A stretch of DNA of 64,000 nucleotides from NCBI RefSeq assembly GCF_005233835.1, contig NZ_SZQA01000014.1, positions 1 to 64,000 on the forward strand. Direction: 5' to 3'. A program made the translations under genes and the position numbers. Shown piece after piece: positions 1 to 64,000 of this stretch (position 1 is the stretch's first letter; the number at the start of each line of letters is the position of its first letter). The notes below the pieces were generated by a model. It ran no database searches, was not told the origin of the DNA, and saw nothing but the letters and a program-made list of their open reading frames with translations. Source of the stretch: Herbidospora galbida (lineage in GTDB: Bacteria > Actinomycetota > Actinomycetes > Streptosporangiales > Streptosporangiaceae).

Positions 1-205
1 GGCGCCTCCGGCGCCCCGTCAGGCGGCTTCCGCGCCCGCCCGGCAGGCCTGGCCGGACGCGGTGCCCGCGCGGGCGAAGAAGTCGGACGTGGACGACGTC
101 GACCCGGACAACGACGCCGACGTCGACTCCGACGGCCTCTCAGGTCTGGCTTTGCTCCAGAAGGAGCTGGGCGGCCGGGTCATCCAGGAGATCGACCACT
201 CCTAG
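1..205 (+). CDS. dnaX: DNA polymerase III gamma/tau subunit, C-terminal end (partial)
   Basis: Only the last 67 codons lie in the window; the start is upstream. The visible part is an Ala/Pro-rich then Asp-rich stretch (repeated DVD motifs) ending in a conserved tail, 'GLALLQKELGGRVIQEIDHS', typical of the actinobacterial clamp-loader tau subunit. The assignment also rests on order: dnaX followed by ybaB and recR is a common bacterial arrangement, although here two minus-strand genes sit between dnaX and ybaB. The stop codon TAG overlaps the stop of the convergent secreted-protein gene by four bases. The ATPase domain cannot be inspected here. Confidence 0.82.
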   Translation, partial: APPAPRQAASAPARQAWPDAVPARAKKSDVDDVDPDNDADVDSDGLSGLALLQKELGGRVIQEIDHS

Positions 206-666
206 CCGCTGATCCCCCGCACGACGTCCATCAGGTCGTCGGTGGTCAGGGGGTTCTCGGTGATGCGTACTGTCAGGGCGACCCCGGGTGAGTCGAGCCA
301 GAAGGCCTCGGTCTCGGTCGCCAGGCCCGGGGTGCCGTCTTTCGAGAACTCCGTCAGGTCCCACGTCTCGCGCTCGTCGTATTCGGTCAGGAACTCCCGC
401 AGCGACGGCAGGTCGGTCAGGCCCTCGCCGCGCAGCACGGCGACCCGGAGATCGGCCTGGTGGCCGTCGGGCGTCTCGCGTTCCCAGACGCGGGTCGCGA
501 AGGTCACGTCTTCCCATTCGGACTCGAAGTCGCTCACCGAGGGGCCGGTGGCCGCCGGGACGTGGGTGATCGCGAAGCCGTCGAGGGTGCCGCCGTCGCG
601 GCCCGCGGAGCCGCCGGCGGGGGCCGACAGGGCGAGGAGGCCGGCCATGAGGAGCGTGCCGATCAT
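202..666 (-). CDS. small secreted protein of unknown function
   Basis: This 154-aa protein starts with a hydrophobic signal-peptide-like segment (residues 1-20, small residues before the predicted cleavage site) and is then acidic and soluble. I do not recognise a family. The ATG has a good AGGAG ribosome site. It lies 12 bp downstream of the GAF-domain regulator on the same strand, so the two are probably co-transcribed. Its stop codon is interlocked with that of dnaX. A role outside the membrane is inferred from the leader only. Confidence 0.7.
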   Translation of the reverse strand: MIGTLLMAGLLALSAPAGGSAGRDGGTLDGFAITHVPAATGPSVSDFESEWEDVTFATRVWERETPDGHQADLRVAVLRGEGLTDLPSLREFLTEYDERETWDLTEFSKDGTPGLATETEAFWLDSPGVALTVRITENPLTTDDLMDVVRGISG

Positions 667-678
667 CGAAGGTTCTCC

Positions 679-2043
679 TTAGAAGGAGTGGGTGAGGCGG
701 ACCGACGCGGCCGCGTGTCGGTGGTCGTCCGCCGGGACGATCGACATGATGCGCTCCAGGATCGCGACGTCGTCGTGGCCTCCGCTGGTCTGTGCATAAC
801 TCCAAAGGTGGGTCGCGTTGCCCTTGCCCAGGATCTCGGACCTCACGCGGGCTTCCAGTTCGTCCCTTTCGCGGCGGATCTCGAAGGACTCGGACCGGGG
901 CAGCAGCGGGCCCTGGTAGCGGTTGACGACCGTGTCGAGGTCGCCTGTGGACAGCGCCCTGCGGACCGTCTGGAGGTCGGTGTCGACCTCGCCGACCAGG
1001 CGGTACGGCTTCGCGGCCACGGCCCCGGGGAGTTGCGCGCGGAGCCGGTGGATCTCGGCGCGGATGGTCACGGGGTTGCCGTCGTCGCCGTACAGGAGGA
1101 AGGAGAGCTGTTCGGCGGTCAGGCCACGCGGGTGGGTGGCCAGGAGGGTCAGGATCTCGGCGTGCCGCAGTGAGAGGGTCACGCGCCGGCCGCTGTATTC
1201 GGCGAACGGGCTGCCGCCGAGGAGGGTCAGCGTCAGCCGGGGCGGGGCGCCGCGGCGGCAGTTGACCAGGTAGGAGTCGCCGAGGAACTCCACGTCGCCC
1301 ACGCGGCCGTCGGGAAGGACGACCCGGCCGCCCTCGGACGGGAGTGAAACACGTTCCCCCCGGAACCGTTCTCCGGCGATGACCCGGCCGCTGCACGAGA
1401 CGAGCAGGCCCGAGCGGGCGGCGTGGCGGGTGCGGATGCGCTCGTCGCTCTCTCTCATGCGCAGCGCCAGGTGGCTTTCGGCCAGCTGGGCGGCCGCGCC
1501 GACCAGGGCGACCGTGGCCGGGGGCAGGGAGCTGGCGATGCCGCTGATGTCGACGCAGCCCAGCACCGCGCCCGTGTCGGGATCGACGATCGGGGCGCCG
1601 ACGCACGACCAGCCGTGAAGGATCTCGATGTGGTGCTGCTCGCCGTAGACGCTCGTGGGGACGCCGTCCGCCAGGGCGGTGCCGATGCCGTTGGTGCCGA
1701 CGGCCGACTCCGCCCAGGCGAATCCTTCGGCCAGCCCGATGCGGTCGCCCTGGCGGAGGACCTCGCTGTGGCCGTCGCGCCAGAGGATGTTCCCGTCGGC
1801 GTCGGTGACCACCATGATGTGGGCCGCCTCGTCGGCGATCTGCAGCAGCGTGTGACGGAGGAGCGGCATCAGATCATGCAGCGGATGGCCGGCGCGGGCG
1901 GCCGGGATGTCGGTGCGGTCGTAGACCAGCGGGGCCGCGTGGACACCGCGGTCGACCCCGGCGGCGAGTGAACGGCGCCACGACGCCGAGATGATCATGT
2001 CGCGTGATCTCACAGGCCCCACCCCTCTCGGATGCTGATCCAC
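679..2043 (-). CDS. GAF-domain transcriptional regulator with C-terminal winged helix
   Basis: The 454-aa protein resembles the N-terminal part of AcoR-type activators: a lead segment with 'SASWRRSLAAGV', then a GAF-like sensor (about residues 60-195, containing 'ESAVGTNGIGTAL' and 'HGWSCVGAPIVDP'), and no sigma-54 AAA domain. The C-terminal part (about 290-350) reads as a winged helix-turn-helix ('LSLRHAEILTLLATHPRGLT'). Such proteins in actinobacteria often control aldehyde or alcohol dehydrogenases, but no such gene is adjacent here. The furthest GTG (2043) lacks a well-spaced ribosome site; internal GTG codons shortly downstream are possible starts. It probably forms an operon with the secreted-protein gene that follows. 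Confidence 0.75.
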   Translation of the reverse strand: MDQHPRGVGPVRSRDMIISASWRRSLAAGVDRGVHAAPLVYDRTDIPAARAGHPLHDLMPLLRHTLLQIADEAAHIMVVTDADGNILWRDGHSEVLRQGDRIGLAEGFAWAESAVGTNGIGTALADGVPTSVYGEQHHIEILHGWSCVGAPIVDPDTGAVLGCVDISGIASSLPPATVALVGAAAQLAESHLALRMRESDERIRTRHAARSGLLVSCSGRVIAGERFRGERVSLPSEGGRVVLPDGRVGDVEFLGDSYLVNCRRGAPPRLTLTLLGGSPFAEYSGRRVTLSLRHAEILTLLATHPRGLTAEQLSFLLYGDDGNPVTIRAEIHRLRAQLPGAVAAKPYRLVGEVDTDLQTVRRALSTGDLDTVVNRYQGPLLPRSESFEIRRERDELEARVRSEILGKGNATHLWSYAQTSGGHDDVAILERIMSIVPADDHRHAAASVRLTHSF

Positions 2044-2290
2044 AATCTCCAGGAGTAACCGATTGATCGCAACCTGTATGCAACGTTCCGGTGGCTACGT
2101 TTGGTTCGCCACCCCGGGCCGCGGCCGACCCGGGGTGGAAAAGGCCGGGTCTCGGACGCTTGGAGGGGGGCCGGGACCCGGCCAGGGCCGCACCAATGAA
2201 CACGCTCCGTGCTCCGGTGTCAGATGAGCGGCAAACACCGTAGGCTCGTCGGGACGAACTACGTCGCCGGTCGCTGAGGAGCGCACGATT
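2044..2290. other. divergent intergenic region with a strong hairpin
   Basis: About 250 bp separate the GAF regulator from ybaB. A perfect 10-bp stem (2109-2118 pairing with 2129-2138, 10-nt loop) is followed by AAAA on the plus strand. Because both flanking genes point away, the structure is not a simple end-of-operon terminator; it could be an operator or a leader structure. A possible -10 (TAGGCT, 2241-2246) lies in front of ybaB. No gene was found in it. Confidence 0.45.
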
Positions 2291-2623
2291 GTGAACCCAG
2301 AAGTCAACCTGCAGCAGTTGCTGGAGCAGGCTCAGCTGATGCAGCAGCAGCTCGTCTCGGCGCAGCAGGAGCTCAACGACGCCGAGGTTCAGGGGAGCGC
2401 GGGCGGGGGCCTGGTTGTGGCGACCGTCAACGGCAGTGGCGAGCTGCTCGAACTGAAGATCAGCCCGAAGGTCATCGACTCCGGTGACGCCGCCGAGACG
2501 GCCGAGACCGTCGCCGATCTGGTCATCGCGGCCGTGCGCGACGCCGTCCGCGCCGCCGGCGAGCTCCAGCAGGAGAAGCTCGGCCCGCTGTCGCAAGGCC
2601 TCGGCCAGCTCCCAGGTTTCTAA
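2291..2623 (+). CDS. ybaB: YbaB/EbfC family nucleoid-associated protein
   Basis: This 110-aa protein has the usual YbaB layout: a Gln-rich N-terminal helix ('[11 protein letters not shown]'), a central beta hairpin with '[20 protein letters not shown]', and a C-terminal helix. YbaB/EbfC dimers bind DNA and affect nucleoid structure. The gene sits two bases upstream of recR, the standard dnaX-ybaB-recR linkage. The GTG start at 2291 has a GAGGAG ribosome site about ten bases upstream. Length matches the family. Confidence 0.93.
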
Positions 2624-2625
2624 AT

Positions 2626-3225
2626 ATGTACGAAGGCGTCGTCCAGAACCTGATCGACGAGCTGGGCCTGCTGCCCGGCGTCGGTCCCAAAAGCGCGCAG
2701 CGCATCGCGTTCCACCTGCTGTCGGCCGACCCCGCCGACGTGAAACGGCTGGCCCACGCCCTTCTCGAGGTCAAGGAGAAGGTGCGCTTCTGCCGCGTGT
2801 GCGGCAACGTGGCCGCCGAGGAGGAGTGCCGGATCTGCCGCGACCAGCGTCGCGACCCCCACGTCATCTGCGTGGTCGAAGAGTCGAAAGACGTCGTGGC
2901 GATCGAGAAGACGCGCGAGTTCCGGGGGCGCTACCACGTGCTGGGGGGCGCGATCAGTCCCATCGACGGGGTCGGTCCCGACGATCTGCGGGTCCGCGAG
3001 CTGATGGCCCGGCTCGCCGACGGCGAGGTGACCGAGCTCATCCTCGCCACCGATCCCAACCTCGAGGGCGAGGCCACGGCCACCTATTTGGCCCGGCTCG
3101 TCAAACCGATGGGTTTAAAGGTCACTCGGCTGGCCAGCGGTCTGCCCGTCGGCGGCGATCTGGAGTACGCCGACGAGGTCACCTTGGGCCGCGCTTTCGA
3201 AGGACGGAGACTGCTGGATGTTTGA
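2626..3225 (+). CDS. recR: recombination mediator protein RecR
   Basis: RecR (199 aa, the usual size) loads RecA at gaps together with RecF and RecO. Visible features are the N-terminal helix-hairpin-helix ('[17 protein letters not shown]', about residues 13-29), the C4 zinc finger with paired cysteines ('CRVCG' and 'CRIC', about 56-72), and the Toprim domain ('[16 protein letters not shown]' to '[15 protein letters not shown]'). It follows ybaB by two bases and its 3' end overlaps the next start by eight bases, so translation of the three genes is probably coupled. Confidence 0.97.
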
Positions 3226-3751
3226 CGACGAGTGGAAGGACCTGGCCGACCGGGTCGCCGGGCACGCACAGAACTACCTCGACGGCCTGACCAGGCTGGC
3301 GGGCGGCGAGGGCGGCAACGCCATCCTCCCGCTGCTGCTCGTGGAGGTCGCCCAGGTCAGCCTGGCCGGTTCCCAGCTCGCCGCGGTGCATGACGTGATC
3401 CTCCAGGGCAACGTCGAGCCCGCCCTCAGCGAAGATCCCGACATCGACCCGCTGAGGGTGGCGCTGGCGGCCCGGCTGGGCCCGGTCGACGACTACGCCG
3501 AGGTGTTCGACCCCTACAAAGACACCACGGTGACCCCCTACCGGCTGTCCGACGACCTGACCGCGGTGGCGGCCGACCTGATCCACGGGCTGCGCCACTA
3601 CAAGGCCGGCCGGCCGCTCGAAGCCATCTGGTGGTGGCAGTACTCCTACTTCAACACCTGGGGCAACCACGCCGGGGCGGCCCTGCGGGCCCTGCAGGCG
3701 CTGGTGGCCCACACGCGGCTCGATGTGGCCGAAGAGGTGACCGTGGTCTGA
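3218..3751 (+). CDS. DUF5063 domain-containing protein
   Basis: The 177-aa, mostly helical acidic protein matches the actinobacterial DUF5063 family that regularly follows recR; the Trp/Tyr-rich segment '[18 protein letters not shown]' near residues 138-155 is characteristic. Its function is unknown. Overlap with recR suggests co-translation, and conserved position between recR and lysC hints at a housekeeping link, which is inference. No signal peptide or membrane segment is visible. Confidence 0.86.
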
Positions 3752-3778
3752 GGGTGTCCACATGCTGGGCTAACTCAG

Positions 3779-3806
3779 TTGGCCCTGAGAGGCCCGCAGT
3801 TAGACT
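3779..3806 (+). promoter_or_regulatory. probable lysC-asd promoter
   Basis: TTGGCC (3779-3784) and TAGACT (3801-3806) are separated by 16 bp and lie about 37 bp before the lysC GTG. This is a reasonable housekeeping sigma-type promoter and explains separate transcription of lysC-asd from the recR operon. Confidence 0.5.
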
Positions 3807-3842
3807 GTGAGCTCCACGTCCTGATTCGTTCGGAGAGATCCA

Positions 3843-5113
<1,271 letters not shown>

Positions 5114-5117
<4 letters not shown>

Positions 5118-6187
5118 GCACCAAGCCCACCCTCGCCCTCGTCGGCGCGACCGGTGCCGTCGGCACCGTCATGCGCGAGATCATCTCCGGGCGTGAAGAC
5201 GTCTACGGCGAGATCCGCCTCGTCGCCTCGGCCCGTTCGGCCGGCAAGGTCCTCCAGGTCCGCGGCGAGGACGTCGTCGTCCAGGCCCTGGCCCCCGAGG
5301 TGTTCGACGGCGTCGACATCGCGATCTTCGACGTGCCCGACGAGGTCTCGGCCACGTGGGTGCCGATCGCGGCCGAGCGCGGCGCGACCGTCATCGACAA
5401 GTCGGGCACCTTCCGGATGAACCCGCAGGTTCCGCTGGTGGTCCCCGAGGTCAACCCGGGCGACGCCGCCAACCGGCCGCTGGGCATCGTCTCGACCCCC
5501 AACTGCACCACCCTGTCGATGATGGCCGCCATGGGCGCCCTCCACGAGGAGTTCGGGCTCAAGGAGCTCGTCGTGGCGTCCTACCAGGCCGTCTCCGGCG
5601 CGGGCGTGGCCGGTTCGGCCCGTCTGTACGACGAGGTCGAGGCCCTGGCCGGTGACCGCACCGTCGGCACCACGGCCGGTGACGTGCGCAAGGTCCTGCA
5701 GAACAAGCTCGGTGACGGCGACGACACCTTCCCGGCGCCGGTCGCGTTCAACGTCGTGCCGTGGGCGGGCTCGCTCAAGGAAGACGGCTGGGCGTCCGAG
5801 GAGCTGAAGCTGCGCAACGAGTCGCGCAAGATCCTCGGCATCCCCGATCTGAAGGTCTCCGCCACCTGCGTGCGCGTCCCGGTGATCACCACCCACTCGC
5901 TCGCGGTCCACGCGACCTTCGAGCGCGAGATCACCGTGGCCGACGCCCACCGGATCCTGGAGGCGGCGCCGACCGTCGTGCTGGTCGACGACCCGGCCAA
6001 CGGGATCTACCCGATGCCGATCGACGTCGTGGGCACCGACCCGACCTACGTCGGCCGGGTGCGGCAGGCCCTCGACTTCCCGAACACGCTCGACCTGTTC
6101 GTGTGTGGCGACAACCTGCGCAAGGGCGCGGCCCTGAACGCGGCCGAGATCGCCGAGCTGATCGTCGCCACCGAATACACCGCCTAA
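5114..6187 (+). CDS. asd: aspartate-semialdehyde dehydrogenase
   Basis: NADPH-dependent reduction of aspartyl phosphate to aspartate semialdehyde, the branch point to lysine/DAP and methionine/threonine. The 357-aa protein has the Rossmann motif 'GATGAVG' (11-17), the catalytic cysteine C131 in 'STPNCTT', and the substrate-binding region 'SYQAVSGAG'. The ATG overlaps the lysC stop by four bases. Its own stop codon overlaps that of the convergent downstream gene. Size and motifs are normal. Confidence 0.97.
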
Positions 6188-6783
6188 CGGAACAGGATGT
6201 CCCAGTGGTCGCTCTCCCGGGCGAACAGGTCCTGCTCGGGAGAGACGTACAGCTGGGAGCCGTCGCCGCGCTTGCCGCTCGGTTCGAGCTTGCGGGTGAT
6301 GTAGCGGTCGAGGCAGCGGCTGGGAGCCAGGTCGATCTTCCAGCCGTTGCCGTGGCTGTAGGTGCCGACGGCGTGCCCGGTCTCGGTGCCGCCGGTCACG
6401 ATCAGCCGGCAGCCCGACATCCGCTTCAGCTCGATCGTCTTCAGCAGGGTGCCCAGCCTGACGGTGTGCAGCGACGTGCACGTCGGGCGGTGCTTGTCGA
6501 CGCAGTTGCCGGTGGAACGCCAGCCGAGGCCCGCCTTCCGTATTCGGTTCATCGCGTAGTTGTGGTGGAGGCGGGTGTTCATCGCCCGGCGCCAGGTCCA
6601 GTAACGGACTTTCAGCACTCCGGTACGGAACGCGGTGCGCACCCCCTGAGGTGCCTCAACCGGCCGGAAGGTCAGCTGCGGTCTGGCGCGTTGAGCGTCG
6701 GCGGCGGCCCCTGGGCCGGGGAGTGTGACCAAGGCGAGAACGGTCAACCCGGCGACACTGAGGCCGGTCGTGCGTTGGGTCAT
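6184..6783 (-). CDS. secreted protein with Hedgehog/DD-peptidase (M15-like) zinc fold
   Basis: The 199-aa protein has a signal peptide (about residues 1-28, Ala-rich cleavage region). Its central segment '[20 protein letters not shown]' carries HxxGxKxD, the zinc-binding signature of the Hedgehog/DD-peptidase fold, and four cysteines that could form disulfides outside the cell. This suggests a metal-dependent cell-wall peptidase or a catalytically altered relative. The start used has a strong purine-rich site (GGGGGAAG) just upstream; a longer frame exists but its extra 40 residues look non-coding. The stop overlaps the asd stop. Exact substrate is unknown. Confidence 0.7.
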
Positions 6784-6872
6784 TCTACTTCCCCCATTAC
6801 TCTCCGTAGCGCGGTGGGGGAGCTTGATCTCTGGCTTAACTCCCACGCCTGGGGGTGAGCCACCCTCGGAGA

Positions 6873-6898
6873 GGCCGAGTATTTGGGGTAACTCGGCC
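6873..6898. promoter_or_regulatory. 26-bp dyad upstream of the TetR-type gene
   Basis: Perfect 8-bp arms (GGCCGAGT and ACTCGGCC) separated by 10 bp lie in the divergent gap, 45 bp before the TetR GTG. It may be the regulator's operator or a hairpin; the sequence alone does not decide. Confidence 0.4.
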
Positions 6899-6942
6899 AT
6901 CATCTGGTGGGTTCATGACCTGACGGGGGCTGGAGACGTACA

Positions 6943-7599
6943 GTGACCGATGTGCCCAGGTCGAGCAGGGATCTCATCGTGGAGACCGCACTGCGGCTTT
7001 TCCGTGAGCGGGGGTACGACGCGACGACAATGCGCGCGATCGCGGCCGAGGCGGGGGTTTCCGTCGGCAGCGCCTATTACTACTTCGCCTCGAAAGAGCA
7101 GCTGATCCAGGCCTATTACGACCAGGCCCAGTCGGCCCATGAGGCGGCCAGCCGGGAAATCCTCGCCCGGGAAAGGGCGTTCGCAGCCCGGCTGCAGGGC
7201 GTACTCAGCGCGTGGGTACGGGTTTCCGAGCCCTACCACGCGTTCGCGGTGAAATTCTTCAAGCACGCGGCCGAGCCCGACAATCCACTGAGCCCATTCA
7301 GCGCGGAATCGGCGCCGGCGCGCGATTCCTCGGTGGCGCTCTATCGCGAGGTGGTCGAGGGCTGCGCCGATCGAATGGACCCCGAATTGCGGGCCGAACT
7401 GCCCGAACTCCTGTGGCTGCTGTCGATGGGAGTGGTGCTTTTCTGGGTGCACGACACCTCGCCCGGATGCGAGCGCACCTATCGGCTCATCGACCGGAGT
7501 GTGCCCTTGGTCGATCGTTTGGTCGCGCTTTCCTACCTGCCTGGTTTGCGTGGTGTGACACGAGATTTCATCGAGGTGGTCCGCGAATTGCGGGAATGA
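6943..7599 (+). CDS. TetR/AcrR family transcriptional regulator
   Basis: The 218-aa protein has a typical TetR N-terminal DNA-binding domain (about residues 10-58; 'ALRLFRERGYDATTMRAIAA' and 'GVSVGSAYYYFASKEQL'). The C-terminal ligand domain is unassigned. The neighbour downstream, a DUF4239 membrane protein, begins 19 bp later in the same direction and may be co-transcribed. Upstream, a 26-bp dyad in the divergent gap is a candidate binding site. The start is GTG with a GGAG-like element in 'ctggagacgtaca'. The target is not known. Confidence 0.9.
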   Translation: MTDVPRSSRDLIVETALRLFRERGYDATTMRAIAAEAGVSVGSAYYYFASKEQLIQAYYDQAQSAHEAASREILARERAFAARLQGVLSAWVRVSEPYHAFAVKFFKHAAEPDNPLSPFSAESAPARDSSVALYREVVEGCADRMDPELRAELPELLWLLSMGVVLFWVHDTSPGCERTYRLIDRSVPLVDRLVALSYLPGLRGVTRDFIEVVRELRE

Positions 7600-7618
7600 T
7601 CTGATTACTCTCAGTCAC

Positions 7619-8383
7619 ATGGCGTGGGTCTTCGGGTTTGTGGCGATTGTCGTGGTGGCCCTGTTCGCGGTGCTGACGTGGCTGCGGCGGAGCGGCCGGG
7701 CCGACGAGGAGGGCGGCGCCGGGCCGATCGACTTCGCGGTCAACCTGGCCCTCGCGGTGTTCCTCGTGGTGGTGGCCTATGCCGTGGTCCTGTGCCGCGA
7801 CGCCATCTCGGCGTCGGACGCCGACGTGCGGGCCGAGTCGGAGAGCCTGGTCGAGCTCTACTGGGCGGTGGCCCCGTTGCCGCAGTCCGCCGAGGTGCGG
7901 GATCTGGTGCGGGCGTACACGACGCAGACCGTCGAACTCGACTGGCCCCGGATGCGGGAGGCGTCGCTCGACGCACGGACCGGCGTGACCCTCGACTCGC
8001 TGCGGACCGCGATGCTCAAGCTGCCCGCGACCGACTCCGAGCTGCGGGCCGAGGCCCTGGCGCGTGCGGCGGAGGTGTCCCACGCGCGGACCGTTCGGGC
8101 CGACAACGCGACCTCTGGCCTGGAATCGGTGTTCATGGTGTCGATGGTCATCTCCGGGCTGCTGGTGATCACGTTGCCGTGGGCGCTGCGACGGCGGCCG
8201 ACTCTGCCGTCGGTGATCGCCGACGTGGTGCGGGTCGCGACGGTGGTGACCGGGATCGTGGTGATCCACCTGATCTCGCAGCCATACGGGATCGAGGGCG
8301 CCGTCGACCCCGGGCCCCTCAAGGAGGCCCAGGTCCGTTTCGACGAGATCGACCGACTCCTCCCTAACGCCGGCGCCGCCTGA
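7619..8383 (+). CDS. DUF4239 (bestrophin-like) membrane protein
   Basis: The 254-aa protein has a first membrane helix at about 3-22, a second at about 38-60, a long soluble loop, and two more near 168-190 and 200-225. This two-plus-two arrangement and the 'LVELYWAVAPLP' region fit the DUF4239 family, related to bestrophin-type channels. Function is not established. It ends in a 20-bp convergent overlap with the Pro/Ala-rich protein gene. It follows the TetR regulator closely, which may control it. Confidence 0.75.
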   Translation: MAWVFGFVAIVVVALFAVLTWLRRSGRADEEGGAGPIDFAVNLALAVFLVVVAYAVVLCRDAISASDADVRAESESLVELYWAVAPLPQSAEVRDLVRAYTTQTVELDWPRMREASLDARTGVTLDSLRTAMLKLPATDSELRAEALARAAEVSHARTVRADNATSGLESVFMVSMVISGLLVITLPWALRRRPTLPSVIADVVRVATVVTGIVVIHLISQPYGIEGAVDPGPLKEAQVRFDEIDRLLPNAGAA

Positions 8384-9455
8384 GCACCGCACCCGCCGCG
8401 ACGGCGATCACGGCCGTGAAGAGCACGACCACAACGGCCTGCCGATCGGTCGGGCGATGATTGGCCGCCGCCTGCCCCATCCGCTTCCGCGCCCGCGCGA
8501 TGGCACCGTCGGCCAGCGGGACCGAGTTGATCTGCACCGGCGCCGGGGCTCCCGGCGCCTTAGCGGGCGGAACGGCCGGAGCGGCAGCAGGTTCCGAGGC
8601 GGGACCGGCAACAGGTTCGGCGGGCGGTTCGGTGGCGGGGCGGATTGCGGGCTGGGTCGCGGGTCTGGTTGTGGGCTCGGAGGCAGGTGCGGGAGCGGCT
8701 GGCTCGGGTGAGTTCGCCTCGGGTGCGGTCGGGTTGACCGGTGCTTGCGCTTCGGCGGCCGGATTCCCGGTGGGTGAGTTCTGGGCAGGCGGATTTGCCG
8801 GGTCGGCGGGGCGATTCGGGGGCTCTTCGAAGGGCGGCCTATTCGGAGCCTTCGGGTCCCTGTCCTGTACGGACTGGGCGTGCGCTGCTGTGTTGATGGG
8901 CTGGCCGGGACCGTGATCCGGCGCAGTGGCTTGGCCTTGGGACGATGCATTCTGCTCGGGCAGCGCGGTGGATGGTTCTTCCCCGGCAACAGTTGGCATC
9001 TCTGTAGCAGGTTCATCCACAGGCTGCGGTTTCGCAGCGGTCGATTTGTTCGCCGCCAGGTTGTTCGCGGCACTTCGGTCCACGGGTGGGGTCTCCACAG
9101 CTTGTGTGTCCACAGGCTGCGTCAGGAGTGTGGCGACGGGGATTTCGATGGTCGGCGTTTTCCCGGGTGGGATCCCGATGGCGACTGCCGGCAGCGCGGT
9201 GGGAGTCGGGGCGTACACGAGTGTGCTCTCCCGCACCGTGACCAGAGCGAGCGGTCTGATCAGCACCGGAATCGTCACGGGGAACGGGATCCACTGAGGT
9301 ACCGCCGATGACGCCGGCCGGGTCGGGCGCAGGAGGCGGGACAGGACGGCTCGGGGCAGCCGGATGGTTTCGCTTCGTTCGCAGGTCACCTCTGCCAAAG
9401 GGCCGCGCACTTCCGCGTGACAGGACGTTCTCACTTCCACCGGGATATCTGCCAT
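8364..9455 (-). CDS. Pro/Ala-rich protein with C-terminal membrane anchor
   Basis: A 363-aa protein with no recognised catalytic domain. Residues 1-120 are an ordered-looking beta-rich region; residues 120-300 are low-complexity Pro/Ala/Glu/Asn (many PA, PAP and EP units); residues about 335-357 form a single hydrophobic helix followed by four arginines. The lack of an N-terminal signal and the Arg-rich tail suggest a tail-anchored cytosol-facing protein, or a surface protein with an unusual export route. Base use in the low-complexity part is less GC-rich than neighbours. Start choice: ATG at 9455. Confidence 0.6.
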   Translation of the reverse strand: MADIPVEVRTSCHAEVRGPLAEVTCERSETIRLPRAVLSRLLRPTRPASSAVPQWIPFPVTIPVLIRPLALVTVRESTLVYAPTPTALPAVAIGIPPGKTPTIEIPVATLLTQPVDTQAVETPPVDRSAANNLAANKSTAAKPQPVDEPATEMPTVAGEEPSTALPEQNASSQGQATAPDHGPGQPINTAAHAQSVQDRDPKAPNRPPFEEPPNRPADPANPPAQNSPTGNPAAEAQAPVNPTAPEANSPEPAAPAPASEPTTRPATQPAIRPATEPPAEPVAGPASEPAAAPAVPPAKAPGAPAPVQINSVPLADGAIARARKRMGQAAANHRPTDRQAVVVVLFTAVIAVAAGAVLRRRRR

Positions 9456-9493
9456 TTCTTCGTTCTAGCAGTTCAGAGGGCATTTACCTGACG

Positions 9494-9509
9494 TACCGAA
9501 CGGTTGGTA
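9494..9509. promoter_or_regulatory. imperfect 16-bp dyad, possible TetR-type operator
   Basis: TACCGAAC followed by GGTTGGTA matches its reverse complement at six of eight positions per arm. It resembles operators of small TetR repressors and overlaps a possible TTACCT / TATGCT promoter (18-bp spacer) in front of the oxidoreductase gene. No regulator is adjacent. Confidence 0.4.
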
Positions 9510-9546
9510 TGCTCGTGGCCTCAAACCGAAGAGCCGGGAGGGCACT

Positions 9547-10494
9547 GTGGCGCGCTGGGGAATCACCATCCCGTTCGCGGGGAGCGGTCTCGATCGGGAG
9601 CTGATCGCCGAACTGCCCTCTCTCGGTTACACCGACGCATGGTCGGCCGAGGTCAACGGCAACGACGGGTTCACTCCGCTGACTCTGGCCGCCGAGTGGG
9701 CCCCGGAGCTGAGGCTTGGGACCGCGATCGTGCCGGTCTCCACACGCGGGCCCGGGCTGCTGGCCATGACGGCGGCGACGGTCGCCGATCGGGCGCCGGG
9801 GCGGTTCCTGCTCGGGATCGGCGCGTCCTCCCCCGCCATCGTCGAGCGGTGGAACGCGGGGGAGTTCGTGAAGCCCTTCGCCCGCACCCGCGACACCCTG
9901 CGGTTCCTGCGGAAGGCGCTCGACGGGGAGAAGGTCACCGAGACCTATGAGACCTTCGCCGTCCAGGGGTTCAAGCTGGAGCAGGCGCCCGAGACCCCGC
10001 CGAAGATCGTGCTGGCCGCGCTTCGACCGCGCATGCTGCGGCTCGCCGCCGACGAGGCCGACGGTGCGATCACCAACTGGTTGTCTCCGGGTGACGTACA
10101 GAAAGTCAGGGGCGAGATCCGCGACGAGACCGAGCTGATCGCGCGGCTGTTCGTCATCGTCAGTGAGGACGCCGACCGCGTCAGGGCCATCGGGCGGCGG
10201 ATGATCGCCGGCTATCTCACGGTCCCGGTGTACGCCGCCTTCCACGACTGGCTGGGCCGGGGTGAGGTGCTGCGGCCGATGCACGAGGCCTGGGCGGCCG
10301 GTGATCGGGCGGCGGCGTTGAAGGCCATCCCCGACGAGGTGGTCGACGATCTGATCATCCACGGCACGGCGGAGCAGTGCCGGGCGCGGGTGAACGAGTA
10401 CGTTCAGAACGGCCTCACCACGCCCGTTCTGGCCCCGCTCGACCTTGGTGACCAGCCGATGGACCAAACGGTAAGAAATCTGGCCCCGCGGTAA
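9547..10494 (+). CDS. LLM-class F420-dependent oxidoreductase
   Basis: A 315-aa luciferase-like monooxygenase-fold protein. Motifs include the N-terminal 'WGITIPFAGSG', 'LAAEWAPELRLGTAIVPVSTRGP' and the 'GRFLLGIGASSPAIVERWNG'-like strand-turn found in F420-binding members (about residues 95-115). These enzymes usually use reduced F420 or FMNH2 to act on small organic substrates; the substrate is unknown. The GTG has a GGGAGG site. A dyad resembling a TetR operator lies 38 bp upstream of the start. Confidence 0.85.
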   Translation: MARWGITIPFAGSGLDRELIAELPSLGYTDAWSAEVNGNDGFTPLTLAAEWAPELRLGTAIVPVSTRGPGLLAMTAATVADRAPGRFLLGIGASSPAIVERWNAGEFVKPFARTRDTLRFLRKALDGEKVTETYETFAVQGFKLEQAPETPPKIVLAALRPRMLRLAADEADGAITNWLSPGDVQKVRGEIRDETELIARLFVIVSEDADRVRAIGRRMIAGYLTVPVYAAFHDWLGRGEVLRPMHEAWAAGDRAAALKAIPDEVVDDLIIHGTAEQCRARVNEYVQNGLTTPVLAPLDLGDQPMDQTVRNLAPR

Positions 10495-10554
10495 CGGAAC
10501 CAACGCCGCAAAGTCCTCCGTTATCGGGGCAAATGGCCGGGCAGGGAGGCACTC

Positions 10555-10920
10555 ATGGTCAAGGCACGACGGGCGGCGCAGGCGTACAAGGCCTACCAGG
10601 ACATCTCCAGGCCGGGCAGCCCCGGGTTGGGCGCCCGCATCCGCGCCCTGCCCCGCATGCTGGCCGGCGCGATGCGCGGCGACTACCGCGAACTCGGCAA
10701 GGGGAAGCTGGCCCTGATGGGCGCCGCGATCCTCTACATCGTCAGCCCGGTCGACGTCGTGCCCGAGGCGCTGTTCCTGGCGCTCGGCGTGGTCGACGAC
10801 TTCGGCGTGTTCCTCTGGCTCGCGACGTCACTGCTGGGCGAGAGCGGCCGCTATGTCGACTGGGAGCGCAGGAACCTCGCCCTGGCCCCCGAGCCGGGAG
10901 TCGACCGCCGCAGGGCTTAG
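10555..10920 (+). CDS. YkvA-like DUF1232 membrane protein
   Basis: The 121-aa protein contains the DUF1232 core 'LALMGAAILYIVSPVDVVPE' (about 50-70), with the conserved SP-x-D-x-x-P, followed by a second hydrophobic helix. Such small proteins are of unknown function and are thought to be membrane-associated. It follows the oxidoreductase by 60 bp on the same strand. The C-terminal 20 residues are charged. Confidence 0.8.
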   Translation: MVKARRAAQAYKAYQDISRPGSPGLGARIRALPRMLAGAMRGDYRELGKGKLALMGAAILYIVSPVDVVPEALFLALGVVDDFGVFLWLATSLLGESGRYVDWERRNLALAPEPGVDRRRA

Positions 10921-10924
10921 CGGC

Positions 10925-12121
10925 TCAGATCTCTTCCATGCGGAGCCACGCCCTAGACGGCAGCGGATGCCCGAACAGCCGGGCCGCGTTGCCGTAGGCC
11001 ACCCGCGCGATGTCGGCGGGCGGCAGGCTGCCCAGCCGCCGCGCCACCGACCGCTGGGTGTCGGGCCACGACGACTCGGCCCGGGGATAGCCGCTCTCCA
11101 AGAGCACGTGTTCCATCCCCACGGCCATGCGCACTCCGCTCAGGGCGGTGTCGTCGAGCGTCCCGAAGAAGAAGTTGCGGCGGAGGACCTCGCTGGGCCG
11201 CAGGCCGCCGTCCCAGGCCGACTCGCTCGACACTGGGTGGTCGAGGGCGTAGTCGGCGCGTTCGGCCAGCATGGGGAGCCAGCCCACGCCGCCCTCGACG
11301 ATGAGGATGCGGAGGTTGGGGAAGCGCAGGGGGATGCCCGACCACAGCCAGTCGGCGCAGGCGAACATCGCCGTCGACGGCATCAGGGTCGTGATCGCTT
11401 CTATGGGGGTGTCGGGAGAGGGCACGGGGGCCCACGACGACGCGCCCGTGTGGAGGCAGACGACCGTGCCGGTCTCCTCGCAGGCGGCCAGGAACGGGTC
11501 CCAGTGGCCGCTGTGGATCGACGGGAGGCGCAGGCGGGTGGGGAACTCGGGGAAGACCACGGCCTTGAAACCGCGCGCCGCGTTGGCCTTGATCTCCTTG
11601 GCGGCGACCTCGGGGTCGGGGAGCCAGGGGAGCTGGAGGGCGATCACGCGTTCGGGGTAGGTGCCGGCCCAGACGTCGACGTGCCAGTCGTTCCAGGCCT
11701 TCACCAGGGCTAAGCCCAGGTCTTGGTCGCGGGTGCGGGCGAAGGCCACGCCCGCCTGGGCGGCCAGCATGCCGGGGAAGTTCAGGGCCGCCCAGATTCC
11801 GGCACGGTCCATATCCTCGATGCGCGCGTCGACGTCGTAGCAGCCCGGGCGCATGTCGTCGAAGCGGACCGGGTCGAGGGTCCAGGCCTCGCGGGGGCGG
11901 CCGGCGCCGACGTCGATGCCCGCGGCCGGGTAGGTCGTGCCACCGTAGCGCCACACCTGGTGGCCGCTGTCGGTGTCGACGACCCGGGGGGCCGCGTCGT
12001 GGTATTTGGACGCGAGGCGGTTCTCGAAGAGGTCGGGCGGCTCGATCACGTGATCATCGACAGAGATGATCACAAAATCCCGCCGCCTCGGCTCAGGGTC
12101 GGGAAGCAGCGGGGTACTCAC
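10925..12121 (-). CDS. amidohydrolase-2 family protein with altered metal site
   Basis: A TIM-barrel amidohydrolase of the decarboxylase-like type (398 aa). The N-terminal 'VDDHVIEPPDLF' supplies the usual first His; 'VVCLHTGAS' and 'LRILIVEGGVGWLPMLAERA' are family blocks. The late block normally read as ESDYPH-x-D-S-x-WP is 'ESGYPRAESSWP' here, so the metal-binding Asp and the His are replaced by Gly and Arg. It may be inactive or have changed chemistry. The start is taken as GTG at 12121, without a clear ribosome site; a TTG seven codons earlier is possible. Neighbours do not indicate a pathway. Confidence 0.8.
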   Translation of the reverse strand: MSTPLLPDPEPRRRDFVIISVDDHVIEPPDLFENRLASKYHDAAPRVVDTDSGHQVWRYGGTTYPAAGIDVGAGRPREAWTLDPVRFDDMRPGCYDVDARIEDMDRAGIWAALNFPGMLAAQAGVAFARTRDQDLGLALVKAWNDWHVDVWAGTYPERVIALQLPWLPDPEVAAKEIKANAARGFKAVVFPEFPTRLRLPSIHSGHWDPFLAACEETGTVVCLHTGASSWAPVPSPDTPIEAITTLMPSTAMFACADWLWSGIPLRFPNLRILIVEGGVGWLPMLAERADYALDHPVSSESAWDGGLRPSEVLRRNFFFGTLDDTALSGVRMAVGMEHVLLESGYPRAESSWPDTQRSVARRLGSLPPADIARVAYGNAARLFGHPLPSRAWLRMEEI

Positions 12122-12190
12122 AGCATTCAACGTTAGGGCCAAGGAATAACGCCAAACAAGCTGGCAGGTCTCCGGTTGGTATCCGTTGGT

Positions 12191-12985
12191 TCACGTCACG
12201 GCGGGGCTCGTCGCCTCAGCCGCCCCACCATTATCAGTACTTTCGCGCCGGTCGTGAAGCTCTCGGCGGATCAGGAGGATCCAGCCGCCGATCGCCACCC
12301 CGATGAACAGCCACCACTGCACTCCGTAGGCCAGATTGAGCCCTCCGCCACCGCCCGATTCCGGGGCGGGCACGGGTTCGGGGGCGTTTTCGGAAATCGG
12401 CCGCTGCTCGATGAGATCGACGTACCCGCCATAGAGGGGGGAGCCGACCAGGGCGGCGATGGGGCGGTCGTCGATGAGGAGGACCTGGCCCGCCGGGAGG
12501 CCCTTGCGGTCGATGATGCCGGTCGTCTCGGTGGTCTCGGCGGGGCGCAGACGGCCCGTGAGTGTCACCTCGCCGCCAGGGGGCGGCGGGACGTCGGGAA
12601 GGGTGTCGATGGTCGCGCCGGCCTTCACCCAGCCGCGGTTGACCAGCACGGCGCCGTCGGCGGTCTTGAGCGGGGTGAGGACGTAGAAGCCGACCTGGCT
12701 GTTCTGGGTGCGGCGGCGGACCAGCAGCTCGTGGGCTGTGTCGTAGGTGCCGGTGGCGGTGACCCTGCGGAACTTGTCCTTCTCCGGTACGGCCCCGCCC
12801 ACGCTCGTCAGCGTCGTGACCGGCACCGGAGGCGCGGCCAGGTTCGTGGCGTTGCGGTCTTCGGCGGCGGAACGGTCTTCCCACCGGCCGAACTGCCACC
12901 GGCCGAGGAAGACGAAGGCCGGGATCACCAGCAGCACCACGACGTGAAGCGCCAGCCAGCGAGGGGTCAGCAGGAACCGGTACAC
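12191..12985 (-). CDS. SURF1 family cytochrome oxidase assembly protein
   Basis: The 264-aa protein shows SURF1 layout: N-terminal membrane helix (about 9-28), then 'LGRWQFGRWEDR', a periplasmic domain with 'GFYVLTPLKTADGAVLVNRGWV', and a C-terminal helix (about 222-242) with 'AYGVQWWLFIGVAIGGW'. SURF1 helps insert heme A into cytochrome c oxidase (aa3). It stands alone here between an amidohydrolase and an HxlR regulator. The ATG and length are normal for actinobacteria. Confidence 0.93.
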   Translation of the reverse strand: MYRFLLTPRWLALHVVVLLVIPAFVFLGRWQFGRWEDRSAAEDRNATNLAAPPVPVTTLTSVGGAVPEKDKFRRVTATGTYDTAHELLVRRRTQNSQVGFYVLTPLKTADGAVLVNRGWVKAGATIDTLPDVPPPPGGEVTLTGRLRPAETTETTGIIDRKGLPAGQVLLIDDRPIAALVGSPLYGGYVDLIEQRPISENAPEPVPAPESGGGGGLNLAYGVQWWLFIGVAIGGWILLIRRELHDRRESTDNGGAAEATSPAVT

Positions 12986-13004
12986 GTCCTAAAGACTAAG
13001 GACC

Positions 13005-13496
13005 CTAGGCGGTGCCCCTGACGCGGGATCCCGGTCCGGGCAGCGCGACGGTCTCTCTGGGGCCGCCGACCTCGTGGCCCTCGGCGCACCGCAGCTCCAG
13101 CGTGACCGGGGCGCCGCAGTCGCGGTGGGTGACCAGGAGCGACGGGCCCTCGGGGTCGGCCAGGTAGCGGTCACCCCAGTGGAGCAGCGCGACCAGGATC
13201 GGGAAGAGCTCGCGGCCCTTGTCGGTCAGCCGGTATTCGTCCCGCTGACGCTGGCCGGGCTCCTGGTAGGGGACCTTGCGCAGGGTGCCCTCGTCGACGA
13301 GCCGGGCCAGGCGGGCGCTGAGCACCTGGCGGGGGGCGCCCGTGTTGGCCTGGATGTCGGCGAAGCGGCGGACGCCGGCGAAGGCCTCCCGCAGCACCAG
13401 GAAGGTCCACTTCTCGCCGAGCACCGAGAGAGTGCGTTCGATGGAGCAGTTGTCCAGCCGGAAGGCGCTTCGCGGCGGATCGGTCATGGCACGCAT
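13005..13496 (-). CDS. HxlR family transcriptional regulator
   Basis: A 163-aa winged-helix regulator: 'CSIERTLSVLGEKWTFLVLREAF' (about 17-39), 'APRQVLSARLARLVDEGTL', and the wing 'DEYRLTDKGREL' are diagnostic HxlR blocks. The single Cys in the first helix matches the redox-sensing cysteine found in many members. It is divergent from a GNAT acetyltransferase gene and shares with it a 70-bp gap holding a promoter and a palindrome. The C-terminal extension has two more cysteines. Confidence 0.93.
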   Translation of the reverse strand: MRAMTDPPRSAFRLDNCSIERTLSVLGEKWTFLVLREAFAGVRRFADIQANTGAPRQVLSARLARLVDEGTLRKVPYQEPGQRQRDEYRLTDKGRELFPILVALLHWGDRYLADPEGPSLLVTHRDCGAPVTLELRCAEGHEVGGPRETVALPGPGSRVRGTA

Positions 13497-13524
13497 CGTA
13501 AATCATCACTTCCTCTTCCCTCTG

Positions 13525-13552
13525 AGTCTACTTGACATACCCAGCTGGGCAA
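13525..13552 (-). promoter_or_regulatory. HxlR promoter overlapped by a perfect palindrome
   Basis: On the minus strand TTGCCC (13552-13547) and TAGACT (13530-13525) are spaced by 16 bp. The palindrome CCCAGCTGGG (13540-13549) overlaps the -35 end, so self-repression by the HxlR product and shared control of the GNAT gene are plausible. A TTGACA on the plus strand (13532-13537) lies in the same stretch. Confidence 0.5.
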
Positions 13553-13566
13553 GAAACCCTGAGTCC

Positions 13567-14064
13567 ATGCAGAGAACTCAGGTGGACGTCCGCCCCGCCG
13601 GGCCGGATGACGCGGACGGGGTGCGGAAGTTCCTGCTCGACCTCTCCCTGCGCACGCAGACGCATCGCTTCTTCGCCGGGCTCACCCGGCCCACGAACAC
13701 GCTCATCGGGGCCATGCTGGCCAGGGACGATCGCCGCGACGCCTTACTCGCCACCGTCGACTCCCTGGTGATCGGGCACGCGATGGCGTACCGGAAGGAC
13801 GACGAGGCCGAGATCGCGGTGGTGGTGGCGGACGACTGGCAGAACCAGGGGATCGGCTCCCGGCTGATCAGGGAACTGCTCGCCCGCGCCCCGGGGATCC
13901 GCTGGGTGACCATGGACGTCATGGGGGAGAACCGGCGGGTGCTCAACATGATCAACAGGGCCTGGCCGGAGGCCGAGATGGCCGTCGAACACGGGTCGGT
14001 TCAGGTCAGAGCGAGCCTCGCATTTGCAGAACAAAGCTCTGTTAGGCCACCATTGATGGTGTGA
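13567..14064 (+). CDS. GNAT family N-acetyltransferase
   Basis: The 165-aa protein has the GNAT acetyl-CoA pocket 'VVVADDWQNQGIGSRLIREL' (about 90-109; the Q/RxxGxG/A motif) and N-terminal 'VRPAGPDDADGVRKFL'. The substrate is unknown. The ATG at 13567 is the first Met of the conserved domain; an upstream open frame exists but lies in the divergent promoter region. It overlaps the next regulator gene by four bases (GTGA), so the pair is probably translated together. Confidence 0.85.
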   Translation: MQRTQVDVRPAGPDDADGVRKFLLDLSLRTQTHRFFAGLTRPTNTLIGAMLARDDRRDALLATVDSLVIGHAMAYRKDDEAEIAVVVADDWQNQGIGSRLIRELLARAPGIRWVTMDVMGENRRVLNMINRAWPEAEMAVEHGSVQVRASLAFAEQSSVRPPLMV

Positions 14065-14648
14065 AGAGCGCGAAGATCGGTCGAGACGGGCGGACCCGGA
14101 TCATGGACGGCGCCCTGCGCCGGTTCAGCCAGGACGGCGTCTCCGCCACCACTCTCGCCAGCCTCCGCGAGGAAAGCGGCGTGAGCGTAGGTAGTTTCTA
14201 TCACCATTTCGCCAGCAAAGAGCACGTGTTCGGGGTGCTCTACGCCGAAACACTGGCGATGTACCAGGAAGCGTTCATCACCCGACTTCTCGCCAACGAC
14301 GACGCCCGCGCCGGGATCGAGGCCATCGTCGCCTTCCACATGGAATGGTGCGGCGAACACCCCGAACGGGCCCGGCTGCTGATCAGCGAGCGGCCGCCCC
14401 GGCGTGAGGAGCCCGGCGGCGACGAGGTCGCCGAGTCGCGGCGGACGTTCTTCCGCCAGGTCGCCGACTGGTGGAAGCCCCACATGAAGTCGGGGTCGCT
14501 CAAGACGGTCCAGTCGACCATGTGTTACGTGCTGTGGCTCGGCCCGGCCCAGGAGATGTGCCGCCTGTGGTTCGCCGGCGCCCACCAGCCGACCGACGAG
14601 GAGATCCGCTCGCTCGCCGAAGCCGCCTGGGCCAGCCTCAGCGGCTGA
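14061..14648 (+). CDS. TetR/AcrR family transcriptional regulator
   Basis: A 195-aa TetR regulator: 'IMDGALRRFSQDGVSATTLASL' and 'SGVSVGSFYHHFASKEHVFG' form the helix-turn-helix (about 14-60). The C-terminal domain resembles the short TetR_C family. Its GTG overlaps the GNAT stop, suggesting translational coupling. The 3' end overlaps the convergent zinc-ribbon gene by 11 bases. The operator was not found. Confidence 0.9.
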   Translation: MKSAKIGRDGRTRIMDGALRRFSQDGVSATTLASLREESGVSVGSFYHHFASKEHVFGVLYAETLAMYQEAFITRLLANDDARAGIEAIVAFHMEWCGEHPERARLLISERPPRREEPGGDEVAESRRTFFRQVADWWKPHMKSGSLKTVQSTMCYVLWLGPAQEMCRLWFAGAHQPTDEEIRSLAEAAWASLSG

Positions 14649-14925
14649 GCACCCGCCAGGTGCGCTTGTCGAGGGAGATCTCCAGCCGCAGGTCGTGCCG
14701 CTGGCGGCGCATGCCCGGCACCGCGATCGTCCGGTTCACCGCGTAGCGTCCACGGGCCGGGTAGCCGAACCCCAGCTCCCCCGGCAGCACGCGCAGGTCG
14801 TCGCGGTTTCCGCAGGCCGGGCACGTCCACGAGACCAGGTCGCGGCCTCGGTTGTAGTCGTGACAGGCGCGGAAGTAGTCGTCGGGCCGGAATCGCGAGC
14901 CGCACGCCAGGCACGGTATAAGCAT
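14638..14925 (-). CDS. small zinc-ribbon protein of unknown function
   Basis: A 95-aa protein with two Cys pairs: 'PCLACG' near the N-terminus and 'WTCPACG' about 30 residues later, the spacing of a treble-clef or zinc ribbon. The rest is basic with a beta-rich end. The ATG at 14925 is chosen because GGGGAG lies seven bases upstream; longer versions add residues with no homology. It is divergent from the methyltransferase gene. I do not recognise a named family. Confidence 0.62.
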   Translation of the reverse strand: MLIPCLACGSRFRPDDYFRACHDYNRGRDLVSWTCPACGNRDDLRVLPGELGFGYPARGRYAVNRTIAVPGMRRQRHDLRLEISLDKRTWRVLSR

Positions 14926-15013
14926 GGCAAACTCCCCGATGAGGTTGTCCGGGTCATACGCCAGCCTGCTTGACCGCAACTTGCAAAGCGCTTACGGCGC
15001 TAGATTGCTCTGT

Positions 15014-16453
15014 GTGGACGCACCATCTGACCTGCTCATACGGCTTCGCGACCGGTTCCAGGAGATCGGCTACACGATCGACGGCGTACGCGAGAGGCTG
15101 GGCGACACCGCGGCCTCGGCGCTGGCGCGTGAGGAGCTCGTGCCAGCGCTGCGCGCGACGCGTGACGGCGACTCGCTGGGCACCCTGATCCGCCTGTGGT
15201 GGCTGGGGGTGCCGGTCAGCACGGCCGCCGCCGATCTGCCGCTGCAGGAGCTGCTGCGCAGCGGGCTGCTGATCAAGGTGGGCGACACCGTCCAGGCCAA
15301 CGTGCACATCCAGCCCTGGGAGACCGGCGGCTACGTGGTGTCCGACCGGAAGGTCCGGCCCGGCGACCCGGCGCTGCGGCGCGATCACGTGGTCGGGGCG
15401 GGCGGGGCGTCGGCGAACCTGGCGCAGCTCGTCTCGCGGAAGCCCGTCGAACGGGCGCTCGACCTCGGGACCGGGTGCGGGGTGCAGGTGCTCCATCTCG
15501 CCGACCGGGCGAGTGAGATCACGGCGACCGACGTCAACGCCCGCGCGCTGCACCTGGCCCGGCTGAGCTGGGGGCTCTCCGGGGTCGCCGGCGTCGAGAC
15601 GCGCAAGGGCTCGATGTTCGAGCCGGTCGACGGCGAGCGCTACGACCTGATCGTGTCCAATCCCCCGTTCGTGATCTCCCCGGCCGGACGGCTGACCTAC
15701 CGCGAGACCGGATACCGGGGCGACGAGTTCTGCCGCGACCTCGTCCGGCTCGCGCCCGCCCACCTGGCCGCGGGGGGCACCTGCCACCTGCTGGCCAACT
15801 GGCTGCACGTGCGCGGCGAAGACTGGCGCGACCGCGTCGGCGGCTGGCTCTCCGGGACCGGCTGCGACGGCTGGGTGGTGCAGCGCGACGTCCAGGACCC
15901 GGCCGAATACGTGGAGCTGTGGCTGCGCGACGCGGCCGAGCAGGGTACCCCGGTCTACCGCGACCGCTACGACGAGTGGATGGAGTGGTTCGAGGAGCAG
16001 GAGGTCGAGGGCGTCGGGTTCGGCTGGATCACCCTCGACGACTCGGGCTCCCTCGATCCGGTCGTACGAATAGAGCAGCTCACCCACCAGGTCGAGCTCC
16101 CCGTGGGGGCCTACGTCGACCGGGTCCTCGACGCGATCACCACCGCCCACCGGCTGAGCGACGACGAACTGCGCGACGCCGCGCTGACCCTGGCCGAGGG
16201 CGTGATCGAGGAGCGGGTCGGCCCGCCCGGCGCCGACGACCCGTCGGTGATCCGGCTCCGCCAGACCCGGGGACTGCGCCGGACGACCGACGTCGGCACC
16301 GTCGAGGCCGCGCTCGCCGGGGTCGTCGACGGTGAGCTGAAGACCGGCCCGCTGCTGGCCGCCATCGGCGAGCTCACCGGGAAACCGGGCCTGGCCGACA
16401 CCGAGAGCGTGCGCCGGCTGGTGGCCGAGGGCTTCTTCGCAATCGGGCGTTGA
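15014..16453 (+). CDS. class I SAM-dependent methyltransferase (HemK/RsmC-like)
   Basis: A 479-aa protein: N-terminal helical domain (1-130), then a methyltransferase domain with 'ALDLGTGCGVQVLHLADRA' (SAM loop, about 156-174) and the N6/N5-type catalytic motif 'SNPPF' (about 216-220), then a C-terminal domain. NPPF is typical of enzymes that methylate amide or exocyclic amines, so rRNA or protein glutamine is a likely target. The GTG at 15014 is chosen because TAGATT (15001-15006) sits seven bases before it, fitting a leaderless transcript; the open frame continues 30 codons upstream without a ribosome site. Confidence 0.82.
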   Translation: MDAPSDLLIRLRDRFQEIGYTIDGVRERLGDTAASALAREELVPALRATRDGDSLGTLIRLWWLGVPVSTAAADLPLQELLRSGLLIKVGDTVQANVHIQPWETGGYVVSDRKVRPGDPALRRDHVVGAGGASANLAQLVSRKPVERALDLGTGCGVQVLHLADRASEITATDVNARALHLARLSWGLSGVAGVETRKGSMFEPVDGERYDLIVSNPPFVISPAGRLTYRETGYRGDEFCRDLVRLAPAHLAAGGTCHLLANWLHVRGEDWRDRVGGWLSGTGCDGWVVQRDVQDPAEYVELWLRDAAEQGTPVYRDRYDEWMEWFEEQEVEGVGFGWITLDDSGSLDPVVRIEQLTHQVELPVGAYVDRVLDAITTAHRLSDDELRDAALTLAEGVIEERVGPPGADDPSVIRLRQTRGLRRTTDVGTVEAALAGVVDGELKTGPLLAAIGELTGKPGLADTESVRRLVAEGFFAIGR

Positions 16454-16696
16454 TCGATCGTCAAGTGCGCCGTAAGAGAGTGAAGTCGGGCGAGGAACCC
16501 GGGGGTAGGGACCTCGCCCGGCCCGGCCGGTCGTTTTCAGAGAGGCGGCTGGCGATCACCAAGGCGCACCGTGTGGATCCCACCGGGCCCCCTAACGCGC
16601 CGGGTGAGAGCAGCGATCGGCCGGGCACGTCCACGTTCGCACCCGAAGGGAACCCAGGTGATCAACCACGTCCGGATGACCAGGCTCGATGACGAC
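16454..16696. other. intergenic gap between convergent genes
   Basis: The 243-bp gap between the methyltransferase and the AfsR-like gene holds one strong hairpin (16488-16519) close to the methyltransferase end. The remainder is GC-rich with some local pairing, but I could not match it to a known riboswitch or small RNA, and no short gene with a ribosome site was seen. Confidence 0.5.
16488..16519 (+). terminator. hairpin downstream of the methyltransferase gene
   Basis: Perfect 8-bp arms GGGCGAGG (16488-16495) and CCTCGCCC (16512-16519) with a 16-nt loop, followed 13 bases later by a TTTT run. It starts 34 bp after the stop codon and probably ends that transcript. Confidence 0.5.
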
Positions 16697-19684
16697 CTAG
16701 GTCTCGACGCGATCGGCGAGCAGCTTCCGGACGTCGTCCGCCTCGGCCGACCCGAGCCGGATGAAAAGGTCGAGGGCCTTCTCTAGCGCGTCGCGGCTGC
16801 GCGTGCGGCTGCCGAGCCCGCGCAGCGCCTTGCCGAGCGCGGTCAGCGACTGGGCCTCCCCGTAGGGATGGGTGATCTCCCGGCTGACCTGGAGGGCCTG
16901 CTCGGCGTGCCGGGCGGCCTCCTGGAAGCGTTCGGCCTTGGTGAGGGTGGTGGCGAGCCGGTTGCAGACGCGCTGCTCCCAGACCTTCTGGTTGCTGGCA
17001 CGGAAGAACTCCAGGCATTCGGCGTGGTGGACGACGGCCTCGTTCAGGCGGCCGACGTACGACAGCACCACGCCCAGGTGGTAGCGGGCCCTGGCCACGC
17101 CGGGGCCGCTGCCGATCTCGCCGAAGATCTGCAGGCCCTGTTCCGATACGGCGACCGCGTCGGCGGCCCGGCCGAGCAGCAGCAGGTCGCGGGCCGAGTA
17201 GCTGAGCACCAGCGCCTCCCCGGCCAGGTTGCCCAGTTCGCGGTAGACCTTGGTGGCCCGGCCGAACCAGTCGAGCGCCTCCGGGTGCCTGCCGAGCCGC
17301 CCGATCACCACGCCGAGCGCGTTGTAGGTCTCCCCGAGCAGCGCGTGGTCGCCGGTCCGTTCGGCGATCTGCAGCGACTCCCGGAACTCCTGGTCGGCCT
17401 CGGCCAGCCGGTTCACCCCGAAGAGCATCCGGCCGCGTACGTAGCGGGCGCGCAGCCGGGTCGGGTCGTCGCCGGCCTCGATGAGGGCGCGGGTGCGCAG
17501 GTCGAACTCGCGGGCGAACGCGCCCGCCTCCAGCAGCGGTTCCATCGCGACCAGCAGGTCGGCGGCGGCGGGCAGGTCGGCGCGTATCTCCGCGGCAGGT
17601 TCATGGCGCGAGCCACGACCGGCCTCCGGCCCGCCGTGGCTCGCTTCTTCGGCGATCTGGCCCAGCATCGCGAACAGGTCGTCGGCCTCGGCGGCCAGCC
17701 AGGCCACCGACTCGTCGGCCGATCCGAAGGTGTGGCCCCGGGTGCCGATGACGGTGAGGTTGTCGGCGACCTTGCTGCCCTCGTACGCGAGCCGGTGGGC
17801 CGCGCGGGCCGAGCCGAGGTAGAAGCCGAGCAGGCGTCGCAGCGCCTGGTGGCGGGCCTCGGGGGTCTCGGTGTCTTCGGCCTGGCGGCGGGCGAACAGG
17901 CGCAGCAGGTCGTGGAAGCGGTAGCGGCCCGGCGCGGGCGCTTCGAGCAGGCTGACGTCGACCATCGACTCCAGCACGTCCTCGGTCTCGACCGGGCTCA
18001 GGTCGAGCACGGCCGCTGCCGCCGGGGTCGAGATGTCGGTGCCGTTGGGCAGCGACAGCAGCCGGAACGCGCGGGCCTGGCGGGGGTCGAGCTGGCCGTA
18101 TCCGAGGGCGAAGGTGGCCGAGACGGCCAGGTTGCCGATTTTCAGCTCGTCGAGTCGGCGTCTCTCGTCGGCCAGCCGGGGGACGAGCGAGGCGACCGTC
18201 CACGACGGGCGGGAGGCCAGCCGGGCGGCCACGATCCGGACCGCCAGCGGCAGGAAGCCGCAGGCGGCGACCACGTCCATGGCGGCGGCGCGCTCGGCGG
18301 CGACGCGTTCGGGGCCGGCCACGGCCGAGAACAGGGCCAGCGCCTCGTCGGGTTCCATGACGTCGAGGTCGAGCAGCCGGGCCGCCGGGAGGTCGGCCAG
18401 TTTGCCCCGGCTGGTGATGAGGGCGGCGCAGCCCGGGGCGCCCGGCAGCAGGTGCTCGACCTGGTCGGCGTCGCGCGCGTTGTCGAGCAGCACCAGCATG
18501 CGCCGGTCGCCCAGCAGCGAGCGGAACAGTGCGGCGCGGTCGGCCAGGCCGTCGGGGATGACGTCGACGGGGATGCCGAGCGCGCGCAGGAACGCCGCCA
18601 GCGCGGTCTCCGGCGGCGTGGGTTCGCGGCCGTATCCGCGCAGGTCGGCGTAGAGCTGGCCGTCGGGGAAGGTGTCGTGCAGCAGGTGGGCGACGTGCAC
18701 GGCCAAGGTGGTCTTGCCGACGCCGCCGATGCCGCAGATGGCCGCGATCGGCACGCCGTCGGCCACGCCGAGCTGGTTGAGCAGCCGGTTCACCAGGGCC
18801 TTGCGGCCGGTGAAGTCGGTCACGGCGGCGGGGAGCTGCGCGGGTTTCGGCATCTCGACGACGGGCGTCGGCTCGGCGTGCTCCTCGGGGGCGGGCCTGG
18901 CCTTCGTGACGTACGCCAGCGTCGGGTCGGCGGCCAGGACGCGGCGGTGCAGTTCGGTGAGTTCGGCGCCGGGGTCGATGCCGAGTTCCTCGATGAGGGC
19001 GTTGCGGGTGTCGGTGAAGACGTTGAGCGCCTCGGCCTGCCGTCCGCAGCGGTAGTAGGCGAGCATGAGCTGGGCGCGCAGGCGCTCGCGCAGCGGGTGG
19101 TCGGCGGTCAGCACCATCAGCTCGGAGATGACCTCGGCGTGCCGGCCGAGTTCGAGGTCGAGGTCCATCAGCGTCTCGACGGCCGCGATGCGGCGTTCGA
19201 GGAGCCGTTCGCGCTGCGACTCGGCGTAGGGGCCGACGGCGCCCGCGAGCGGTTCGCCGCTCCACCACGCGAGGGCCTCGCGTAACGTCTCGGCGGCCCG
19301 GGCGGCGTCGCCCGCCTTGCGGGCCGACTCGCAGGCGTGCGCCGCCTTCTCGAAGCGGGCCAGGTCGAAGGCGTCGTCGGGCAGCCTGAGCGCGTAGCCC
19401 TTGCCGACCGAGGTGAGCAACTGCGGTGGTGTACGCGGAGAGCGGTCGGGCTCCAGCGCCGTGCGCAACCGGGAGACGTAGGTGCGCAGCGCGCCCAGCG
19501 CGCGAGGCGGCGCCTCCTCACCCCAGACGGCGTCGATGAGCTCGTTGGGGGTGACCGCGCGGCCCTCGCGCAGCAGCAGCATCGCCAGGATGGACCGCTG
19601 GAGCGGAGTGCCGAGATCGAGCTCGGCGTCGTCTCGCCAGGCTCTGACGGGTCCAAGTACCGCGAAGCGCAGCTGACCAGCCAT
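16697..19684 (-). CDS. AfsR/SARP-type regulator (BTAD + NB-ARC ATPase + TPR)
   Basis: A 995-aa transcription activator. Domains: OmpR-like winged helix (about 5-95; 'PLQRSILAMLLLREGR'), BTAD (about 100-245; 'AYYRCGRQAEALNVF' and 'EELGIDPGAELTELHRRVL'), NB-ARC-type ATPase with Walker A 'CGIGGVGKTTLA' (about 312-323) and 'RRMLVLLDNARDADQVE' (Walker B), then C-terminal TPRs (about 690-990). The start at 19684 has a GAGGG site. A 51-bp dispersed repeat lies inside the gene just before the TPR region and keeps the frame. There is no antibiotic cluster alongside, so the target is unknown. An 18-bp dyad precedes the gene. Confidence 0.92.
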   Translation of the reverse strand: MAGQLRFAVLGPVRAWRDDAELDLGTPLQRSILAMLLLREGRAVTPNELIDAVWGEEAPPRALGALRTYVSRLRTALEPDRSPRTPPQLLTSVGKGYALRLPDDAFDLARFEKAAHACESARKAGDAARAAETLREALAWWSGEPLAGAVGPYAESQRERLLERRIAAVETLMDLDLELGRHAEVISELMVLTADHPLRERLRAQLMLAYYRCGRQAEALNVFTDTRNALIEELGIDPGAELTELHRRVLAADPTLAYVTKARPAPEEHAEPTPVVEMPKPAQLPAAVTDFTGRKALVNRLLNQLGVADGVPIAAICGIGGVGKTTLAVHVAHLLHDTFPDGQLYADLRGYGREPTPPETALAAFLRALGIPVDVIPDGLADRAALFRSLLGDRRMLVLLDNARDADQVEHLLPGAPGCAALITSRGKLADLPAARLLDLDVMEPDEALALFSAVAGPERVAAERAAAMDVVAACGFLPLAVRIVAARLASRPSWTVASLVPRLADERRRLDELKIGNLAVSATFALGYGQLDPRQARAFRLLSLPNGTDISTPAAAAVLDLSPVETEDVLESMVDVSLLEAPAPGRYRFHDLLRLFARRQAEDTETPEARHQALRRLLGFYLGSARAAHRLAYEGSKVADNLTVIGTRGHTFGSADESVAWLAAEADDLFAMLGQIAEEASHGGPEAGRGSRHEPAAEIRADLPAAADLLVAMEPLLEAGAFAREFDLRTRALIEAGDDPTRLRARYVRGRMLFGVNRLAEADQEFRESLQIAERTGDHALLGETYNALGVVIGRLGRHPEALDWFGRATKVYRELGNLAGEALVLSYSARDLLLLGRAADAVAVSEQGLQIFGEIGSGPGVARARYHLGVVLSYVGRLNEAVVHHAECLEFFRASNQKVWEQRVCNRLATTLTKAERFQEAARHAEQALQVSREITHPYGEAQSLTALGKALRGLGSRTRSRDALEKALDLFIRLGSAEADDVRKLLADRVET
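17594..17644. repeat. 51-bp interspersed palindromic repeat, copy A (inside a CDS)
   Basis: This copy begins GGCAGGTTCA and contains a long hairpin (GCGAGCCACG at 17608-17617 pairing with CGTGGCTCGC at 17635-17644). It matches copies at 25057 and 25559 over 51 bp. It lies in the coding sequence of the AfsR-like regulator, read in a frame giving a Gly/Glu/Arg-rich insert between the NB-ARC and TPR parts. Confidence 0.75.
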
Positions 19685-19705
19685 CAGAAGCCCTCTTTGT
19701 GCCAA

Positions 19706-19723
19706 TCGGAAGTTTCGTTCCGA
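19706..19723. promoter_or_regulatory. 18-bp dyad before the AfsR-like gene
   Basis: TCGGAA (19706-19711) and TTCCGA (19718-19723) are perfect 6-bp arms with a 6-bp spacer, centred about 30 bp upstream of the ATG at 19684. A TATCAT-like -10 on the minus strand lies just upstream (about 19728-19733), so the dyad would sit at the transcription start and could be an operator. Confidence 0.4.
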
Positions 19724-19848
19724 ATGATACGGCGTCAGGTCGCTCGCAATGAGGTCTCAAGGACGGTGAAAGTCCCGTGCAGGCAGGGCGACCTATCAAT
19801 GAGCCGTACCCGGAAACGGGGATCGTCCTCAAAAGCCTGGAGAATCCA

Positions 19849-20364
19849 ATGCGCATCCGCAACGTGCTCGGCGCCGCCGCCACCGCCACCGCCCTCACCC
19901 TCGGCATGGGCGCGGTCGCCTCCGCCGCCAACGCCGCCCCCCTCTCGGCGAACGACTGGGACTACGACGACGACTGGGGCTACTACTACAGCAGCAACGG
20001 CAAGGCCAAGGCCAAGGGCTGGGTGGACGTCGAGTACGACCACGAGGAGTCCAACACCGTCCGCATCGGCGGCAAGCTCGTCGACCGCGACTTCCGGACC
20101 GAGCACCAGGGCGGCAAGTGCGGCTACGTCGCCTTCCGCTACGTCTCGTGGGACGACCACGAGGACGACTGGGCCTCCAGCTACAAGACCTACAAGCAGT
20201 GCGGCACCGACGGCTGGAAGAACATCAAGTTCACCCGCTACGACGTGGCCCAGGTCGAGGTCAAGGTCTGCCAGATCGGCCTGCACAGCAACTTCCCGAC
20301 GAAGTGCGGCTCCTGGCACGAGATCTACAACGCGTGGGACGACGAGTTCGGCTACACCGTCTGA
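19849..20364 (+). CDS. secreted acidic Tyr/Asp-rich protein of unknown function
   Basis: The 171-aa product has a clear signal peptide (about residues 1-32, ending in an ANAAP-like site). The mature part opens with a highly acidic Tyr/Asp segment ('DWDYDDDWGYYY') and contains four cysteines at about 84, 112, 140 and 149 for likely disulfides. I do not recognise a family. The ATG at 19849 has a GGAG site. It is monocistronic: a regulator gene lies divergent upstream and a strong terminator follows. Confidence 0.72.
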   Translation: MRIRNVLGAAATATALTLGMGAVASAANAAPLSANDWDYDDDWGYYYSSNGKAKAKGWVDVEYDHEESNTVRIGGKLVDRDFRTEHQGGKCGYVAFRYVSWDDHEDDWASSYKTYKQCGTDGWKNIKFTRYDVAQVEVKVCQIGLHSNFPTKCGSWHEIYNAWDDEFGYTV

Positions 20365-20412
20365 TCTTCCACCGATCCATATAGATAGGGGACAATCGCT
20401 CCAAAGCGACTG

Positions 20413-20424
20413 GTGACACGTCAC
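20413..20424. promoter_or_regulatory. 12-bp perfect palindrome in the 3' region
   Basis: GTGAC-AC-GTCAC at 20413-20424 lies between the secreted-protein stop and the downstream terminator. It may be a protein-binding site or part of an RNA fold; no gene starts nearby to support an operator. Confidence 0.25.
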
Positions 20425-20493
20425 TTGGACAGCACTTCCGCAGCAGACGTGAGATGACAGCGGCCGGTGCGGGCGATGGTCACCCGGACACGC

Positions 20494-20527
20494 AGCGGCC
20501 CGCCCTCCGGCATGGGGGCGGGCCGCT
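20494..20527. terminator. strong bidirectional terminator hairpin
   Basis: A perfect 12-bp GC stem (20494-20505 with 20516-20527) and 10-nt loop, placed between the convergent secreted-protein and GNAT genes. There is no long U run, which is common in high-GC actinomycetes. Confidence 0.7.
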
Positions 20528-20557
20528 CGTTCCGTTTCGGCTCGAAGGAATGGCTGG

Positions 20558-21202
20558 TCAGGCGGCGTGCGCGTAATCAAGACGCGCTTGGATCCGTTCT
20601 CGTACCGCCGGCCATTCAGAGCGCAGGATCGAGTAATACGCCGTATCTCGGACCGTGTTGTCGGCGCCTCGGCTGTCCGCTCGCCGCACACCGTCGAGGT
20701 GTGCGCCGAGGGCCTCGATGGCGGCCCGGGATCGGTTGTTGCGTACGTCTGCCTTGAGAGTTATCCGGTGGACCTGCCACGTCTCGAACGCGTGGGAGAG
20801 CAAGAGATACTTGGCCTCCCGGTTCACACCCGTGCCCTGGGCGGAGGCGCCCAGCCAGGTGTAACCGATGTCCGCGACCGACGGGACCTCGCCCACCACG
20901 CCTTTGGTACCCGGCGGCCAGGGCATCGGGCCCTGCCAGTACTCCAGGTGCATCAGACGGGTGGCACCGACCACGCGGTCGGTGTGCAGCCACCGGATGG
21001 CGAAGGGCATCGTGCGGCCCTCCGCCTGCTCAGCCAGAGCGGCCTCGACGTACGAGACCATCTCCTCCCGGCCTGCGGGAACGCGAGTAAACGAGTACGT
21101 CGCGCGGTCCTCGCTCGCCGCGGCGACAAGATCGTCGACGGCCGCGAGGGTGAGCGGTTCCAGGCGCACGAAGCGCCCGGACAGGGTGACAAAAGCGGGC
21201 AT
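20558..21202 (-). CDS. GNAT family N-acetyltransferase (RimJ-like)
   Basis: The 214-aa protein follows the RimJ/RimL plan: 'RFVRLEPLTLAAVDDLVAAA', a central 'DIGYTWLGASAQGTGVNREA' (acetyl-CoA region, about 112-131), and 'NNRSRAAIEALGAHLDGVRR' near the C-terminus. The family acetylates protein N-termini, ribosomal proteins or small molecules; the substrate is unknown. The Met at 21202 begins the conserved domain but has only a weak ribosome site. The upstream frame is not family-like. Confidence 0.85.
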   Translation of the reverse strand: MPAFVTLSGRFVRLEPLTLAAVDDLVAAASEDRATYSFTRVPAGREEMVSYVEAALAEQAEGRTMPFAIRWLHTDRVVGATRLMHLEYWQGPMPWPPGTKGVVGEVPSVADIGYTWLGASAQGTGVNREAKYLLLSHAFETWQVHRITLKADVRNNRSRAAIEALGAHLDGVRRADSRGADNTVRDTAYYSILRSEWPAVRERIQARLDYAHAA

Positions 21203-21364
21203 GAGCACATGATGGGGTCTCGATGACATGTCTGGTGCCAAATGACACACGACATCTTGTGGAACCCCAGGTTGAGCGCTCACCATAGCCCTAAAACCGC
21301 AGGTCAGAGGTGTTTCTTTACGGCTTCGGCACGGCCGCCGAGGGTAAAGATTCGACAAAGATCG

Positions 21365-22675
21365 TCAACGTGCCGGAGCGGGCGCCAGGAACATCCCCCT
21401 TCGCGCTCTCGACGGCTCTTTCGTGGTCAGCCCGCCGAGGGCTTCCTCCAGGTAGTCGAGCGATTCGGCCACCCACGGAAGCGACAGCGGATCCGATCCG
21501 TGCAGCGCCGCGAGACGCTGTTCGGCGGTCTCGCCGTACAGCAGTGAGGTGGCCACGCGGACCCGCGCCGAACGGGGCTCGTCGCCGAACGCGGTGCCCG
21601 GCAGGACGCCGACGCCGTGGCGGTCGAGCAGGGTCCGGGCCAGCTCGTCGGAGCTGTCGAAACCGGGGATCTGCGGATAGAGGTAGAACCCGCCCTGCGG
21701 CACGTCCACCTTCGCGCCCGCGCGCGCGAACCGGTCGGCGACCGCGCGGGCCACGGTGGCGTGCAGCCGCCGCGAGTCGTCGATACGTTCCACGATCTCC
21801 TCGGGCTCGGCGAACGCGTACGCGGCGGCGTGCTGCACCGGCGCGGCCGGGGCCGACCAGATCTCACTGGCCACCGCGAGCAGCCGCTGGCGCAACGCCC
21901 ACCCGTCGGGCGTGTGCGGCAGCCGGGCCACGCCGATCCGCCAGCCGCCCAGCGCGAGCGACTTGCTCAGACCGCTGGTGATGACGGTGCGCTCGGGCGC
22001 GACGTCGGCCGGGCTCAGGAAAGGGGTGGCCTGCGGGTCGTGGACGAGGTCGCGGTAGATCTCGTCCGAGATGATCACCAGGTCGAGCTCGCGGGCGACC
22101 TCGGCCAGCCGCCGCACCGTCTCCGGCCGGGCCAGGCGGCCGGTGGGGTTGTCGGGGAGCGTGGCGAGGACCGAGCGGACCGTACGGCCCTGCGCGCGGG
22201 CGTGCAGCACCGCTGACCTGACCTGGTCGGGGTCGGGCACGCCGCCCTCGCCGGCCGGGGTCGGCACCAGGATCGGGCGCACGCCCACGATCTCCGCCTG
22301 GGCGGCGTAGCTCACCCAGCTCGGCATCGGCAGCACCATGTCCCCGGGAGACCTCCACTCGCCCGGGTCCGCGCCGATGGCCACCAGCAGGCCGAACAGC
22401 AGCGACTTGCTGCCCGGTCCGCAGACCACCAGGTCGGGGTCGGTCGGCAGCTCGCGCCGCGACCAGTAGCCGGCCGCCGCCTCGCGCAGCGCGGCGAGGC
22501 CCGCGACCTCGCCGTAGCCGTTGCTGCCCCCCGCGTCGGCGAGCCGGGCCAGCAGCGCGGGGTGCACGGGCAGCCCGGCTTCACCGAAAGCCAGGTGAAG
22601 CACCCGCTCCCCGGACCTCCGTCTTCGGGCGATGTCTTCGTTTGCGGCCAGAGTCGCCGAAAGTGTGACGTGCAT
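21365..22675 (-). CDS. pyridoxal-phosphate aminotransferase, class I/II
   Basis: A 436-aa fold-type I enzyme. Blocks include 'SNGYGEVAGLAALREAAAGYW', 'TLPDNPTGRLARPETVRRLA', 'LVIISDEIYRDLVH' and the PLP-lysine motif 'SGLSKSLALGGWRIG' (the Lys in GLSKS forms the Schiff base). The substrate cannot be named. The ATG at 22675 has a perfect AGGAGG seven bases upstream. It is divergent from a LysR regulator whose gap holds a 23-bp dyad, so LysR control is likely. Confidence 0.88.
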   Translation of the reverse strand: MHVTLSATLAANEDIARRRRSGERVLHLAFGEAGLPVHPALLARLADAGGSNGYGEVAGLAALREAAAGYWSRRELPTDPDLVVCGPGSKSLLFGLLVAIGADPGEWRSPGDMVLPMPSWVSYAAQAEIVGVRPILVPTPAGEGGVPDPDQVRSAVLHARAQGRTVRSVLATLPDNPTGRLARPETVRRLAEVARELDLVIISDEIYRDLVHDPQATPFLSPADVAPERTVITSGLSKSLALGGWRIGVARLPHTPDGWALRQRLLAVASEIWSAPAAPVQHAAAYAFAEPEEIVERIDDSRRLHATVARAVADRFARAGAKVDVPQGGFYLYPQIPGFDSSDELARTLLDRHGVGVLPGTAFGDEPRSARVRVATSLLYGETAEQRLAALHGSDPLSLPWVAESLDYLEEALGGLTTKEPSRARRGMFLAPAPAR

Positions 22676-22701
22676 ACTGATTCCTCCTGAATGCTGTGGA
22701 A

Positions 22702-22724
22702 CGTACCCACCTTGTGCGGGTACG
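22702..22724. promoter_or_regulatory. 23-bp dyad, probable LysR binding site
   Basis: Perfect 7-bp arms CGTACCC (22702-22708) and GGGTACG (22718-22724) separated by 9 bp, centred in the 97-bp gap between the aminotransferase and the LysR gene. The position in a divergent LysR promoter makes it the best operator candidate here. Confidence 0.6.
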
Positions 22725-22772
22725 GGCATCAGGACAAGCGAGGCTTTTCGGTGCCGGGCATAAGGAGATCCG

Positions 22773-23717
22773 ATGCTGGATCTGCGGCGTTTGACGTTGT
22801 TCTGCGAGTTCGCCCGGAGGGGCAGCATCGCCGCCACGGCCGCGTCCCTCGGCTACAGCGCGTCGGCGGTATCGCAGCAGCTCGCGGCGCTGGAACGGGA
22901 GGCCGGAGCGGCCCTCATCGACCGGACCAGCCACAGCGCCGAGCTCACCGACGCGGGGCGGCGTCTGGTCGTGCACGCCGAACGGATCCTGGCGATGGTC
23001 GAGACGGCCGAGTCCGACCTGTCGGCCCATGCTGGAACTCCAACAGGGCGGGTCGTCATCACCGCGTTCCCGACCGCCGCCGTCGCCTTCGCGCCCGCGC
23101 TCGCCCAGTCGCTGCGGCGGCACAAGCAACTCGCCCTGCGGCTGTCGCAGAGCCGGTCGGGCCGGGGCATGCGCGAGGTCGAGTCGGGTGAGGCGGACAT
23201 CGCGCTCGTCGACGACTGGTGGGGGCGGGTGCGGCGGCGCGAGACCCTCACGGTGTTCCCGCTGCTGCGCGACCCGCTGGTACTCGTGGTGCCGCGCAAG
23301 CACCGGCTGGCCAACCTCGACGAACCGGTCGACCCGGCCGACCTGCGCGACGAGGCGTGGATGGCCACCCCCGAGGGGGAGCCGTCCCGCACCGCCGTCG
23401 ACCGGCTGCTCACCGAGGTCGGCGGCGCGCCGCCCGTGGCTTGGGAGTTCGAGGGTCTCGGTACGATCCTGAGCCTGGTCGCCAAGGGGATCGGGATCGC
23501 CGCGGTGCCCGCCCTGTGCCTGGCCGCCGGGGTGCGGGGAGTGGTGGTCAGGGAGTTCCCCGGGGAGCCCGTCGAGCGGGTCATCACCGCTGTGGCGCGC
23601 GAGTCGTCGGTGCATCGGGCCTCGGTGGCCGCCTCACTGCGGGCGCTGCACGTCGCCGCCCGCTATCTGGCCAGTGATCTCGGCTATCTGTCCACCACGA
23701 ACGGGTTCGGCGACTAG
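22773..23717 (+). CDS. LysR family transcriptional regulator
   Basis: The 314-aa protein has the LysR N-terminal helix-turn-helix ('LRRLTLFCEFARRGSIAATA', 'SASAVSQQLAALEREAGAAL', about 3-46) and a periplasmic-binding-like effector domain (about 90-300). The ATG has an AAGGAG site. Divergence from the aminotransferase suggests it controls that gene and itself. It ends ten bases before rnhB on the same strand. Confidence 0.94.
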   Translation: MLDLRRLTLFCEFARRGSIAATAASLGYSASAVSQQLAALEREAGAALIDRTSHSAELTDAGRRLVVHAERILAMVETAESDLSAHAGTPTGRVVITAFPTAAVAFAPALAQSLRRHKQLALRLSQSRSGRGMREVESGEADIALVDDWWGRVRRRETLTVFPLLRDPLVLVVPRKHRLANLDEPVDPADLRDEAWMATPEGEPSRTAVDRLLTEVGGAPPVAWEFEGLGTILSLVAKGIGIAAVPALCLAAGVRGVVVREFPGEPVERVITAVARESSVHRASVAASLRALHVAARYLASDLGYLSTTNGFGD

Positions 23718-23726
23718 GTTTGGCCG

Positions 23727-24395
23727 GTGCCGTCGTACACACTCGAACGCCTGCTCACCACGGGAAGCAACAAGCTCGTCGCCGGGGTCGACGAGGTCGG
23801 CCGCGGCGCCTGGGCCGGGCCGGTGTCGGTGTGCGCCGTGGTGACCGACTTCAGCGAACCGCCCGAGGGGCTGACCGACTCCAAGATGCTCGCGCCGGGC
23901 CGCCGTGAGGCGATGGTGTCTCTCCTGGAGTCGTGGGTGGTCGGCTACGGGCACGGCGAGGCCTCCGTCGAGGAGATCGACACGCTCGGCATGACCGAGG
24001 CGCTGCGGCGGGCCGCCCGGCGGGCGCTGGAGGCGCTGCCGGTGAAACCCGACGTGGTGATCCTCGACGGCAAGCACGACTACCTCGGCGCGCCGTGGCC
24101 GGTGCGCTGCGAGATCAAGGGCGACCTGAACTGCGTGTCGGTGGCGGCGGCCTCGGTGCTCGCCAAAGTACGCCGCGACCTGTTCATGGCCACCCTCGAC
24201 GGCGCCGACGTCTACGGGTTCGCCGAGAACGCGGGCTACCCCTCACCGGCCCACCAGGCCGCGCTGGCCGAACACGGGCCGTGCGAACACCACCGGCTGT
24301 CGTGGTCGTACCTCGACGACCTGCCACAGTGGCGGCACCTGAAGCGGCACCGCGACCCGGCGGCAGGGGAAGGACAGCTCAGCCTCTGGACCTGA
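23727..24395 (+). CDS. rnhB: ribonuclease HII
   Basis: RNase HII cuts RNA in RNA-DNA hybrids and removes single ribonucleotides. The 222-aa protein has '[16 protein letters not shown]' (first catalytic DE), '[11 protein letters not shown]' and '[15 protein letters not shown]' followed by '[14 protein letters not shown]', the standard catalytic Asp/Glu blocks. The start is GTG at 23727. The 3' end overlaps the convergent potassium channel by 17 bases. It follows the LysR gene closely, which is probably incidental. Confidence 0.95.
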
Positions 24396-25020
24396 GCATC
24401 TCCTTCAGCTCGCCGATCTCCTTCAGCGCCTCGCGGAGCAACTTCTCCGTGTCGTCGCCGGTGTCGAATCTCCGGCCGAACCAGGAGGCCAGCGTCGCCG
24501 TCACGACGCCCAGCAGGGCCACGCCGCCGAGCATCAGGGCCGCGCCGATGAGGCGGCCGTCGGGGGTGACGGGGTAGGTGTCGCCGTAGCCGGTGGTCGT
24601 CATCGTCGTGACGGCCCACCAGGTGGCGTCGCCGAAGGTCAGGATGGTCGCGCCGGGGGCGTCGCGTTCGACGCGCAGGACCGCGAGGCTGGCGGCCAGA
24701 CCGAGCACGAGCGTGGTCGTGGCGGTGAAGGTGAGCACCTTGCGCTGGAAGCCGAGCCGTCGTTGCAGCATCCGCAGCGGCATCATCAGCGGCAGCAGGA
24801 TGACGAGCAGGTCGAGGACGTTGTCTTTGGCGAAGGCCTTCTTGTCGCCGGCCCGCGCGAACCGCACCGCGTATTCGGCCAGGAACAGCAGCCAGCAGCC
24901 GAGCTGGGCGAGCCAGCAGGTCAGCTTCCAGTCATAGGGGAGGTGCGGGAAGAGGATCGGGGTCGCGTACGCGACCAGGAAGACGCCCGCGAAGACGAGC
25001 AGTCGCCACTCGGACCTCAT
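24379..25020 (-). CDS. voltage-gated-type potassium channel subunit
   Basis: A 213-aa membrane protein with a small Kv/KvAP-like plan: four hydrophobic segments in the first 115 residues, including a positively charged stretch ('[14 protein letters not shown]', about 81-94) that could be a short voltage sensor, then the pore with selectivity filter 'TTGYGD' (142-147) and a last helix (about 155-177) followed by a charged, coiled tail. The ATG at 25020 is preferred over TTG three codons earlier; neither has a good ribosome site. The stop overlaps rnhB. Confidence 0.88.
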
Positions 25021-25056
25021 GGCGATCAAGTCTAGGCGGGCGTCACCCTGTTTCTC

Positions 25057-25107
25057 GGCAGGTTCATTGCGCGAGCCACAGCCGGCCTTCGGCCGTCCGC
25101 GTCTCGC
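25057..25107. repeat. 51-bp interspersed palindromic repeat, copy B (intergenic)
   Basis: Same 51-bp unit as at 17594 and 25559, starting GGCAGGTTCATT and ending CTCGC. It contains the inner hairpin CGGCC-TTC-GGCCG and an outer GCGAG/CTCGC pairing. It lies 36 bp upstream of the channel gene start and may sit in its promoter region. Confidence 0.75.
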
Positions 25108-25128
25108 TCTGCCCTGGTCAACGCGCTA

Positions 25129-25515
25129 CTAGCAGTCGACGAGCTCCGGCTGCTGGTTGAGGATCTGGGCGCGCGCGGTGGTGAAGTCGGCCAGTTCGGC
25201 GGTCGCCGACGGGTCGAACACGGCCACCCGGTGGCAGTTCTGGAACGCCAGCTTCACCTGGAAGTGGCGTTCCAGCGCGCCCCGCATGGCGTCACTGGCG
25301 AGGCAGCGCAGCAGCTGCCCCCGGGCCGCCTCGTCCGGCGGCGGGACCTGGTTGTCGGCGAAGGTCGCGCCCGACTCGGTCCGCGTTCTGACCAGCTCGC
25401 TGATCAGCCCCCATGCGTACGGCAACGAGTCGCGGACGCAGGCCACGAAGGCCGCATCGTCCACGTCACCGGCCCTGGCCTGGTCGAGCAGATCGTTCGG
25501 AACGGTCAGCGACAT
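25129..25515 (-). CDS. SCO5389-like conserved actinobacterial protein
   Basis: The 128-aa protein matches, from memory, the family called SCO5389 in Streptomyces: 'VACVRDSLPYAWGLISELV', 'ADNQVPPPDEAARGQLLRCL' and 'ALERHFQVKLAFQNCHRVAVF' are hallmark blocks. Function is unknown. The ATG at 25515 has a GAGGAG site. It lies just downstream of the CooC-like ATPase on the same strand, a pairing I recall being conserved in Streptomyces (SCO5388-SCO5389). A repeat copy now separates the two. Confidence 0.72.
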   Translation of the reverse strand: MSLTVPNDLLDQARAGDVDDAAFVACVRDSLPYAWGLISELVRTRTESGATFADNQVPPPDEAARGQLLRCLASDAMRGALERHFQVKLAFQNCHRVAVFDPSATAELADFTTARAQILNQQPELVDC

Positions 25516-25558
25516 GAGGCTTTCTCCTCTCGGTTGGGGCATTTACGACGTTATTTCA

Positions 25559-25609
25559 GGCAGGTTCACAGCGCGAGCCACAGTCGGCCTTCGGCCGCCC
25601 GCGTCTCGT
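25559..25609. repeat. 51-bp interspersed palindromic repeat, copy C (supplies a stop codon)
   Basis: Third copy of the unit at 17594 and 25057. On the minus strand it encodes 'ETRAAEGRLWLAL' and the TGA that ends the CooC-like ATPase (stop at 25566-25568), so the gene's last codons belong to the repeat. Copy B read in the same frame gives 'ETRTAEGRLWLAQ' and a TGA at the same position. Confidence 0.75.
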
Positions 25610-26537
25610 TTTCCAAAGCGACACTCCCGAAAATGAAGTCGGGGTCGATCTGGTCGGCCAGATCGACGCCGGTCGCCTTGTCCGCCCAGGCGCGCGCGTT
25701 GCGCAGGTGGAACTCGTGCGCCTGACGGCCGAACTTCGCCCAGTCCTTCTCGGCCGCGTCGACTCGGTCGAGCAGGGTCTGGAGACCGGCGAGGTTCCCG
25801 GGCTCCAGGTCGTCGAGGGTGAAGGCACGGCCCTGTTCCATGGCCCGTACGGCCGGGCTGTGGTCGAGGCAGGTGAGCAGGTCGGGGCCGACCTGGTCGC
25901 GCAGGAACGCGCGGTCGTCGGGGGTCTGGACCTTGTTGCCGACCACCGCGACGGCGACGTCGAACTCGGCGGCGTACTCCTGGTACTGCCGGTAGACGCT
26001 GACGCCCTGGCGGGTGGGTTCGACCACGAGGAAGGTGACGTCGAACTTGGTGAACATGCCGCTGGCGAACGAGTCGGCCCCGGCGGTCATGTCGACCACG
26101 ACGTACTCACCCGGGCCGTCGACCAGGTGGTTGAGGTAGAGCTCGACCGCGCCGACCTTCGAGTGGTAGCAGGCCACGCCGAGGTCGTTCTCGCCGAACG
26201 GGCCGGTCGCCATCAGCCGCAGGCCCTCGACCTCGACCGACGGGAAGAACGCGTCGTCGAGGGTGTGCAGACGCGAGCCCCGGCCGGGCGGGGTCGTCTT
26301 GACCATGACCGAGGCCGAGGGGATGCGCGGGTTGTCGCCGCGCAGGTGGTCTTTGATCTCGGTGAGCATGCCGCCGAGTGGGCGGGGTTGCTGTGCGGCG
26401 CCCAGGACGAGCGCGAGATGCTGGTTGATGTCGGCGTCGATCGCCACGACCCGGGCTCGGGTGGCCGCGTAGCGGGCGAAGAGCGAGGAAAGGGTGGTCT
26501 TGCCGCTGCCGCCCTTGCCGACGAAGGCAACACGCAC
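25566..26537 (-). CDS. CooC-like MinD/ParA-family P-loop ATPase
   Basis: A 323-aa ATPase with the deviant Walker A 'GKGGSGKTTLSS' (7-18), a MinD-type signature Lys, and 'VDMTAGADSFASGM' (Walker B region). CooC and relatives insert metals into enzymes; in actinobacteria this protein's partner is not known. The GTG start has AGGGAG. The C-terminal 13 residues come from the 51-bp repeat. A 33-bp dyad containing a near-perfect Zur-like box lies just upstream, so zinc-responsive control is possible. It likely forms an operon with the SCO5389-like gene. Confidence 0.84.
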   Translation of the reverse strand: MRVAFVGKGGSGKTTLSSLFARYAATRARVVAIDADINQHLALVLGAAQQPRPLGGMLTEIKDHLRGDNPRIPSASVMVKTTPPGRGSRLHTLDDAFFPSVEVEGLRLMATGPFGENDLGVACYHSKVGAVELYLNHLVDGPGEYVVVDMTAGADSFASGMFTKFDVTFLVVEPTRQGVSVYRQYQEYAAEFDVAVAVVGNKVQTPDDRAFLRDQVGPDLLTCLDHSPAVRAMEQGRAFTLDDLEPGNLAGLQTLLDRVDAAEKDWAKFGRQAHEFHLRNARAWADKATGVDLADQIDPDFIFGSVALENETRAAEGRLWLAL

Positions 26538-26549
26538 GGGTGGTCTCCC

Positions 26550-26582
26550 TGATCACGACGATGAAAATGATTGTCGTAATCA
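26550..26582. promoter_or_regulatory. 33-bp dyad containing a Zur-like box
   Basis: TGATCACGAC (26550-26559) and GTCGTAATCA (26573-26582) match as inverted arms at nine of ten positions. The centre, 26562-26576, matches the Streptomyces Zur consensus TGAAAATGATTTTCA at 13 of 15 bases. It lies 13 bp upstream of the CooC-like start, overlapping its likely promoter. Confidence 0.5.
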
Positions 26583-26596
26583 GTTTGCCATGGACC

Positions 26597-28117
26597 TCAG
26601 ATCTGCGTGGGCGAGTAGGCCCGGAAGACCCGCAGCAATGTCGGCCGCATGCGCTCCCATTCGGCGGCGGTGGTCGTCCAGGTGAGCACCGTTGTCGTGG
26701 TTTCGGTGGAGATGACGCGCCGATATTGGTGGTACGTCTCCCCCTTCACCAGGTGTGTGTCTCGCGCGTTACGAACCTGGCGCCAGGTGAACTCCCAATC
26801 GGCCGCCGACCCCAGCTTCGACCCGACGGTCTTCAGACGCAGTTTCGTGTACGCCTCCACGTTGGGATAAAGGAACGCCTCGGCCTCGTGGAGGGCGGCC
26901 AGCGGATCGGTGCCGACCTGGTTGGTCACCTCTATCGACAGGTGGCCGCGTCTGCGCGGGTCGACCCACCAGACGGAGTACTCCCCGACGGTGCGCTTCC
27001 ACGTCCGGGGCGCCATGGCGTGCCAGCCGGCCGGGGAGTCGTACGGAATGAGCTTGAACCTCAGCGCCTCGACCGGCGAGGGCGACGGCGACGGGAGCAC
27101 GACGGGCGCGGTGGTCGGGTCGGTCGCGGCGGTGCGGGTGGTGATGACGGTCGACTCGGGACGTAACAGGGCCCATCCGCTGACCGCGCCCGCGATGACG
27201 ACGACGGCCGCGCCGACCGCGATGAACCGCATCCGCCCGCTGCCCCGCACCGGCTTCGGCTCGGGCGGGGCCGGCGGCGGCTCGAACGCCGCGAGCATTC
27301 GGTCGGCGGTCTCATGGGATGGACGCCGCTTCGGGTCGCGCGCCAGCAGCGCGGCGAGCACCGGCCGCAGTTCCTCGGGGGCGGCCGACACTTCGACGTC
27401 CTTCGCGGGGGTCCGCGGCTTCTCCTGCGGCAGCACCGGGGGCTTGCCGGTGACCGCGAAGTAGAGCGAGGCGCCCAGCGACCACAGGTCGGCGGTCTCC
27501 CTGACGGGCGCGTCGGGATCGGTCCGTTCCGGCGCCCGGAACGTGGCGGCCGAGCGCGCCGAACTCCACGACTCCCCGTGCGCGGGCGACCGTTCGCCCA
27601 CCCGCTTGGCGAACACCGGGTCGGCCGCGACCGCCCCCACGCCGAAGTCGGCCAGCACGACCCGGCCGTCATGCCCGACCAGGATGTTCGCGGGCCGCAC
27701 GTCGCCGTGCCTCACCCCGGCCGCGTGGGCCACCGTGAGGGCGGCAAGGGCGGTCCTGATGACGTACGCGGCCTTGGGCACCTCCAGCGGCCCGTCGCTC
27801 GCCACGATCCCGTCGAGCGACCGCGACCGGGCCAGTTCCATGACGACGTACAGCGTGTCGTCCTCTTCGGCGACGTCGAAGACGGCGGCGATGCCGGGAT
27901 GCCGCAGCCGCTCGGCCTGCCGCGACTCCCGCGCGATGCGCTGCTGCAGCGCGGTCAGGCGGCTCTCGCGGAGCCCGGCCGGGAGCAGCACCTCGCGGAC
28001 GGCCACCGGGCGGTCGAGCAGGTCGTCGTGGCCCTCCCAGACGATGCCCGTGTTGCCCTGCCCCAGCGCCCGGACGAGCCGATAACGCTTGACGACGAGC
28101 TGCCCCGGACTACCCAT
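26597..28117 (-). CDS. Ser/Thr kinase-like membrane protein with substituted catalytic lysines
   Basis: A 506-aa PASTA-less kinase-like protein. The glycine loop 'GQGNTGIVW' (19-27) is intact, but the beta3 lysine is Arg (R41, 'VAVREV') and the catalytic loop reads 'HGDVRPAN' (137-144; Asp kept, Lys to Arg). DFG is present (157-159). A membrane helix lies near 295-315, then an extracellular beta-rich domain. It may be a weak kinase or a pseudokinase. The Met at 28117 starts the domain; a GTG at 28201 overlapping the Rrf2 stop by GTGA is a longer alternative. It is downstream of an Rrf2 regulator. Confidence 0.88.
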   Translation of the reverse strand: MGSPGQLVVKRYRLVRALGQGNTGIVWEGHDDLLDRPVAVREVLLPAGLRESRLTALQQRIARESRQAERLRHPGIAAVFDVAEEDDTLYVVMELARSRSLDGIVASDGPLEVPKAAYVIRTALAALTVAHAAGVRHGDVRPANILVGHDGRVVLADFGVGAVAADPVFAKRVGERSPAHGESWSSARSAATFRAPERTDPDAPVRETADLWSLGASLYFAVTGKPPVLPQEKPRTPAKDVEVSAAPEELRPVLAALLARDPKRRPSHETADRMLAAFEPPPAPPEPKPVRGSGRMRFIAVGAAVVVIAGAVSGWALLRPESTVITTRTAATDPTTAPVVLPSPSPSPVEALRFKLIPYDSPAGWHAMAPRTWKRTVGEYSVWWVDPRRRGHLSIEVTNQVGTDPLAALHEAEAFLYPNVEAYTKLRLKTVGSKLGSAADWEFTWRQVRNARDTHLVKGETYHQYRRVISTETTTTVLTWTTTAAEWERMRPTLLRVFRAYSPTQI

Positions 28118-28197
28118 CAAAGCCTGCCTCTGCACCGGCCCCGACACACCTGGACTGGGAGTCTTCCATAACTGATGAGGCTTAGGTGAGGTATGTG

Positions 28198-28590
28198 TCA
28201 CAGGGTCGGCAAAGACCCTCCGGCGAGGTGGGCCAGGGTCACTCCGGTGAGGACGCGGGTCTCGTTCTCGCGCAGCGCCGCCCAGACCTTCTCCAGCGGC
28301 TCGGAGGCGCCGAAGAAAGCCTCGTTGTCCTGGGGCACGCCTTCGATCACCACGATGACCTCGGCGAGGGTGATCTGGTCGGCGGGCCGGGCCAGCCAGT
28401 AGCCGCCGTCGGGGCCGCGCTGGCTGTGGATCAGTCCCGCGCGGCGCAGTTGCAGCAGGATGTTGTCCAGGAACCGGCGCGGGATGCGCTGGGCGGTCGA
28501 GATGCGCTCCGCCGGGACGGGCCCCGGAGGGGCGGCCGCGAGTTCGGCCGCCGCCCGGAGCGCGTAATGGGTGCGTGCGGACAGGCGCAT
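28198..28590 (-). CDS. Rrf2 family transcriptional regulator lacking cysteines
   Basis: The 130-aa protein has the Rrf2 winged helix 'MRLSARTHYALRAAAELA' to 'SQRGPDGGYWLARPADQITL' (about 1-70). Unlike IscR or NsrR it has no cysteine at all, so it cannot hold an Fe-S cluster through Cys and more likely senses another signal, as CymR does through a partner enzyme. It follows the sulfonate-type importer by five bases and likely regulates it (sulfur metabolism, inference). Its stop may overlap the kinase start. Confidence 0.88.
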   Translation of the reverse strand: MRLSARTHYALRAAAELAAAPPGPVPAERISTAQRIPRRFLDNILLQLRRAGLIHSQRGPDGGYWLARPADQITLAEVIVVIEGVPQDNEAFFGASEPLEKVWAALRENETRVLTGVTLAHLAGGSLPTL

Positions 28591-28595
28591 GCCTG

Positions 28596-29465
28596 TCAGC
28601 CGATCCGCTGGTCCAGACCCCAGCGGCGACGCAGCGCGTTGTCCGCCGCGCCGAAGAGCACGTCGACCACGACGCCGATGAGCAGGATGATGATCATCGT
28701 GGCCAGCAGGCGGGCCGAGTCGGCCAGCTCTCGGGCGTAGTGGAGCTGCTCGCCCAGTGAGGGCTGGTTGGCGATGATCACCAGGATCTCGCCCGCCATC
28801 AGCGACCGCCACGCGAACGCCCAGCCCTGCTTCAGTCCCGCCAGGAACGACGGCAGCGAAGCGGGCAGGATCAGGTGCCGATAGAGGGAGATCCGCCGCA
28901 GCCCGAGCACGTGACCGGCCCGGAGCAGGATCGGCGGCGTGTAGTCGACGCCGGTGATGAGACCGTTGGCGATGGACGGCGCCGCGCCGAGCACGACCAC
29001 GAAGGTGATCGCGTTCTCGGTGAGGCCGAACAGCAGGATGGCGAGCGGGAACCAGGCGATCGACGGCATCGTCTGGAGACCGGTGATCAGCGACCCGAAC
29101 GCCGCCCGGAGCAGCTTGACCCGGGAGACGGCCGCGCCGATGACGACGCCGACCAGGATGGCCAGCAGGAAGCCCGAGACGGCCCGGCGCATCGTGGTGG
29201 CGATGGCGTGCCAGAACTCGGCCTCGCCCAGGCGGGTCCCGAGCTCGCCGAGCGCGGTGACCGGGCCGGCGAAGACGTATTCGGGCCAGAACTCGGCCAG
29301 GACGACCGCTTCCCAGATGGCCAGCACGATCGAGATGGCCAGCAGCATGGGCCACAGGCGGCCCCAGATCGCCGCAGGGAGGTTGCGCTTGGCCTTGACC
29401 TGGATCTCGAGCGCGTCGAGGCCGGCGATCTGGGCGTTGATCTTTTCGGGGCTCTCAACGGCCAT
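28596..29465 (-). CDS. ABC transporter permease, sulfonate/taurine/nitrate type
   Basis: The 289-aa permease has about six membrane helices and the EAA-type cytoplasmic loop 'AGHVLGLRRISLYRHLILPASLPSFLAGLKQGW' region (seen as conserved Gly and Pro). It belongs to the SsuC/TauC/NrtB group of small-anion importers. The start overlaps the ATPase stop by 11 bases. With the binding protein and ATPase upstream it forms one importer. Confidence 0.92.
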   Translation of the reverse strand: MAVESPEKINAQIAGLDALEIQVKAKRNLPAAIWGRLWPMLLAISIVLAIWEAVVLAEFWPEYVFAGPVTALGELGTRLGEAEFWHAIATTMRRAVSGFLLAILVGVVIGAAVSRVKLLRAAFGSLITGLQTMPSIAWFPLAILLFGLTENAITFVVVLGAAPSIANGLITGVDYTPPILLRAGHVLGLRRISLYRHLILPASLPSFLAGLKQGWAFAWRSLMAGEILVIIANQPSLGEQLHYARELADSARLLATMIIILLIGVVVDVLFGAADNALRRRWGLDQRIG

Positions 29466-30240
29466 GGCGGCTGACCTCCTCCTTCAACCGGACCGTGATC
29501 TCGCCGGCCAGCTTGGCGACCTCGGCCGACTCCGTGCGGCGGGGGCGTTCGAGCTCCACCGTGTAGTCCTCGATGACGGTGCCCGGGCGGCTGGACAGGA
29601 GAACCACCCGGTCGCCGAGGCGGACCGCCTCACGGACGTTGTGGGTGACGAACAGGATCGCGAGGTTGCGCTCACGCCAGATGCGCTCGAGTTCGTCGTG
29701 GAGCAGGTCGCGGGTCATCGCGTCGAGGGCGCCGAAGGGTTCGTCCATCAGGAGGATGTCGGCCTCCTGGGCGAGCGCGCGGGCGAGGGAGACGCGCTGG
29801 CGCATGCCGCCGGACAGTTCGTGGGGGCGCTTCTTGGCGAAGCCGCCGAGGTGGACGACGTCGAGGAGCTCGGCCGCCCGCTCCTTGCGCTTCTTGCGGT
29901 CGAGCTTGCGCAGGGCCAGCTCGACGTTGCCCGTCACGGTGAGCCAGGGGAACAGGGCGGGTTCCTGGAACATCATGGCGATCTGCTTGCCGCCGGTCTC
30001 GATGGTCCCGGCGGTCGGCCGGTCGAGGCCCGCGACGAGGTTGAGCATGGTGCTCTTGCCACAACCCGACGCGCCGAGGAGACAGACGAACTCGCCCTGT
30101 GACGCGGACAGGGAGACCTGGTCGAGGGCGAGGAGGCTGGTGGCGCCCCGGCCGTACACCTTGGAGACGGCGTCCAGCCGGACGGCGGGCACGGGGCCCT
30201 CCGTCCGGCCGTGGCCGAGCTCCTGGGTAGGAGCTGTCAC
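29455..30240 (-). CDS. ABC transporter ATP-binding protein, sulfonate/taurine/nitrate type
   Basis: A 261-aa SsuB/TauB/NrtD-like ATPase: Walker A 'GASGCGKSTM', Q-loop 'MMFQEPALFPW', signature 'LSGGMRQR', Walker B 'ILLMDEPFGALD', and H-loop 'FVTHN'. The GTG at 30240 overlaps the binding-protein stop by GTGA and so is translationally coupled. The open frame continues upstream through the binding-protein gene in another frame and is not coding there. Confidence 0.95.
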   Translation of the reverse strand: MTAPTQELGHGRTEGPVPAVRLDAVSKVYGRGATSLLALDQVSLSASQGEFVCLLGASGCGKSTMLNLVAGLDRPTAGTIETGGKQIAMMFQEPALFPWLTVTGNVELALRKLDRKKRKERAAELLDVVHLGGFAKKRPHELSGGMRQRVSLARALAQEADILLMDEPFGALDAMTRDLLHDELERIWRERNLAILFVTHNVREAVRLGDRVVLLSSRPGTVIEDYTVELERPRRTESAEVAKLAGEITVRLKEEVSRHGR

Positions 30241-31319
30241 TTGTCGCTCACCGCCGTCTCGCCCTTGGCGGACAGGATCCCGTTCAGCGTGGTCAGGTCG
30301 TAGATGCCGGTCAGGTCGATCGGCTTCAGCAGCCCCACCTTGATGGCGTGGTCGGCGCTGCCGACCAGCGAGGAGGCGATCGGGTCGTTGGTGAACGTGA
30401 TGTTCTTCAGCGCCGAGTCGAGCACCTCGGGCTTGAGCGGCTTGCCGGTCAGCTTCTCGAGCTGGGCGTTGACCGCCGTCGCCGCGCCGGCCGGGTCGGA
30501 GTTGATGAAGGCGGTCGACTCGACGTGGCCCTCGATCAGCTTCTTGACCAGGTCGGGGTGCTCCTTGGCCCACTCCTGCCGGACGATCAGGTGGGTGATC
30601 ACGAACTGCTTGTTCGGCCACAGGTCGCGCTCGTCGATCAGGACCTTGCCGCCGCTCTCCTGGATCAGGCGGCTGGCGAAGGGCTCGGGCACCCACGCGG
30701 CGTCGATGTCGCCGGTGGCGAAGGTCTGCAGGGTCAGCGAGTTCTCCTGCGGCACGATCGACACCTCGCCGCCACCCTTGGTGTCGGTCTTGATGCCCTT
30801 CTCGTCCAGGTAGTAGCGGAGCGCGACGTCCTGGGTGTTGCCGAGCTGTGGCGTGGCGACCTTCTTGCCCTTGAGGTCTTCGATGGTGTTGATCTCGGGC
30901 TTCACGACCAGGTAGACGCCCCCCGACGCCGCCCCGGCCACGATCTTGATCGCCTGACCCTTCGACTTCTCCCACGCGTTGATCGCGGGGTTCGGGCCGA
31001 TGTAGGTGGCGTCGATGGCCCCCGAGAAGACCGCCTCGATGGCGGCGGGACCGGCGTTGAAGGTGCTCGTCTTCAGGGTGACGTTGTCGCCCAGAGCCTT
31101 GGTGAAGTAGCCCTTCTCGACGCCGACGAGGGCGGTCGAGTGGGTGATGTTGGGGAAGAACCCGAGCCGGAGCTCGCTCTTCTCCGCAGGTGCCCCGCCG
31201 GCGGGAGCCGAGGCGCCCCCTTCGGCGGTCGTTCCGCCCCCGCCGCAGGCGGCCGCGAGCGAGGTGACCATCACCGCGGCCAGCGCGGCGACGACCCCGC
31301 GAACCCTGCGAGCCTTCAT
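30237..31319 (-). CDS. aliphatic sulfonate-type ABC substrate-binding lipoprotein
   Basis: A 360-aa SsuA/TauA-like binding protein. The lipobox 'SLAAAC' puts the acylated Cys at residue 25. The core 'LRLGFFPNITHSTALVGVEKGYF' and 'DAAWVPEPFASRL' are typical of the NMT1/SsuA family. The substrate could be an alkanesulfonate, taurine, nitrate or a related anion. It is the first gene of the operon, with a good promoter 44 bp upstream. Confidence 0.92.
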   Translation of the reverse strand: MKARRVRGVVAALAAVMVTSLAAACGGGGTTAEGGASAPAGGAPAEKSELRLGFFPNITHSTALVGVEKGYFTKALGDNVTLKTSTFNAGPAAIEAVFSGAIDATYIGPNPAINAWEKSKGQAIKIVAGAASGGVYLVVKPEINTIEDLKGKKVATPQLGNTQDVALRYYLDEKGIKTDTKGGGEVSIVPQENSLTLQTFATGDIDAAWVPEPFASRLIQESGGKVLIDERDLWPNKQFVITHLIVRQEWAKEHPDLVKKLIEGHVESTAFINSDPAGAATAVNAQLEKLTGKPLKPEVLDSALKNITFTNDPIASSLVGSADHAIKVGLLKPIDLTGIYDLTTLNGILSAKGETAVSDK

Positions 31320-31338
31320 ACGCTTCTCCCTGATTCCT

Positions 31339-31349
31339 ACTTAATAAGT
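31339..31349. promoter_or_regulatory. 11-bp dyad downstream of the importer start site
   Basis: ACTTA-A-TAAGT lies about 20 bp before the binding-protein ATG and just downstream of the predicted transcription start. It is a candidate operator for the Rrf2 product encoded at the end of the same operon. Confidence 0.4.
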
Positions 31350-31362
31350 CGGGTTAGGGAGT

Positions 31363-31391
31363 ATTAAAGGGCGATCCAAGATTCCCGTCAA
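31363..31391 (-). promoter_or_regulatory. strong promoter for the sulfonate-type operon
   Basis: On the minus strand TTGACG (31391-31386) and TTTAAT (31368-31363) are spaced by 17 bp, five of six bases matching the consensus in each. It reads toward the binding-protein gene. The stretch is unusually AT-rich for this genome. Confidence 0.65.
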
Positions 31392-31425
31392 GTCCGATAG
31401 GTTTTAGGACATCTGATTCCCGGCT

Positions 31426-32691
31426 TCAGGCGCAGGACTCGTCCAGGTCGACCGGTTTGTCGGCTTTTGGCTTGGCAGCCGGGGTCGCGGCGATCGGTCG
31501 GGTGCGCTCGCCCAGGGCCTCGTCGACCTTCTCCTGGATCAGCTCCCAGTCGGGATCGCCGGTCCGGATCAGCGGCGGCACGAACTGGAGGCTCTTGATG
31601 TCGGCGCCCTTGACCTTCGGGGCCAGGTCGATGAGGTCGGGCACCAGGCTGCGCGGGATGTCGGTCGACACGTAGCGCTTGGTGACGTCCGCGATGCGTT
31701 CGAAGCCGCGCAGCACCTTCAGGGGGTCGGCCTGTTCGGCGACCGCGTTCAGCAGGCACTTCTGCCGGCCCATGCGCTGGTAGTCGTCGCTGTCGGTGCG
31801 GGAACGTCCGAACCACAGTGCCTGGGTGCCGTTGAGGTGGTGGGTGCCGGCCTTGATGAGGCCCTCGCGGTAGGCGCCGAACACGATGTCGTGCGGCACC
31901 TTCACCGTCACGCCGCCCATCGCGTTGATGATCTGGGCGAAGCCCCGCATGTCCACCATCGCGTAGTAGTCGACGTCGAGGCCGAGGATGTCGCCGACCG
32001 TCGACTTCAGCAGGTCGGCGCCGGAGCGCCCGTGGTCTTCGCCCCACTGGAAGACCTCGTTGAGCAGCGCGGCCGGCGGGAAGCCGTCGACCGGCACGTT
32101 CTGCAGGTTGCGCGGCAGGGAGAACAGCACCGACTCCCCCGTGCGGGTGTCGACCGACGCCACCGTCATGCTGTCGGTCCGGGCGCCGGGCCGGTTCTCG
32201 GCCGAGTCGGCGCCGACGAGCAGGACGTTCAGGCGCTCGCGGCCGGCCCAGGGGTCCACCACCGGAGTCACGACCTGGGGCGCGGGGTCGTCGGCGACGA
32301 AGACCGAGCTGACGACCTCGTTCGACACGTACGCCAGCCGCGACGCGTAGCCCAGCGGCGCGGCCACCAGGACGCAGAGCCCGGCGACGGCGAGCAGGGG
32401 AAGGCCGAAGCGCACCCGCCGGGGGCGGATCACCAGCCACGACCAGACGATGACTGCCACCCACGCCACGGCCAGCGCGGCCCCGGCGGCGACGACGACG
32501 TCGAGTCGCCGCAGCGGCAGCGTCGGCGCGTTGCCGAGGACCGTCACCCCGGCCGACAGCAGGGTCAGCCACACGGCCGCGAGGGTGAGGCCGGTGCGCG
32601 TCCGGCCGGTCCAGATGTGCGCGACGCCCCACAGGAGCGTCGAAGCGAGCGTCAGGGCGAGGGCCCTGCGCAGGCTCCGGTTTTCGCGCAT
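31426..32691 (-). CDS. LytR-CpsA-Psr (LCP) family protein with four membrane helices
   Basis: A 421-aa LCP enzyme. Four hydrophobic helices occupy about residues 8-130, unusual for LCPs, which mostly have one. The LCP domain (about 150-375) has 'RLNVLLVGADSAENRPGARTDSM' and 'PRNLQNVPVDGFPPAALLNE'-type blocks, with the conserved Arg and Asp. LCP proteins attach polymers such as teichoic acids or arabinogalactan to peptidoglycan. The next LCP gene upstream on the same strand suggests a shared role. The ATG at 32691 is the natural start. Confidence 0.9.
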   Translation of the reverse strand: MRENRSLRRALALTLASTLLWGVAHIWTGRTRTGLTLAAVWLTLLSAGVTVLGNAPTLPLRRLDVVVAAGAALAVAWVAVIVWSWLVIRPRRVRFGLPLLAVAGLCVLVAAPLGYASRLAYVSNEVVSSVFVADDPAPQVVTPVVDPWAGRERLNVLLVGADSAENRPGARTDSMTVASVDTRTGESVLFSLPRNLQNVPVDGFPPAALLNEVFQWGEDHGRSGADLLKSTVGDILGLDVDYYAMVDMRGFAQIINAMGGVTVKVPHDIVFGAYREGLIKAGTHHLNGTQALWFGRSRTDSDDYQRMGRQKCLLNAVAEQADPLKVLRGFERIADVTKRYVSTDIPRSLVPDLIDLAPKVKGADIKSLQFVPPLIRTGDPDWELIQEKVDEALGERTRPIAATPAAKPKADKPVDLDESCA

Positions 32692-32728
32692 GACGTCCCG
32701 TATGCCCTGTTCGGGATTGCCCTAACGC

Positions 32729-34135
32729 TTACCGTGTAGTGCAGGTGTCGTGGGTCGCGTCGAAGCCCTCGACGTCCTCGATGGTCGTCTTCGGTTCCTT
32801 GAGGCCCTGGTAGTCGGCGCCGAGCACCAGGACGACCTGCTGCGTGGTGCCGCCCCGCACGTTGAACGTGGTCGACTTCACCAGTTCGCGGAACACCCGC
32901 GCCGCGCGCGTCTGGCCGTTGGGGGTGTACTTCACGAACGTCTTCGCGTAGGGCTTGGGCGCGTCCTCGACGCCGAGGATGTGGTAGCCGCGCTGCTCCA
33001 GGATCGCCGCCACGTTCGTGGCCAGTCCCGAGCGGCCCGAGCCGTTCTGCACGAGCACGTGGATCTGGCTCTTGGGGATCTTCTGCTCGCCCGCGTCGAC
33101 CTTCGAGGTCAGCTGGTCTTTGGCCACCATCGTGAACAGGTTCTTGGCCTGCGGCTGCACCCACTCGACCCGGCCGGGGCTGGTCAGCGAGTAGTGCCAC
33201 GGCGTGGTGATGAACCGGATCGAGCCCGCCTTCAGGCCCTCGGCGCTCAGCGCCAGGTCCTTCAGCACCGACGGGGTCAGCTCGGGGTCGGTGGTGATCG
33301 ACTTGGTCACCGCGTCGAGCAGGGCCAGCAGCGCCCCGGGGTTGGTGAGGGTCTCGCCGCTCATCGCCTTCTTCGCCATCGCGGCCAGGAACATCTGCTG
33401 GCGCTGGATGCGGCCGATGTCGGAGCCGTCGCCGAGGCTGTAGCGGGCGCGTACGTAACCGAGGCTCTGTTCACCGTTGAGGGTCTGCTTGCCGGGGGCG
33501 AGGGTCAGCAGGGCCTTCTTGTCGCTGATCCCGGGCTCCGGTACGCAGACCGGCACACCCCCCAGCGCGTCGACCATGGCCTTGAAGCCGGTGAAGTCGA
33601 CCTTCACGTAGTGGTCGATGTGGATCTTGGTGAGCGTCTCGATCGTCTTCCACGTGCAGCCGATGCCGCCCGAGTTGAACGACTCGTTGATCATCCCGAC
33701 GTGGGCGTTCTGGCCGGGGAAGCCCTTGTGGGCCCGGCAGGCCGGCAACTGGACGAGCGAGTCGCGCGGGAAGCTGATCAACGTGGCGCCGTCGCGCTTG
33801 GGGGAGATGTGGGCCAGGATGATCGTGTCGGTGCGCTCCCCGGCGAAGTCGCCGTATCTGGCGTTCGCGCCGTTGCGCTGGTCGGAGCCCACGATGAGCA
33901 CGTTCAGCGCCGGGTTGATCTTGTCAGGACGGTGGCCGAGGTCGGCCGTCGGGACCGACTCGTGCTTGACGTTCGTGGTGACCTTCACATAGCCGGTGAC
34001 CACGAAGCTCACCGCCCCGACCACGACGCCCATGACGGCCGCGATCAGCACCTGCACCCACGCGACCCACAGGCGGCGGGGCCGTTCTTGGAGCGGCGGC
34101 GGAACCAGCTTTGGACGCACGTCGACCTGACTCAA
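32729..34135 (-). CDS. LytR-CpsA-Psr (LCP) family protein with C-terminal LytR_C domain
   Basis: A 468-aa classic LCP: one N-terminal membrane helix (about 28-52), LCP domain (about 75-330) with 'ALNVLIVGSDQRNG', 'RTDTIILAHISPKRDGATLIS' and 'FPRDSLVQLP', and a C-terminal LytR_C domain (about 365-455). It likely joins polymers to peptidoglycan at the outer membrane face. The start is TTG at 34135 with a GGGGGTAG-like site; a GTG five codons later is possible. Confidence 0.9.
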   Translation of the reverse strand: MSQVDVRPKLVPPPLQERPRRLWVAWVQVLIAAVMGVVVGAVSFVVTGYVKVTTNVKHESVPTADLGHRPDKINPALNVLIVGSDQRNGANARYGDFAGERTDTIILAHISPKRDGATLISFPRDSLVQLPACRAHKGFPGQNAHVGMINESFNSGGIGCTWKTIETLTKIHIDHYVKVDFTGFKAMVDALGGVPVCVPEPGISDKKALLTLAPGKQTLNGEQSLGYVRARYSLGDGSDIGRIQRQQMFLAAMAKKAMSGETLTNPGALLALLDAVTKSITTDPELTPSVLKDLALSAEGLKAGSIRFITTPWHYSLTSPGRVEWVQPQAKNLFTMVAKDQLTSKVDAGEQKIPKSQIHVLVQNGSGRSGLATNVAAILEQRGYHILGVEDAPKPYAKTFVKYTPNGQTRAARVFRELVKSTTFNVRGGTTQQVVLVLGADYQGLKEPKTTIEDVEGFDATHDTCTTR

Positions 34136-34205
34136 CGCCCTACCCCCGGGGGAAACCGTCCGGGGCCACCCCCGGTCACCGCTGCAAAGTGTAACGACGA
34201 ATCCC

Positions 34206-35225
34206 CTAATGCCCGGCCGAAACCGGCGGTCCGGTGCTTCCGCGAGGATTCAGACTGGCCGCCCGGTCTTCGAACGAACCGGTCACCGAACCGTCGATCA
34301 GGTCGAGCAGCATACGCGCGGCGTGTGCCCCATAGGCCGGGATATCCCTGGTCAGGGCGGTCAGCGGAGGGCGTACGACCTGAGACAGGGGTGAGTCGTC
34401 CCAGGCCACGATCGACAGGTCGGCGGGGACGGCCAGGCCCATCTCCTGCGCGACCGAGAGGCCGGCGACGGCCATGATGTCGTTGTCGTAGACGATCGCG
34501 GTGGGTCTGACCCGCGACGACAGCAGGCGCCGCGTGGCCCGTGCGCCTTCTTCGCCCGTGTAGTCGGTGTGCACGACCGGGCACTCGTCGAGCCCGGCGC
34601 AGGCGTGGGCGAACTCGCGGTCGCGCAGCGTGGTGTGGACGAGTTTCGGTAGGCCCGCAATTCGGGCGATCCGCCGGTGGCCGAGGGCGGTGAGGTAGTC
34701 GACGGTCTCACGTACGGGGGCGCCCTCGTCGGACCAGACCGGCACCAGCGAGCCCGCCCCCGACGGATCGCCGATGACGACGACCGGCATGCCCAGCTCC
34801 TCCATGACCGGGACGCGCGGGTCGTCGACGTGCAAATCGACCAGGAACGCGCCGTCGATGCGGCCCTCGCCCCACCAGCGCTGGTGGACGGCGATCTCGG
34901 CGTCGTGGTCGCCGACGACCTGGAGCATGAGCGCGAAGTCGCGCGCCGACAGCTCGGCCTCCAGGCCGCTGATGAGCTCCATGAAGAACGGTTCCATGCC
35001 GAGGATGCGGGCCGGACGGCACAGCGTCAGGCCGATCGCGTTGGCGCGGGCGCCGTTCAGGGCGCGGGCGGCGCTGTTCGGTCGCCAGCCGATTTCATCG
35101 GCTATAGCAAGAATGCGTTGCCGGGTGGACTCCGATACACCGGGCTGCCCGTTGAGCGCGTAGGACACCGCGCCCTTCGAAACCCCTGCCTGACGTGCGA
35201 TATCAGAGATCGTCGGTCTTTTCAC
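34206..35225 (-). CDS. LacI family repressor of the mannan-type operon
   Basis: The 339-aa protein starts with a LacI helix-turn-helix ('PTISDIARQAGVSKGAVSYALNG', about 4-26) and hinge, then a sugar-binding domain. It is divergent from the oligosaccharide importer and beta-mannosidase operon. The 16-bp operator TTGGGAGCGCTCCCAA between the two genes is the CebR/CelR consensus, so this protein is a CebR/CelR-type regulator that should release the operon when manno- or gluco-oligosaccharides are present. The GTG start lies at 35225. Confidence 0.92.
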   Translation of the reverse strand: MKRPTISDIARQAGVSKGAVSYALNGQPGVSESTRQRILAIADEIGWRPNSAARALNGARANAIGLTLCRPARILGMEPFFMELISGLEAELSARDFALMLQVVGDHDAEIAVHQRWWGEGRIDGAFLVDLHVDDPRVPVMEELGMPVVVIGDPSGAGSLVPVWSDEGAPVRETVDYLTALGHRRIARIAGLPKLVHTTLRDREFAHACAGLDECPVVHTDYTGEEGARATRRLLSSRVRPTAIVYDNDIMAVAGLSVAQEMGLAVPADLSIVAWDDSPLSQVVRPPLTALTRDIPAYGAHAARMLLDLIDGSVTGSFEDRAASLNPRGSTGPPVSAGH

Positions 35226-35273
35226 GAACCCACCCCGTCGTGCGACTTAACTGGTTCAGCGTATATCAGCCTA

Positions 35274-35303
35274 TTGACACCTCCGTCATGTGGATTTTAC
35301 GGT
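35274..35303 (+). promoter_or_regulatory. promoter of the mannan-type operon
   Basis: TTGACA (35274-35279) and TACGGT (35298-35303) with 18 bp between. The start would be near 35310, so the CebR/CelR operator at 35351 lies downstream and could block elongation. Confidence 0.5.
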
Positions 35304-35350
35304 CTCGGTACTTATCCGGTTCAGCCATGAATCACGCATTGGGATCTCCC

Positions 35351-35366
35351 TTGGGAGCGCTCCCAA
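35351..35366. promoter_or_regulatory. CebR/CelR-type LacI operator
   Basis: A perfect 16-bp palindrome, TTGGGAGCGCTCCCAA, whose 14-bp core TGGGAGCGCTCCCA is the published CelR/CebR site in Thermobifida and Streptomyces. It lies 77 bp before the binding-protein ATG. Confidence 0.9.
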
Positions 35367-35442
35367 CACGTCGGCCGGGAGCTCCCGCCGGTCGACCCAT
35401 CGGGGTTGGCCAGTTTGTGTGTGGATGCAAGGAGTAGAGACG

Positions 35443-37200
35443 ATGCGGAACCGCGCTACCCGGTTTCTGATCCCTATCGTGGCAGCGGGCTTACTCGCGG
35501 CCGCGTGTACGAGCGGTGGCACCCCCACTCCGGCCCCGGGGGCGTCGGCGCCGGCCGCACCTGCTCCCGCCGCCGAAGGCGGCGCCTTCCCGAGGAACGA
35601 GACCCTCTACACGAGCGGCACCCAGTGGGGCCCGCCCGCCAACTTCAACCCCATCCGCGAGTGGGACTCCGCGACCGGCACCAAGGGCCTGGTCTACGAG
35701 ACGCTGTTCCACTTCGACCCGGTCGCCGGGAAGCTCACCCCGTGGCTGGCCCAGAGCGGCTCGTGGGTCGACGACACGACGTACGAGGTCAAGCTGCGCC
35801 AGGGCATCACCTGGTCGGACGGCAAGCCGTTCACCGCCGAGGACGTCAAGTTCACCTTCGAGCTCGGCAAGATGGAGACGGTCCCCTACCACAACCTGTG
35901 GAACTGGCTCTCGGGCATCGAGGCGCCCGACGCGTCGACCGTGCGGTTCACCTTCTCCAAGGCCAACTACCAGCAGTGGGACTTCAACATCTACAGCCGG
36001 TCGATCGTGCCCAAGCACATCTGGGAGGGGCGGGCCGAGAAGGACGTCCTGGACGGGATCAACGAGAACCCCGTCGGGACCGGCGCGTACAAGTACCACA
36101 GCCACGACCAGGACCGCGTCGCCTGGGTGAAGAACGACACCTGGTGGGGCAAGGCCCAGCTGAACCTCGACCCGAAGCCGAAGTACATCGTCGACATCGT
36201 CAACTCCTCCAACGAGGTGGCGATGGGCCTGCTGCTGCAGAAGGGCCTCGACCTCTCCAACAACTTCCTGCCGGGCGCGGCCAACCTGGTCAGCGGCAAC
36301 TTCGGCATCACCACGTTCTACCCCGAGCCGCCCTACATGCTGTCGGCCAACACCGCCTGGCTGGTGCCCAACACCACCAAGAAGCCGCTGAACGACGCCG
36401 CCTTCCGCAAGGCGCTGGCCACCTCGGTCGACGTGAAGAAGATCGTCGAGGGCGTGTACGGCAACCTGGTCAAGCCCGCCAGCCCGACCGGCCTGCTGCC
36501 GCAGTGGGACCAGTTCGTCGACCAGGCGGTCGTCGGGCAGAAGGGCTTCGCGTTCGACACCGACAAGGCCAAGCAGATGCTCGCCGCCGCCGGCTACAAG
36601 GACGGCAACGGCGACGGCATGGTCGAGAACAAGGACGGCTCGCCGATCGCGCTCAAGCTGATCGTGCCGGCCGGCTGGACCGACTGGATGGAGGCCATCC
36701 GGGTCATCGCCGCCGGCGCCAAGGCCGCGGGCATCAACGTCGAGGCCGAGTTCCCCGACTACAACGCCCTCGTCGAGGCCCGCAACTCGGGCAAGTTCGA
36801 CCTGGTCATCAACAACGAGCGGCAGCTGTCGAACTCGCCGTACACCTACTTCGAGTACGTCTTCCAGCTCCCCGTCCAGGCGCAGCAGAACACCGTGAAC
36901 TTCGCCCGGTACGAGAACGAAGAGGCCTGGAAGCTGGTGCAGCAGCTCGACGGCACCAAGACCGACGACATCGAGGGCATGAAGAAGGTCTCCTCGCAGC
37001 TTGAGGCGATCATGCTCGACGAGATGCCGGTCATCCCGCTCTGGTACAACGGCCTCTGGTCGCAGGTCAGCAGCAGCGTCTGGAAGAACTGGCCCTCCAG
37101 CGAGGGCAGCGCGCCCAAGTCGGCGCCCACGATGTGGCGTAACTGGCTCGAACTCGGCGGCTTCGAGTCGCTCGCGTCGCTGCAGCCGGTCGCTCCCTAG
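35443..37200 (+). CDS. family 5 (peptide/oligosaccharide) ABC substrate-binding lipoprotein
   Basis: A 585-aa lipoprotein (lipobox 'GLLAAAC', Cys about residue 22) of the DppA/OppA fold: 'SGSWVDDTTYEVKLRQGITW', 'DGKPFTAEDVKFTFE' and 'PLNDAAFRKALATSVD' are family blocks. Although named for peptides, family 5 binders in Thermotoga and actinobacteria take manno-, cello- and xylo-oligosaccharides. Here the operon partners (mannosidase, ROK kinase, ManA) indicate a sugar. The ATG at 35443 has AGGAG. The hairpin after it suggests higher expression than the permeases. Confidence 0.92.
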   Translation: MRNRATRFLIPIVAAGLLAAACTSGGTPTPAPGASAPAAPAPAAEGGAFPRNETLYTSGTQWGPPANFNPIREWDSATGTKGLVYETLFHFDPVAGKLTPWLAQSGSWVDDTTYEVKLRQGITWSDGKPFTAEDVKFTFELGKMETVPYHNLWNWLSGIEAPDASTVRFTFSKANYQQWDFNIYSRSIVPKHIWEGRAEKDVLDGINENPVGTGAYKYHSHDQDRVAWVKNDTWWGKAQLNLDPKPKYIVDIVNSSNEVAMGLLLQKGLDLSNNFLPGAANLVSGNFGITTFYPEPPYMLSANTAWLVPNTTKKPLNDAAFRKALATSVDVKKIVEGVYGNLVKPASPTGLLPQWDQFVDQAVVGQKGFAFDTDKAKQMLAAAGYKDGNGDGMVENKDGSPIALKLIVPAGWTDWMEAIRVIAAGAKAAGINVEAEFPDYNALVEARNSGKFDLVINNERQLSNSPYTYFEYVFQLPVQAQQNTVNFARYENEEAWKLVQQLDGTKTDDIEGMKKVSSQLEAIMLDEMPVIPLWYNGLWSQVSSSVWKNWPSSEGSAPKSAPTMWRNWLELGGFESLASLQPVAP

Positions 37201-37212
37201 CCAACCCGTCTC

Positions 37213-37246
37213 GGCCCTCCCCGGCGCTGCGAAGCCGGGGAGGGCC
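37213..37246 (+). terminator. intra-operon hairpin after the binding-protein gene
   Basis: A perfect 13-bp stem (37213-37225 with 37234-37246) and 8-nt loop lies between the binding-protein stop and the first permease. It can reduce read-through or protect the upstream mRNA end, giving more binder than permease. Confidence 0.7.
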
Positions 37247-37265
37247 TCCCTAGGGAGAACCCCTC

Positions 37266-38261
37266 TTGCGTCGCTATTTCGGCAGGAAACTGCTCATCTA
37301 CGGGCTGACCTTCTTCATGGCCGTGACCGTCAACTGGCTGGTGCCGCGTCTCATGCCGGGTGACCCCGTCGCGAGCATGCTGGCCCGGGCCCGGGTCGCG
37401 CAGCCGGAGGCCCAGGAAGCCCTGCGCGTCTACTACAACAACCTGTTCGGCTTCGACCTCCCCTGGTGGCAGCAGTACCTGAACTCCTGGGGTTCCCTGT
37501 TCCGCGGCGACTTCGGGATCAGCCTGTGGGCGTTCCCGACGCCGGTCGCCGACCTGCTCACCCGGGCGGTGCCCTACTCGCTGGCGCTGCTCATCCCGTC
37601 GATCCTGCTGAGCTGGGTGGTCGGGAACCGGCTCGGCGCGCTCGCCGCGCGCCGCAAGGTGCTGGACAACACGGTCCTGCCCGTCTCGTACGTCCTGACC
37701 GCCACGCCCTACCTCTGGCTGGCCGCCCTGATGGCCTGGGGCTTCGGCGTCGTGTGGGGGGTCTTCCCGGTGGCCGGCGGCTACAGCTTCTCGATGACGC
37801 CCTCGTTCACGTGGGACTTCTTCGTCGACCTGGCCTGGCACTGGTTGCTGCCGTTCTCGTCGCTGTTCCTGGTCGCGCTGGGCGGCTGGGCGATCGGCAT
37901 GCGCAACGTGATCATCTACGAGCTCGAATCCGACTACGCCAACTACATGTCGGCGCTCGGGGCACCTCAGAAGCTCATCCGGCGCTACGCCTTCCGCAAC
38001 GCCGTGCTGCCGCAGATCACCGGTCTCGCGCTGCAACTGGGCGTGCTGGTCGCCGGCGCGCTGGTGACGGAGATCGTGTTCTCGTACCCAGGACTAGGGT
38101 CTTTGATCCTGGCGGCCATCCAGAACAAGGACTTCTTCCTGCTCCAGGGCGCGTTCCTGTTCATCGTGCTGGGCGTGCTGATCGCCAACTTCATCATCGA
38201 CGTGGTCTACGTGATCGTCGATCCCCGTACGCGAGTCGGAATGGCGGGTGCCGCGGCATGA
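37266..38261 (+). CDS. ABC transporter permease (DppB-like)
   Basis: The 331-aa permease has six predicted helices and the conserved C-terminal loop 'ALGAPQKLIRRYAFRNAVLPQ' with the EAA-like Gly and Arg-Asn, typical of DppB/OppB. TTG at 37266 has an AGGGAG site. It overlaps the second permease by four bases (ATGA). It would form the inner membrane pore with the next gene product. Confidence 0.92.
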   Translation: MRRYFGRKLLIYGLTFFMAVTVNWLVPRLMPGDPVASMLARARVAQPEAQEALRVYYNNLFGFDLPWWQQYLNSWGSLFRGDFGISLWAFPTPVADLLTRAVPYSLALLIPSILLSWVVGNRLGALAARRKVLDNTVLPVSYVLTATPYLWLAALMAWGFGVVWGVFPVAGGYSFSMTPSFTWDFFVDLAWHWLLPFSSLFLVALGGWAIGMRNVIIYELESDYANYMSALGAPQKLIRRYAFRNAVLPQITGLALQLGVLVAGALVTEIVFSYPGLGSLILAAIQNKDFFLLQGAFLFIVLGVLIANFIIDVVYVIVDPRTRVGMAGAAA

Positions 38262-39100
38262 AGGCGGAGGCGCTGTACTTCGCGATCCGCAACACGAAGC
38301 TGCTGGTGGGGGCCGGGATCATCCTGGTACTGCTCGGCATCGGCGTGATCGGGCCGTTCTTCATCGACAAACCGCCGACCGAGTACGTCGGCATGCAGAT
38401 GCAGCCGCCCGGCGGGGAGTTCTGGCTCGGCACCAACACGTTCGGGCAGGACCTGTGGGCCCAGTTCGTACACGGGCTGCGCACGACGTTCCTGGTCGGC
38501 GCGCTCGGCGGCGGCATCGCGGCGGTCATCGGCATGGTCGTCGGGTTCCTGGCCGGCTACAAGGGCGGCTGGATCGACGAGATCCTCAACATGCTCACCA
38601 ACATCGTCCTGGTGCTGCCGACGCTGGCCGTGCTGTTCATCCTGAACGCCTACATCGGCGTCCGGAGCGCGGGCATGCAGGCCCTGTTCATCGGGCTGAC
38701 GCAGTGGCCGTGGGCGGCCCGGTCGATCCGCGCCCAGACCTTCTCGCTGCGCGGACGCGACTTCGTCGACCTGGCCCGGCTCAGCGGGGTGGGGTCGGGC
38801 CGCATCATCATGCGCGAGATCGCCCCGAACATGAGCTCCTACCTGCTGCTCACGTTCATCCTGCTGTTCGGCGGGTCGATCCTGATCGCCTCGTCGCTCG
38901 ACTTCATCGGCCTCGGCCCGACCGACGCCGTCTCCCTCGGCCTGATGCTGCAACAGGCCCACCAGTGGAGCGCGATGCATCTGGGCCTGTGGTGGTGGTT
39001 CGTCCCACCCGGGGCCGGCATCACCCTCATCGTCGGCGCCCTGTACGTCGCCAACGTCGGCCTCGACGAGGTGTTCAACCCCAAGCTGAGGGAGCTGTAG
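38258..39100 (+). CDS. ABC transporter permease (DppC-like)
   Basis: A 280-aa OppC/DppC-type permease: N-terminal 'FWLGTNTFGQDLWAQFVHG' (the DppC 'LGTDxxGRDxxSR' block) and the cytoplasmic 'RGRDFVDLARLSGVGSGRII'. Six helices. It abuts the ATPase gene, whose ATG follows its stop directly. Confidence 0.92.
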   Translation: MKAEALYFAIRNTKLLVGAGIILVLLGIGVIGPFFIDKPPTEYVGMQMQPPGGEFWLGTNTFGQDLWAQFVHGLRTTFLVGALGGGIAAVIGMVVGFLAGYKGGWIDEILNMLTNIVLVLPTLAVLFILNAYIGVRSAGMQALFIGLTQWPWAARSIRAQTFSLRGRDFVDLARLSGVGSGRIIMREIAPNMSSYLLLTFILLFGGSILIASSLDFIGLGPTDAVSLGLMLQQAHQWSAMHLGLWWWFVPPGAGITLIVGALYVANVGLDEVFNPKLREL

Positions 39101-40045
39101 ATGACCCTGGAAGTGGACGACCTCAGGGTCTACTACCGGACCCTGAAGGGCGACGTCCAAGCCCTCGACGGGGTCTCGTTCGGCCTCCGCGACGGCGAGA
39201 TCCTCGGCCTCGCGGGCGAGTCGGGCTGCGGCAAGACCACCCTCGGCAAGGCGCTCATCCGGCTGGACGGCCGGATGAAGCACGTCGGCGGCAGCGTCAC
39301 CCTCGACGGCCAGGTCCTGCCGATCGGCGACGACGTCAAGATGAACCCCTACCGGTTCAAGCAGGTCTCGCTCATCCCGCAGTACTCGATGAGCGCGATG
39401 AACCCGACCCGCAAGATCGGCCGCATGGTCAGGGAACTGCTCGAGTCGCGCCGCGAGAAGCTCGACCTCGACGAGCTGCACGCCCGCCTCGACCTGGTGG
39501 AACTGCCGAAGGACGTCCTCGGGAAGTACCCGATCGAGCTGTCCGGCGGCATGAAGCAGCGCATGGTCATGGTCATCTCGACCCTGCTCAACCCGTCGCT
39601 GCTGATCGCCGACGAGATCACCTCGGCCCTCGACGTCTCCACCCAGAAGGCCGTCGTGACGACGCTGAAGGGCTTCCGCGACCGGGGCTTCGTGAAGTCG
39701 ATGATCTTCATCACCCACGACATCTCGCTGACCAACCAGCTCGCCGACACGATCATGGTCATGTACGCGGGCAAGCTCGCCGAGAAGGCCCCGGCCTCGA
39801 CCGTGGTGAACGCGCCGAAACACCCGTACACCCAGCTCTTGATCTCCTCGCTCCCCGAGGTCGGGGTGCGCTACGCCGACAAGCGCCTCACCGGCATCCC
39901 CGGCAACCCGCCGTCGCTGCTCGACCCCGTGCCCGGATGCCGGTTCCGCGACCGCTGCCCGCTGGCGTTCGAGAAGTGCGCCGAGGACCCGCCGCCGGTC
40001 GAGGTCGAGAAGGACCACGTCGTCGCCTGCTGGAAGGCCGCCTGA
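39101..40045 (+). CDS. ABC transporter ATP-binding protein (DppD-like)
   Basis: The 314-aa ATPase has Walker A 'GESGCGKTTLG', signature 'LSGGMKQRM', Walker B 'LLIADEITSALD', and the C-terminal oligopeptide-type Cys cluster ('GCRFRDRCPLAFEKC'), which in this family can hold a Fe-S cluster. The H-loop 'FITHD' is intact. It overlaps the second ATPase by one base. Confidence 0.94.
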   Translation: MTLEVDDLRVYYRTLKGDVQALDGVSFGLRDGEILGLAGESGCGKTTLGKALIRLDGRMKHVGGSVTLDGQVLPIGDDVKMNPYRFKQVSLIPQYSMSAMNPTRKIGRMVRELLESRREKLDLDELHARLDLVELPKDVLGKYPIELSGGMKQRMVMVISTLLNPSLLIADEITSALDVSTQKAVVTTLKGFRDRGFVKSMIFITHDISLTNQLADTIMVMYAGKLAEKAPASTVVNAPKHPYTQLLISSLPEVGVRYADKRLTGIPGNPPSLLDPVPGCRFRDRCPLAFEKCAEDPPPVEVEKDHVVACWKAA

Positions 40046-40827
40046 TGCTGAAACTCGACGGGGTCACCAAGGTCTACCGGATCGGCGCGTTCGGCGGGCA
40101 GACCATGACGGCGGTCGACGAGGCCGGCTTCGAGATCAAGCCGGGCGAGGTCGTCTCGCTCATCGGCGAGAGCGGCAGCGGCAAGAGCACGATCGGCAAG
40201 ATGGTGCTCCGGCTGCTCCCGCCGACCTCCGGGACGATCTCCATCGACGGCCGCGACGTGCGCCAGATGGGCAAGCGCGACTACTACCGCAAGGTCCAGG
40301 GCGTCTTCCAGGACCCGTTCAGCTCCTACAACCCGGTCTTCAAGGCCGACCGGGTCTTCGCGATGATCCGCGAGGTCTACTTCAAGGGCGTGCCCGACAA
40401 GGAGTGGACCGCGAAGATCGAGGCCGCCCTCGACGCGGTCCGGCTCAGCCCGGGTGCGGTGCTGAACAAGTTCCCCCACCAGCTGTCCGGCGGCCAGCTC
40501 CAGCGCCTCCTGATCGCGCGGGCGCTGCTGCTCGACATCGAGTACCTGGTCGCCGACGAGATCATCTCGATGCTCGACGCGTCCACCCGCATCGACGTGC
40601 TGAACCTGCTGGCCGACCTCAAGCAGCGCGGGCTCGGGGTGCTGTTCATCACCCACGACCTCGCGCTGGGGAACTACATCAGTGAGCGGACGGTCGTCCT
40701 CCACAAGGGAAGGATCGTGGAGTACGGACCCACCGACGCCGTGTTCGAGCAGCCGGAGCACGCTTATACGAGGAAGCTGCTGGCGTCGGTGCCGCAACTG
40801 CACACGAAATGGGAGGACGCGTCGTGA
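40045..40827 (+). CDS. ABC transporter ATP-binding protein (DppF-like)
   Basis: A 260-aa second ATPase: Walker A 'GESGSGKSTIG', Q-loop 'GVFQDPFSSYNP', signature 'LSGGQLQRL', Walker B 'YLVADEIISMLD', H-loop 'FITHD'. Its stop overlaps the beta-mannosidase start by GTGA. It lacks the C-terminal Cys cluster seen in its partner and is at the short end of the family. Confidence 0.94.
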   Translation: MLKLDGVTKVYRIGAFGGQTMTAVDEAGFEIKPGEVVSLIGESGSGKSTIGKMVLRLLPPTSGTISIDGRDVRQMGKRDYYRKVQGVFQDPFSSYNPVFKADRVFAMIREVYFKGVPDKEWTAKIEAALDAVRLSPGAVLNKFPHQLSGGQLQRLLIARALLLDIEYLVADEIISMLDASTRIDVLNLLADLKQRGLGVLFITHDLALGNYISERTVVLHKGRIVEYGPTDAVFEQPEHAYTRKLLASVPQLHTKWEDAS

Positions 40828-43187
40828 TCAGGACGCTGCACGAAGGATGGACCGTCACCGCAGTCTCGTCGACCGGGCAGCCCCGCCCGGTCGTGGCGGG
40901 GCTGCCGGCGACGGTGCCGGGATGCGTGCACACCGACCTGCTCGACGCGGGGGTCATCCCCGACCCCTATCTCGACGACAACGAGAACAGACTCCGGTGG
41001 ATCGGGCGGACCGACTGGTCGTACGAGACCGCCTTCGACTGGACCGACCCCGGCGACGACCGGGCCGACCTCGTCTGCGAGGGCCTCGACACGGCCGCGA
41101 CGGTGATCCTCAACGGGGTCCAGATCGGCCAGACCGCCAACCAGCACCGCGTCTACCGTTTCCCGGCCCGGCACCTGCTCCGGGAGGGGAAGAACACGCT
41201 GAAGGTGCTGTTCGAGGCGCCCTACGGCTATGCCGAGAAGCAGCGGGCCGCGCTGGGCGACCGGCCCGGCGCCTACGGCGAGCCCTACCAGTTCATCCGG
41301 AAGATGGCCTGCAACTTCGGCTGGGACTGGGGCCCGACGGTGGTCACCTCGGGCATCTGGCGGCCCATCTACCTGGAGACCTGGTCGTCCGCCCGGCTCG
41401 CGGAGGTCCGACCGCTGGTGACCCTCGACGGCCGCGACGGGAAGGTCCGGGTCCACATCACCGTCGACCGCGCCGCTCAGGCGCCGCTCAACGTGACCGC
41501 GTCCGTCGCCGGGGTTGAAGATCGCGTACGCCTGGCGCCCGGCGAGCGCACCGCCGTCATCACCCTGACCGTGCCCGAGCCCGATCTGTGGTGGCCCCGG
41601 GGCCACGGCGAGCAGGCCCTCTACACGCTGACCGTGACCGCCGGCGACAGCGTGTGGACGCGTGAGATCGGCTTCCGGTCGGTGGTTCTGGAGCGTGAGG
41701 CCTTCCGGCTGGTCGTGAACGGTCAGCCGGTCTTCATGAAGGGCTTCAACTGGATCCCCGACGACTGCTTCCCCAACCGGGTCACCCGTGAGCGGGTCGC
41801 CGAACGTTTTCAACAGGCTGTGGATACCGGCGCCAACACGCTGCGGGTCTGGGGCGGCGGCCTCTACGAGAGCGAGGACTTCTACGCCCAGGCCGACGCC
41901 CTCGGCGTGCTGGTCTGGCAGGACTTCCCGTTCGCCTGCGCCGCCTACCCCGAGGAGGGTCCGTTCCGGGCCGAGGTCGAGGCGGAGGCCCGCCAGCAGG
42001 TCACGCGGCTGTCGAGCCACCCCTCGCTCGTGCTGTGGTGCGGCAACAACGAGAACATCGAGGGCCACGCGGACTGGGGCTGGCAGGACACCCTCGACGG
42101 CCGGAGCTGGGGCGCCGGGTTCTATTTCGACCTGCTCCCCGCGATCGTCGCCGAGCTCGACCCGACGCGCCCTTATTGGCCGGGTTCGCCCTACTCGGGC
42201 AGCCCCGACGCCCCGCCGAACGACCCCTCGCGCGGCACCACCCACATCTGGACCGTCTGGAACCGCGAGGACTACACCTTCTACGGCACTTACACCCCGC
42301 GCTTCGTCGCCGAGTTCGGCTTTCAGGGCCCGCCCGCCTTCGCGACGCTGCGCCGCGCCGTCTCCGACGAGCCGCTGACGCCGACGTCCAAGGGCGTCAT
42401 GCACCACCAGAAGGCCCTCGACGGCAACGAGAAACTGCTGCGCGGCCTCGGCGACCACCTGCCGCAGCCTCGGAACTTCGACGACTGGCACTACTACACC
42501 CAGCTCAACCAGGCCCACGCGATGGCGTTCGGCGTCGAGCGCTTCCGCTCGCTGATGCCCTACTGCATGGGCACGATCGTCTGGCAGCTCAACGACTGCT
42601 GGCCCGTCACGTCGTGGGCCGCCGTCGACGGCGACGGCCGCAGAAAGCCGCTCTGGTACGCCCTCCGCCGCAGCTTCGCCGACCGTCTCGTCACCTTCCA
42701 GAACCCCGAAACCGTCGCCGTGGTCAACGACACCTCCGATGAATGGGAGACCGAGCTGTCGGTGGTCCGGCTGACCGTCCAGGGTGGGGAACTGGCGCGC
42801 GAACGCTTCCCCGTCCGGCTGGCCCCCCGCTCGGCGATGACCGTCCCGCTGCCCGCGTCGATGACGCCCGGCGACCCGTCCAAGGAACTCGTGAGCGCCT
42901 CCGTCGGCGACCTGCGGGCCCTCCGGTTCTTCACCAGCGACCTCCCGCAGGCGGCCTACGACGTGACGACAGAGCAGCTCAGTGATGGTGTACGGGTGGA
43001 GATCACCGCCCGCACCCTGGTCCGCGACCTGGCACTGTTCCCCGACCGCCTCGACCCGGCCGCGGCCGTCGACGACATGCTCGTCACCCTGCTCCCCGGA
43101 GAGACCGCGACCTTCGTCGTGACCGGGAAGGATCTCGGCCCGGAGGCCCTGACCGCCTATCCGGTGCTCCGCTGCGTCAACGAATAG
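40824..43187 (+). CDS. beta-mannosidase, glycoside hydrolase family 2
   Basis: A 787-aa GH2 enzyme that removes terminal beta-mannose from manno-oligosaccharides. The acid/base glutamate is E410 in 'WCGNNEN' and the nucleophile E497 in 'VAEFGFQG', both in place. N-terminal sugar-binding domain, immunoglobulin-like middle, TIM barrel (about 300-600) and a C-terminal domain are recognisable. No signal peptide, so it acts inside the cell on imported sugars. The GTG at 40824 has GGAGG. Confidence 0.94.
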   Translation: MIRTLHEGWTVTAVSSTGQPRPVVAGLPATVPGCVHTDLLDAGVIPDPYLDDNENRLRWIGRTDWSYETAFDWTDPGDDRADLVCEGLDTAATVILNGVQIGQTANQHRVYRFPARHLLREGKNTLKVLFEAPYGYAEKQRAALGDRPGAYGEPYQFIRKMACNFGWDWGPTVVTSGIWRPIYLETWSSARLAEVRPLVTLDGRDGKVRVHITVDRAAQAPLNVTASVAGVEDRVRLAPGERTAVITLTVPEPDLWWPRGHGEQALYTLTVTAGDSVWTREIGFRSVVLEREAFRLVVNGQPVFMKGFNWIPDDCFPNRVTRERVAERFQQAVDTGANTLRVWGGGLYESEDFYAQADALGVLVWQDFPFACAAYPEEGPFRAEVEAEARQQVTRLSSHPSLVLWCGNNENIEGHADWGWQDTLDGRSWGAGFYFDLLPAIVAELDPTRPYWPGSPYSGSPDAPPNDPSRGTTHIWTVWNREDYTFYGTYTPRFVAEFGFQGPPAFATLRRAVSDEPLTPTSKGVMHHQKALDGNEKLLRGLGDHLPQPRNFDDWHYYTQLNQAHAMAFGVERFRSLMPYCMGTIVWQLNDCWPVTSWAAVDGDGRRKPLWYALRRSFADRLVTFQNPETVAVVNDTSDEWETELSVVRLTVQGGELARERFPVRLAPRSAMTVPLPASMTPGDPSKELVSASVGDLRALRFFTSDLPQAAYDVTTEQLSDGVRVEITARTLVRDLALFPDRLDPAAAVDDMLVTLLPGETATFVVTGKDLGPEALTAYPVLRCVNE

Positions 43188-43199
43188 ACAGGGGAATCC

Positions 43200-44126
43200 A
43201 TGACCGTCTTGGCGATAGACATCGGAGGTACGAAGTTCGCCGCCGCGACGGTCGAACCCACGGGGACGATCACCGCCAAGCTGGAGATGCCGGTCGGCCC
43301 CGACCCCACGGCGACGCTGAAAGACATCGTGGCGCGGATCGTCGTCCCGGGGCTGATCTCCGAAGAGGGCCTGACCGGCGTCGGCATCGGCTCGGCCGGG
43401 CCGCTCGACGCGGTGCGGGGCACCGTGAGCCCGGTCAACATCTCGGTCTGGCGTGACTTCCCGCTGGTCAAGACGGTGGCCCAGCTGCTGCCCGGGGTGC
43501 CGGTGCACCTCGCGGGCGACGGGCAGCTGATGGCGCTCGGCGAGTGGTGGCGGGGCCGGTTCAAGGCGGGGGCGCTGCTGGGCATCGTCGTGTCGACCGG
43601 CATCGGCGGCGGGCTGGTGTTCGAGGGGCAGCCGCACCTCGGGCCGACCGGGAACGCCGGGCACATCGGGCACATCCGGGCCGGTGAGGGCTGGGAGGCG
43701 TGCCGGTGCGGGGCGGTCGGGTGCGTGGAGACGATCGCGTCCGGGCCGTCGATGGTCCGGTGGGCGCTGGCCAACGGCTGGCAGCAGGCGGTCGAGCCGA
43801 CCTTCTGGGCCGGGCGGCCGGTCGACGCGCGGGCGCTGGCCGCCGACGCGAAGCGCGGCGTCGCGGTGGCCGTGGAGGCGTTCGACCGGGCCGCCGGCGC
43901 GCTGGCCACCGCGATCCTCACGACGGCGGCCCTCTTCGACGTGGACAACGTCGTCGTGGGAGGCGGGGTGGCCGCCGCCGGCACGACGCTGCTGACCCCG
44001 CTGCGGCGCGCGGTGGCCGACCAGGCCGGGCTCGGGTTCCTCCGCCGCCTGAAGGTCGAGCCGACCAGCCTCGGCCGCGACGCCGGACTGCTCGGTGCCG
44101 CGGCACTGGCACTCGGACGCGAATGA
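43200..44126 (+). CDS. ROK family sugar kinase
   Basis: A 308-aa ROK kinase with the N-terminal ATP-binding 'DIGGTKFAAATVE', the DGxx-type 'GTGxGGG'-like 'STGIGGGLVFEGQ', and the zinc motif 'CRCGAVGCVE'. It probably phosphorylates mannose (and glucose). Together with the mannosidase and ManA it completes mannose entry to glycolysis. It starts 12 bp after the mannosidase. No helix-turn-helix is present, so it is an enzyme and not a ROK repressor. Confidence 0.92.
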   Translation: MTVLAIDIGGTKFAAATVEPTGTITAKLEMPVGPDPTATLKDIVARIVVPGLISEEGLTGVGIGSAGPLDAVRGTVSPVNISVWRDFPLVKTVAQLLPGVPVHLAGDGQLMALGEWWRGRFKAGALLGIVVSTGIGGGLVFEGQPHLGPTGNAGHIGHIRAGEGWEACRCGAVGCVETIASGPSMVRWALANGWQQAVEPTFWAGRPVDARALAADAKRGVAVAVEAFDRAAGALATAILTTAALFDVDNVVVGGGVAAAGTTLLTPLRRAVADQAGLGFLRRLKVEPTSLGRDAGLLGAAALALGRE

Positions 44127-44147
44127 CATCCTGTTCTGGCACCCTCG

Positions 44148-45269
44148 ATGGGAACGACACCGACTCCTGAGGACGTAGACGACGTGGACCTGCTCACCAA
44201 CCCGATCAAGGACTACGGATGGGGTTCCCGCACGGCCATCGCCGCGCTGACCGGCCGTACCGCGACCGGACCCGAGGCGGAGATGTGGCTCGGGGCGCAT
44301 CCGTCGGGTCCCTCGCGGCTGACGCGGGACGGCGTGGAACAGGCGCTCAACGAGGTCATCGCCGCCGACCCCGCCGGTGAGCTGGGCCCCGAGGTCGTCG
44401 AGCGGTTCGGGGAGCGGCTGCCCTACCTGATGAAGCTCATCGCGGTCGACGCCGCCCTCTCCATGCAGGTGCACCCCACCCTCGACCAGGCGGCCGAGGG
44501 GTTCCTGCGGGGCGACAAGAACTACTCCGACCCGTGGCCGAAGCCCGAGATGATCGTCGCGCTGACCCCGTTCTCGGCGCTGGCCGGCTTCCGGCCGGGC
44601 CCCGAGGCGGCGGCCCTGGTCGGGGCGCTCGAACTGCCCGCCCTGCGGCCGGTGGTCGACCGGCTGGCGGCCGGCGACGTGCTCGGCGCGCTGCGGCTGC
44701 TGCTCGAATGGCCCGCCGACGAGCGGCCCGCGCTGGTCGCCGACGTGGTGCGGGCCTCGTGCGACCCGCTGGTGGCTACCCTCGCGGAGGGCTACCCGGC
44801 CGACCCCGCCGTGCTGGCGCCGCTGCTCATGCGGCAGCACGAACTGGCTCCCGGCCAGGCCATCTACCTGGGCGCCGGGGTCCTGCACGCCTACCTGAGC
44901 GGCTTCGGCGTCGAGATCATGGGCAGCTCCGACAACGTGCTGCGGGCCGGGCTGACCCCCAAGCCGATCGACATCGAAGAGCTGCTGCGCATCACCGACC
45001 CCGACGAGCAGCCCGCCGAGATCGTCCCCGTCGGCGACCTCTACCTGCCGCACTGCCCCGAGTTCCAGCTGCGCCGCATCGTCCCCGGCGAGGGCCGCAC
45101 CCTGCCGGGCGGCGTGCCGCGGATCGCGGTGTGCGTCGAGGGAGCGGTCGTGCTGGCCGGCGAACTCAAGCTGCGTCCGGGCGACTCGGCCTTCCACGCC
45201 GCCTCGGCGGGCACCTTCGAGGTGTCGGGCCAGGGCGTCGTCTTCGTGGCGGAACCGCGCCAGAACTAG
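44148..45269 (+). CDS. manA: mannose-6-phosphate isomerase, type I
   Basis: Converts mannose-6-phosphate to fructose-6-phosphate. The 373-aa protein has 'NPIKDYGWGSRTAI' near the N-terminus and the zinc motif 'MQVHPTLDQAAEGF', followed by 'KPEMIVALTPFSALAGFRP'. The usual ATG is 44148, without a clear ribosome site; GTG at 44184 with GAGG is an alternative that starts just before the family core. Its stop overlaps the convergent S4 gene. It ends the mannan-type operon. Confidence 0.93.
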   Translation: MGTTPTPEDVDDVDLLTNPIKDYGWGSRTAIAALTGRTATGPEAEMWLGAHPSGPSRLTRDGVEQALNEVIAADPAGELGPEVVERFGERLPYLMKLIAVDAALSMQVHPTLDQAAEGFLRGDKNYSDPWPKPEMIVALTPFSALAGFRPGPEAAALVGALELPALRPVVDRLAAGDVLGALRLLLEWPADERPALVADVVRASCDPLVATLAEGYPADPAVLAPLLMRQHELAPGQAIYLGAGVLHAYLSGFGVEIMGSSDNVLRAGLTPKPIDIEELLRITDPDEQPAEIVPVGDLYLPHCPEFQLRRIVPGEGRTLPGGVPRIAVCVEGAVVLAGELKLRPGDSAFHAASAGTFEVSGQGVVFVAEPRQN

Positions 45270-45487
45270 TGTGCGGCGGCGACGACCTCGATCTCGAAGC
45301 CGTCGCCGCTCACCACGTGGCCGGGTCGGACCTTGAACCGCTTGCGCAGCTCGACCTCGCCGTCGACCAGCACGTAGCCCTCGGCGACCATGTATTTGGC
45401 CTCGCCGCCGCTTTCCGCGATGGACAGATATTTCAGCAGGTCACAGAGCGGGATGAACTCGTCATCCAGTTCAAAGGTCTCGCGCAC
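45266..45487 (-). CDS. S4-domain RNA-binding protein (YbcJ-like)
   Basis: A 73-aa protein built around an S4 fold: 'LCDLLKYLSIAESGGEAKYMV' and 'GYVLVDGEVELRKRFKVRPGHVV'. YbcJ-type proteins bind structured RNA, probably rRNA. It is convergent with manA with shared stop bases. Upstream, on the same strand, is the DUF1772 gene, whose stop lies 19 bp away. Confidence 0.88.
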   Translation of the reverse strand: MRETFELDDEFIPLCDLLKYLSIAESGGEAKYMVAEGYVLVDGEVELRKRFKVRPGHVVSGDGFEIEVVAAAH

Positions 45488-45506
45488 CTCCCCAGCATAG
45501 GGAGGG

Positions 45507-46007
45507 TCAGCGGTTCCCCGCCCAGACGAACAGGGCGGCGCCGGTCAGCAGCAGCCCGGCGCAGCTGGCCACGGTGCGAAGGTGGTTCCACGGCGCCCAC
45601 TTCGGCGCGAACTCGGCCCAGACCTGCGCGGCCCGCGCCGGGTCGGTGATCTCCCCGGCCGCCAGCAGCGCGTTGTTCAGCGGGACGTTCACGATCGCCG
45701 TCGGCACGAACGCGCCGAGCACGTAGACGGCCGTCGCCGCGAAGAAGAACATCGCCGCGCCACGCTGCCCCGAACTCAGCAGCAGCACCCCGGCCACGGC
45801 CGCGACCAGCGGCGCCCCGATGAACGAGGCGAAGAACACCGGATTGAGGATCTTGACGTTGATCTGCTGCATCGCCGCGACGGCGTGATCGGCCCGCGTG
45901 GCGTTGAGCCCCGGAACGACCGACACCGAATAGGCGTAGAACAGCCCGGCGATATTGCCCATGAGCAGCAGCGCCAGCCCCGCGACGACAGCAGTGAGTC
46001 CAAACAT
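45507..46007 (-). CDS. DUF1772 family four-helix membrane protein
   Basis: The 166-aa protein has four membrane segments (about 5-27, 55-75, 82-105, 140-162). The first helix carries 'GLFYAYSVSVVPGLNA', typical of DUF1772 (anthrone oxygenase-like). Function is unknown. The ATG at 46007 has a perfect GGAGG site. It probably forms an operon with the S4 gene. Confidence 0.82.
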   Translation of the reverse strand: MFGLTAVVAGLALLLMGNIAGLFYAYSVSVVPGLNATRADHAVAAMQQINVKILNPVFFASFIGAPLVAAVAGVLLLSSGQRGAAMFFFAATAVYVLGAFVPTAIVNVPLNNALLAAGEITDPARAAQVWAEFAPKWAPWNHLRTVASCAGLLLTGAALFVWAGNR

Positions 46008-46115
46008 TTCTCTACCTCCCGTGGATTGCTCAAACGGTAAAGAAGGGAGGTGTCCCCGCGTATCCGACTGGGGGTTGGACATGTCTCCGACCACAGGGGG
46101 AAGCCGGGGTGCCGT

Positions 46116-46913
46116 GTGATCTTGTGTTTGGTGTTCGTGCTGGTGGTGGTGCTTTGGTATCTCCTCCGCGGGGTCTCCCGGTGGTCGCGGGGGGCTCGGC
46201 TCGCCGTTGCGGCGGGGTCGCCCTACACCCGGTTCGTTCATCAGTGGGTGCTCTCGGCGCCGGCCACGTTCACCTATGTCGTGGTGTTCACGAGTTCGAC
46301 GATTCTGCAGCGGACCGGGCCGCCCGATCTGATCGACGTGCTGACGACCTTTCAGAGCACCAATCTGGCGCGGCTGTCCGACAATCCGCTCGTGGTGCTC
46401 GCCGACAGCGCGCTCTGGGTCTCCGATCGGGGCGCCTTCCTGGCCTTCTACCTGGTCGTGTACGCCACCGTCATCGCCTGGGCCGAGCAGCGTTACGGTA
46501 CGCCGCGCATCATCGTGATCGGGCTCTGCGGGCACGTGGTCGGGTCGCTGCTGACCGCGTTCGTGGAGTATCACGCCATCACGAACGGCCTGGCTCCGGC
46601 TCGGCTGGCCGTCTCCACCGACGTCGGGGTCAGTTACATCATGGTCGCCGGGGTGGTGGCCGCCGTGATCCTGATGCGGAGACGGTGGCGGGCCGTCGGG
46701 ATCATCGCGCTGGCGCTGGGCGTGGGGGCGCCGATCGTGATCAGCCGCACCGTCTGGGACCTCGGTCATCTGCTGGCCACGGTCTGCGGTCTGGTGGCCG
46801 CGCTGATCTGCCTGCGGATCGCGCCGCCGCGTACACCACCCGCTTTTGACCTGGGGAAATGGGGTATGTCCCCTTCGTCGCCGGTCTTGGGGGGAAACGA
46901 TGGCGCGGGGTGA
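46116..46913 (+). CDS. rhomboid-like multi-pass membrane protein
   Basis: A 265-aa protein with about six helices. A possible serine-protease dyad is visible: Ser in 'DVGVSYIMVA' (about residue 177) and His in 'DLGHLLATVCGLVA' (about 217), the same order as rhomboid TM4 and TM6. Other rhomboid blocks are weak, so it may be an inactive relative. It overlaps the next gene by 14 bases and is probably translated with it. The GTG at 46116 is the first start after a hydrophilic lead. Confidence 0.62.
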   Translation: MILCLVFVLVVVLWYLLRGVSRWSRGARLAVAAGSPYTRFVHQWVLSAPATFTYVVVFTSSTILQRTGPPDLIDVLTTFQSTNLARLSDNPLVVLADSALWVSDRGAFLAFYLVVYATVIAWAEQRYGTPRIIVIGLCGHVVGSLLTAFVEYHAITNGLAPARLAVSTDVGVSYIMVAGVVAAVILMRRRWRAVGIIALALGVGAPIVISRTVWDLGHLLATVCGLVAALICLRIAPPRTPPAFDLGKWGMSPSSPVLGGNDGAG

Positions 46914-48660
46914 CGTGCCGCGGGTGGCGTCCATCGCGCTGACGGTGCTGGCGGTCTACTCGGCGGCCATCGCGATCGTGCCGCCGTTGCGGGAGATGGC
47001 GCGGCCGCTGACGGCGCTGGTCGACGACTTCGCCGTGCCGCTCACGCCCAACCTGGCCTACGCCGCCTTCCTCGGGCTGCTCGCCGGGGCGCTGGCGCGG
47101 CGCAAACGGGTGGCCTGGCTGCTGCTGGTCGCGCTGCTGGCGTTCTCTGTGCTGCTCAGCGTGATCTCCACGCCGCTGGTGGCGATCGCGCCGCGGGCGG
47201 AGATCCCCGACCGGGGGCGGCTGCTCAGCGAGGTGCTGGTCTCCGGGGCGATCGCGCTGATCCTGATCGGCTACCTGTGGTGGGGGCGGAGCGAGTTCTT
47301 CGCCAAGACGCAGCCCGCGTCGTTCCGCAAGGCCACGGCCACGCTGATCGCGCTGCTCGGGGTGTCCTACGTCGTCGGCTTCCTGCTCACGATCTTCTTC
47401 CCGGGCGACCTGATGCGGTCGGCCCGCGCGATCTGGGTGCTCAGCCGGGTGCTCGGCGGGGTCATCGAGGTCGAGGGCTACGGCCATCCGCCGGCCTGGG
47501 TCGCGTTCCTGGTCGGGCTGATGAGCGCGATCGCGCTGCTGGTCGCGTTCGGGGTGCTGTTCCGGTCGCAGCGGCGGCGGGCCGTGCTCGCGCCCGGCGA
47601 CGAGGAGCGGCTCCGGGCGCTGCTGGGCGAACGCGACTCGCTGGCCTACTTCGCCACCCGGCGCGACCGCAGCGTCATCTTCTCGCCGAGCGGCAAGGCC
47701 GCGGTGTCGTTCCGGGTGGTCAACGGGGTGACCCTCGCGGGCGGCGATCCGCTCGGCGATCCCGAGGCGTGGGACCACGCGATCAGGGCGTGGATCGAGC
47801 AGGCCCGCGAGTTCGGCTGGACCCCAGCCGCCATCGGCTGCGGCGCCGAAGGGGCCAGGGCCTACCAGCGGGCCGGGCTGAAGGTGCTCGAACTCGGCGA
47901 CGAGGCCGTCATCGAGGTCAAGAAGTTCAGTCTGCAGGGCCGGGAGATGCGCGGCGTCCGCCAGGCCGCCAACCGGGTCGAGCGGGCCGGCTACCAGCTC
48001 CGCGTCCGCCGCCACGGCGACATCGCCCCCGAGGAGATGCGGCTGATCAGCGAACGCGCCGACGCCTGGCGCGACACCGAGACCGAACGCGGGTTCTCGA
48101 TGGCACTCGGCCGGCTCGGCGACCCGCTCGACGCCGGCTGCGTGCTGGTCGAGAGCCTCGGCAGGGACGGGGGCGAGGCGGCGCTGCTGTCGTTCGTGCC
48201 CTGGGGCGACCGGGGGCTCTCGCTCGACCTGATGCGCCGTGACCGGGAGGCGGAGAACGGCCTGGTCGAGTTCATGGTCGCCGGCCTGGTCAGGAACGCC
48301 GCCTGGCTCGGGGTCGAACGGATCTCGCTCAACTTCGCGGTCTTCCGGTCGGCCTTCGAGGAGGGCGCCAAGATGGGCGCCGGCCCGGTGATCCGGGCCT
48401 GGCGGCGCACCTTGTTGTTCCTGTCACGCTGGTGGCAGCTCGAAGCGCTCTACCGGGCCAACGTGAAGTATCACCCCGAGTGGGTGCCCCGCTTCCTCGC
48501 GTACGGGGACACCCGCGACCTCGTGAGGGTGGGCATCGCCTCGGCCATCGCCGAAGGGTTCTTCAAGCCGCCGAGGCTGCCCCGGATGCTCAGCTCTGCA
48601 CGAACACCGACCGCCAGTTCGGCTGCTCCAGGTAGCGACGCAGCTCGACCAGGCCGCTGA
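46900..48660 (+). CDS. phosphatidylglycerol lysyltransferase-like (MprF C-terminal/DUF2156) membrane protein
   Basis: A 586-aa protein with about six helices in residues 1-230 and a C-terminal DUF2156 GNAT-like transferase domain ('SVIFSPSGKAAVSFRVVNGVTLAGGD' and 'ADAWRDTETERGFSMALGRL'). Such proteins add an amino acid to phosphatidylglycerol using aminoacyl-tRNA, protecting against cationic peptides. The short length, no flippase part and its helices fit LysX/MprF-like synthases. The ATG has a G-rich site. The 3' end overlaps the convergent SRPBCC gene by 71 bases. Confidence 0.85.
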   Translation: MARGDVPRVASIALTVLAVYSAAIAIVPPLREMARPLTALVDDFAVPLTPNLAYAAFLGLLAGALARRKRVAWLLLVALLAFSVLLSVISTPLVAIAPRAEIPDRGRLLSEVLVSGAIALILIGYLWWGRSEFFAKTQPASFRKATATLIALLGVSYVVGFLLTIFFPGDLMRSARAIWVLSRVLGGVIEVEGYGHPPAWVAFLVGLMSAIALLVAFGVLFRSQRRRAVLAPGDEERLRALLGERDSLAYFATRRDRSVIFSPSGKAAVSFRVVNGVTLAGGDPLGDPEAWDHAIRAWIEQAREFGWTPAAIGCGAEGARAYQRAGLKVLELGDEAVIEVKKFSLQGREMRGVRQAANRVERAGYQLRVRRHGDIAPEEMRLISERADAWRDTETERGFSMALGRLGDPLDAGCVLVESLGRDGGEAALLSFVPWGDRGLSLDLMRRDREAENGLVEFMVAGLVRNAAWLGVERISLNFAVFRSAFEEGAKMGAGPVIRAWRRTLLFLSRWWQLEALYRANVKYHPEWVPRFLAYGDTRDLVRVGIASAIAEGFFKPPRLPRMLSSARTPTASSAAPGSDAARPGR

Positions 48661-49432
48661 GCCAGCCGCCCCACGCCGCGTAGGGCGGCTGGGCGGCGTC
48701 GAACCCGCTCGTCACGAACGTCAGGGTGGTCTTGCCGCCGGAGCCCTCGAGCTCCCAGCTCGTCACCATGCCGCCCCAGTCGATCGTCGCCGAGGTGGAG
48801 TCGAGGGAGACGAACCTCGCGGCGTGGTCGCCGGCCGCTTCGAGACCGCCCATCGCGAATCGGCCGCCGACCTCCGGCTCGATGCCGATCGGGTAGCCGA
48901 ACCACGCGGTGGCCTGCTCGGAGTCGGTCAGCGCGGTGTAGACGCGGTCGGCCGGGGCGTCGATCTCCAGCGTGGCGGAGAACTCGCCGACCTTCGCCGT
49001 GTAGTCGACCTTCGGGCCGAGCTGCCGGCCTTCGACGTGGTCGGCCAGGTTGCCGAGCGCCAGCGCCCAGAAGGTCTCCAGGCTGGCGAGCGGGCTGGTG
49101 CTGCCCGAGAAGATGAGCGAGCGGTCGAAGTGGGACTGGAACACCGCGACCACGGTCTCGCCGTCGGTCTCGGTGAGCCGGATCTCGGCGGTGGTCTCGG
49201 TGCCGTCGAGGGTCCAGGCGAACTTGATCACGTCGTCGGCCGCCTCCAGCACCCGCTGGTGGGGGGCGTCGCCCTCCAGGGTGTGCCGGCCCCAGAAGTC
49301 GTACCGGCTGGGCAGGTCGACCTCGGCGTGCTCGGCGAACCAGACGCGCAGCTCGGCGGGGTCGGTCAGGGCGTGGAACACCGTCTTGAGCGGGGCCTGG
49401 ATCCGGACGGCCGTGGTGGGGGACTGGCTCAT
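48590..49432 (-). CDS. tandem SRPBCC (AHSA1-type) domain protein
   Basis: A 280-aa protein with two AHSA1/SRPBCC domains (about 1-140 and 145-280): 'RIQAPLKTVFHALTDPAELRVWF' and 'EIDAPADRVYTALTDSEQATAWF' start each copy. These START-like folds bind hydrophobic ligands or act as chaperone cofactors. Its start overlaps the HTH gene stop by four bases, so the two form an operon. The last 71 bases overlap the convergent gene. Confidence 0.88.
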   Translation of the reverse strand: MSQSPTTAVRIQAPLKTVFHALTDPAELRVWFAEHAEVDLPSRYDFWGRHTLEGDAPHQRVLEAADDVIKFAWTLDGTETTAEIRLTETDGETVVAVFQSHFDRSLIFSGSTSPLASLETFWALALGNLADHVEGRQLGPKVDYTAKVGEFSATLEIDAPADRVYTALTDSEQATAWFGYPIGIEPEVGGRFAMGGLEAAGDHAARFVSLDSTSATIDWGGMVTSWELEGSGGKTTLTFVTSGFDAAQPPYAAWGGWLSGLVELRRYLEQPNWRSVFVQS

Positions 49433-49989
49433 GAGTCTTCTCCTTGCTGGTTCGGGTAACAGGCCACGACGAGCTTGAAAGGGTCGCCTTCAGCTCCGCC
49501 GTACTTCGTGAACAGTCGTTGCAGGGTTTCCTGGAGCTCGGCCAGGAACTCCGGCCGTCGCTCCGGGGGGACGCGGATGTCGCCCGAGACGCCGATCGAC
49601 GGCAGCTCGGGAACCGATCGGTCGAGTGCGGCGATGTCTGCCTGGACCTCTTCGACCAGGTCGAGGAGGTGGCCCAGGCTGAGTTCGTCGCGGGCCCGGC
49701 CGAGGCCGATGTGGCCGACGAGCCGGGGTGAGAGCCAGTAGGAGCGGGCGGTGGCCTGGTAGATGCCCTCGGAGATGCCGCGCACCTTCCGTTCGGACAC
49801 CTGCTCGACCAGCCCGGCCTCCACCAGGCGTTTCACGTGGTAGTAGACCCGCTGCGGGGTCTGCGCCAAGATCGCGCCCACCTCGCCGCAGGTGCGCGGC
49901 TCGGCGAGCTGCCGCAGCACCTCGATGCGCTGCGGCTTGAGCAGGGCCTCGGCCTGCTCGATCTCTTCCAGGTACAGGACGTCTCTCAT
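49429..49989 (-). CDS. ArsR-like helix-turn-helix regulator
   Basis: A 186-aa protein whose N-terminal part is a winged helix ('LLKPQRIEVLRQLAEPRTCGEVG' and 'QTPQRVYYHVKRLVEAGLVE', about 15-60). The C-terminal half is an unassigned ligand or dimer domain. It is followed by the SRPBCC gene, a pairing often seen where the regulator controls its own operon. The promoter and a dyad sit just upstream. Confidence 0.9.
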   Translation of the reverse strand: MRDVLYLEEIEQAEALLKPQRIEVLRQLAEPRTCGEVGAILAQTPQRVYYHVKRLVEAGLVEQVSERKVRGISEGIYQATARSYWLSPRLVGHIGLGRARDELSLGHLLDLVEEVQADIAALDRSVPELPSIGVSGDIRVPPERRPEFLAELQETLQRLFTKYGGAEGDPFKLVVACYPNQQGEDS

Positions 49990-49998
49990 CGCAAAAAC

Positions 49999-50028
49999 AA
50001 GTTTGTACGTAAAAAACTTCCTTGTCAA
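49999..50028 (-). promoter_or_regulatory. promoter overlapped by a dyad, upstream of HTH-SRPBCC operon
   Basis: On the minus strand TTGACA (50028-50023) and CAAACT (50005-50000) with 17 bp spacing. The dyad AAGTTT (49999-50004) / AAACTT (50014-50019) fills the space between -35 and -10. It is AT-rich for this genome. Autorepression by the adjacent regulator is likely. Confidence 0.6.
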
Positions 50029-50082
50029 TAGGGCGCGAAACCGTGATGCGTAGCGAGCGGGTGTCCCCCTAAAGTGCCCACC

Positions 50083-50952
50083 GTGGAACAAACCGACCGC
50101 AGGGCCCTCATCGCCGCGGGGGTGACCGTGGTGCTCTGGGCGTCCGCGTTCGTCGCCATCAGGCACGCCGTGCTCTCTTACTCCCCCGGAGCCCTCGCCC
50201 TCGGGCGGATGCTGGCCGGGTCGCTGACCCTCCTGGTCATCCTGCTGGCCCGGCGCGAAGGGCTGCCGCCGCGGGCGGCCTGGCCCGGGATCGCCGTTTC
50301 GGGCGTGCTCTGGTTCGGGATCTACATGATCGCTCTCAATTGGGGCGAGCAGGAGGTCGACGCCGGGACCGCCGCGATGGTCGTCAACATCGGGCCGATC
50401 ATCATCGCCCTGCTGTCGGGGCTGTTCCTCGCCGAGGGCTTCCCGCGCCGGCTGCTCATCGGCATGGCCGTCTCGTTCACCGGCGCGGTCGTCGTCGGCT
50501 TCTCCATGTCCGAGGGCGGCGGGGCCTCGGTGCTCGGCGTGGCGCTCTGCGTGGTGGCCGCAGTGACGTGGGCGATCGCGACGATCGTGCAGAAGCCCGC
50601 GCTGCGGCACGCCTCCGCGCTCCAGGTGACCACCTTCGGCTGCCTCATCGGCGCGGTCGTCTGCCTGCCCTTCGCCGGGCAGCTGATCAGCCAGGCCGCC
50701 GAGGCGCCGCTGTCGGCCACGCTGAACCTGGTCTACCTCGGCGTTTTCCCAACGGCGTTGGCCTTCACCACCTGGGCGTACGCCCTGGCCAGGACGACGG
50801 CGGGGAAGATGGGCGCCACCACCTACGTGGTTCCGGCGATCGTGATCGTGATGGCCTGGGCGCTGCTGGGGGAGACCCCGACCTGGCTGGCCCTGGCGGG
50901 CGGCGCGCTCTGCCTGGCGGGGGTGGCCGTCTCACGGCGTAGAGCGGCCTGA
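50083..50952 (+). CDS. EamA family (DMT) transporter
   Basis: The 289-aa protein has about ten membrane helices and the internal duplication of EamA/RhaT drug-metabolite transporters ('LWASAFVAIRHAV' and 'YALARTTAGKMGATTYVVPAI'). Substrate is unknown. TAAAGT (50070-50075) lies seven bases before GTG 50083, fitting a leaderless start; GTG at 50074 is an alternative. It is divergent from the HTH operon. Confidence 0.87.
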   Translation: MEQTDRRALIAAGVTVVLWASAFVAIRHAVLSYSPGALALGRMLAGSLTLLVILLARREGLPPRAAWPGIAVSGVLWFGIYMIALNWGEQEVDAGTAAMVVNIGPIIIALLSGLFLAEGFPRRLLIGMAVSFTGAVVVGFSMSEGGGASVLGVALCVVAAVTWAIATIVQKPALRHASALQVTTFGCLIGAVVCLPFAGQLISQAAEAPLSATLNLVYLGVFPTALAFTTWAYALARTTAGKMGATTYVVPAIVIVMAWALLGETPTWLALAGGALCLAGVAVSRRRAA

Positions 50953-50963
50953 TCGCGGGTCCG

Positions 50964-51441
50964 CTACGCGCGGGCCCGTTCGTCGGCGAGCAGGGAGCTC
51001 AGGCGTTCGACGGTCGGGCGCGACTCGACGTGCAGCCGGGCCACGCCGAGGCCCTCGTCGGCCAGGATCGCGAGCAGCGCGATGGAGCCCACCGCGGACA
51101 CGACGATGAAGCCGCCCCGGCAGCAACCGTGGCGACAGCCGTCTCCATCACCCCCGTCACGCGGTCGCGCAGGGAGTGCAGTTCTGCCTACAGAGCGTTC
51201 TGTGCCACGCTGCCGCGGGCGACCAGTTCGGTGGCCAGCCGCTCGTCGGCCGGCGGTGAAGGCCTCGTTCCAGGCCGCCTCGCTCACCCGTCCCGAGCGG
51301 ATCAGCAGGGATTCCGGCCCCGGAGGAGGCGGGGGTGGTCGCCGCGACGACCAGCCCGTCGCGGACGTGGATGATCCCGCCCGCGCTCCCCATGACGCGC
51401 AGCAGATAAGAGCCGTCGATGGGCTCGCCCAGCCGGAGCAT
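50964..51441 (-). pseudogene. decayed DUF4388/roadblock-type gene
   Basis: Reading the minus strand across frames recovers, in order: 'MLRLGEPIDGSYLLRVMGSA' with 'GGIIHVRDGLVVAATTPASSG', then in another frame 'GPESLLIRSGRVSEAAW', then 'DERLATELVARGSVAQNAL' followed by a stop, and finally 'GGFIVVSAVGSIALLAILAD' with an end at 50964. The first parts look like DUF4388-type and the last like a roadblock/LC7 end. At least two frameshifts and one stop interrupt it. A plus-strand fragment (51479-51573, 'QLFLYPVLDRDRANLAL' then 'NLRNLERQMSL') may be another remnant. Confidence 0.55.
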
Positions 51442-51609
51442 GGAATCGACACCGAGGGGGTGATCGAGGGGCCCCCGGTAGCCAGCTGTTCCTCTACCCG
51501 GTGCTCGACCGCGACCGCGCCAACCTCGCGCTGAACACAACCTGCGCAACCTCGAACGGCAGATGAGCCTGTAATTTCCGACATTTCCTAACGGGATCGC
51601 GTTTTCCAA

Positions 51610-52323
51610 TCACGCGACCGAATGTGTGATCGTGCCCGAATAGGAACCCGCCGCCGCCGAAGACGGAACTCTGACAATTATGGTCGGATTCCAGGAGACC
51701 GAGGTGTTTCCCACCGCCGATGTCACGGCGAAAGCCGTGTGCGACCCCGTCAGGGCGATCGCGTTCGCCGCCGCGAGCTGTCCCGGTGTGAAGACCCCGA
51801 CGCCCGAGACCGCGGTCGCAGGGCCCGACCAGTAGGAGATGTTCGGCTTCGAGATCGTGGACGTGTTGCCGCCGACCGTGGTGGTGAAGTTGGTCGCGCT
51901 CACTGTGGCCGTGTAGCTGATCTGGGTCACCGAGCCACGGGTGTCGGACACGGCGACCGTGCCGAGCTGGGCGGACAGCTGGCCTCCGATGGTGGTGCTG
52001 CCGAGCGCTCTGGACGTGGGGGCGGTGATGGCCAGACCGGCGTTGGCCAGTCGTTTCGCCGAGTGATCGCGGGATTTTCCGGGTTTTCGACGGGGTGCCG
52101 AGCGTGCCGGGGGTGGTGGGCCACCCTGGGCGGACTTCTCCTGTGTGCCATCCAGGATGCCGCCCGGGGGTGCGCCCTCATCCCCGGCTTCCTCCCGCGG
52201 GGTGTCGTCCACGACCTGATAGGCTACTGCGGGCGTCTCCGGGTCTCCGACCGCCCAGGTGGGGGTCGATGTCACGACGGCGGCGACCACTGCTACCAGG
52301 GTCGCCGTCACGCGTGGTCTCAC
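51610..52323 (-). CDS. secreted WxL-like surface protein (longer)
   Basis: A 237-aa protein: signal peptide (1-22), an acidic/Pro/Lys-rich linker with 'KPGKSRDHSAKR', then a beta domain ending in 'AGSYSGTITHSVA', the same end as its sister gene at 53311. These ends resemble the WxL domain used by Gram-positives to hold proteins on the wall. The GTG overlaps the DUF916 stop by GTGA. All three genes are likely one operon. Confidence 0.75.
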   Translation of the reverse strand: MRPRVTATLVAVVAAVVTSTPTWAVGDPETPAVAYQVVDDTPREEAGDEGAPPGGILDGTQEKSAQGGPPPPARSAPRRKPGKSRDHSAKRLANAGLAITAPTSRALGSTTIGGQLSAQLGTVAVSDTRGSVTQISYTATVSATNFTTTVGGNTSTISKPNISYWSGPATAVSGVGVFTPGQLAAANAIALTGSHTAFAVTSAVGNTSVSWNPTIIVRVPSSAAAGSYSGTITHSVA

Positions 52324-53312
52324 GGTGTCCTCCGGGCTCGTCGCCAGATGAGGTAGCCACCGCCCGCCACTGCGAGCGCGCCCGCTGTGGTGAGCAGGGC
52401 GGTCAGCGAGGGAAAGGCGGTGCTGCTCAGTTTCACGGCAGCCGTCGTGTTCAGGGCGGCGGGGAACGTCACCGTCCCGCTCGCGATTCTGGTGGTACGT
52501 CCGCTCGTCAGCTTCAGGTCCGCCTTCCACGGCCCCACGGGCAGTGAGGGATCGAGGAGGACCTCGACCTGTCCCACGTCCTTGGGCGCCATGGTCACGC
52601 CGGTGGTCACCTTGAACGGCCCGGCCGACGTGCCGCCGGGACCCTCCGAGAGCCGCAGTTCACCGGTCATGTCGACGGCCCGCAGGCCGGTGTTGGTGAC
52701 CTGCGCCTCCAGGCGCGGCTTGCCATCCTGGTCGCGACTGGCCCAGAGCTTGTCGACGCGGAAGTCGGTCGGCGGTTCGCCACCGGTCCCGACGTCGAGG
52801 TAGACGCGGATGCCCACCCGGTTGTGGACCTGGACGTTCCGCTCCTTGGTCGCCGGCGCGCGGGCCTCGGCCCACATGACGGCGTACCGTTCGCCCTTCC
52901 AGGCGGTCTGCGGCACCCGGATGGTGGCCTTGAGCACCCGTTCGCCGCCGGGAGGCAGCGTGACGGCCGGGCGGTCGAACGCGATCCACGACGACAGCTC
53001 GTTGCCCGTCTGTTGCGGCAGGAAGGTGAACTTCCGCTTCTTGATCTCCGCCCCGGCCGCGTACAGCCACAAGGTCTGCGACCTCGGGGAGGTGTTGTTC
53101 ACGGCGAAACGCCGGTGGATCACGGTCCCCGGCTTCACGTGGTCGACGATGTAGGCCCGCGCGCGCGGATCGTCTGATCTGTCCTCTGGCGCCGCAACGA
53201 GCCGGATCCCGACCTGCCCGCCCGGCTCCGCGTCCGCCTGGCCAGTCAGGGTCAGGACGGAAAGCAGAACCAGGAGAGGCGAGATCAGGATCCGGTGAAG
53301 AGCGGCGCGATC
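52320..53312 (-). CDS. DUF916 (WxL-interacting) protein, start codon lost or shifted
   Basis: The 272-aa frame from GTG 53138 covers a DUF916-type domain and a C-terminal membrane helix plus basic tail, but the same frame continues upstream through a good signal peptide ('RILISPLLVLLSVLTL', then 'TGQADAEPGG') and the conserved 'ARAYIVDHVKPG' with no ATG, GTG or TTG. An ATG at 53314 that overlaps the previous stop is one base out of frame and stops after nine codons. Adding one base after it would give MDRAALHR plus this signal. Either a frameshift or an error has occurred, or a rare start is used. Coordinates include the recovered N-terminus. Confidence 0.7.
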   Translation of the reverse strand, partial: DRAALHRILISPLLVLLSVLTLTGQADAEPGGQVGIRLVAAPEDRSDDPRARAYIVDHVKPGTVIHRRFAVNNTSPRSQTLWLYAAGAEIKKRKFTFLPQQTGNELSSWIAFDRPAVTLPPGGERVLKATIRVPQTAWKGERYAVMWAEARAPATKERNVQVHNRVGIRVYLDVGTGGEPPTDFRVDKLWASRDQDGKPRLEAQVTNTGLRAVDMTGELRLSEGPGGTSAGPFKVTTGVTMAPKDVGQVEVLLDPSLPVGPWKADLKLTSGRTTRIASGTVTFPAALNTTAAVKLSSTAFPSLTALLTTAGALAVAGGGYLIWRRARRTP

Positions 53313-53844
53313 ATGCCACCGAATGGGTCACCGTCCCCGTGTACGTGCCGGCGACCGCGGAGTTCGGGATGGTGACGCGCAGGGTGGGGTTCCACGTGAC
53401 CGTGTTGTTGCCGACCAGGGCGCTCGCGGCGAACGCGGTGATCTGGGCGGCCACCGGCTGGGCCAGCAGCACGGTCAGCTGACCGGGCACGAAGGTGCCG
53501 ACACCGCTCGACGAGGTGGCGGGGCCCGAGGCGTATGCGACGTTGGCCTTGGCGATCGTCTCGTTCGCGGTGCCGCCACCGGTGGTGAAGTCGGTGGAGG
53601 TGACGCGGGCCGTCCACGAGCCGAGGAGCGAACCGCGCAGGTCGCTCACCGTGACCGGGCCGATCGTGCCCTGGAGTGTGGCGCCCGAAGCGGTGTTGCC
53701 GAGGTTGACGCTGGCCGGAGCGCTGATGGTGAGCGCGCCGCCGACGATCGTGAAGGTGACGGTGCTGTCCGCCGCCTGAGCCGGGGCAACGGAACCGATC
53801 AGCAGCGCCATGGCCATGCCGATCACATATTTGAGAAACCGCAT
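53311..53844 (-). CDS. secreted WxL-like surface protein (shorter)
   Basis: A 177-aa protein with a signal peptide (1-24, 'APAQAADS') and one beta-rich domain; the end 'AGTYTGTVTHSVA' matches the sister gene. The central 'SGPATSSSGVGTFVPGQLTVL' also matches it ('SGPATAVSGVGVFTPGQLAAA'). A paralogous pair around a DUF916 protein is the arrangement of WxL surface complexes in Firmicutes. First gene of the operon. No upstream promoter was identified with confidence. Confidence 0.77.
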   Translation of the reverse strand: MRFLKYVIGMAMALLIGSVAPAQAADSTVTFTIVGGALTISAPASVNLGNTASGATLQGTIGPVTVSDLRGSLLGSWTARVTSTDFTTGGGTANETIAKANVAYASGPATSSSGVGTFVPGQLTVLLAQPVAAQITAFAASALVGNNTVTWNPTLRVTIPNSAVAGTYTGTVTHSVA

Positions 53845-53982
53845 CGGTCATCCTCACATCGCCCGGAAACACCGGGATGCGAACAAGTCAGCGCGAGCGT
53901 AGATCGCTGACGAGTCGCCCCCCGGCGCTCCGCGCACAGGTCAGAGGAGATCTTGACCATCCGCAGGGTCACTCCTGGGCGA

Positions 53983-54939
53983 TCACCCTGTAGTGAGCTC
54001 GGGCAGCACTTTCGCGCCGAATGTCTCGATGAACCGGGTCTGCTCCTTGCCCACGTGGTGCAGGTAGACCTCGTCGAATCCGGCGTCGGCGTACCCGCGC
54101 AGCCAGTCGGCGTGCCGCGAGGTGTCGGCGGAGACGAAGACCGATTTGGTCACCTCCTCAGGGGTGACGAACCGGCCCACGCTGTCGAACATCTCCGGGG
54201 TGTCGAAGTCCCAGCTGCCGGGCGGGCCGACCACGTTCGACCGCCACTGGTCGTGCGCGGTCGCCAGCGCCTCCTCCTCGGTCGGCGCCCAGCTCAGATG
54301 CACCTGTACGGCCGCCGGACCCCGCCCGCCGGCTTCGCGGTAGGCGTCCAGGACCTGCTTGGAGTGGGGACTGTTGACCGTGATGAGCCCGTCGGCCCAC
54401 TCGGCCACCCACCTGGCGGTCTCCACGCTGACCGCCGCGCCGATCAGCTTCGGCGCCTCGGCCGGGAGCGACCACAGCTTGGCCCGGTCGACGGTGACGA
54501 GCCCGTCGTGGCTGACCTCTTCGCCGTTCAGCAGGGCCCTGATCACGTCGACGCACTCGCGCAGCCGTCGCTGCCGGATCTCCTTGCGCGGCCACCGGTC
54601 ACCGGTGACGTGCTCGTTCGACGCCTCGCCGGAACCGAGCGCGGCCCAGAAACGGCCCGGGAACATCGCCGCGAGCGTCCCGATCGCCTGCGCCACGATC
54701 GCCGGGTGGTAGCGCTGGCCGGGCGCGTTCACCACGCCGAACCGCAGGGTCGTGGCCTGCAGCGCGGCGCCCAGCCACGACCACGCGAACCCCGACTCGC
54801 CCTGCCGGGCGCTCCAGGGCGCGATGTGGTCGGAGCACATCGCCATCGCGAAACCGGCCTCGTCGGCGAGGCGGACGGCGTCCAGAAGATCACCGGGGGA
54901 AACCTGTTCATGGGAGGCGTGAAAGCCATAGATCGCCAT
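53983..54939 (-). CDS. F420-dependent LLM-class oxidoreductase (TIGR03885-like)
   Basis: A 318-aa luciferase-like protein: 'YGFHASHEQVSPGDLLDAVRLADEAGF', 'CSDHIAPWSARQGESGFAWSW' and 'MFPGRFWAALGSGEASNEHV' are blocks of the F420-binding group seen in actinobacteria. Substrate is unknown. It is separate from the surface operon by 138 bp and divergent from the secreted gene at 55006. Confidence 0.85.
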   Translation of the reverse strand: MAIYGFHASHEQVSPGDLLDAVRLADEAGFAMAMCSDHIAPWSARQGESGFAWSWLGAALQATTLRFGVVNAPGQRYHPAIVAQAIGTLAAMFPGRFWAALGSGEASNEHVTGDRWPRKEIRQRRLRECVDVIRALLNGEEVSHDGLVTVDRAKLWSLPAEAPKLIGAAVSVETARWVAEWADGLITVNSPHSKQVLDAYREAGGRGPAAVQVHLSWAPTEEEALATAHDQWRSNVVGPPGSWDFDTPEMFDSVGRFVTPEEVTKSVFVSADTSRHADWLRGYADAGFDEVYLHHVGKEQTRFIETFGAKVLPELTTG

Positions 54940-55005
54940 CCCTATCGACTACCCCGGCAAGTCATCCGCTATCGGGTGTAAAGCGGGCGGCTCTAGGGTT
55001 GGCGC

Positions 55006-55626
55006 ATGTCCTCAAGATCACTGTTCGCCGGTGCCGCGTTAACCGCGACCGCCCTGCTCACCGTCGCCGCCCCGGCCGCCCAGGCGGCCACCCCCACGAC
55101 CGTCGCCAAGAAGTTCTTCGCCGGGTTCGTCAAGAAGGACCAGTGGAAGATGGCCGACTACGCCACCGTCGAGGTCGTCGAGAAGTCGCTCAAGTACAAG
55201 TACCGCGCACCCGACAAGTTCGCCGGTTGCACCGCCGCTGGAACGTGCCGATTCGTGTACACCAGCGTGAAGGTGCCCGGTGACCTCAACGGCCTGCTCC
55301 TCCAGGTGAAGGGGAACAAGGTCGTCAAGGCGTGGATGCCGCAGCACATGACCAAGCCCGGCTCGGCCGCGCACCACTTCGTGCAGTCATGGTGGTTCCA
55401 CGACAAGAACCGCGCCCGCGAGGTCGCCACCGCCAAGGCCGTCAAGACCCTCTTCAAGGTCAAGTGGGACCCGAACGGCGTCCCCTACCACTGGCAGGGC
55501 TGCTCCAAGGAGCCCAAGGGCTACAGCTGCGCCTACTCCTACGAGGGCGGCGCCATGTTCCTGCACGTGCGGGGCACGAAGGCGGCCGGCTACTACGTGA
55601 ACTCTGTGAGTTACATCGCCGACTAA
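55006..55626 (+). CDS. secreted protein with two tandem NTF2-like repeats
   Basis: The 206-aa product has a signal peptide (1-27). The mature part is two similar halves (about 28-115 and 120-206): each begins with a helix around 'FFAGFVKKD' or 'FVQSWWFHD', then 'KYKYRAPDKF' / 'LFKVKWDPNG', a Cys pair (C...C within 6-9 residues) and a closing strand. Function is unknown. It is followed by a terminator hairpin. No neighbour suggests a role. Confidence 0.75.
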   Translation: MSSRSLFAGAALTATALLTVAAPAAQAATPTTVAKKFFAGFVKKDQWKMADYATVEVVEKSLKYKYRAPDKFAGCTAAGTCRFVYTSVKVPGDLNGLLLQVKGNKVVKAWMPQHMTKPGSAAHHFVQSWWFHDKNRAREVATAKAVKTLFKVKWDPNGVPYHWQGCSKEPKGYSCAYSYEGGAMFLHVRGTKAAGYYVNSVSYIAD

Positions 55627-55641
55627 ACGGGAGTTACGTGC

Positions 55642-55671
55642 CGTCTGCGCCAGAGAGAGGGCGCACAGACG
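55642..55671 (+). terminator. terminator hairpin after the secreted gene
   Basis: CGTCTG-CGCC pairs with GGCGCA-CAGACG, with a small bulge, 15 bp after the stop codon. It separates the secreted gene from the zinc-ribbon gene. Confidence 0.5.
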
Positions 55672-55724
55672 CGGTTCGGGTCGGCACGCTGGGTGTCCAG
55701 TAACTCTCCCGAAAGGGGAGTCCC

Positions 55725-55910
55725 ATGGACACGCTCATGCCCGTCCTGTTCATCCTCGCCGTCGTCTTCATCCTGTACGTCGCGGCGACCACCAACCCGC
55801 TCAGGAAGTGCCCTCGCTGCGGAGGCAAGGGCACTCTCCCGTCAAGCGTCCTCGAAGGCCGCTACCGGATCTGCCCCCGCTGCAACCGCAAGGGCGAGAT
55901 CGGCAACTAG
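55725..55910 (+). CDS. small membrane-anchored zinc-ribbon protein
   Basis: Only 61 residues: a hydrophobic helix (about 6-22) followed by a zinc ribbon with 'CPRCGGKG' and 'CPRCNRKG' 15-20 residues apart, like a shortened DnaJ-type cysteine repeat. The ATG has a good GGGGAG site. Its function is unknown. Confidence 0.8.
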   Translation: MDTLMPVLFILAVVFILYVAATTNPLRKCPRCGGKGTLPSSVLEGRYRICPRCNRKGEIGN

Positions 55911-55933
55911 CCGCACGGGCACGTCCGGCCTCG

Positions 55934-57058
55934 TCAGCCGCGCGCTCTGCGGCGTTTCTCCGCTCGGTCGAGTGCCCAGACGTAGTACCAGGGGCCTCTG
56001 CGGATCGCGTGGAGGCTGTTCTGGTTCATCGCCTGGATGACGCCCCACAGTCCGCCCGTCGCGCCGAGGATGCCCAGCGCGGGCAGGAGCGCCGGTCCGT
56101 GGACGGCCACGAGAGTGGCGCTCACCGTGCCCACGACGGCCCCGCTCGCGGCGACCGCCCGGGTGCTCCGGACCTTCGCCATCTCGTCACGGCAGTCGAG
56201 GATGTGCCCCTCGATCTCCAGGCCGATCCGGGCCAGCTCCCGCTCGGACTGGACGGCGTCATGCGCCTGGTCGAGTCGGTCGAACGTCTGACGCAGGTGG
56301 CTGCGGAGACGTTCGTAGGACCCGAACTCCTCGACGGTGATCCTGCTGAAGTCGCGCAGACCGACCCCGTCGATGAACGGCAGGTCGATCTCCAGGACCG
56401 GCCGGACGACTCTGCTCTTGACCGGCCGGTCGCCGGAGACCTCGATCGCCCTGCGTCCCTCGACGAGGAAGTCGATCGCGTTCTTGTGCTTGACGGGCTT
56501 GGCCCTGCCGACGGCGCGTCCGTCCTCCAGGCGTTGGGTGCGGACGCTGTAGCTGGGCAGGTACCACGCCAGTCCGGCGCGCAGCAGGGGCTCGGCGTCT
56601 CTGATCCAGGTGCCGAGACCTGCGAGATCGGGCGTGGTGAATCCGACGTACCGGTCGTCCCAGGCCTCGGCGTAGCCGTCCCTTTTCCGGGCCGCCTCCG
56701 CCACTCCCAAGTAGTTCGTCGGCAAGTCGCCGAGAATCGGCTTGTCCGAGCGGTATCTGTGAATCTCGTGGTACTTCCCGCGCCAGTCGTCCGACAGGAG
56801 CAGCGTGTCGGAGATGAGCGACACGCGCTTGGTGATCACGTCGAAAGAGCCCCGTCTGACGCCGAGACCGACGTCGAACGTGTGGGTGCCGATCCTGGCG
56901 CGGTCGGTCAGCGTGGCCTTGTAGTCGTCCCAGAAGTAGACCGCGTACCGCCGCGCGACCTCCTCCGGGGGATCCTGGGGAGACACATGGCGGTAGAACC
57001 GCCGCATGTGCTTGGCAATGACATGATCTTGAACGCGTCTGCGCCGCCACGGCCACAT
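55934..57058 (-). CDS. membrane protein of unknown function with charged N-terminal domain
   Basis: A 374-aa protein; the N-terminal 270 residues are soluble, Arg/Asp-rich, and may form a new domain. A pair of hydrophobic helices lies near 300-345 ('AVAASGAVVGTVSATLVAVHG' region), so it is probably membrane-bound by its C-terminus. I recognise no family. It faces the lyase gene and follows the zinc ribbon gene convergently. Confidence 0.6.
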   Translation of the reverse strand: MWPWRRRRVQDHVIAKHMRRFYRHVSPQDPPEEVARRYAVYFWDDYKATLTDRARIGTHTFDVGLGVRRGSFDVITKRVSLISDTLLLSDDWRGKYHEIHRYRSDKPILGDLPTNYLGVAEAARKRDGYAEAWDDRYVGFTTPDLAGLGTWIRDAEPLLRAGLAWYLPSYSVRTQRLEDGRAVGRAKPVKHKNAIDFLVEGRRAIEVSGDRPVKSRVVRPVLEIDLPFIDGVGLRDFSRITVEEFGSYERLRSHLRQTFDRLDQAHDAVQSERELARIGLEIEGHILDCRDEMAKVRSTRAVAASGAVVGTVSATLVAVHGPALLPALGILGATGGLWGVIQAMNQNSLHAIRRGPWYYVWALDRAEKRRRARG

Positions 57059-57139
57059 TCATCAAGCGTAGATTCCGGGGAGCGCACGACCAAGATCATT
57101 GCCCGCAGACGGCCCCGTTCAGGGGCCGCCTGCCGCCGA

Positions 57140-59359
57140 TCAGCGGACGTACACGTTGGGCCTGGCCGGGGTCGCCATCCCGTCGCCGATGAAGAAGCTC
57201 GGGTGGGGCGGCTGGTTGTAGGCGGTGTTCTGCCAGGCCAGCGCGACGCGGTACATCGGGTCGTGCAGCAGCGTGTGGATCTTGACGCCGGTCGCCGTCG
57301 GCGTCGAGTAGATCCGCAGCGCCCGGTTGTCGCTGGTCGGCCAGATCACCTCTTCGCGCCAGTCGCCGAGGATGTCGCCCGACAGCGACGGGGTCGCCTT
57401 GGTGCCGTTGTTGGAGTGGACGTTCGAGCCGGTCAGCAGGCGGGTCTCGCCGCCGGTGCCGTACTTGTCGATGCGGACGTCGTCGAGGAGCTCACGGACC
57501 GGGTCGGCGTCCCACCAGGCCAGGAAGTTGATCGACGAGGGCTCCCGGCCGAGGCTCGCGCCGGTCGGCGAGCGGAGCGTGGTGTCGCGGGCCGACCACG
57601 ACTCGGCTCCCGCGCTGCCGGCCCAGACGTCGCCCGAGACGCCCCGGCCGTTGTCGCCGCCCGAGGCGGTCTGCCAGAGGATCTGGCCGGTCCGCGCGTC
57701 GGCCATCCACGAGCCAGGCTTCGAGGTGTCCTCGCTGACCTTGAAGATCTCCAGGCCCTGCCGCGCCGGGTTCAGGTCGCCGACGTGCAGCGCGTCGCCG
57801 TGGCCGAGGCCGGTGCTGTAGAGGCCGGAGCCGTTGTCGTTGATGACGGCGGCGCCGAAGACGATCTCGTCGCGGCCGTCGGCGTCGACGTCGGCGATGG
57901 ACAGCTGGTGGTTGCCCTGGCCCGCGTAGGAGGTGGCGTTGTTGGAGTCGAAGGTCCACCGGCGGGTGAGCGAGCCGTTGCGGAAGTCCCAGGCCACCAC
58001 GACCGCCCGGGTGTAGTAGCCCCGGGACATGATCAGTGAGGGGCGCTGGCCGTCGAGGTAGGCCGTACCGGCGAGGAACCGGTCGACCCGGTTGCCGTAG
58101 TTGTCGCCCCAGTTGGAGACGGTGCCCCGGGCCGGGACGTAGTCGACGGTCGACATCGCGGCGCCCGTCTGGCCGTTGAACATGGTCAGGAACTCGGGGC
58201 CGGAGAGGATGTAGCCGCCGGAGTTCACGTAGTTCGCCGACCCGTTGCCGATCACGGTGCCGCGGCCGTCGACGGTCCCGTCTGCGGTCTTCATGGCGAC
58301 CTCGGCGCGGCCGTCGCCGTCGTAGTCGTACACCTGGAACTGCGTGTAGTGCGCCCCCGCGCGGATGTTGCGGCCGAGGTTGATCCGCCACAGCCGGGTG
58401 CCGTCGAGCTTGATCCCGTCGACGTAGACCGGGGACGTGACGCCCGACTGGGAGTTGTCCTTGGCGTCGTTCGGCTCCCACTTCAGGACCAGGTCGACGC
58501 GTCCGTCACCGTCGAGATCGCCGACGCTGGCGTCGCTGGCGGTGTAGTTGGAGCTCGGCGGCGAGATCGGGACGTCCAGGTAGCCGCTGGAGAACCTCAG
58601 CGACGTCTCCGAGCTGGGCCCTTCCACGCCGCCGTTAAGAGCCCTGATCGTGTACGTGGCGTCGGAGGCCGCCCCGCTGTCCAGGTAGTTCGTGGAGTTG
58701 GAGACGGTGGCCACGCGGGTGCCCGACCGGTAGACGTTGAACGAGGTGTCCCGGGCCTCGGTGCCGAGCAGCCGCCACGACACGAGGTTCGCGCTGCCGC
58801 TGCGGACCGAGATGACCCCCCGGTCGAGGTCCTCGACCTGCTTCGCGCCACTCGGCGTGGGCGTGGGCGTCGGCGTGGGCGTCGGCGTGGGCGTCGGCGT
58901 GGGAGTGGGCGTTGGGGTCGGGGTCGGGGTCGGTGTGGGGGTCGGCGTCGGTGTCGGGCTGGGCTGGGTGCCGTTGCAGGCGACGCCGTTCAGCGCGAAG
59001 TTGGTCGGCGTGGGGTTGTCGGTGCCGCTCATCGAGGCGTTGAAGCCGAACGCGGTCGAGGCGCCCGTCGCGAGCTGCCGGTTGTAGCCGGCGTCGTCGG
59101 CCGTCACGTTGCCGCCGCTCTGGGTCAGGGCGGTGTTCCACGCCTGGGTGACCTGCTGCCCGGCCGTGAACGTCCAGGTCAGCCGCCATCCGTCGACCGG
59201 GTCGCCCAGGTTGTTGATGGTGACGGTGGTCGAGAAGCCGCCCGGCCACGAGCTGCCGACGGAGTAGTCGATCCGGCAGGCGACGGCGGCCCTGGCCGGA
59301 CCCTGGAAGGCGACCGCGGCCACCAGCAGCCCTGCCGCGACTAGGGCGAAACGTTTCAT
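57140..59359 (-). CDS. rhamnogalacturonan lyase (PL11) with N-terminal CBM2
   Basis: A 739-aa secreted enzyme: signal peptide (1-25), CBM2 (about 28-130; '[23 protein letters not shown]' as Trp-bearing strands), a (Pro-Thr) linker, and a PL11 seven/eight-bladed beta-propeller (about 180-739; '[20 protein letters not shown]', '[17 protein letters not shown]' and '[18 protein letters not shown]', the calcium-binding Asp-rich loops and the catalytic region). It cleaves the rhamnogalacturonan I backbone of pectin by beta-elimination. The ATG is at 59359. Two LacI-like dyads are close to the start. Confidence 0.93.
58852..58962. repeat. hexanucleotide repeat coding the Pro-Thr linker
   Basis: About 18 imperfect copies of a 6-bp unit (GGCGTG/GGCGTC and GGGGTC on the plus strand) code for alternating Pro-Thr. 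It is a typical linker between a binding module and enzyme. Length may vary between strains by slippage. Confidence 0.85.
59348..59357. promoter_or_regulatory. LacI-like palindrome at the lyase start codon
   Basis: GAAACGTTTC is a perfect 10-bp palindrome overlapping codons 1-4 (Met-Lys-Arg-Phe). It may be by chance, but a second similar dyad lies upstream. Confidence 0.3.
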
Positions 59360-59792
59360 AGCCGGTCCAATCTGCGGGAGCGTCAGGCCCAGAACGTAGA
59401 AATCCAGACTCAACCGGTCAACCATCGTCGACATCGCCGTAATGTCATCCGAGGTCGTGACTGAAACGTTCAGATCAGCCGATTCGGACTCATGGGTCTC
59501 ATGTCCTTTTATGATTCGCGGCCGGGCCGTACGAGAAAGCCTGATCTGTCGGCACACGGCGCACCTGTCGGGCGGGGCCGACAATGGCTGACCCTTCGCC
59601 GGGATATCCGGATTTAGCCAGCGTACCGACGCCGAAAAAAGGGACACAAGCGCACATCGCGGCGCTCGAATTTTTTCCTGCAGAAGTTTGTTTACAGGCG
59701 TGATCGCCGGGGGTAGTTCAGGGGTGTCACTAAATAAGGCGCCACCCCCCGGGGCGATAATCAAATGAGCTCGATATTTGTGGGGGTGTGTT
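59360..59792. other. 433-bp divergent regulatory region
   Basis: The longest intact gap in the window, between the lyase and a small secreted-type gene. It contains the 13-bp dyad at 59461-59473, an AT-rich stretch near 59650-59700, and GATAAT (59756-59761) as a possible -10 for the plus-strand gene. No further gene was found. Confidence 0.55.
59461..59473. promoter_or_regulatory. LacI-like dyad upstream of the lyase gene
   Basis: CTGAA-ACG-TTCAG lies about 105 bp before the lyase start. It resembles LacI-type sites and, with the palindrome at 59348, could allow a looped repressor complex or catabolite control. No LacI gene is adjacent. Confidence 0.35.
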
Positions 59793-60167
59793 GTGAGCAG
59801 ACTGATCGACAGAACATGGGCGATTGTCGTCTCGCTCGCCGTCGCCGTCATCGGATTGTTCGTTCCCGCAGGTACGGCTCTTGCCCTGTCGGTGACGCCG
59901 GTGCCGGACGTGGTGGTCGACGCTGAGGAGACCGCCACCGGGCGCATCAATCTACCGCGGTGGCCCGGCGATCTCGCGCCGGGCGGAGATGCCACGGTGA
60001 CGCGGACGATAAAAACAACGAGAAATTATCTGCTCGTCGAATTCGTGCCGGTGATTCTGGTCAGAGATAGTCGGCCGGTTCAGGTGCACAGCGCGTGGCG
60101 GCTGCCAACCTCCGCCCACGTCGCCGGCGCCCCCGGACATCGGGCCCGCGCACCGCCTCACACCTGA
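59793..60167 (+). CDS. small secreted or membrane-anchored protein, doubtful
   Basis: A 124-aa frame that begins with an N-terminal hydrophobic segment ('IVVSLAVAVIGLFVPAGTAL') of signal type, then a mostly polar region with 'DVVVDAEETATGRINLPRW'. The C-terminal 30 residues are Pro/Arg-rich and could be non-coding read-through, suggesting truncation. The GTG start has no clear ribosome site. I do not recognise a family. Confidence 0.38.
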   Translation: MSRLIDRTWAIVVSLAVAVIGLFVPAGTALALSVTPVPDVVVDAEETATGRINLPRWPGDLAPGGDATVTRTIKTTRNYLLVEFVPVILVRDSRPVQVHSAWRLPTSAHVAGAPGHRARAPPHT

Positions 60168-60250
60168 GTCGAACTCAAAGACCTACCGCGATAAGAGATC
60201 ACGATTGGCGTGCCCCCATCAACGGGGGCACAGCGGTACCTTCTCTCCCC

Positions 60251-60739
60251 ATCAAGCTCGAAGGAATCGAACTCCGGCGCATCTCCATGCCGCCGGCGGC
60301 CCCGTTCCGCACCTCGTCCGGCGTCGAGACGTCTCGTGACGTCCCGCTGCCCCGCGCGGTGACCGGCGGTGCCGAGGGGTGGGGCGAATGCGTGGCCATG
60401 GCTGAGCCGCGCTACAGCCCCGAACATGTCAACGGCGTCGCCGACGTGCTGCGCCGTTTCTGATCCCCTCCCTTCCCGATTCCGCCGACGCATACGACGT
60501 CGCCCCGGCGCTGGAGAACGCGATCCTCGACGCGCGACTGCGCGAATCCGGTGAACCGCTCGCCCGCTTCCGCCGGGGTCATGGATTCCATCCCGCACCT
60601 TCTCGACGCGGCCACCGGCTACGTGGCCGACGAATAGGTGCGGATCAAGCTGAAGATCGAACCCGAACGGGACGTCGAACCGGTCCTGGCCGGCGCCACC
60701 CACCTGGCGAGACTCGACGGCTTCGGGCCGTCGACGTGA
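60251..60739 (+). pseudogene. N-acylamino-acid racemase / o-succinylbenzoate synthase remnant
   Basis: Pieces of an enolase-superfamily gene are recoverable in order: 'IKLEGIELRRISMPPAAPFR' and 'GWGECVAMAEPRYSPEHV', stopping at 60463; 'AYDVAPALENAILDARLRES'; 'MDSIPHLLDAATGYVADE' then a stop; 'VRIKLKIEPERDVEPVL' and 'HLARLDGFG'. The first codon is ATC, frames shift, and much of the barrel is deleted. It ends upstream of an acyl-CoA dehydrogenase, which may have been a pathway partner. Confidence 0.75.
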
Positions 60740-60850
60740 CCCGGCCGTTCGGAACCCTGCCTGACCTGCTCGACGAGTTGACCACCGCGAAGGAGCGGAC
60801 AGGCCTCTGAGACCATCGGGATTACCAACGACCGATGTCAGGAGATCCCT

Positions 60851-61984
60851 GTGGCCGTCGACCGGCTCCTCCCCACCCCGGAGGCCCGTGACCTGCTCGA
60901 CCTCACCCGTGATGTGGCGGACAAGGAACTGCTGCCCATCGTGGACCGGCACGAGCGCGCCGAGACCTATCCCGAGGGCCTCTTCGCCACCCTCGGCGCG
61001 GCCGGCCTGCTGAGCCTCCCCTATCCGGAGGAGTTCGGCGGCGGCGGCCAGCCCTACGAGGTCTACCTCCAGGTGCTCGAAGAACTCGCCGCGCGCTGGG
61101 CGTCCGTCGCCGTGGCGGTGAGCGTCCACTCGCTGTCGTGCTATCCCCTGGCCACGTTCGGCACCTCCGAGCAGGTCGAACGGTGGCTGCCCGACATGCT
61201 CGCCGGCGACCTCGTCGGCGGCTACAGCCTGTCCGAACCCCAGGCCGGCTCCGACGCCGCCGCCCTGACCTGCCGCGCGACCCGCGTCGCCGACGGCTAC
61301 GAGATCAACGGCGCGAAGGCGTGGATCACCCACGGCGGCAAGGCCGACTTCTACGCGCTGTTCGCCCGGACCGGCGAGAAGTCGATCTCCTGCTTCCTGG
61401 CTCCCGGCCAGGTCGACGGCCTGACCTTCGGCAAGCCCGAAGAGAAGATGGGCCTGCACGCCGTGCCCACGACGAGCGCCCACTGGGACGGCGCGGTCCT
61501 GTCGGCCGACCGGCTGATCGGCGCCGAGGGCCAGGGCCTCCAGATCGCCTTCAGCGCCCTCGACTCGGGCCGCCTCGGCATCGCCGCCTGCGCGACCGGC
61601 CTGGCCCAGGCCGCCCTCGACGCCGCGGTCTCCTACGCGAAGGAGCGCACCACCTTCGGCAAGCGCATCATCGACCACCAGGGCCTCGGCTTCCTGCTCG
61701 CCGACATGGCCGCGGCGGTCGACTCGGCGCGGGCGACGTACGTCGACGCGGCCCGGCGAAAGGACGCGGGCCTGCCGTTCTCCCGGCAGGCGTCGGTGGC
61801 CAAGCTCGTGGCGACGGACGCGGCGATGAAGGTGACGACCGACGCGGTCCAGGTGTTCGGCGGATACGGCTACACGCGCGAGTTCCCGGTGGAAAGGTAC
61901 ATGCGCGAAGCGAAGATCATGCAGATCTTCGAGGGCACCAACCAGATCCAGCGCCTGGTCATCGCCCGAGGCCTGGCCCGCTAA
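60851..61984 (+). CDS. acyl-CoA dehydrogenase
   Basis: The 377-aa FAD enzyme has 'GGYSLSEPQAGSDAAALTCRA' (FAD-binding loop), 'AKAWITHGGKADFY', and the C-terminal 'VQVFGGYGYTREFPVERYMREAKIMQIFEGTNQIQ' region where the catalytic Glu of short-chain dehydrogenases lies (EGTN motif). Substrate chain length is not known. The GTG at 60851 has AGGAGA. It follows the broken racemase gene. Its stop overlaps the PIN remnant by four bases. Confidence 0.95.
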   Translation: MAVDRLLPTPEARDLLDLTRDVADKELLPIVDRHERAETYPEGLFATLGAAGLLSLPYPEEFGGGGQPYEVYLQVLEELAARWASVAVAVSVHSLSCYPLATFGTSEQVERWLPDMLAGDLVGGYSLSEPQAGSDAAALTCRATRVADGYEINGAKAWITHGGKADFYALFARTGEKSISCFLAPGQVDGLTFGKPEEKMGLHAVPTTSAHWDGAVLSADRLIGAEGQGLQIAFSALDSGRLGIAACATGLAQAALDAAVSYAKERTTFGKRIIDHQGLGFLLADMAAAVDSARATYVDAARRKDAGLPFSRQASVAKLVATDAAMKVTTDAVQVFGGYGYTREFPVERYMREAKIMQIFEGTNQIQRLVIARGLAR

Positions 61985-62278
61985 CCGCGGTGCAGGTGCG
62001 AACGGACCTCCGCGACGAACCCCGGGACCCCGCACTTCTCCAGTGACGACAGGACGTCTTCGAGCGTCATCGCGGGGTGCGGCGGTCTGCCGGTCGCCCC
62101 GGCCTGCTCCTTCAACACGTTGAGGAGCGCGGCCGGGGCGCACTCCGGCTCATGGAGCAGGAACGTGTCAGGGTCGATCGGCTCGATATCCCAGGGTTCG
62201 CTCCGCGAGCCGCAGAAGGGTGTCACGCAGGGCGTTCGGATAGAGAACGCATGCGTCCAAGACGGCGGAGAATGGCAC
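61981..62278 (-). pseudogene. PIN-domain toxin with large internal deletion
   Basis: The N-terminal 'VPFSAVLDACVLYPNALRDTLL' (PIN first Asp, DACVLY) appears in one frame; the second half, 'EPIDPDTFLLHEPECAPAAL', 'MTLEDVLSSLEKCGVPGFVAEV', appears in another. About 100 residues of the middle, including the other metal residues, are gone. The adjacent antitoxin gene upstream is intact. The stop overlaps the acyl-CoA dehydrogenase stop. Confidence 0.8.
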
Positions 62279-62312
62279 GCAGACAGCATAAGTAAGTTCC
62301 GGGGAAAACGTC

Positions 62313-62819
62313 TCAGAAATCGTCCGACGGCTTGTCGTATGTGCCCGATTCCACGGATTCTTGAGTGAGTTCATCCAAGATTCGACGTCGTTCCGCGCGT
62401 CGCTTTTCCTGATAAATCAGGACATCTTGGAGTTTTACCCGCCGGTGTGCTCCCGGGCGGTCGGTCGACCGCTGATAAGGGATCTCGTCGCTTTCGAGGA
62501 GCTTGACGAAAGTCGGCCGGGAAATGCCGAGGAGTTCGGCGGCCTGGTAGGTCGACAACGTCGTGTGCTGTGGCGCGACCGTCACGGCCAGACCCTGCGA
62601 GAGGGCCTCGGCCACTTTCAGCAGAGCGTCATAGAGCGCCGGGGGCAGTGGCAGCTGCGGGGAACCGTCTGGGCCGGTCAGGAGGGCGGGGCGGTCGGCG
62701 ACCGGGCGCCCTCGCCTGTGTAGTTCCACGACCAGATCGACTATGGCGGCCTGGTTGCCGGGATCTTCTTCCGGAAGGAATGTCCTGGTGTCACCGGCGG
62801 CCAACGACGTGTCGCCCAT
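62313..62819 (-). CDS. HTH antitoxin of a former PIN toxin-antitoxin pair
   Basis: A 168-aa protein with an excisionase/MerR-like helix-turn-helix ('LSTYQAAELLGISRPTFVKLLESDEIPY', about 87-114) and a basic C-terminal helix rich in Arg/Glu that normally grips the toxin. The ATG has a GGAGG site. It is 34 bp upstream of the PIN remnant, the usual order. With the toxin broken it may remain as an orphan repressor. Confidence 0.85.
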   Translation of the reverse strand: MGDTSLAAGDTRTFLPEEDPGNQAAIVDLVVELHRRGRPVADRPALLTGPDGSPQLPLPPALYDALLKVAEALSQGLAVTVAPQHTTLSTYQAAELLGISRPTFVKLLESDEIPYQRSTDRPGAHRRVKLQDVLIYQEKRRAERRRILDELTQESVESGTYDKPSDDF

Positions 62820-62960
62820 CCGAGACCTCCATCGCCACATGTTGCCGTAGTCAGAACTCTACCCCGAAACGAAAATATCGAAAACGCACTTGGTAATTCC
62901 TGTTGGAACACCCGATTGTCGCAACCGCGATTCCGGATGACGAATTGCCTGATCGCGTTG

Positions 62961-64000
62961 TCAGCCGGGTAGCGGTGGCGACAAATCCCAGACGCGGATC
63001 GACTCGTCGCGGCCGCCGGTGATGGCGACCGGTTTTCCGCCGACCGAGCCGAAGGCCGCGCAGTACACGCGGTCGGTGTGGCCCTCCAGAGGGCCGCCGA
63101 TTTCGGCGCCGGCGGCCAGGTCCCATACGCGGGCGGTCTTGTCCTCGCTGGCGGTGACGGCGATCGGCTTGCCCCCGGACTCGCCCAGAGCCACGCCCCA
63201 GACCCAGCTCGTGTGCCCGGTCAGCGGGGTGCCGAGGCTGGTGCGGGTGGTCAGGTCCCAGATGCGGGCGGTCTTGTCCTCGCCGCCCGTGACGGCGACG
63301 GGCTTGCCGTCGAGTTCGCCGATCTCGACCGACCTGGCCCAGCCGATGTGGCCGGTCATCGGCTCGCCGAGCTGCTGCCGCGTGGTCAGGTCCCAGACCC
63401 GGACCCAGCCCTCGTCGCCGGTGCTGACCACGATCGGGACGCCGTTCGCCTCGGCCAGCGCGACCGCCCAGACGGCCTTCGTGGTGCCGGTCATCGATTC
63501 GCCGATCTGTTCGCCGCTGTGCAGGTCCCAGACGCGGACGGTGCCGTCGACGCCGCCGCTGACCGCGATGGGGTCGCCGTTCAGGGTGCCGATGTCGACG
63601 CCCTTGACGCCGCCCTCGTGGCCGAGCATCGGGTTGCTCAGCTGGGTGCCCTTGCGGAGGTCCCAGATGCGCAGCGAGCCGTCGTCGGCGGCGGTGACGG
63701 CGATCTCGGTGCCGTCGAGCAGGCCGACGGCCACGTCTCTGACCCACTTCTCGTGGCCCGCCATGGCGTGGAGCTCCGAGCCGGTGTCGAGGTCGACGAC
63801 GCGGACGGTGTTGTCGTCGCCGCCGCTCACCGCTGTCGGCACCCCGTCGACGTCGATGAAGCCGATGTTGCGCACGTCGTCTTCCTGCACATCGACCGGG
63901 CCGCCCACCGGCTGACCGAAGGTCACGGGGGCGGGGGTCAGCGTGGTGCCCATGCGGGCGCCGTCGCCGGTCGTGGCGCTGTCTCCGTCGGGCCAGAGCT
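62961..64000 (-). CDS. WD40 repeat protein, 5' end outside the window
   Basis: At least 330 residues from ATG 63953, and the frame stays open to the window edge, so the protein probably begins further out. Seven WD40-like repeats of 40-45 residues are visible, each with 'VSGG(D/V)D' or 'ITGG' then 'RVWDL'; the last ends at 'SIRVWDLSPPLPG'. They form a beta-propeller for protein binding. In actinomycetes such C-terminal propellers are often attached to kinase, NB-ARC or peptidase domains that would lie outside this window. Confidence 0.88.
   Translation of the reverse strand, partial: LWPDGDSATTGDGARMGTTLTPAPVTFGQPVGGPVDVQEDDVRNIGFIDVDGVPTAVSGGDDNTVRVVDLDTGSELHAMAGHEKWVRDVAVGLLDGTEIAVTAADDGSLRIWDLRKGTQLSNPMLGHEGGVKGVDIGTLNGDPIAVSGGVDGTVRVWDLHSGEQIGESMTGTTKAVWAVALAEANGVPIVVSTGDEGWVRVWDLTTRQQLGEPMTGHIGWARSVEIGELDGKPVAVTGGEDKTARIWDLTTRTSLGTPLTGHTSWVWGVALGESGGKPIAVTASEDKTARVWDLAAGAEIGGPLEGHTDRVYCAAFGSVGGKPVAITGGRDESIRVWDLSPPLPG

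Follow-up and report, generated by a model that had tools for sequence, protein, structure and literature searches.

The window, a 64,000-nucleotide stretch of the Herbidospora galbida genome, carries three copies of a short repeat among genes for a SARP/AfsR-type regulator, an ion channel-like protein, a protein with a KH_NucS_shadow match and a ParA/CbiA-type ATPase (Table 1). A 38-base pattern common to the three copies had exactly three matches in the window against none expected (100 shuffles), and the positions and shared orientation reported in the preliminary description were correct, as was its account of their settings: coding sequence for copy 1, an intergenic gap for copy 2 and a gene end for copy 3. 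The copies are indeed related and equally oriented, but the length of 51 bp given there has to be revised: the conserved core measures 53 bp, exceeding that figure by two bases, and ends in CTCGCTT, and the inserted piece is longer than the core in all three copies because a 5' tail travels with it.

Table 1. Repeat copies and neighbouring genes in the window
Feature	Position	Strand	Remarks
SARP/AfsR-type regulator (BTAD, NB-ARC, TPR)	16697..19705	-	Pfam scan; start codon uncertain; hosts copy 1
Copy 1, inserted unit	17585..17644	+	net insertion 60 bp; tail 17585-17593, core from 17594; stem near-perfect
Ion channel-like gene adjoining copy 2	24379..25029	-	Pfam Ion_trans_2, E 2.5e-14
Copy 2	25051..25109	+	net insertion 58-59 bp; core 25057-25109; left boundary uncertain by several bases
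ORF with KH_NucS_shadow match, between copies 2 and 3	25129..25542	-	Pfam E 7.1e-62
Copy 3	25554..25611	+	net insertion 57 bp; core 25559-25611 after tail 25554-25558; right boundary may be off by 1-2 bases
ParA/CbiA-type ATPase	25566..26537	-	Pfam CbiA, E 2.1e-7

Two of the copies alter proteins. Copy 1 is a 20-residue in-frame insertion in the SARP-type regulator, with the NB-ARC match on one side and the TPR matches on the other, and regulator orthologues without the element (G001-G004) showed 20-23 gapped positions in the alignment. Copy 3 replaces the end of the ParA-like ATPase and now supplies its last residues and stop codon, so that the C-terminus reads ...VALENETRAAEGRLWLAL in the home genome and ...VALA or ...VALT in G001, G002 and G006.

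Size, structure and placement of the repeat family

A covariance model gave 149 matches in the 8.3-Mb home genome among 150 candidates scored, the weakest being doubtful. When six opposite-strand matches that overlapped another match were dropped, 143 places remained, 130 of them at E<=1e-7 (a count that omits loci overlapping other fetched loci); the independent sites numbered 121. The six sister genomes had 37-97 matches each, and at E<=0.01 all seven Herbidospora genomes were positive, with 37-147 matches each. On the other hand, none of the 144 Streptosporangiaceae genomes outside Herbidospora had a match, and all 78 stretches with the exact pattern in a one-genome-per-species collection belonged to Herbidospora. 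Viral contigs contained no exact match and a phage origin was rejected. The repeats are thus a genus-wide family, with some 140 short and partly palindromic pieces in the home genome, found so far only in Herbidospora in the collections searched. The preliminary description had likened the repeat to REP/RUP elements without recognising it, and this agrees with the database results: no Rfam family exceeded its gathering score between positions 17000 and 26500 of the window (the best was mir-9209, with 22.5 bits against a cut-off of 90), and literature searches covering open-licence PMC papers turned up no account of such a repeat family in Herbidospora.

The inserted unit measured 57-60 bp at most sites and 54-57 bp at two, and consists of the 53-bp core and a T-rich 5' tail. 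The variable tail is followed by a conserved foot (GGCAGATTCA and four bases) and a 17-pair hairpin, made imperfect by three conserved mismatches, with a TTC-type 3-base loop and a sharp 3' end, CTCGCTT. In a consensus of 28 copies and a profile of 133, the foot GGCAGATTCAnn was followed by GC or AC directly 5' of the stem, although the copies were selected by the foot and its conservation is therefore partly built in.

The stem was analyzed in 127 distinct home-genome copies. Changes on both sides of a pair occurred in 47 cells compared with 21.9 in shuffles, a value reached by none of 500 shuffles, while three of the 17 pairs were unpaired in 107, 112 and 105 of the 127 copies. In this family, then, the mismatches are conserved and the rest of the stem covaries. 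A control slid by +2 columns had a nearly equal covariation score (0.059 versus 0.062) but did not approach the other measures. Folding of this mismatched form as single-stranded DNA was modest, with z-scores (11 upstream bases included) of -2.17 for copy 1, -1.97 for copy 2 and +0.50 for copy 3. The earlier suggestion that each copy folds into a hairpin is thus borne out for the family by the stem covariation, but not for copy 3 individually, which folded no better than its shuffles.

By a rough count, based on a home-made ORF caller that gives approximate gene ends, 100 of the 143 places were intergenic, 33 overlapped a gene end and 10 lay inside a gene. Gap types tracked gap length, convergent gaps not being preferred (6/99). 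Of 54 genes oriented toward the element's 3' end, 20 had their stop codon at element offset 51-52. The count for gene strand was 50/121, and crude, weak skew proxies revealed no replication-strand bias (64/121; 40/87). Home-genome neighbours 57-120 bp apart were arranged head to tail in all 22 pairs, with no inverted pair of the REPIN/BIME kind, and the period of these arrays equals the inserted unit.

Filled and empty sites among Herbidospora species

The seven Herbidospora genomes, which differ by 3-9% over a 4.9-kb stretch, were compared at nine home-genome sites, including the three of the window, and each site was empty in at least two species. The 54 site comparisons gave 37 empty, 7 remnant and 10 intact alleles. 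Copy 1 was present in G006, decayed to a remnant in G005 and left no trace in G001-G004 when aligned with the six sister genomes. Copy 2 was filled in G000 and G005 and missing from the five other genomes, and copy 3 was filled in G000, G003 and G004, with a clean empty site in G001, G002, G005 and G006. Three further sites are insertions absent from the home genome. At sites S3, S8 and S9 the insertion occurred in a single species. Clean filled and empty sites therefore exist, and from this comparison of species we infer that the family has moved. These results support the preliminary description in its view of an interspersed family spread through the genome; they disagree with the idea of three copies only, all at ancestral positions, as the home genome holds 143 places and orthologous positions in related species are cleanly empty.

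The cleanest junction was S2 in G002, where 60 bp separate ATAC from CCG of the empty allele and no target duplication is present. The other sites were ambiguous; most junctions are inexact, so they may include a short target duplication. Elements in 52 orthologous filled pairs diverged by 13.1% and their flanks by 6.5%, but these values were set aside: indel-bearing copies are misaligned when compared without gaps, and the comparison included only species-labelled loci, chosen by exact core match.

Possible mechanisms and the search for a mobilizing enzyme

The preliminary description had raised a linked transposase as a point to check, and none was found. Pfam searches detected no Y1 transposase (PF01797) in the home genome, nor in six of the seven Herbidospora genomes even at E<=10, whereas 59 of 150 genomes of the family Streptosporangiaceae had one. 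The sole match in the genus, in G001, belongs to an IS200/IS605 element that has both TnpA and TnpB, and no repeat foot was present in the 8 kb around this TnpA with up to six mismatches allowed; a linked RAYT was accordingly rejected. Ordinary host genes, with nothing transposase-like on reading by eye, lay between the five inverted-oriented neighbour pairs. An all-against-all similarity comparison of the 419 genes lying no more than 1.5 kb from a copy gave the same result for the 15 largest clusters, again judged by eye. A search for Y2 transposases gave no matches, but control genomes were equally silent, which makes this negative uninformative. No dedicated transposase was thus found by these enzyme searches, which fall short of a full gene inventory.

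The repeats are probably a genus-specific set of short mobile elements with a REP-like build, non-autonomous and moved in trans by an enzyme, and they probably form arrays by duplication. The enzyme would recognise the unit when it is folded as single-stranded DNA and paste it into short, pyrimidine-rich targets; most of these would lie in non-coding sequence, some right at stop codons, and no clear target duplication would result. The reaction would most likely be of the 'peel and paste' type used by IS200/IS605 and REP transposases; the enzyme acting in trans may have been lost, may have diverged strongly or may belong to a different kind, and later local duplications of the unit would lengthen the arrays. 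More tentatively, the family may be a living one moved by an enzyme new to REPs, neither Y1 (RAYT/IS200) nor reverse transcriptase, encoded by a Herbidospora gene distant from the repeats and inserting at precise, reused nucleotides. A narrower version of the favoured explanation, possible but doubtful, is that an ordinary Y1 enzyme, either ancestral or arriving occasionally on an insertion sequence or plasmid, moved the elements and was then lost; since the two overlap, their likelihoods are not meant to sum to one. The stem mismatches resemble those of E. coli REPs, Y1 genes occur in the family and in G001 as described above, and REPtrons can disappear by deletion according to PMC3733652. 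Against such a history are the missing foot around the G001 TnpA, the lack of a GTAG tag and of tight inverted pairs, and the insertions that differ among sister species, which indicate that activity was not only ancient.

Old, non-mobile hairpins at gene borders, serving as RNA stabilisers, terminators or protein binding sites and lost independently by precise deletion, are an unlikely source of the pattern. They would account for presence patterns that need at least two tree events at seven of the 12 sites (copies 2 and 3, S2, S4, S5, S6 and S7), for the internally deleted remnants found in some species at four sites (copy 1, S4, S5 and S6) and for the stop codons at offset 51-52, but not for empty alleles that are near-identical and scar-free across several species, the single-species insertions, the copies in frame inside genes or the absence of matches outside the genus in the collections searched. 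A conventional MITE derived from a DDE insertion sequence would likewise be short, palindromic, non-coding and mobile, but seems quite improbable: the conserved foot at one end of the unit is unpaired, which leaves no terminal inverted repeats, and S2 lacks a target duplication. Retroposition of a structured transcript, reverse transcribed at A/T-rich primers, would explain a variable T-rich tail at one end only (an A-rich 3' tail on the opposite strand) with the other end sharp. It is nevertheless very improbable, as the tail carries a motif and is not a homopolymer, the inserted length is nearly constant with no truncation series and, speaking strongly against it, reverse transcriptase RVT_1 was found in only two of the seven genomes and not in the other five, the home genome included.

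Comparison with known repeat families

Mycobacterial MIRUs are short actinobacterial repeats that form head-to-tail arrays at gene boundaries and overlap stop codons. The Herbidospora repeats, likened to them by description only, share all of these properties, but MIRUs are not known to have a comparable mismatched hairpin. Rickettsia palindromic elements (RPE) lie in frame inside protein genes, as some Herbidospora copies do, but they are alphaproteobacterial, and this comparison is also by description only.

The Herbidospora repeats resemble the GTAG REPs (TnpA_REP/RAYT REPtrons, such as E. coli y/z REPs) in several ways: the hairpin is short and imperfect and its stem mismatches are conserved, only one side carries a conserved motif, the copy number is high and most copies lie outside coding sequence. 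In E. coli REPs a conserved stem mismatch was reported to be required for activity, although SELEX selected it less than expected, according to PMC8266576. On the other hand, the Herbidospora core is 53 bp compared with 20-40 bp, and the foot GGCAGATTCA ends four bases before the stem, whereas GTAG/GTGG lies 0-2 nt 5' of the hairpin. No RAYT flanked by repeats was found, the arrays are head to tail without inverted pairs and, unlike known REPs, the repeats show no preference for convergent gaps.

The CGTC REPs, among which RPE-4 and RPE-6 are named, are likewise high-copy hairpins with no dedicated transposase found, as PMC3733652 describes them. That paper gives them an unpaired CGTC (TGTC/CCTC) tag, an 8-9-bp stem, a 4-5-base loop, a CCA tail and an arrangement mostly as inverted dimers; the Herbidospora repeats have a 17-column stem with three mismatches, a 3-base loop, a CTCGCTT 3' end and head-to-tail arrays. 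Tag, stem, loop and tail all differ from this description.

Short repeats of this kind can add 20 in-frame residues to a regulator and rewrite the end of a protein. The CGTC survey (PMC3733652) leaves open which enzymes, RAYTs or other transposases, move the REP families that lack a RAYT. With seven genomes, 121 independent sites in the home genome, clean filled and empty alleles and a nearly constant inserted length, Herbidospora offers a small test case for this question, and comparing strains that gain or lose copies, in a genus where six genomes gave no Y1 gene, could lead to the enzyme.

Structure and genomic setting of the repeat

The preliminary description had placed three related repeats in the window, and they lie at those positions; their shared pattern gave three exact matches in the window and none in 100 shuffles. 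A genome-wide family, as had been proposed, was also found: the 23-base 5' part of the repeat had 88 matches (≤3 mismatches) in the home genome (8.31 Mb, 116 contigs) and the reversed control had none. The core is 53 bp long, with the consensus GGCAGATTCAnAGCGCGAGCCACGGCCGGCCTTCGGCCGTCCGCGTCTCGCTT. In a boundary profile of 133 copies chosen by their foot, the conserved 5' motif before the hairpin, the 3' boundary was sharp following CTCGCTT, and the T-rich tail 5' of GGCAG (column majority CCTTTCTTTGA) tapered over about 11 bases. By eye, CCTGTCTTTGA was a frequent form of this tail.

The hairpin stem was analyzed in 127 distinct home-genome copies. It comprises 17 pairs, with 79.9% of cells paired. 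Double-sided changes occurred at 12 stem pairs (5.5 in shuffles) and in 47 cells (21.9 in shuffles, none of 500 as high), in an alignment that was fitted to the structure and is therefore biased in its favour. Slid controls were below the true stem on every measure, the covariation score at +2 being close (0.059 vs 0.062). Three stem positions were mostly unpaired (107, 112 and 105 of the 127 copies).

Covariance-model matches at 143 places in the home genome were classed using gene positions from a home-made ORF caller: 100 were intergenic, 33 lay across a gene end and 10 within a gene, and the coding share of the examined sequence was 86%. Both neighbouring genes were called for 99 of the intergenic places; of these gaps 57 were co-directional, 36 divergent and 6 convergent, in proportion to the available gap length (36.4, 26.2 and 6.4 kb, respectively), indicating that gap type follows gap length. 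Neighbouring copies 57-120 bp apart formed 22 pairs, all head-to-tail and 21 of them spaced at 57-62 bp. Tails, judged by eye, were mostly common to copies within one array and array copy number varied between species (two vs one at S2), suggesting that arrays grow via local duplication of the mobile unit.

Copies also alter genes. Copy 1 lengthens a SARP-type regulator (BTAD, NB-ARC and TPR domains) by 20 residues without shifting its frame; the regulator's G006 orthologue has an insertion of equal length, and the frame stays open with 60 bp in both genomes. The G005 orthologue carries a shortened remnant of 23 bp net, and its coding sequence is divided between two frames. S1 is another in-frame insertion of 60 bp and lies within a CDP-glycerol glycerophosphotransferase-like gene, and copy 3 supplies the last residues and stop of a ParA/CbiA-type ATPase. 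The stop codon lay at element offset 51 or 52 (terminal TT) in 20 of the 54 genes whose direction is toward the 3' end of the element. An ORF between copies 2 and 3 matched Pfam KH_NucS_shadow (E 7.1e-62), a family named as shadow ORF of NucS.

Positions of repeat copies, insertion sites and other features. States run from the home genome (G000) through six sister Herbidospora genomes (G001 to G006): P intact, R remnant, E empty. Net-insertion ranges at S1-S8 arise from which alleles were compared. L numbers are fetched loci.
Feature	Position	State	Net insertion (bp)	Remark
Copy 1	window 17585..17644 (+)	PEEEERP	60	
Copy 2	window 25051..25109 (+)	PEEEEPE	58-59	
Copy 3	window 25554..25611 (+)	PEEPPEE	57	
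S1		PEPEPEE	60	
S2	L045 5009-5120	PEPPEEE	60	two copies in G000
S3		PEEEEEE	54-55	copy with shortened hairpin
S4		PEERPEE	55-57	
S5		PRREEEE	59	
S6	L041 9147-9200	PERPRRE	58-59	
S7		EEPEEPE	58-60	
S8		EEEPEEE	54-59	
S9	window about 16619-16650			filled in H. cretacea (sequence identical to G001), empty in other six
Copy	L045 11692-11739			shortened hairpin between intact ends
Copy	L125 around 1872			foot kept, most of hairpin gone
Regulator gene	16697-19705			G005 orthologue in L140
KH_NucS_shadow ORF	window 25129-25542			
IS200/IS605 element (TnpA plus TnpB)	G001:C8:352081-352434			L170
Reverse transcriptase	G004:C17:175834-176370			
Reverse transcriptase	G003:C37:10-246			

Filled and empty sites in sister species

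Six sister genomes were compared over the window region and over two further stretches, each holding three sites, and alignments were made per site. Copies 1-3 and S1-S6 were chosen as filled in the home genome; S7, S8 and S9 are polymorphic by choice, having been picked up as additional sequence in other species. The 54 comparisons at the nine home-filled sites gave 37 empty, 10 intact and 7 remnant alleles. At S2, G002 carries exactly 60 bp at the point where ATAC meets CCG in the empty allele, and nothing is duplicated. At S1, S4 and S7 the cut point is ambiguous, since the target itself resembles the CTT end of the element.

A 15.9-kb tree gave three sister pairs (G001+G003, G002+G004 and G005+G006, each with support 100) and gave G000 no firm place (support 61). 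On this tree at least two events are needed at seven of the 12 sites (copies 2 and 3, S2, S4, S5, S6 and S7); one event suffices for copy 1 and for S1, but with conflicting G000 positions. This patchiness could reflect either repeated hits on the same nucleotide, precise loss of filled alleles or transfer of alleles between species. At copy 3 and S7 the empty alleles of sister species bear no scar, which points to repeated insertion. S6 is an old insertion decaying via differing internal deletions in G002, G004 and G005, which show how loss, too, could yield empty-looking sites. For S1 and S2, unusual variants shared at the former and an identical tail at the latter point to common descent of the filled alleles.

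At S2 the three filled species share, besides this tail, a single base change located four bases upstream of where the element is inserted. For two of them, G002 and G003, the sister species is empty, and the right flank of filled G002 matches that of its empty sister G004.

Search for a transposase and comparison with REPs

A linked transposase, which the preliminary description had proposed to look for, was not found by the Y1_Tnp search, in the genes between five inverted-oriented neighbour pairs or in the 15 largest clusters of 419 neighbour genes (part of the gene inventory). Y1_Tnp (PF01797) was present in 59 of 150 family genomes; among the seven Herbidospora genomes searched it had no match in the home genome, nor at E≤10 in five others. 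The sole match was a lone IS200/IS605 element in the H. cretacea-like G001, its TnpA adjoining TnpB, and the repeat foot was not found in the 8 kb fetched around this TnpA. Reverse transcriptase (PF00078) was not found in the home genome and matched in only two of the seven. A search for a Y2 transposase had no match, in the control genomes as well. Replication-strand bias was not seen in crude skew tests.

The repeat is likely mobile, and we infer that it moves by a single-strand mechanism. It works like a REP in that its hairpin has a foot on one side only and keeps its mismatches conserved, it inserts without clear duplication and it lies mostly outside genes; in E. coli REPs, conserved stem mismatches are described in PMC8266576 as a recognition feature. 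Known REPs, according to PMC3733652, favour co-directional and convergent gaps, whereas the Herbidospora repeats follow gap length. The repeat does not qualify as a GTAG REP, as no tag, RAYT (the Y1 transposase) or inverted pairs were found, nor as a CGTC REP, from which it differs in stem, loop and tail. The CGTC REPs and the Herbidospora repeat have in common that no dedicated transposase is known, which for the former is treated as an open question in PMC3733652. We file the Herbidospora repeat as a variant of the REP kind, outside the GTAG and CGTC classes.
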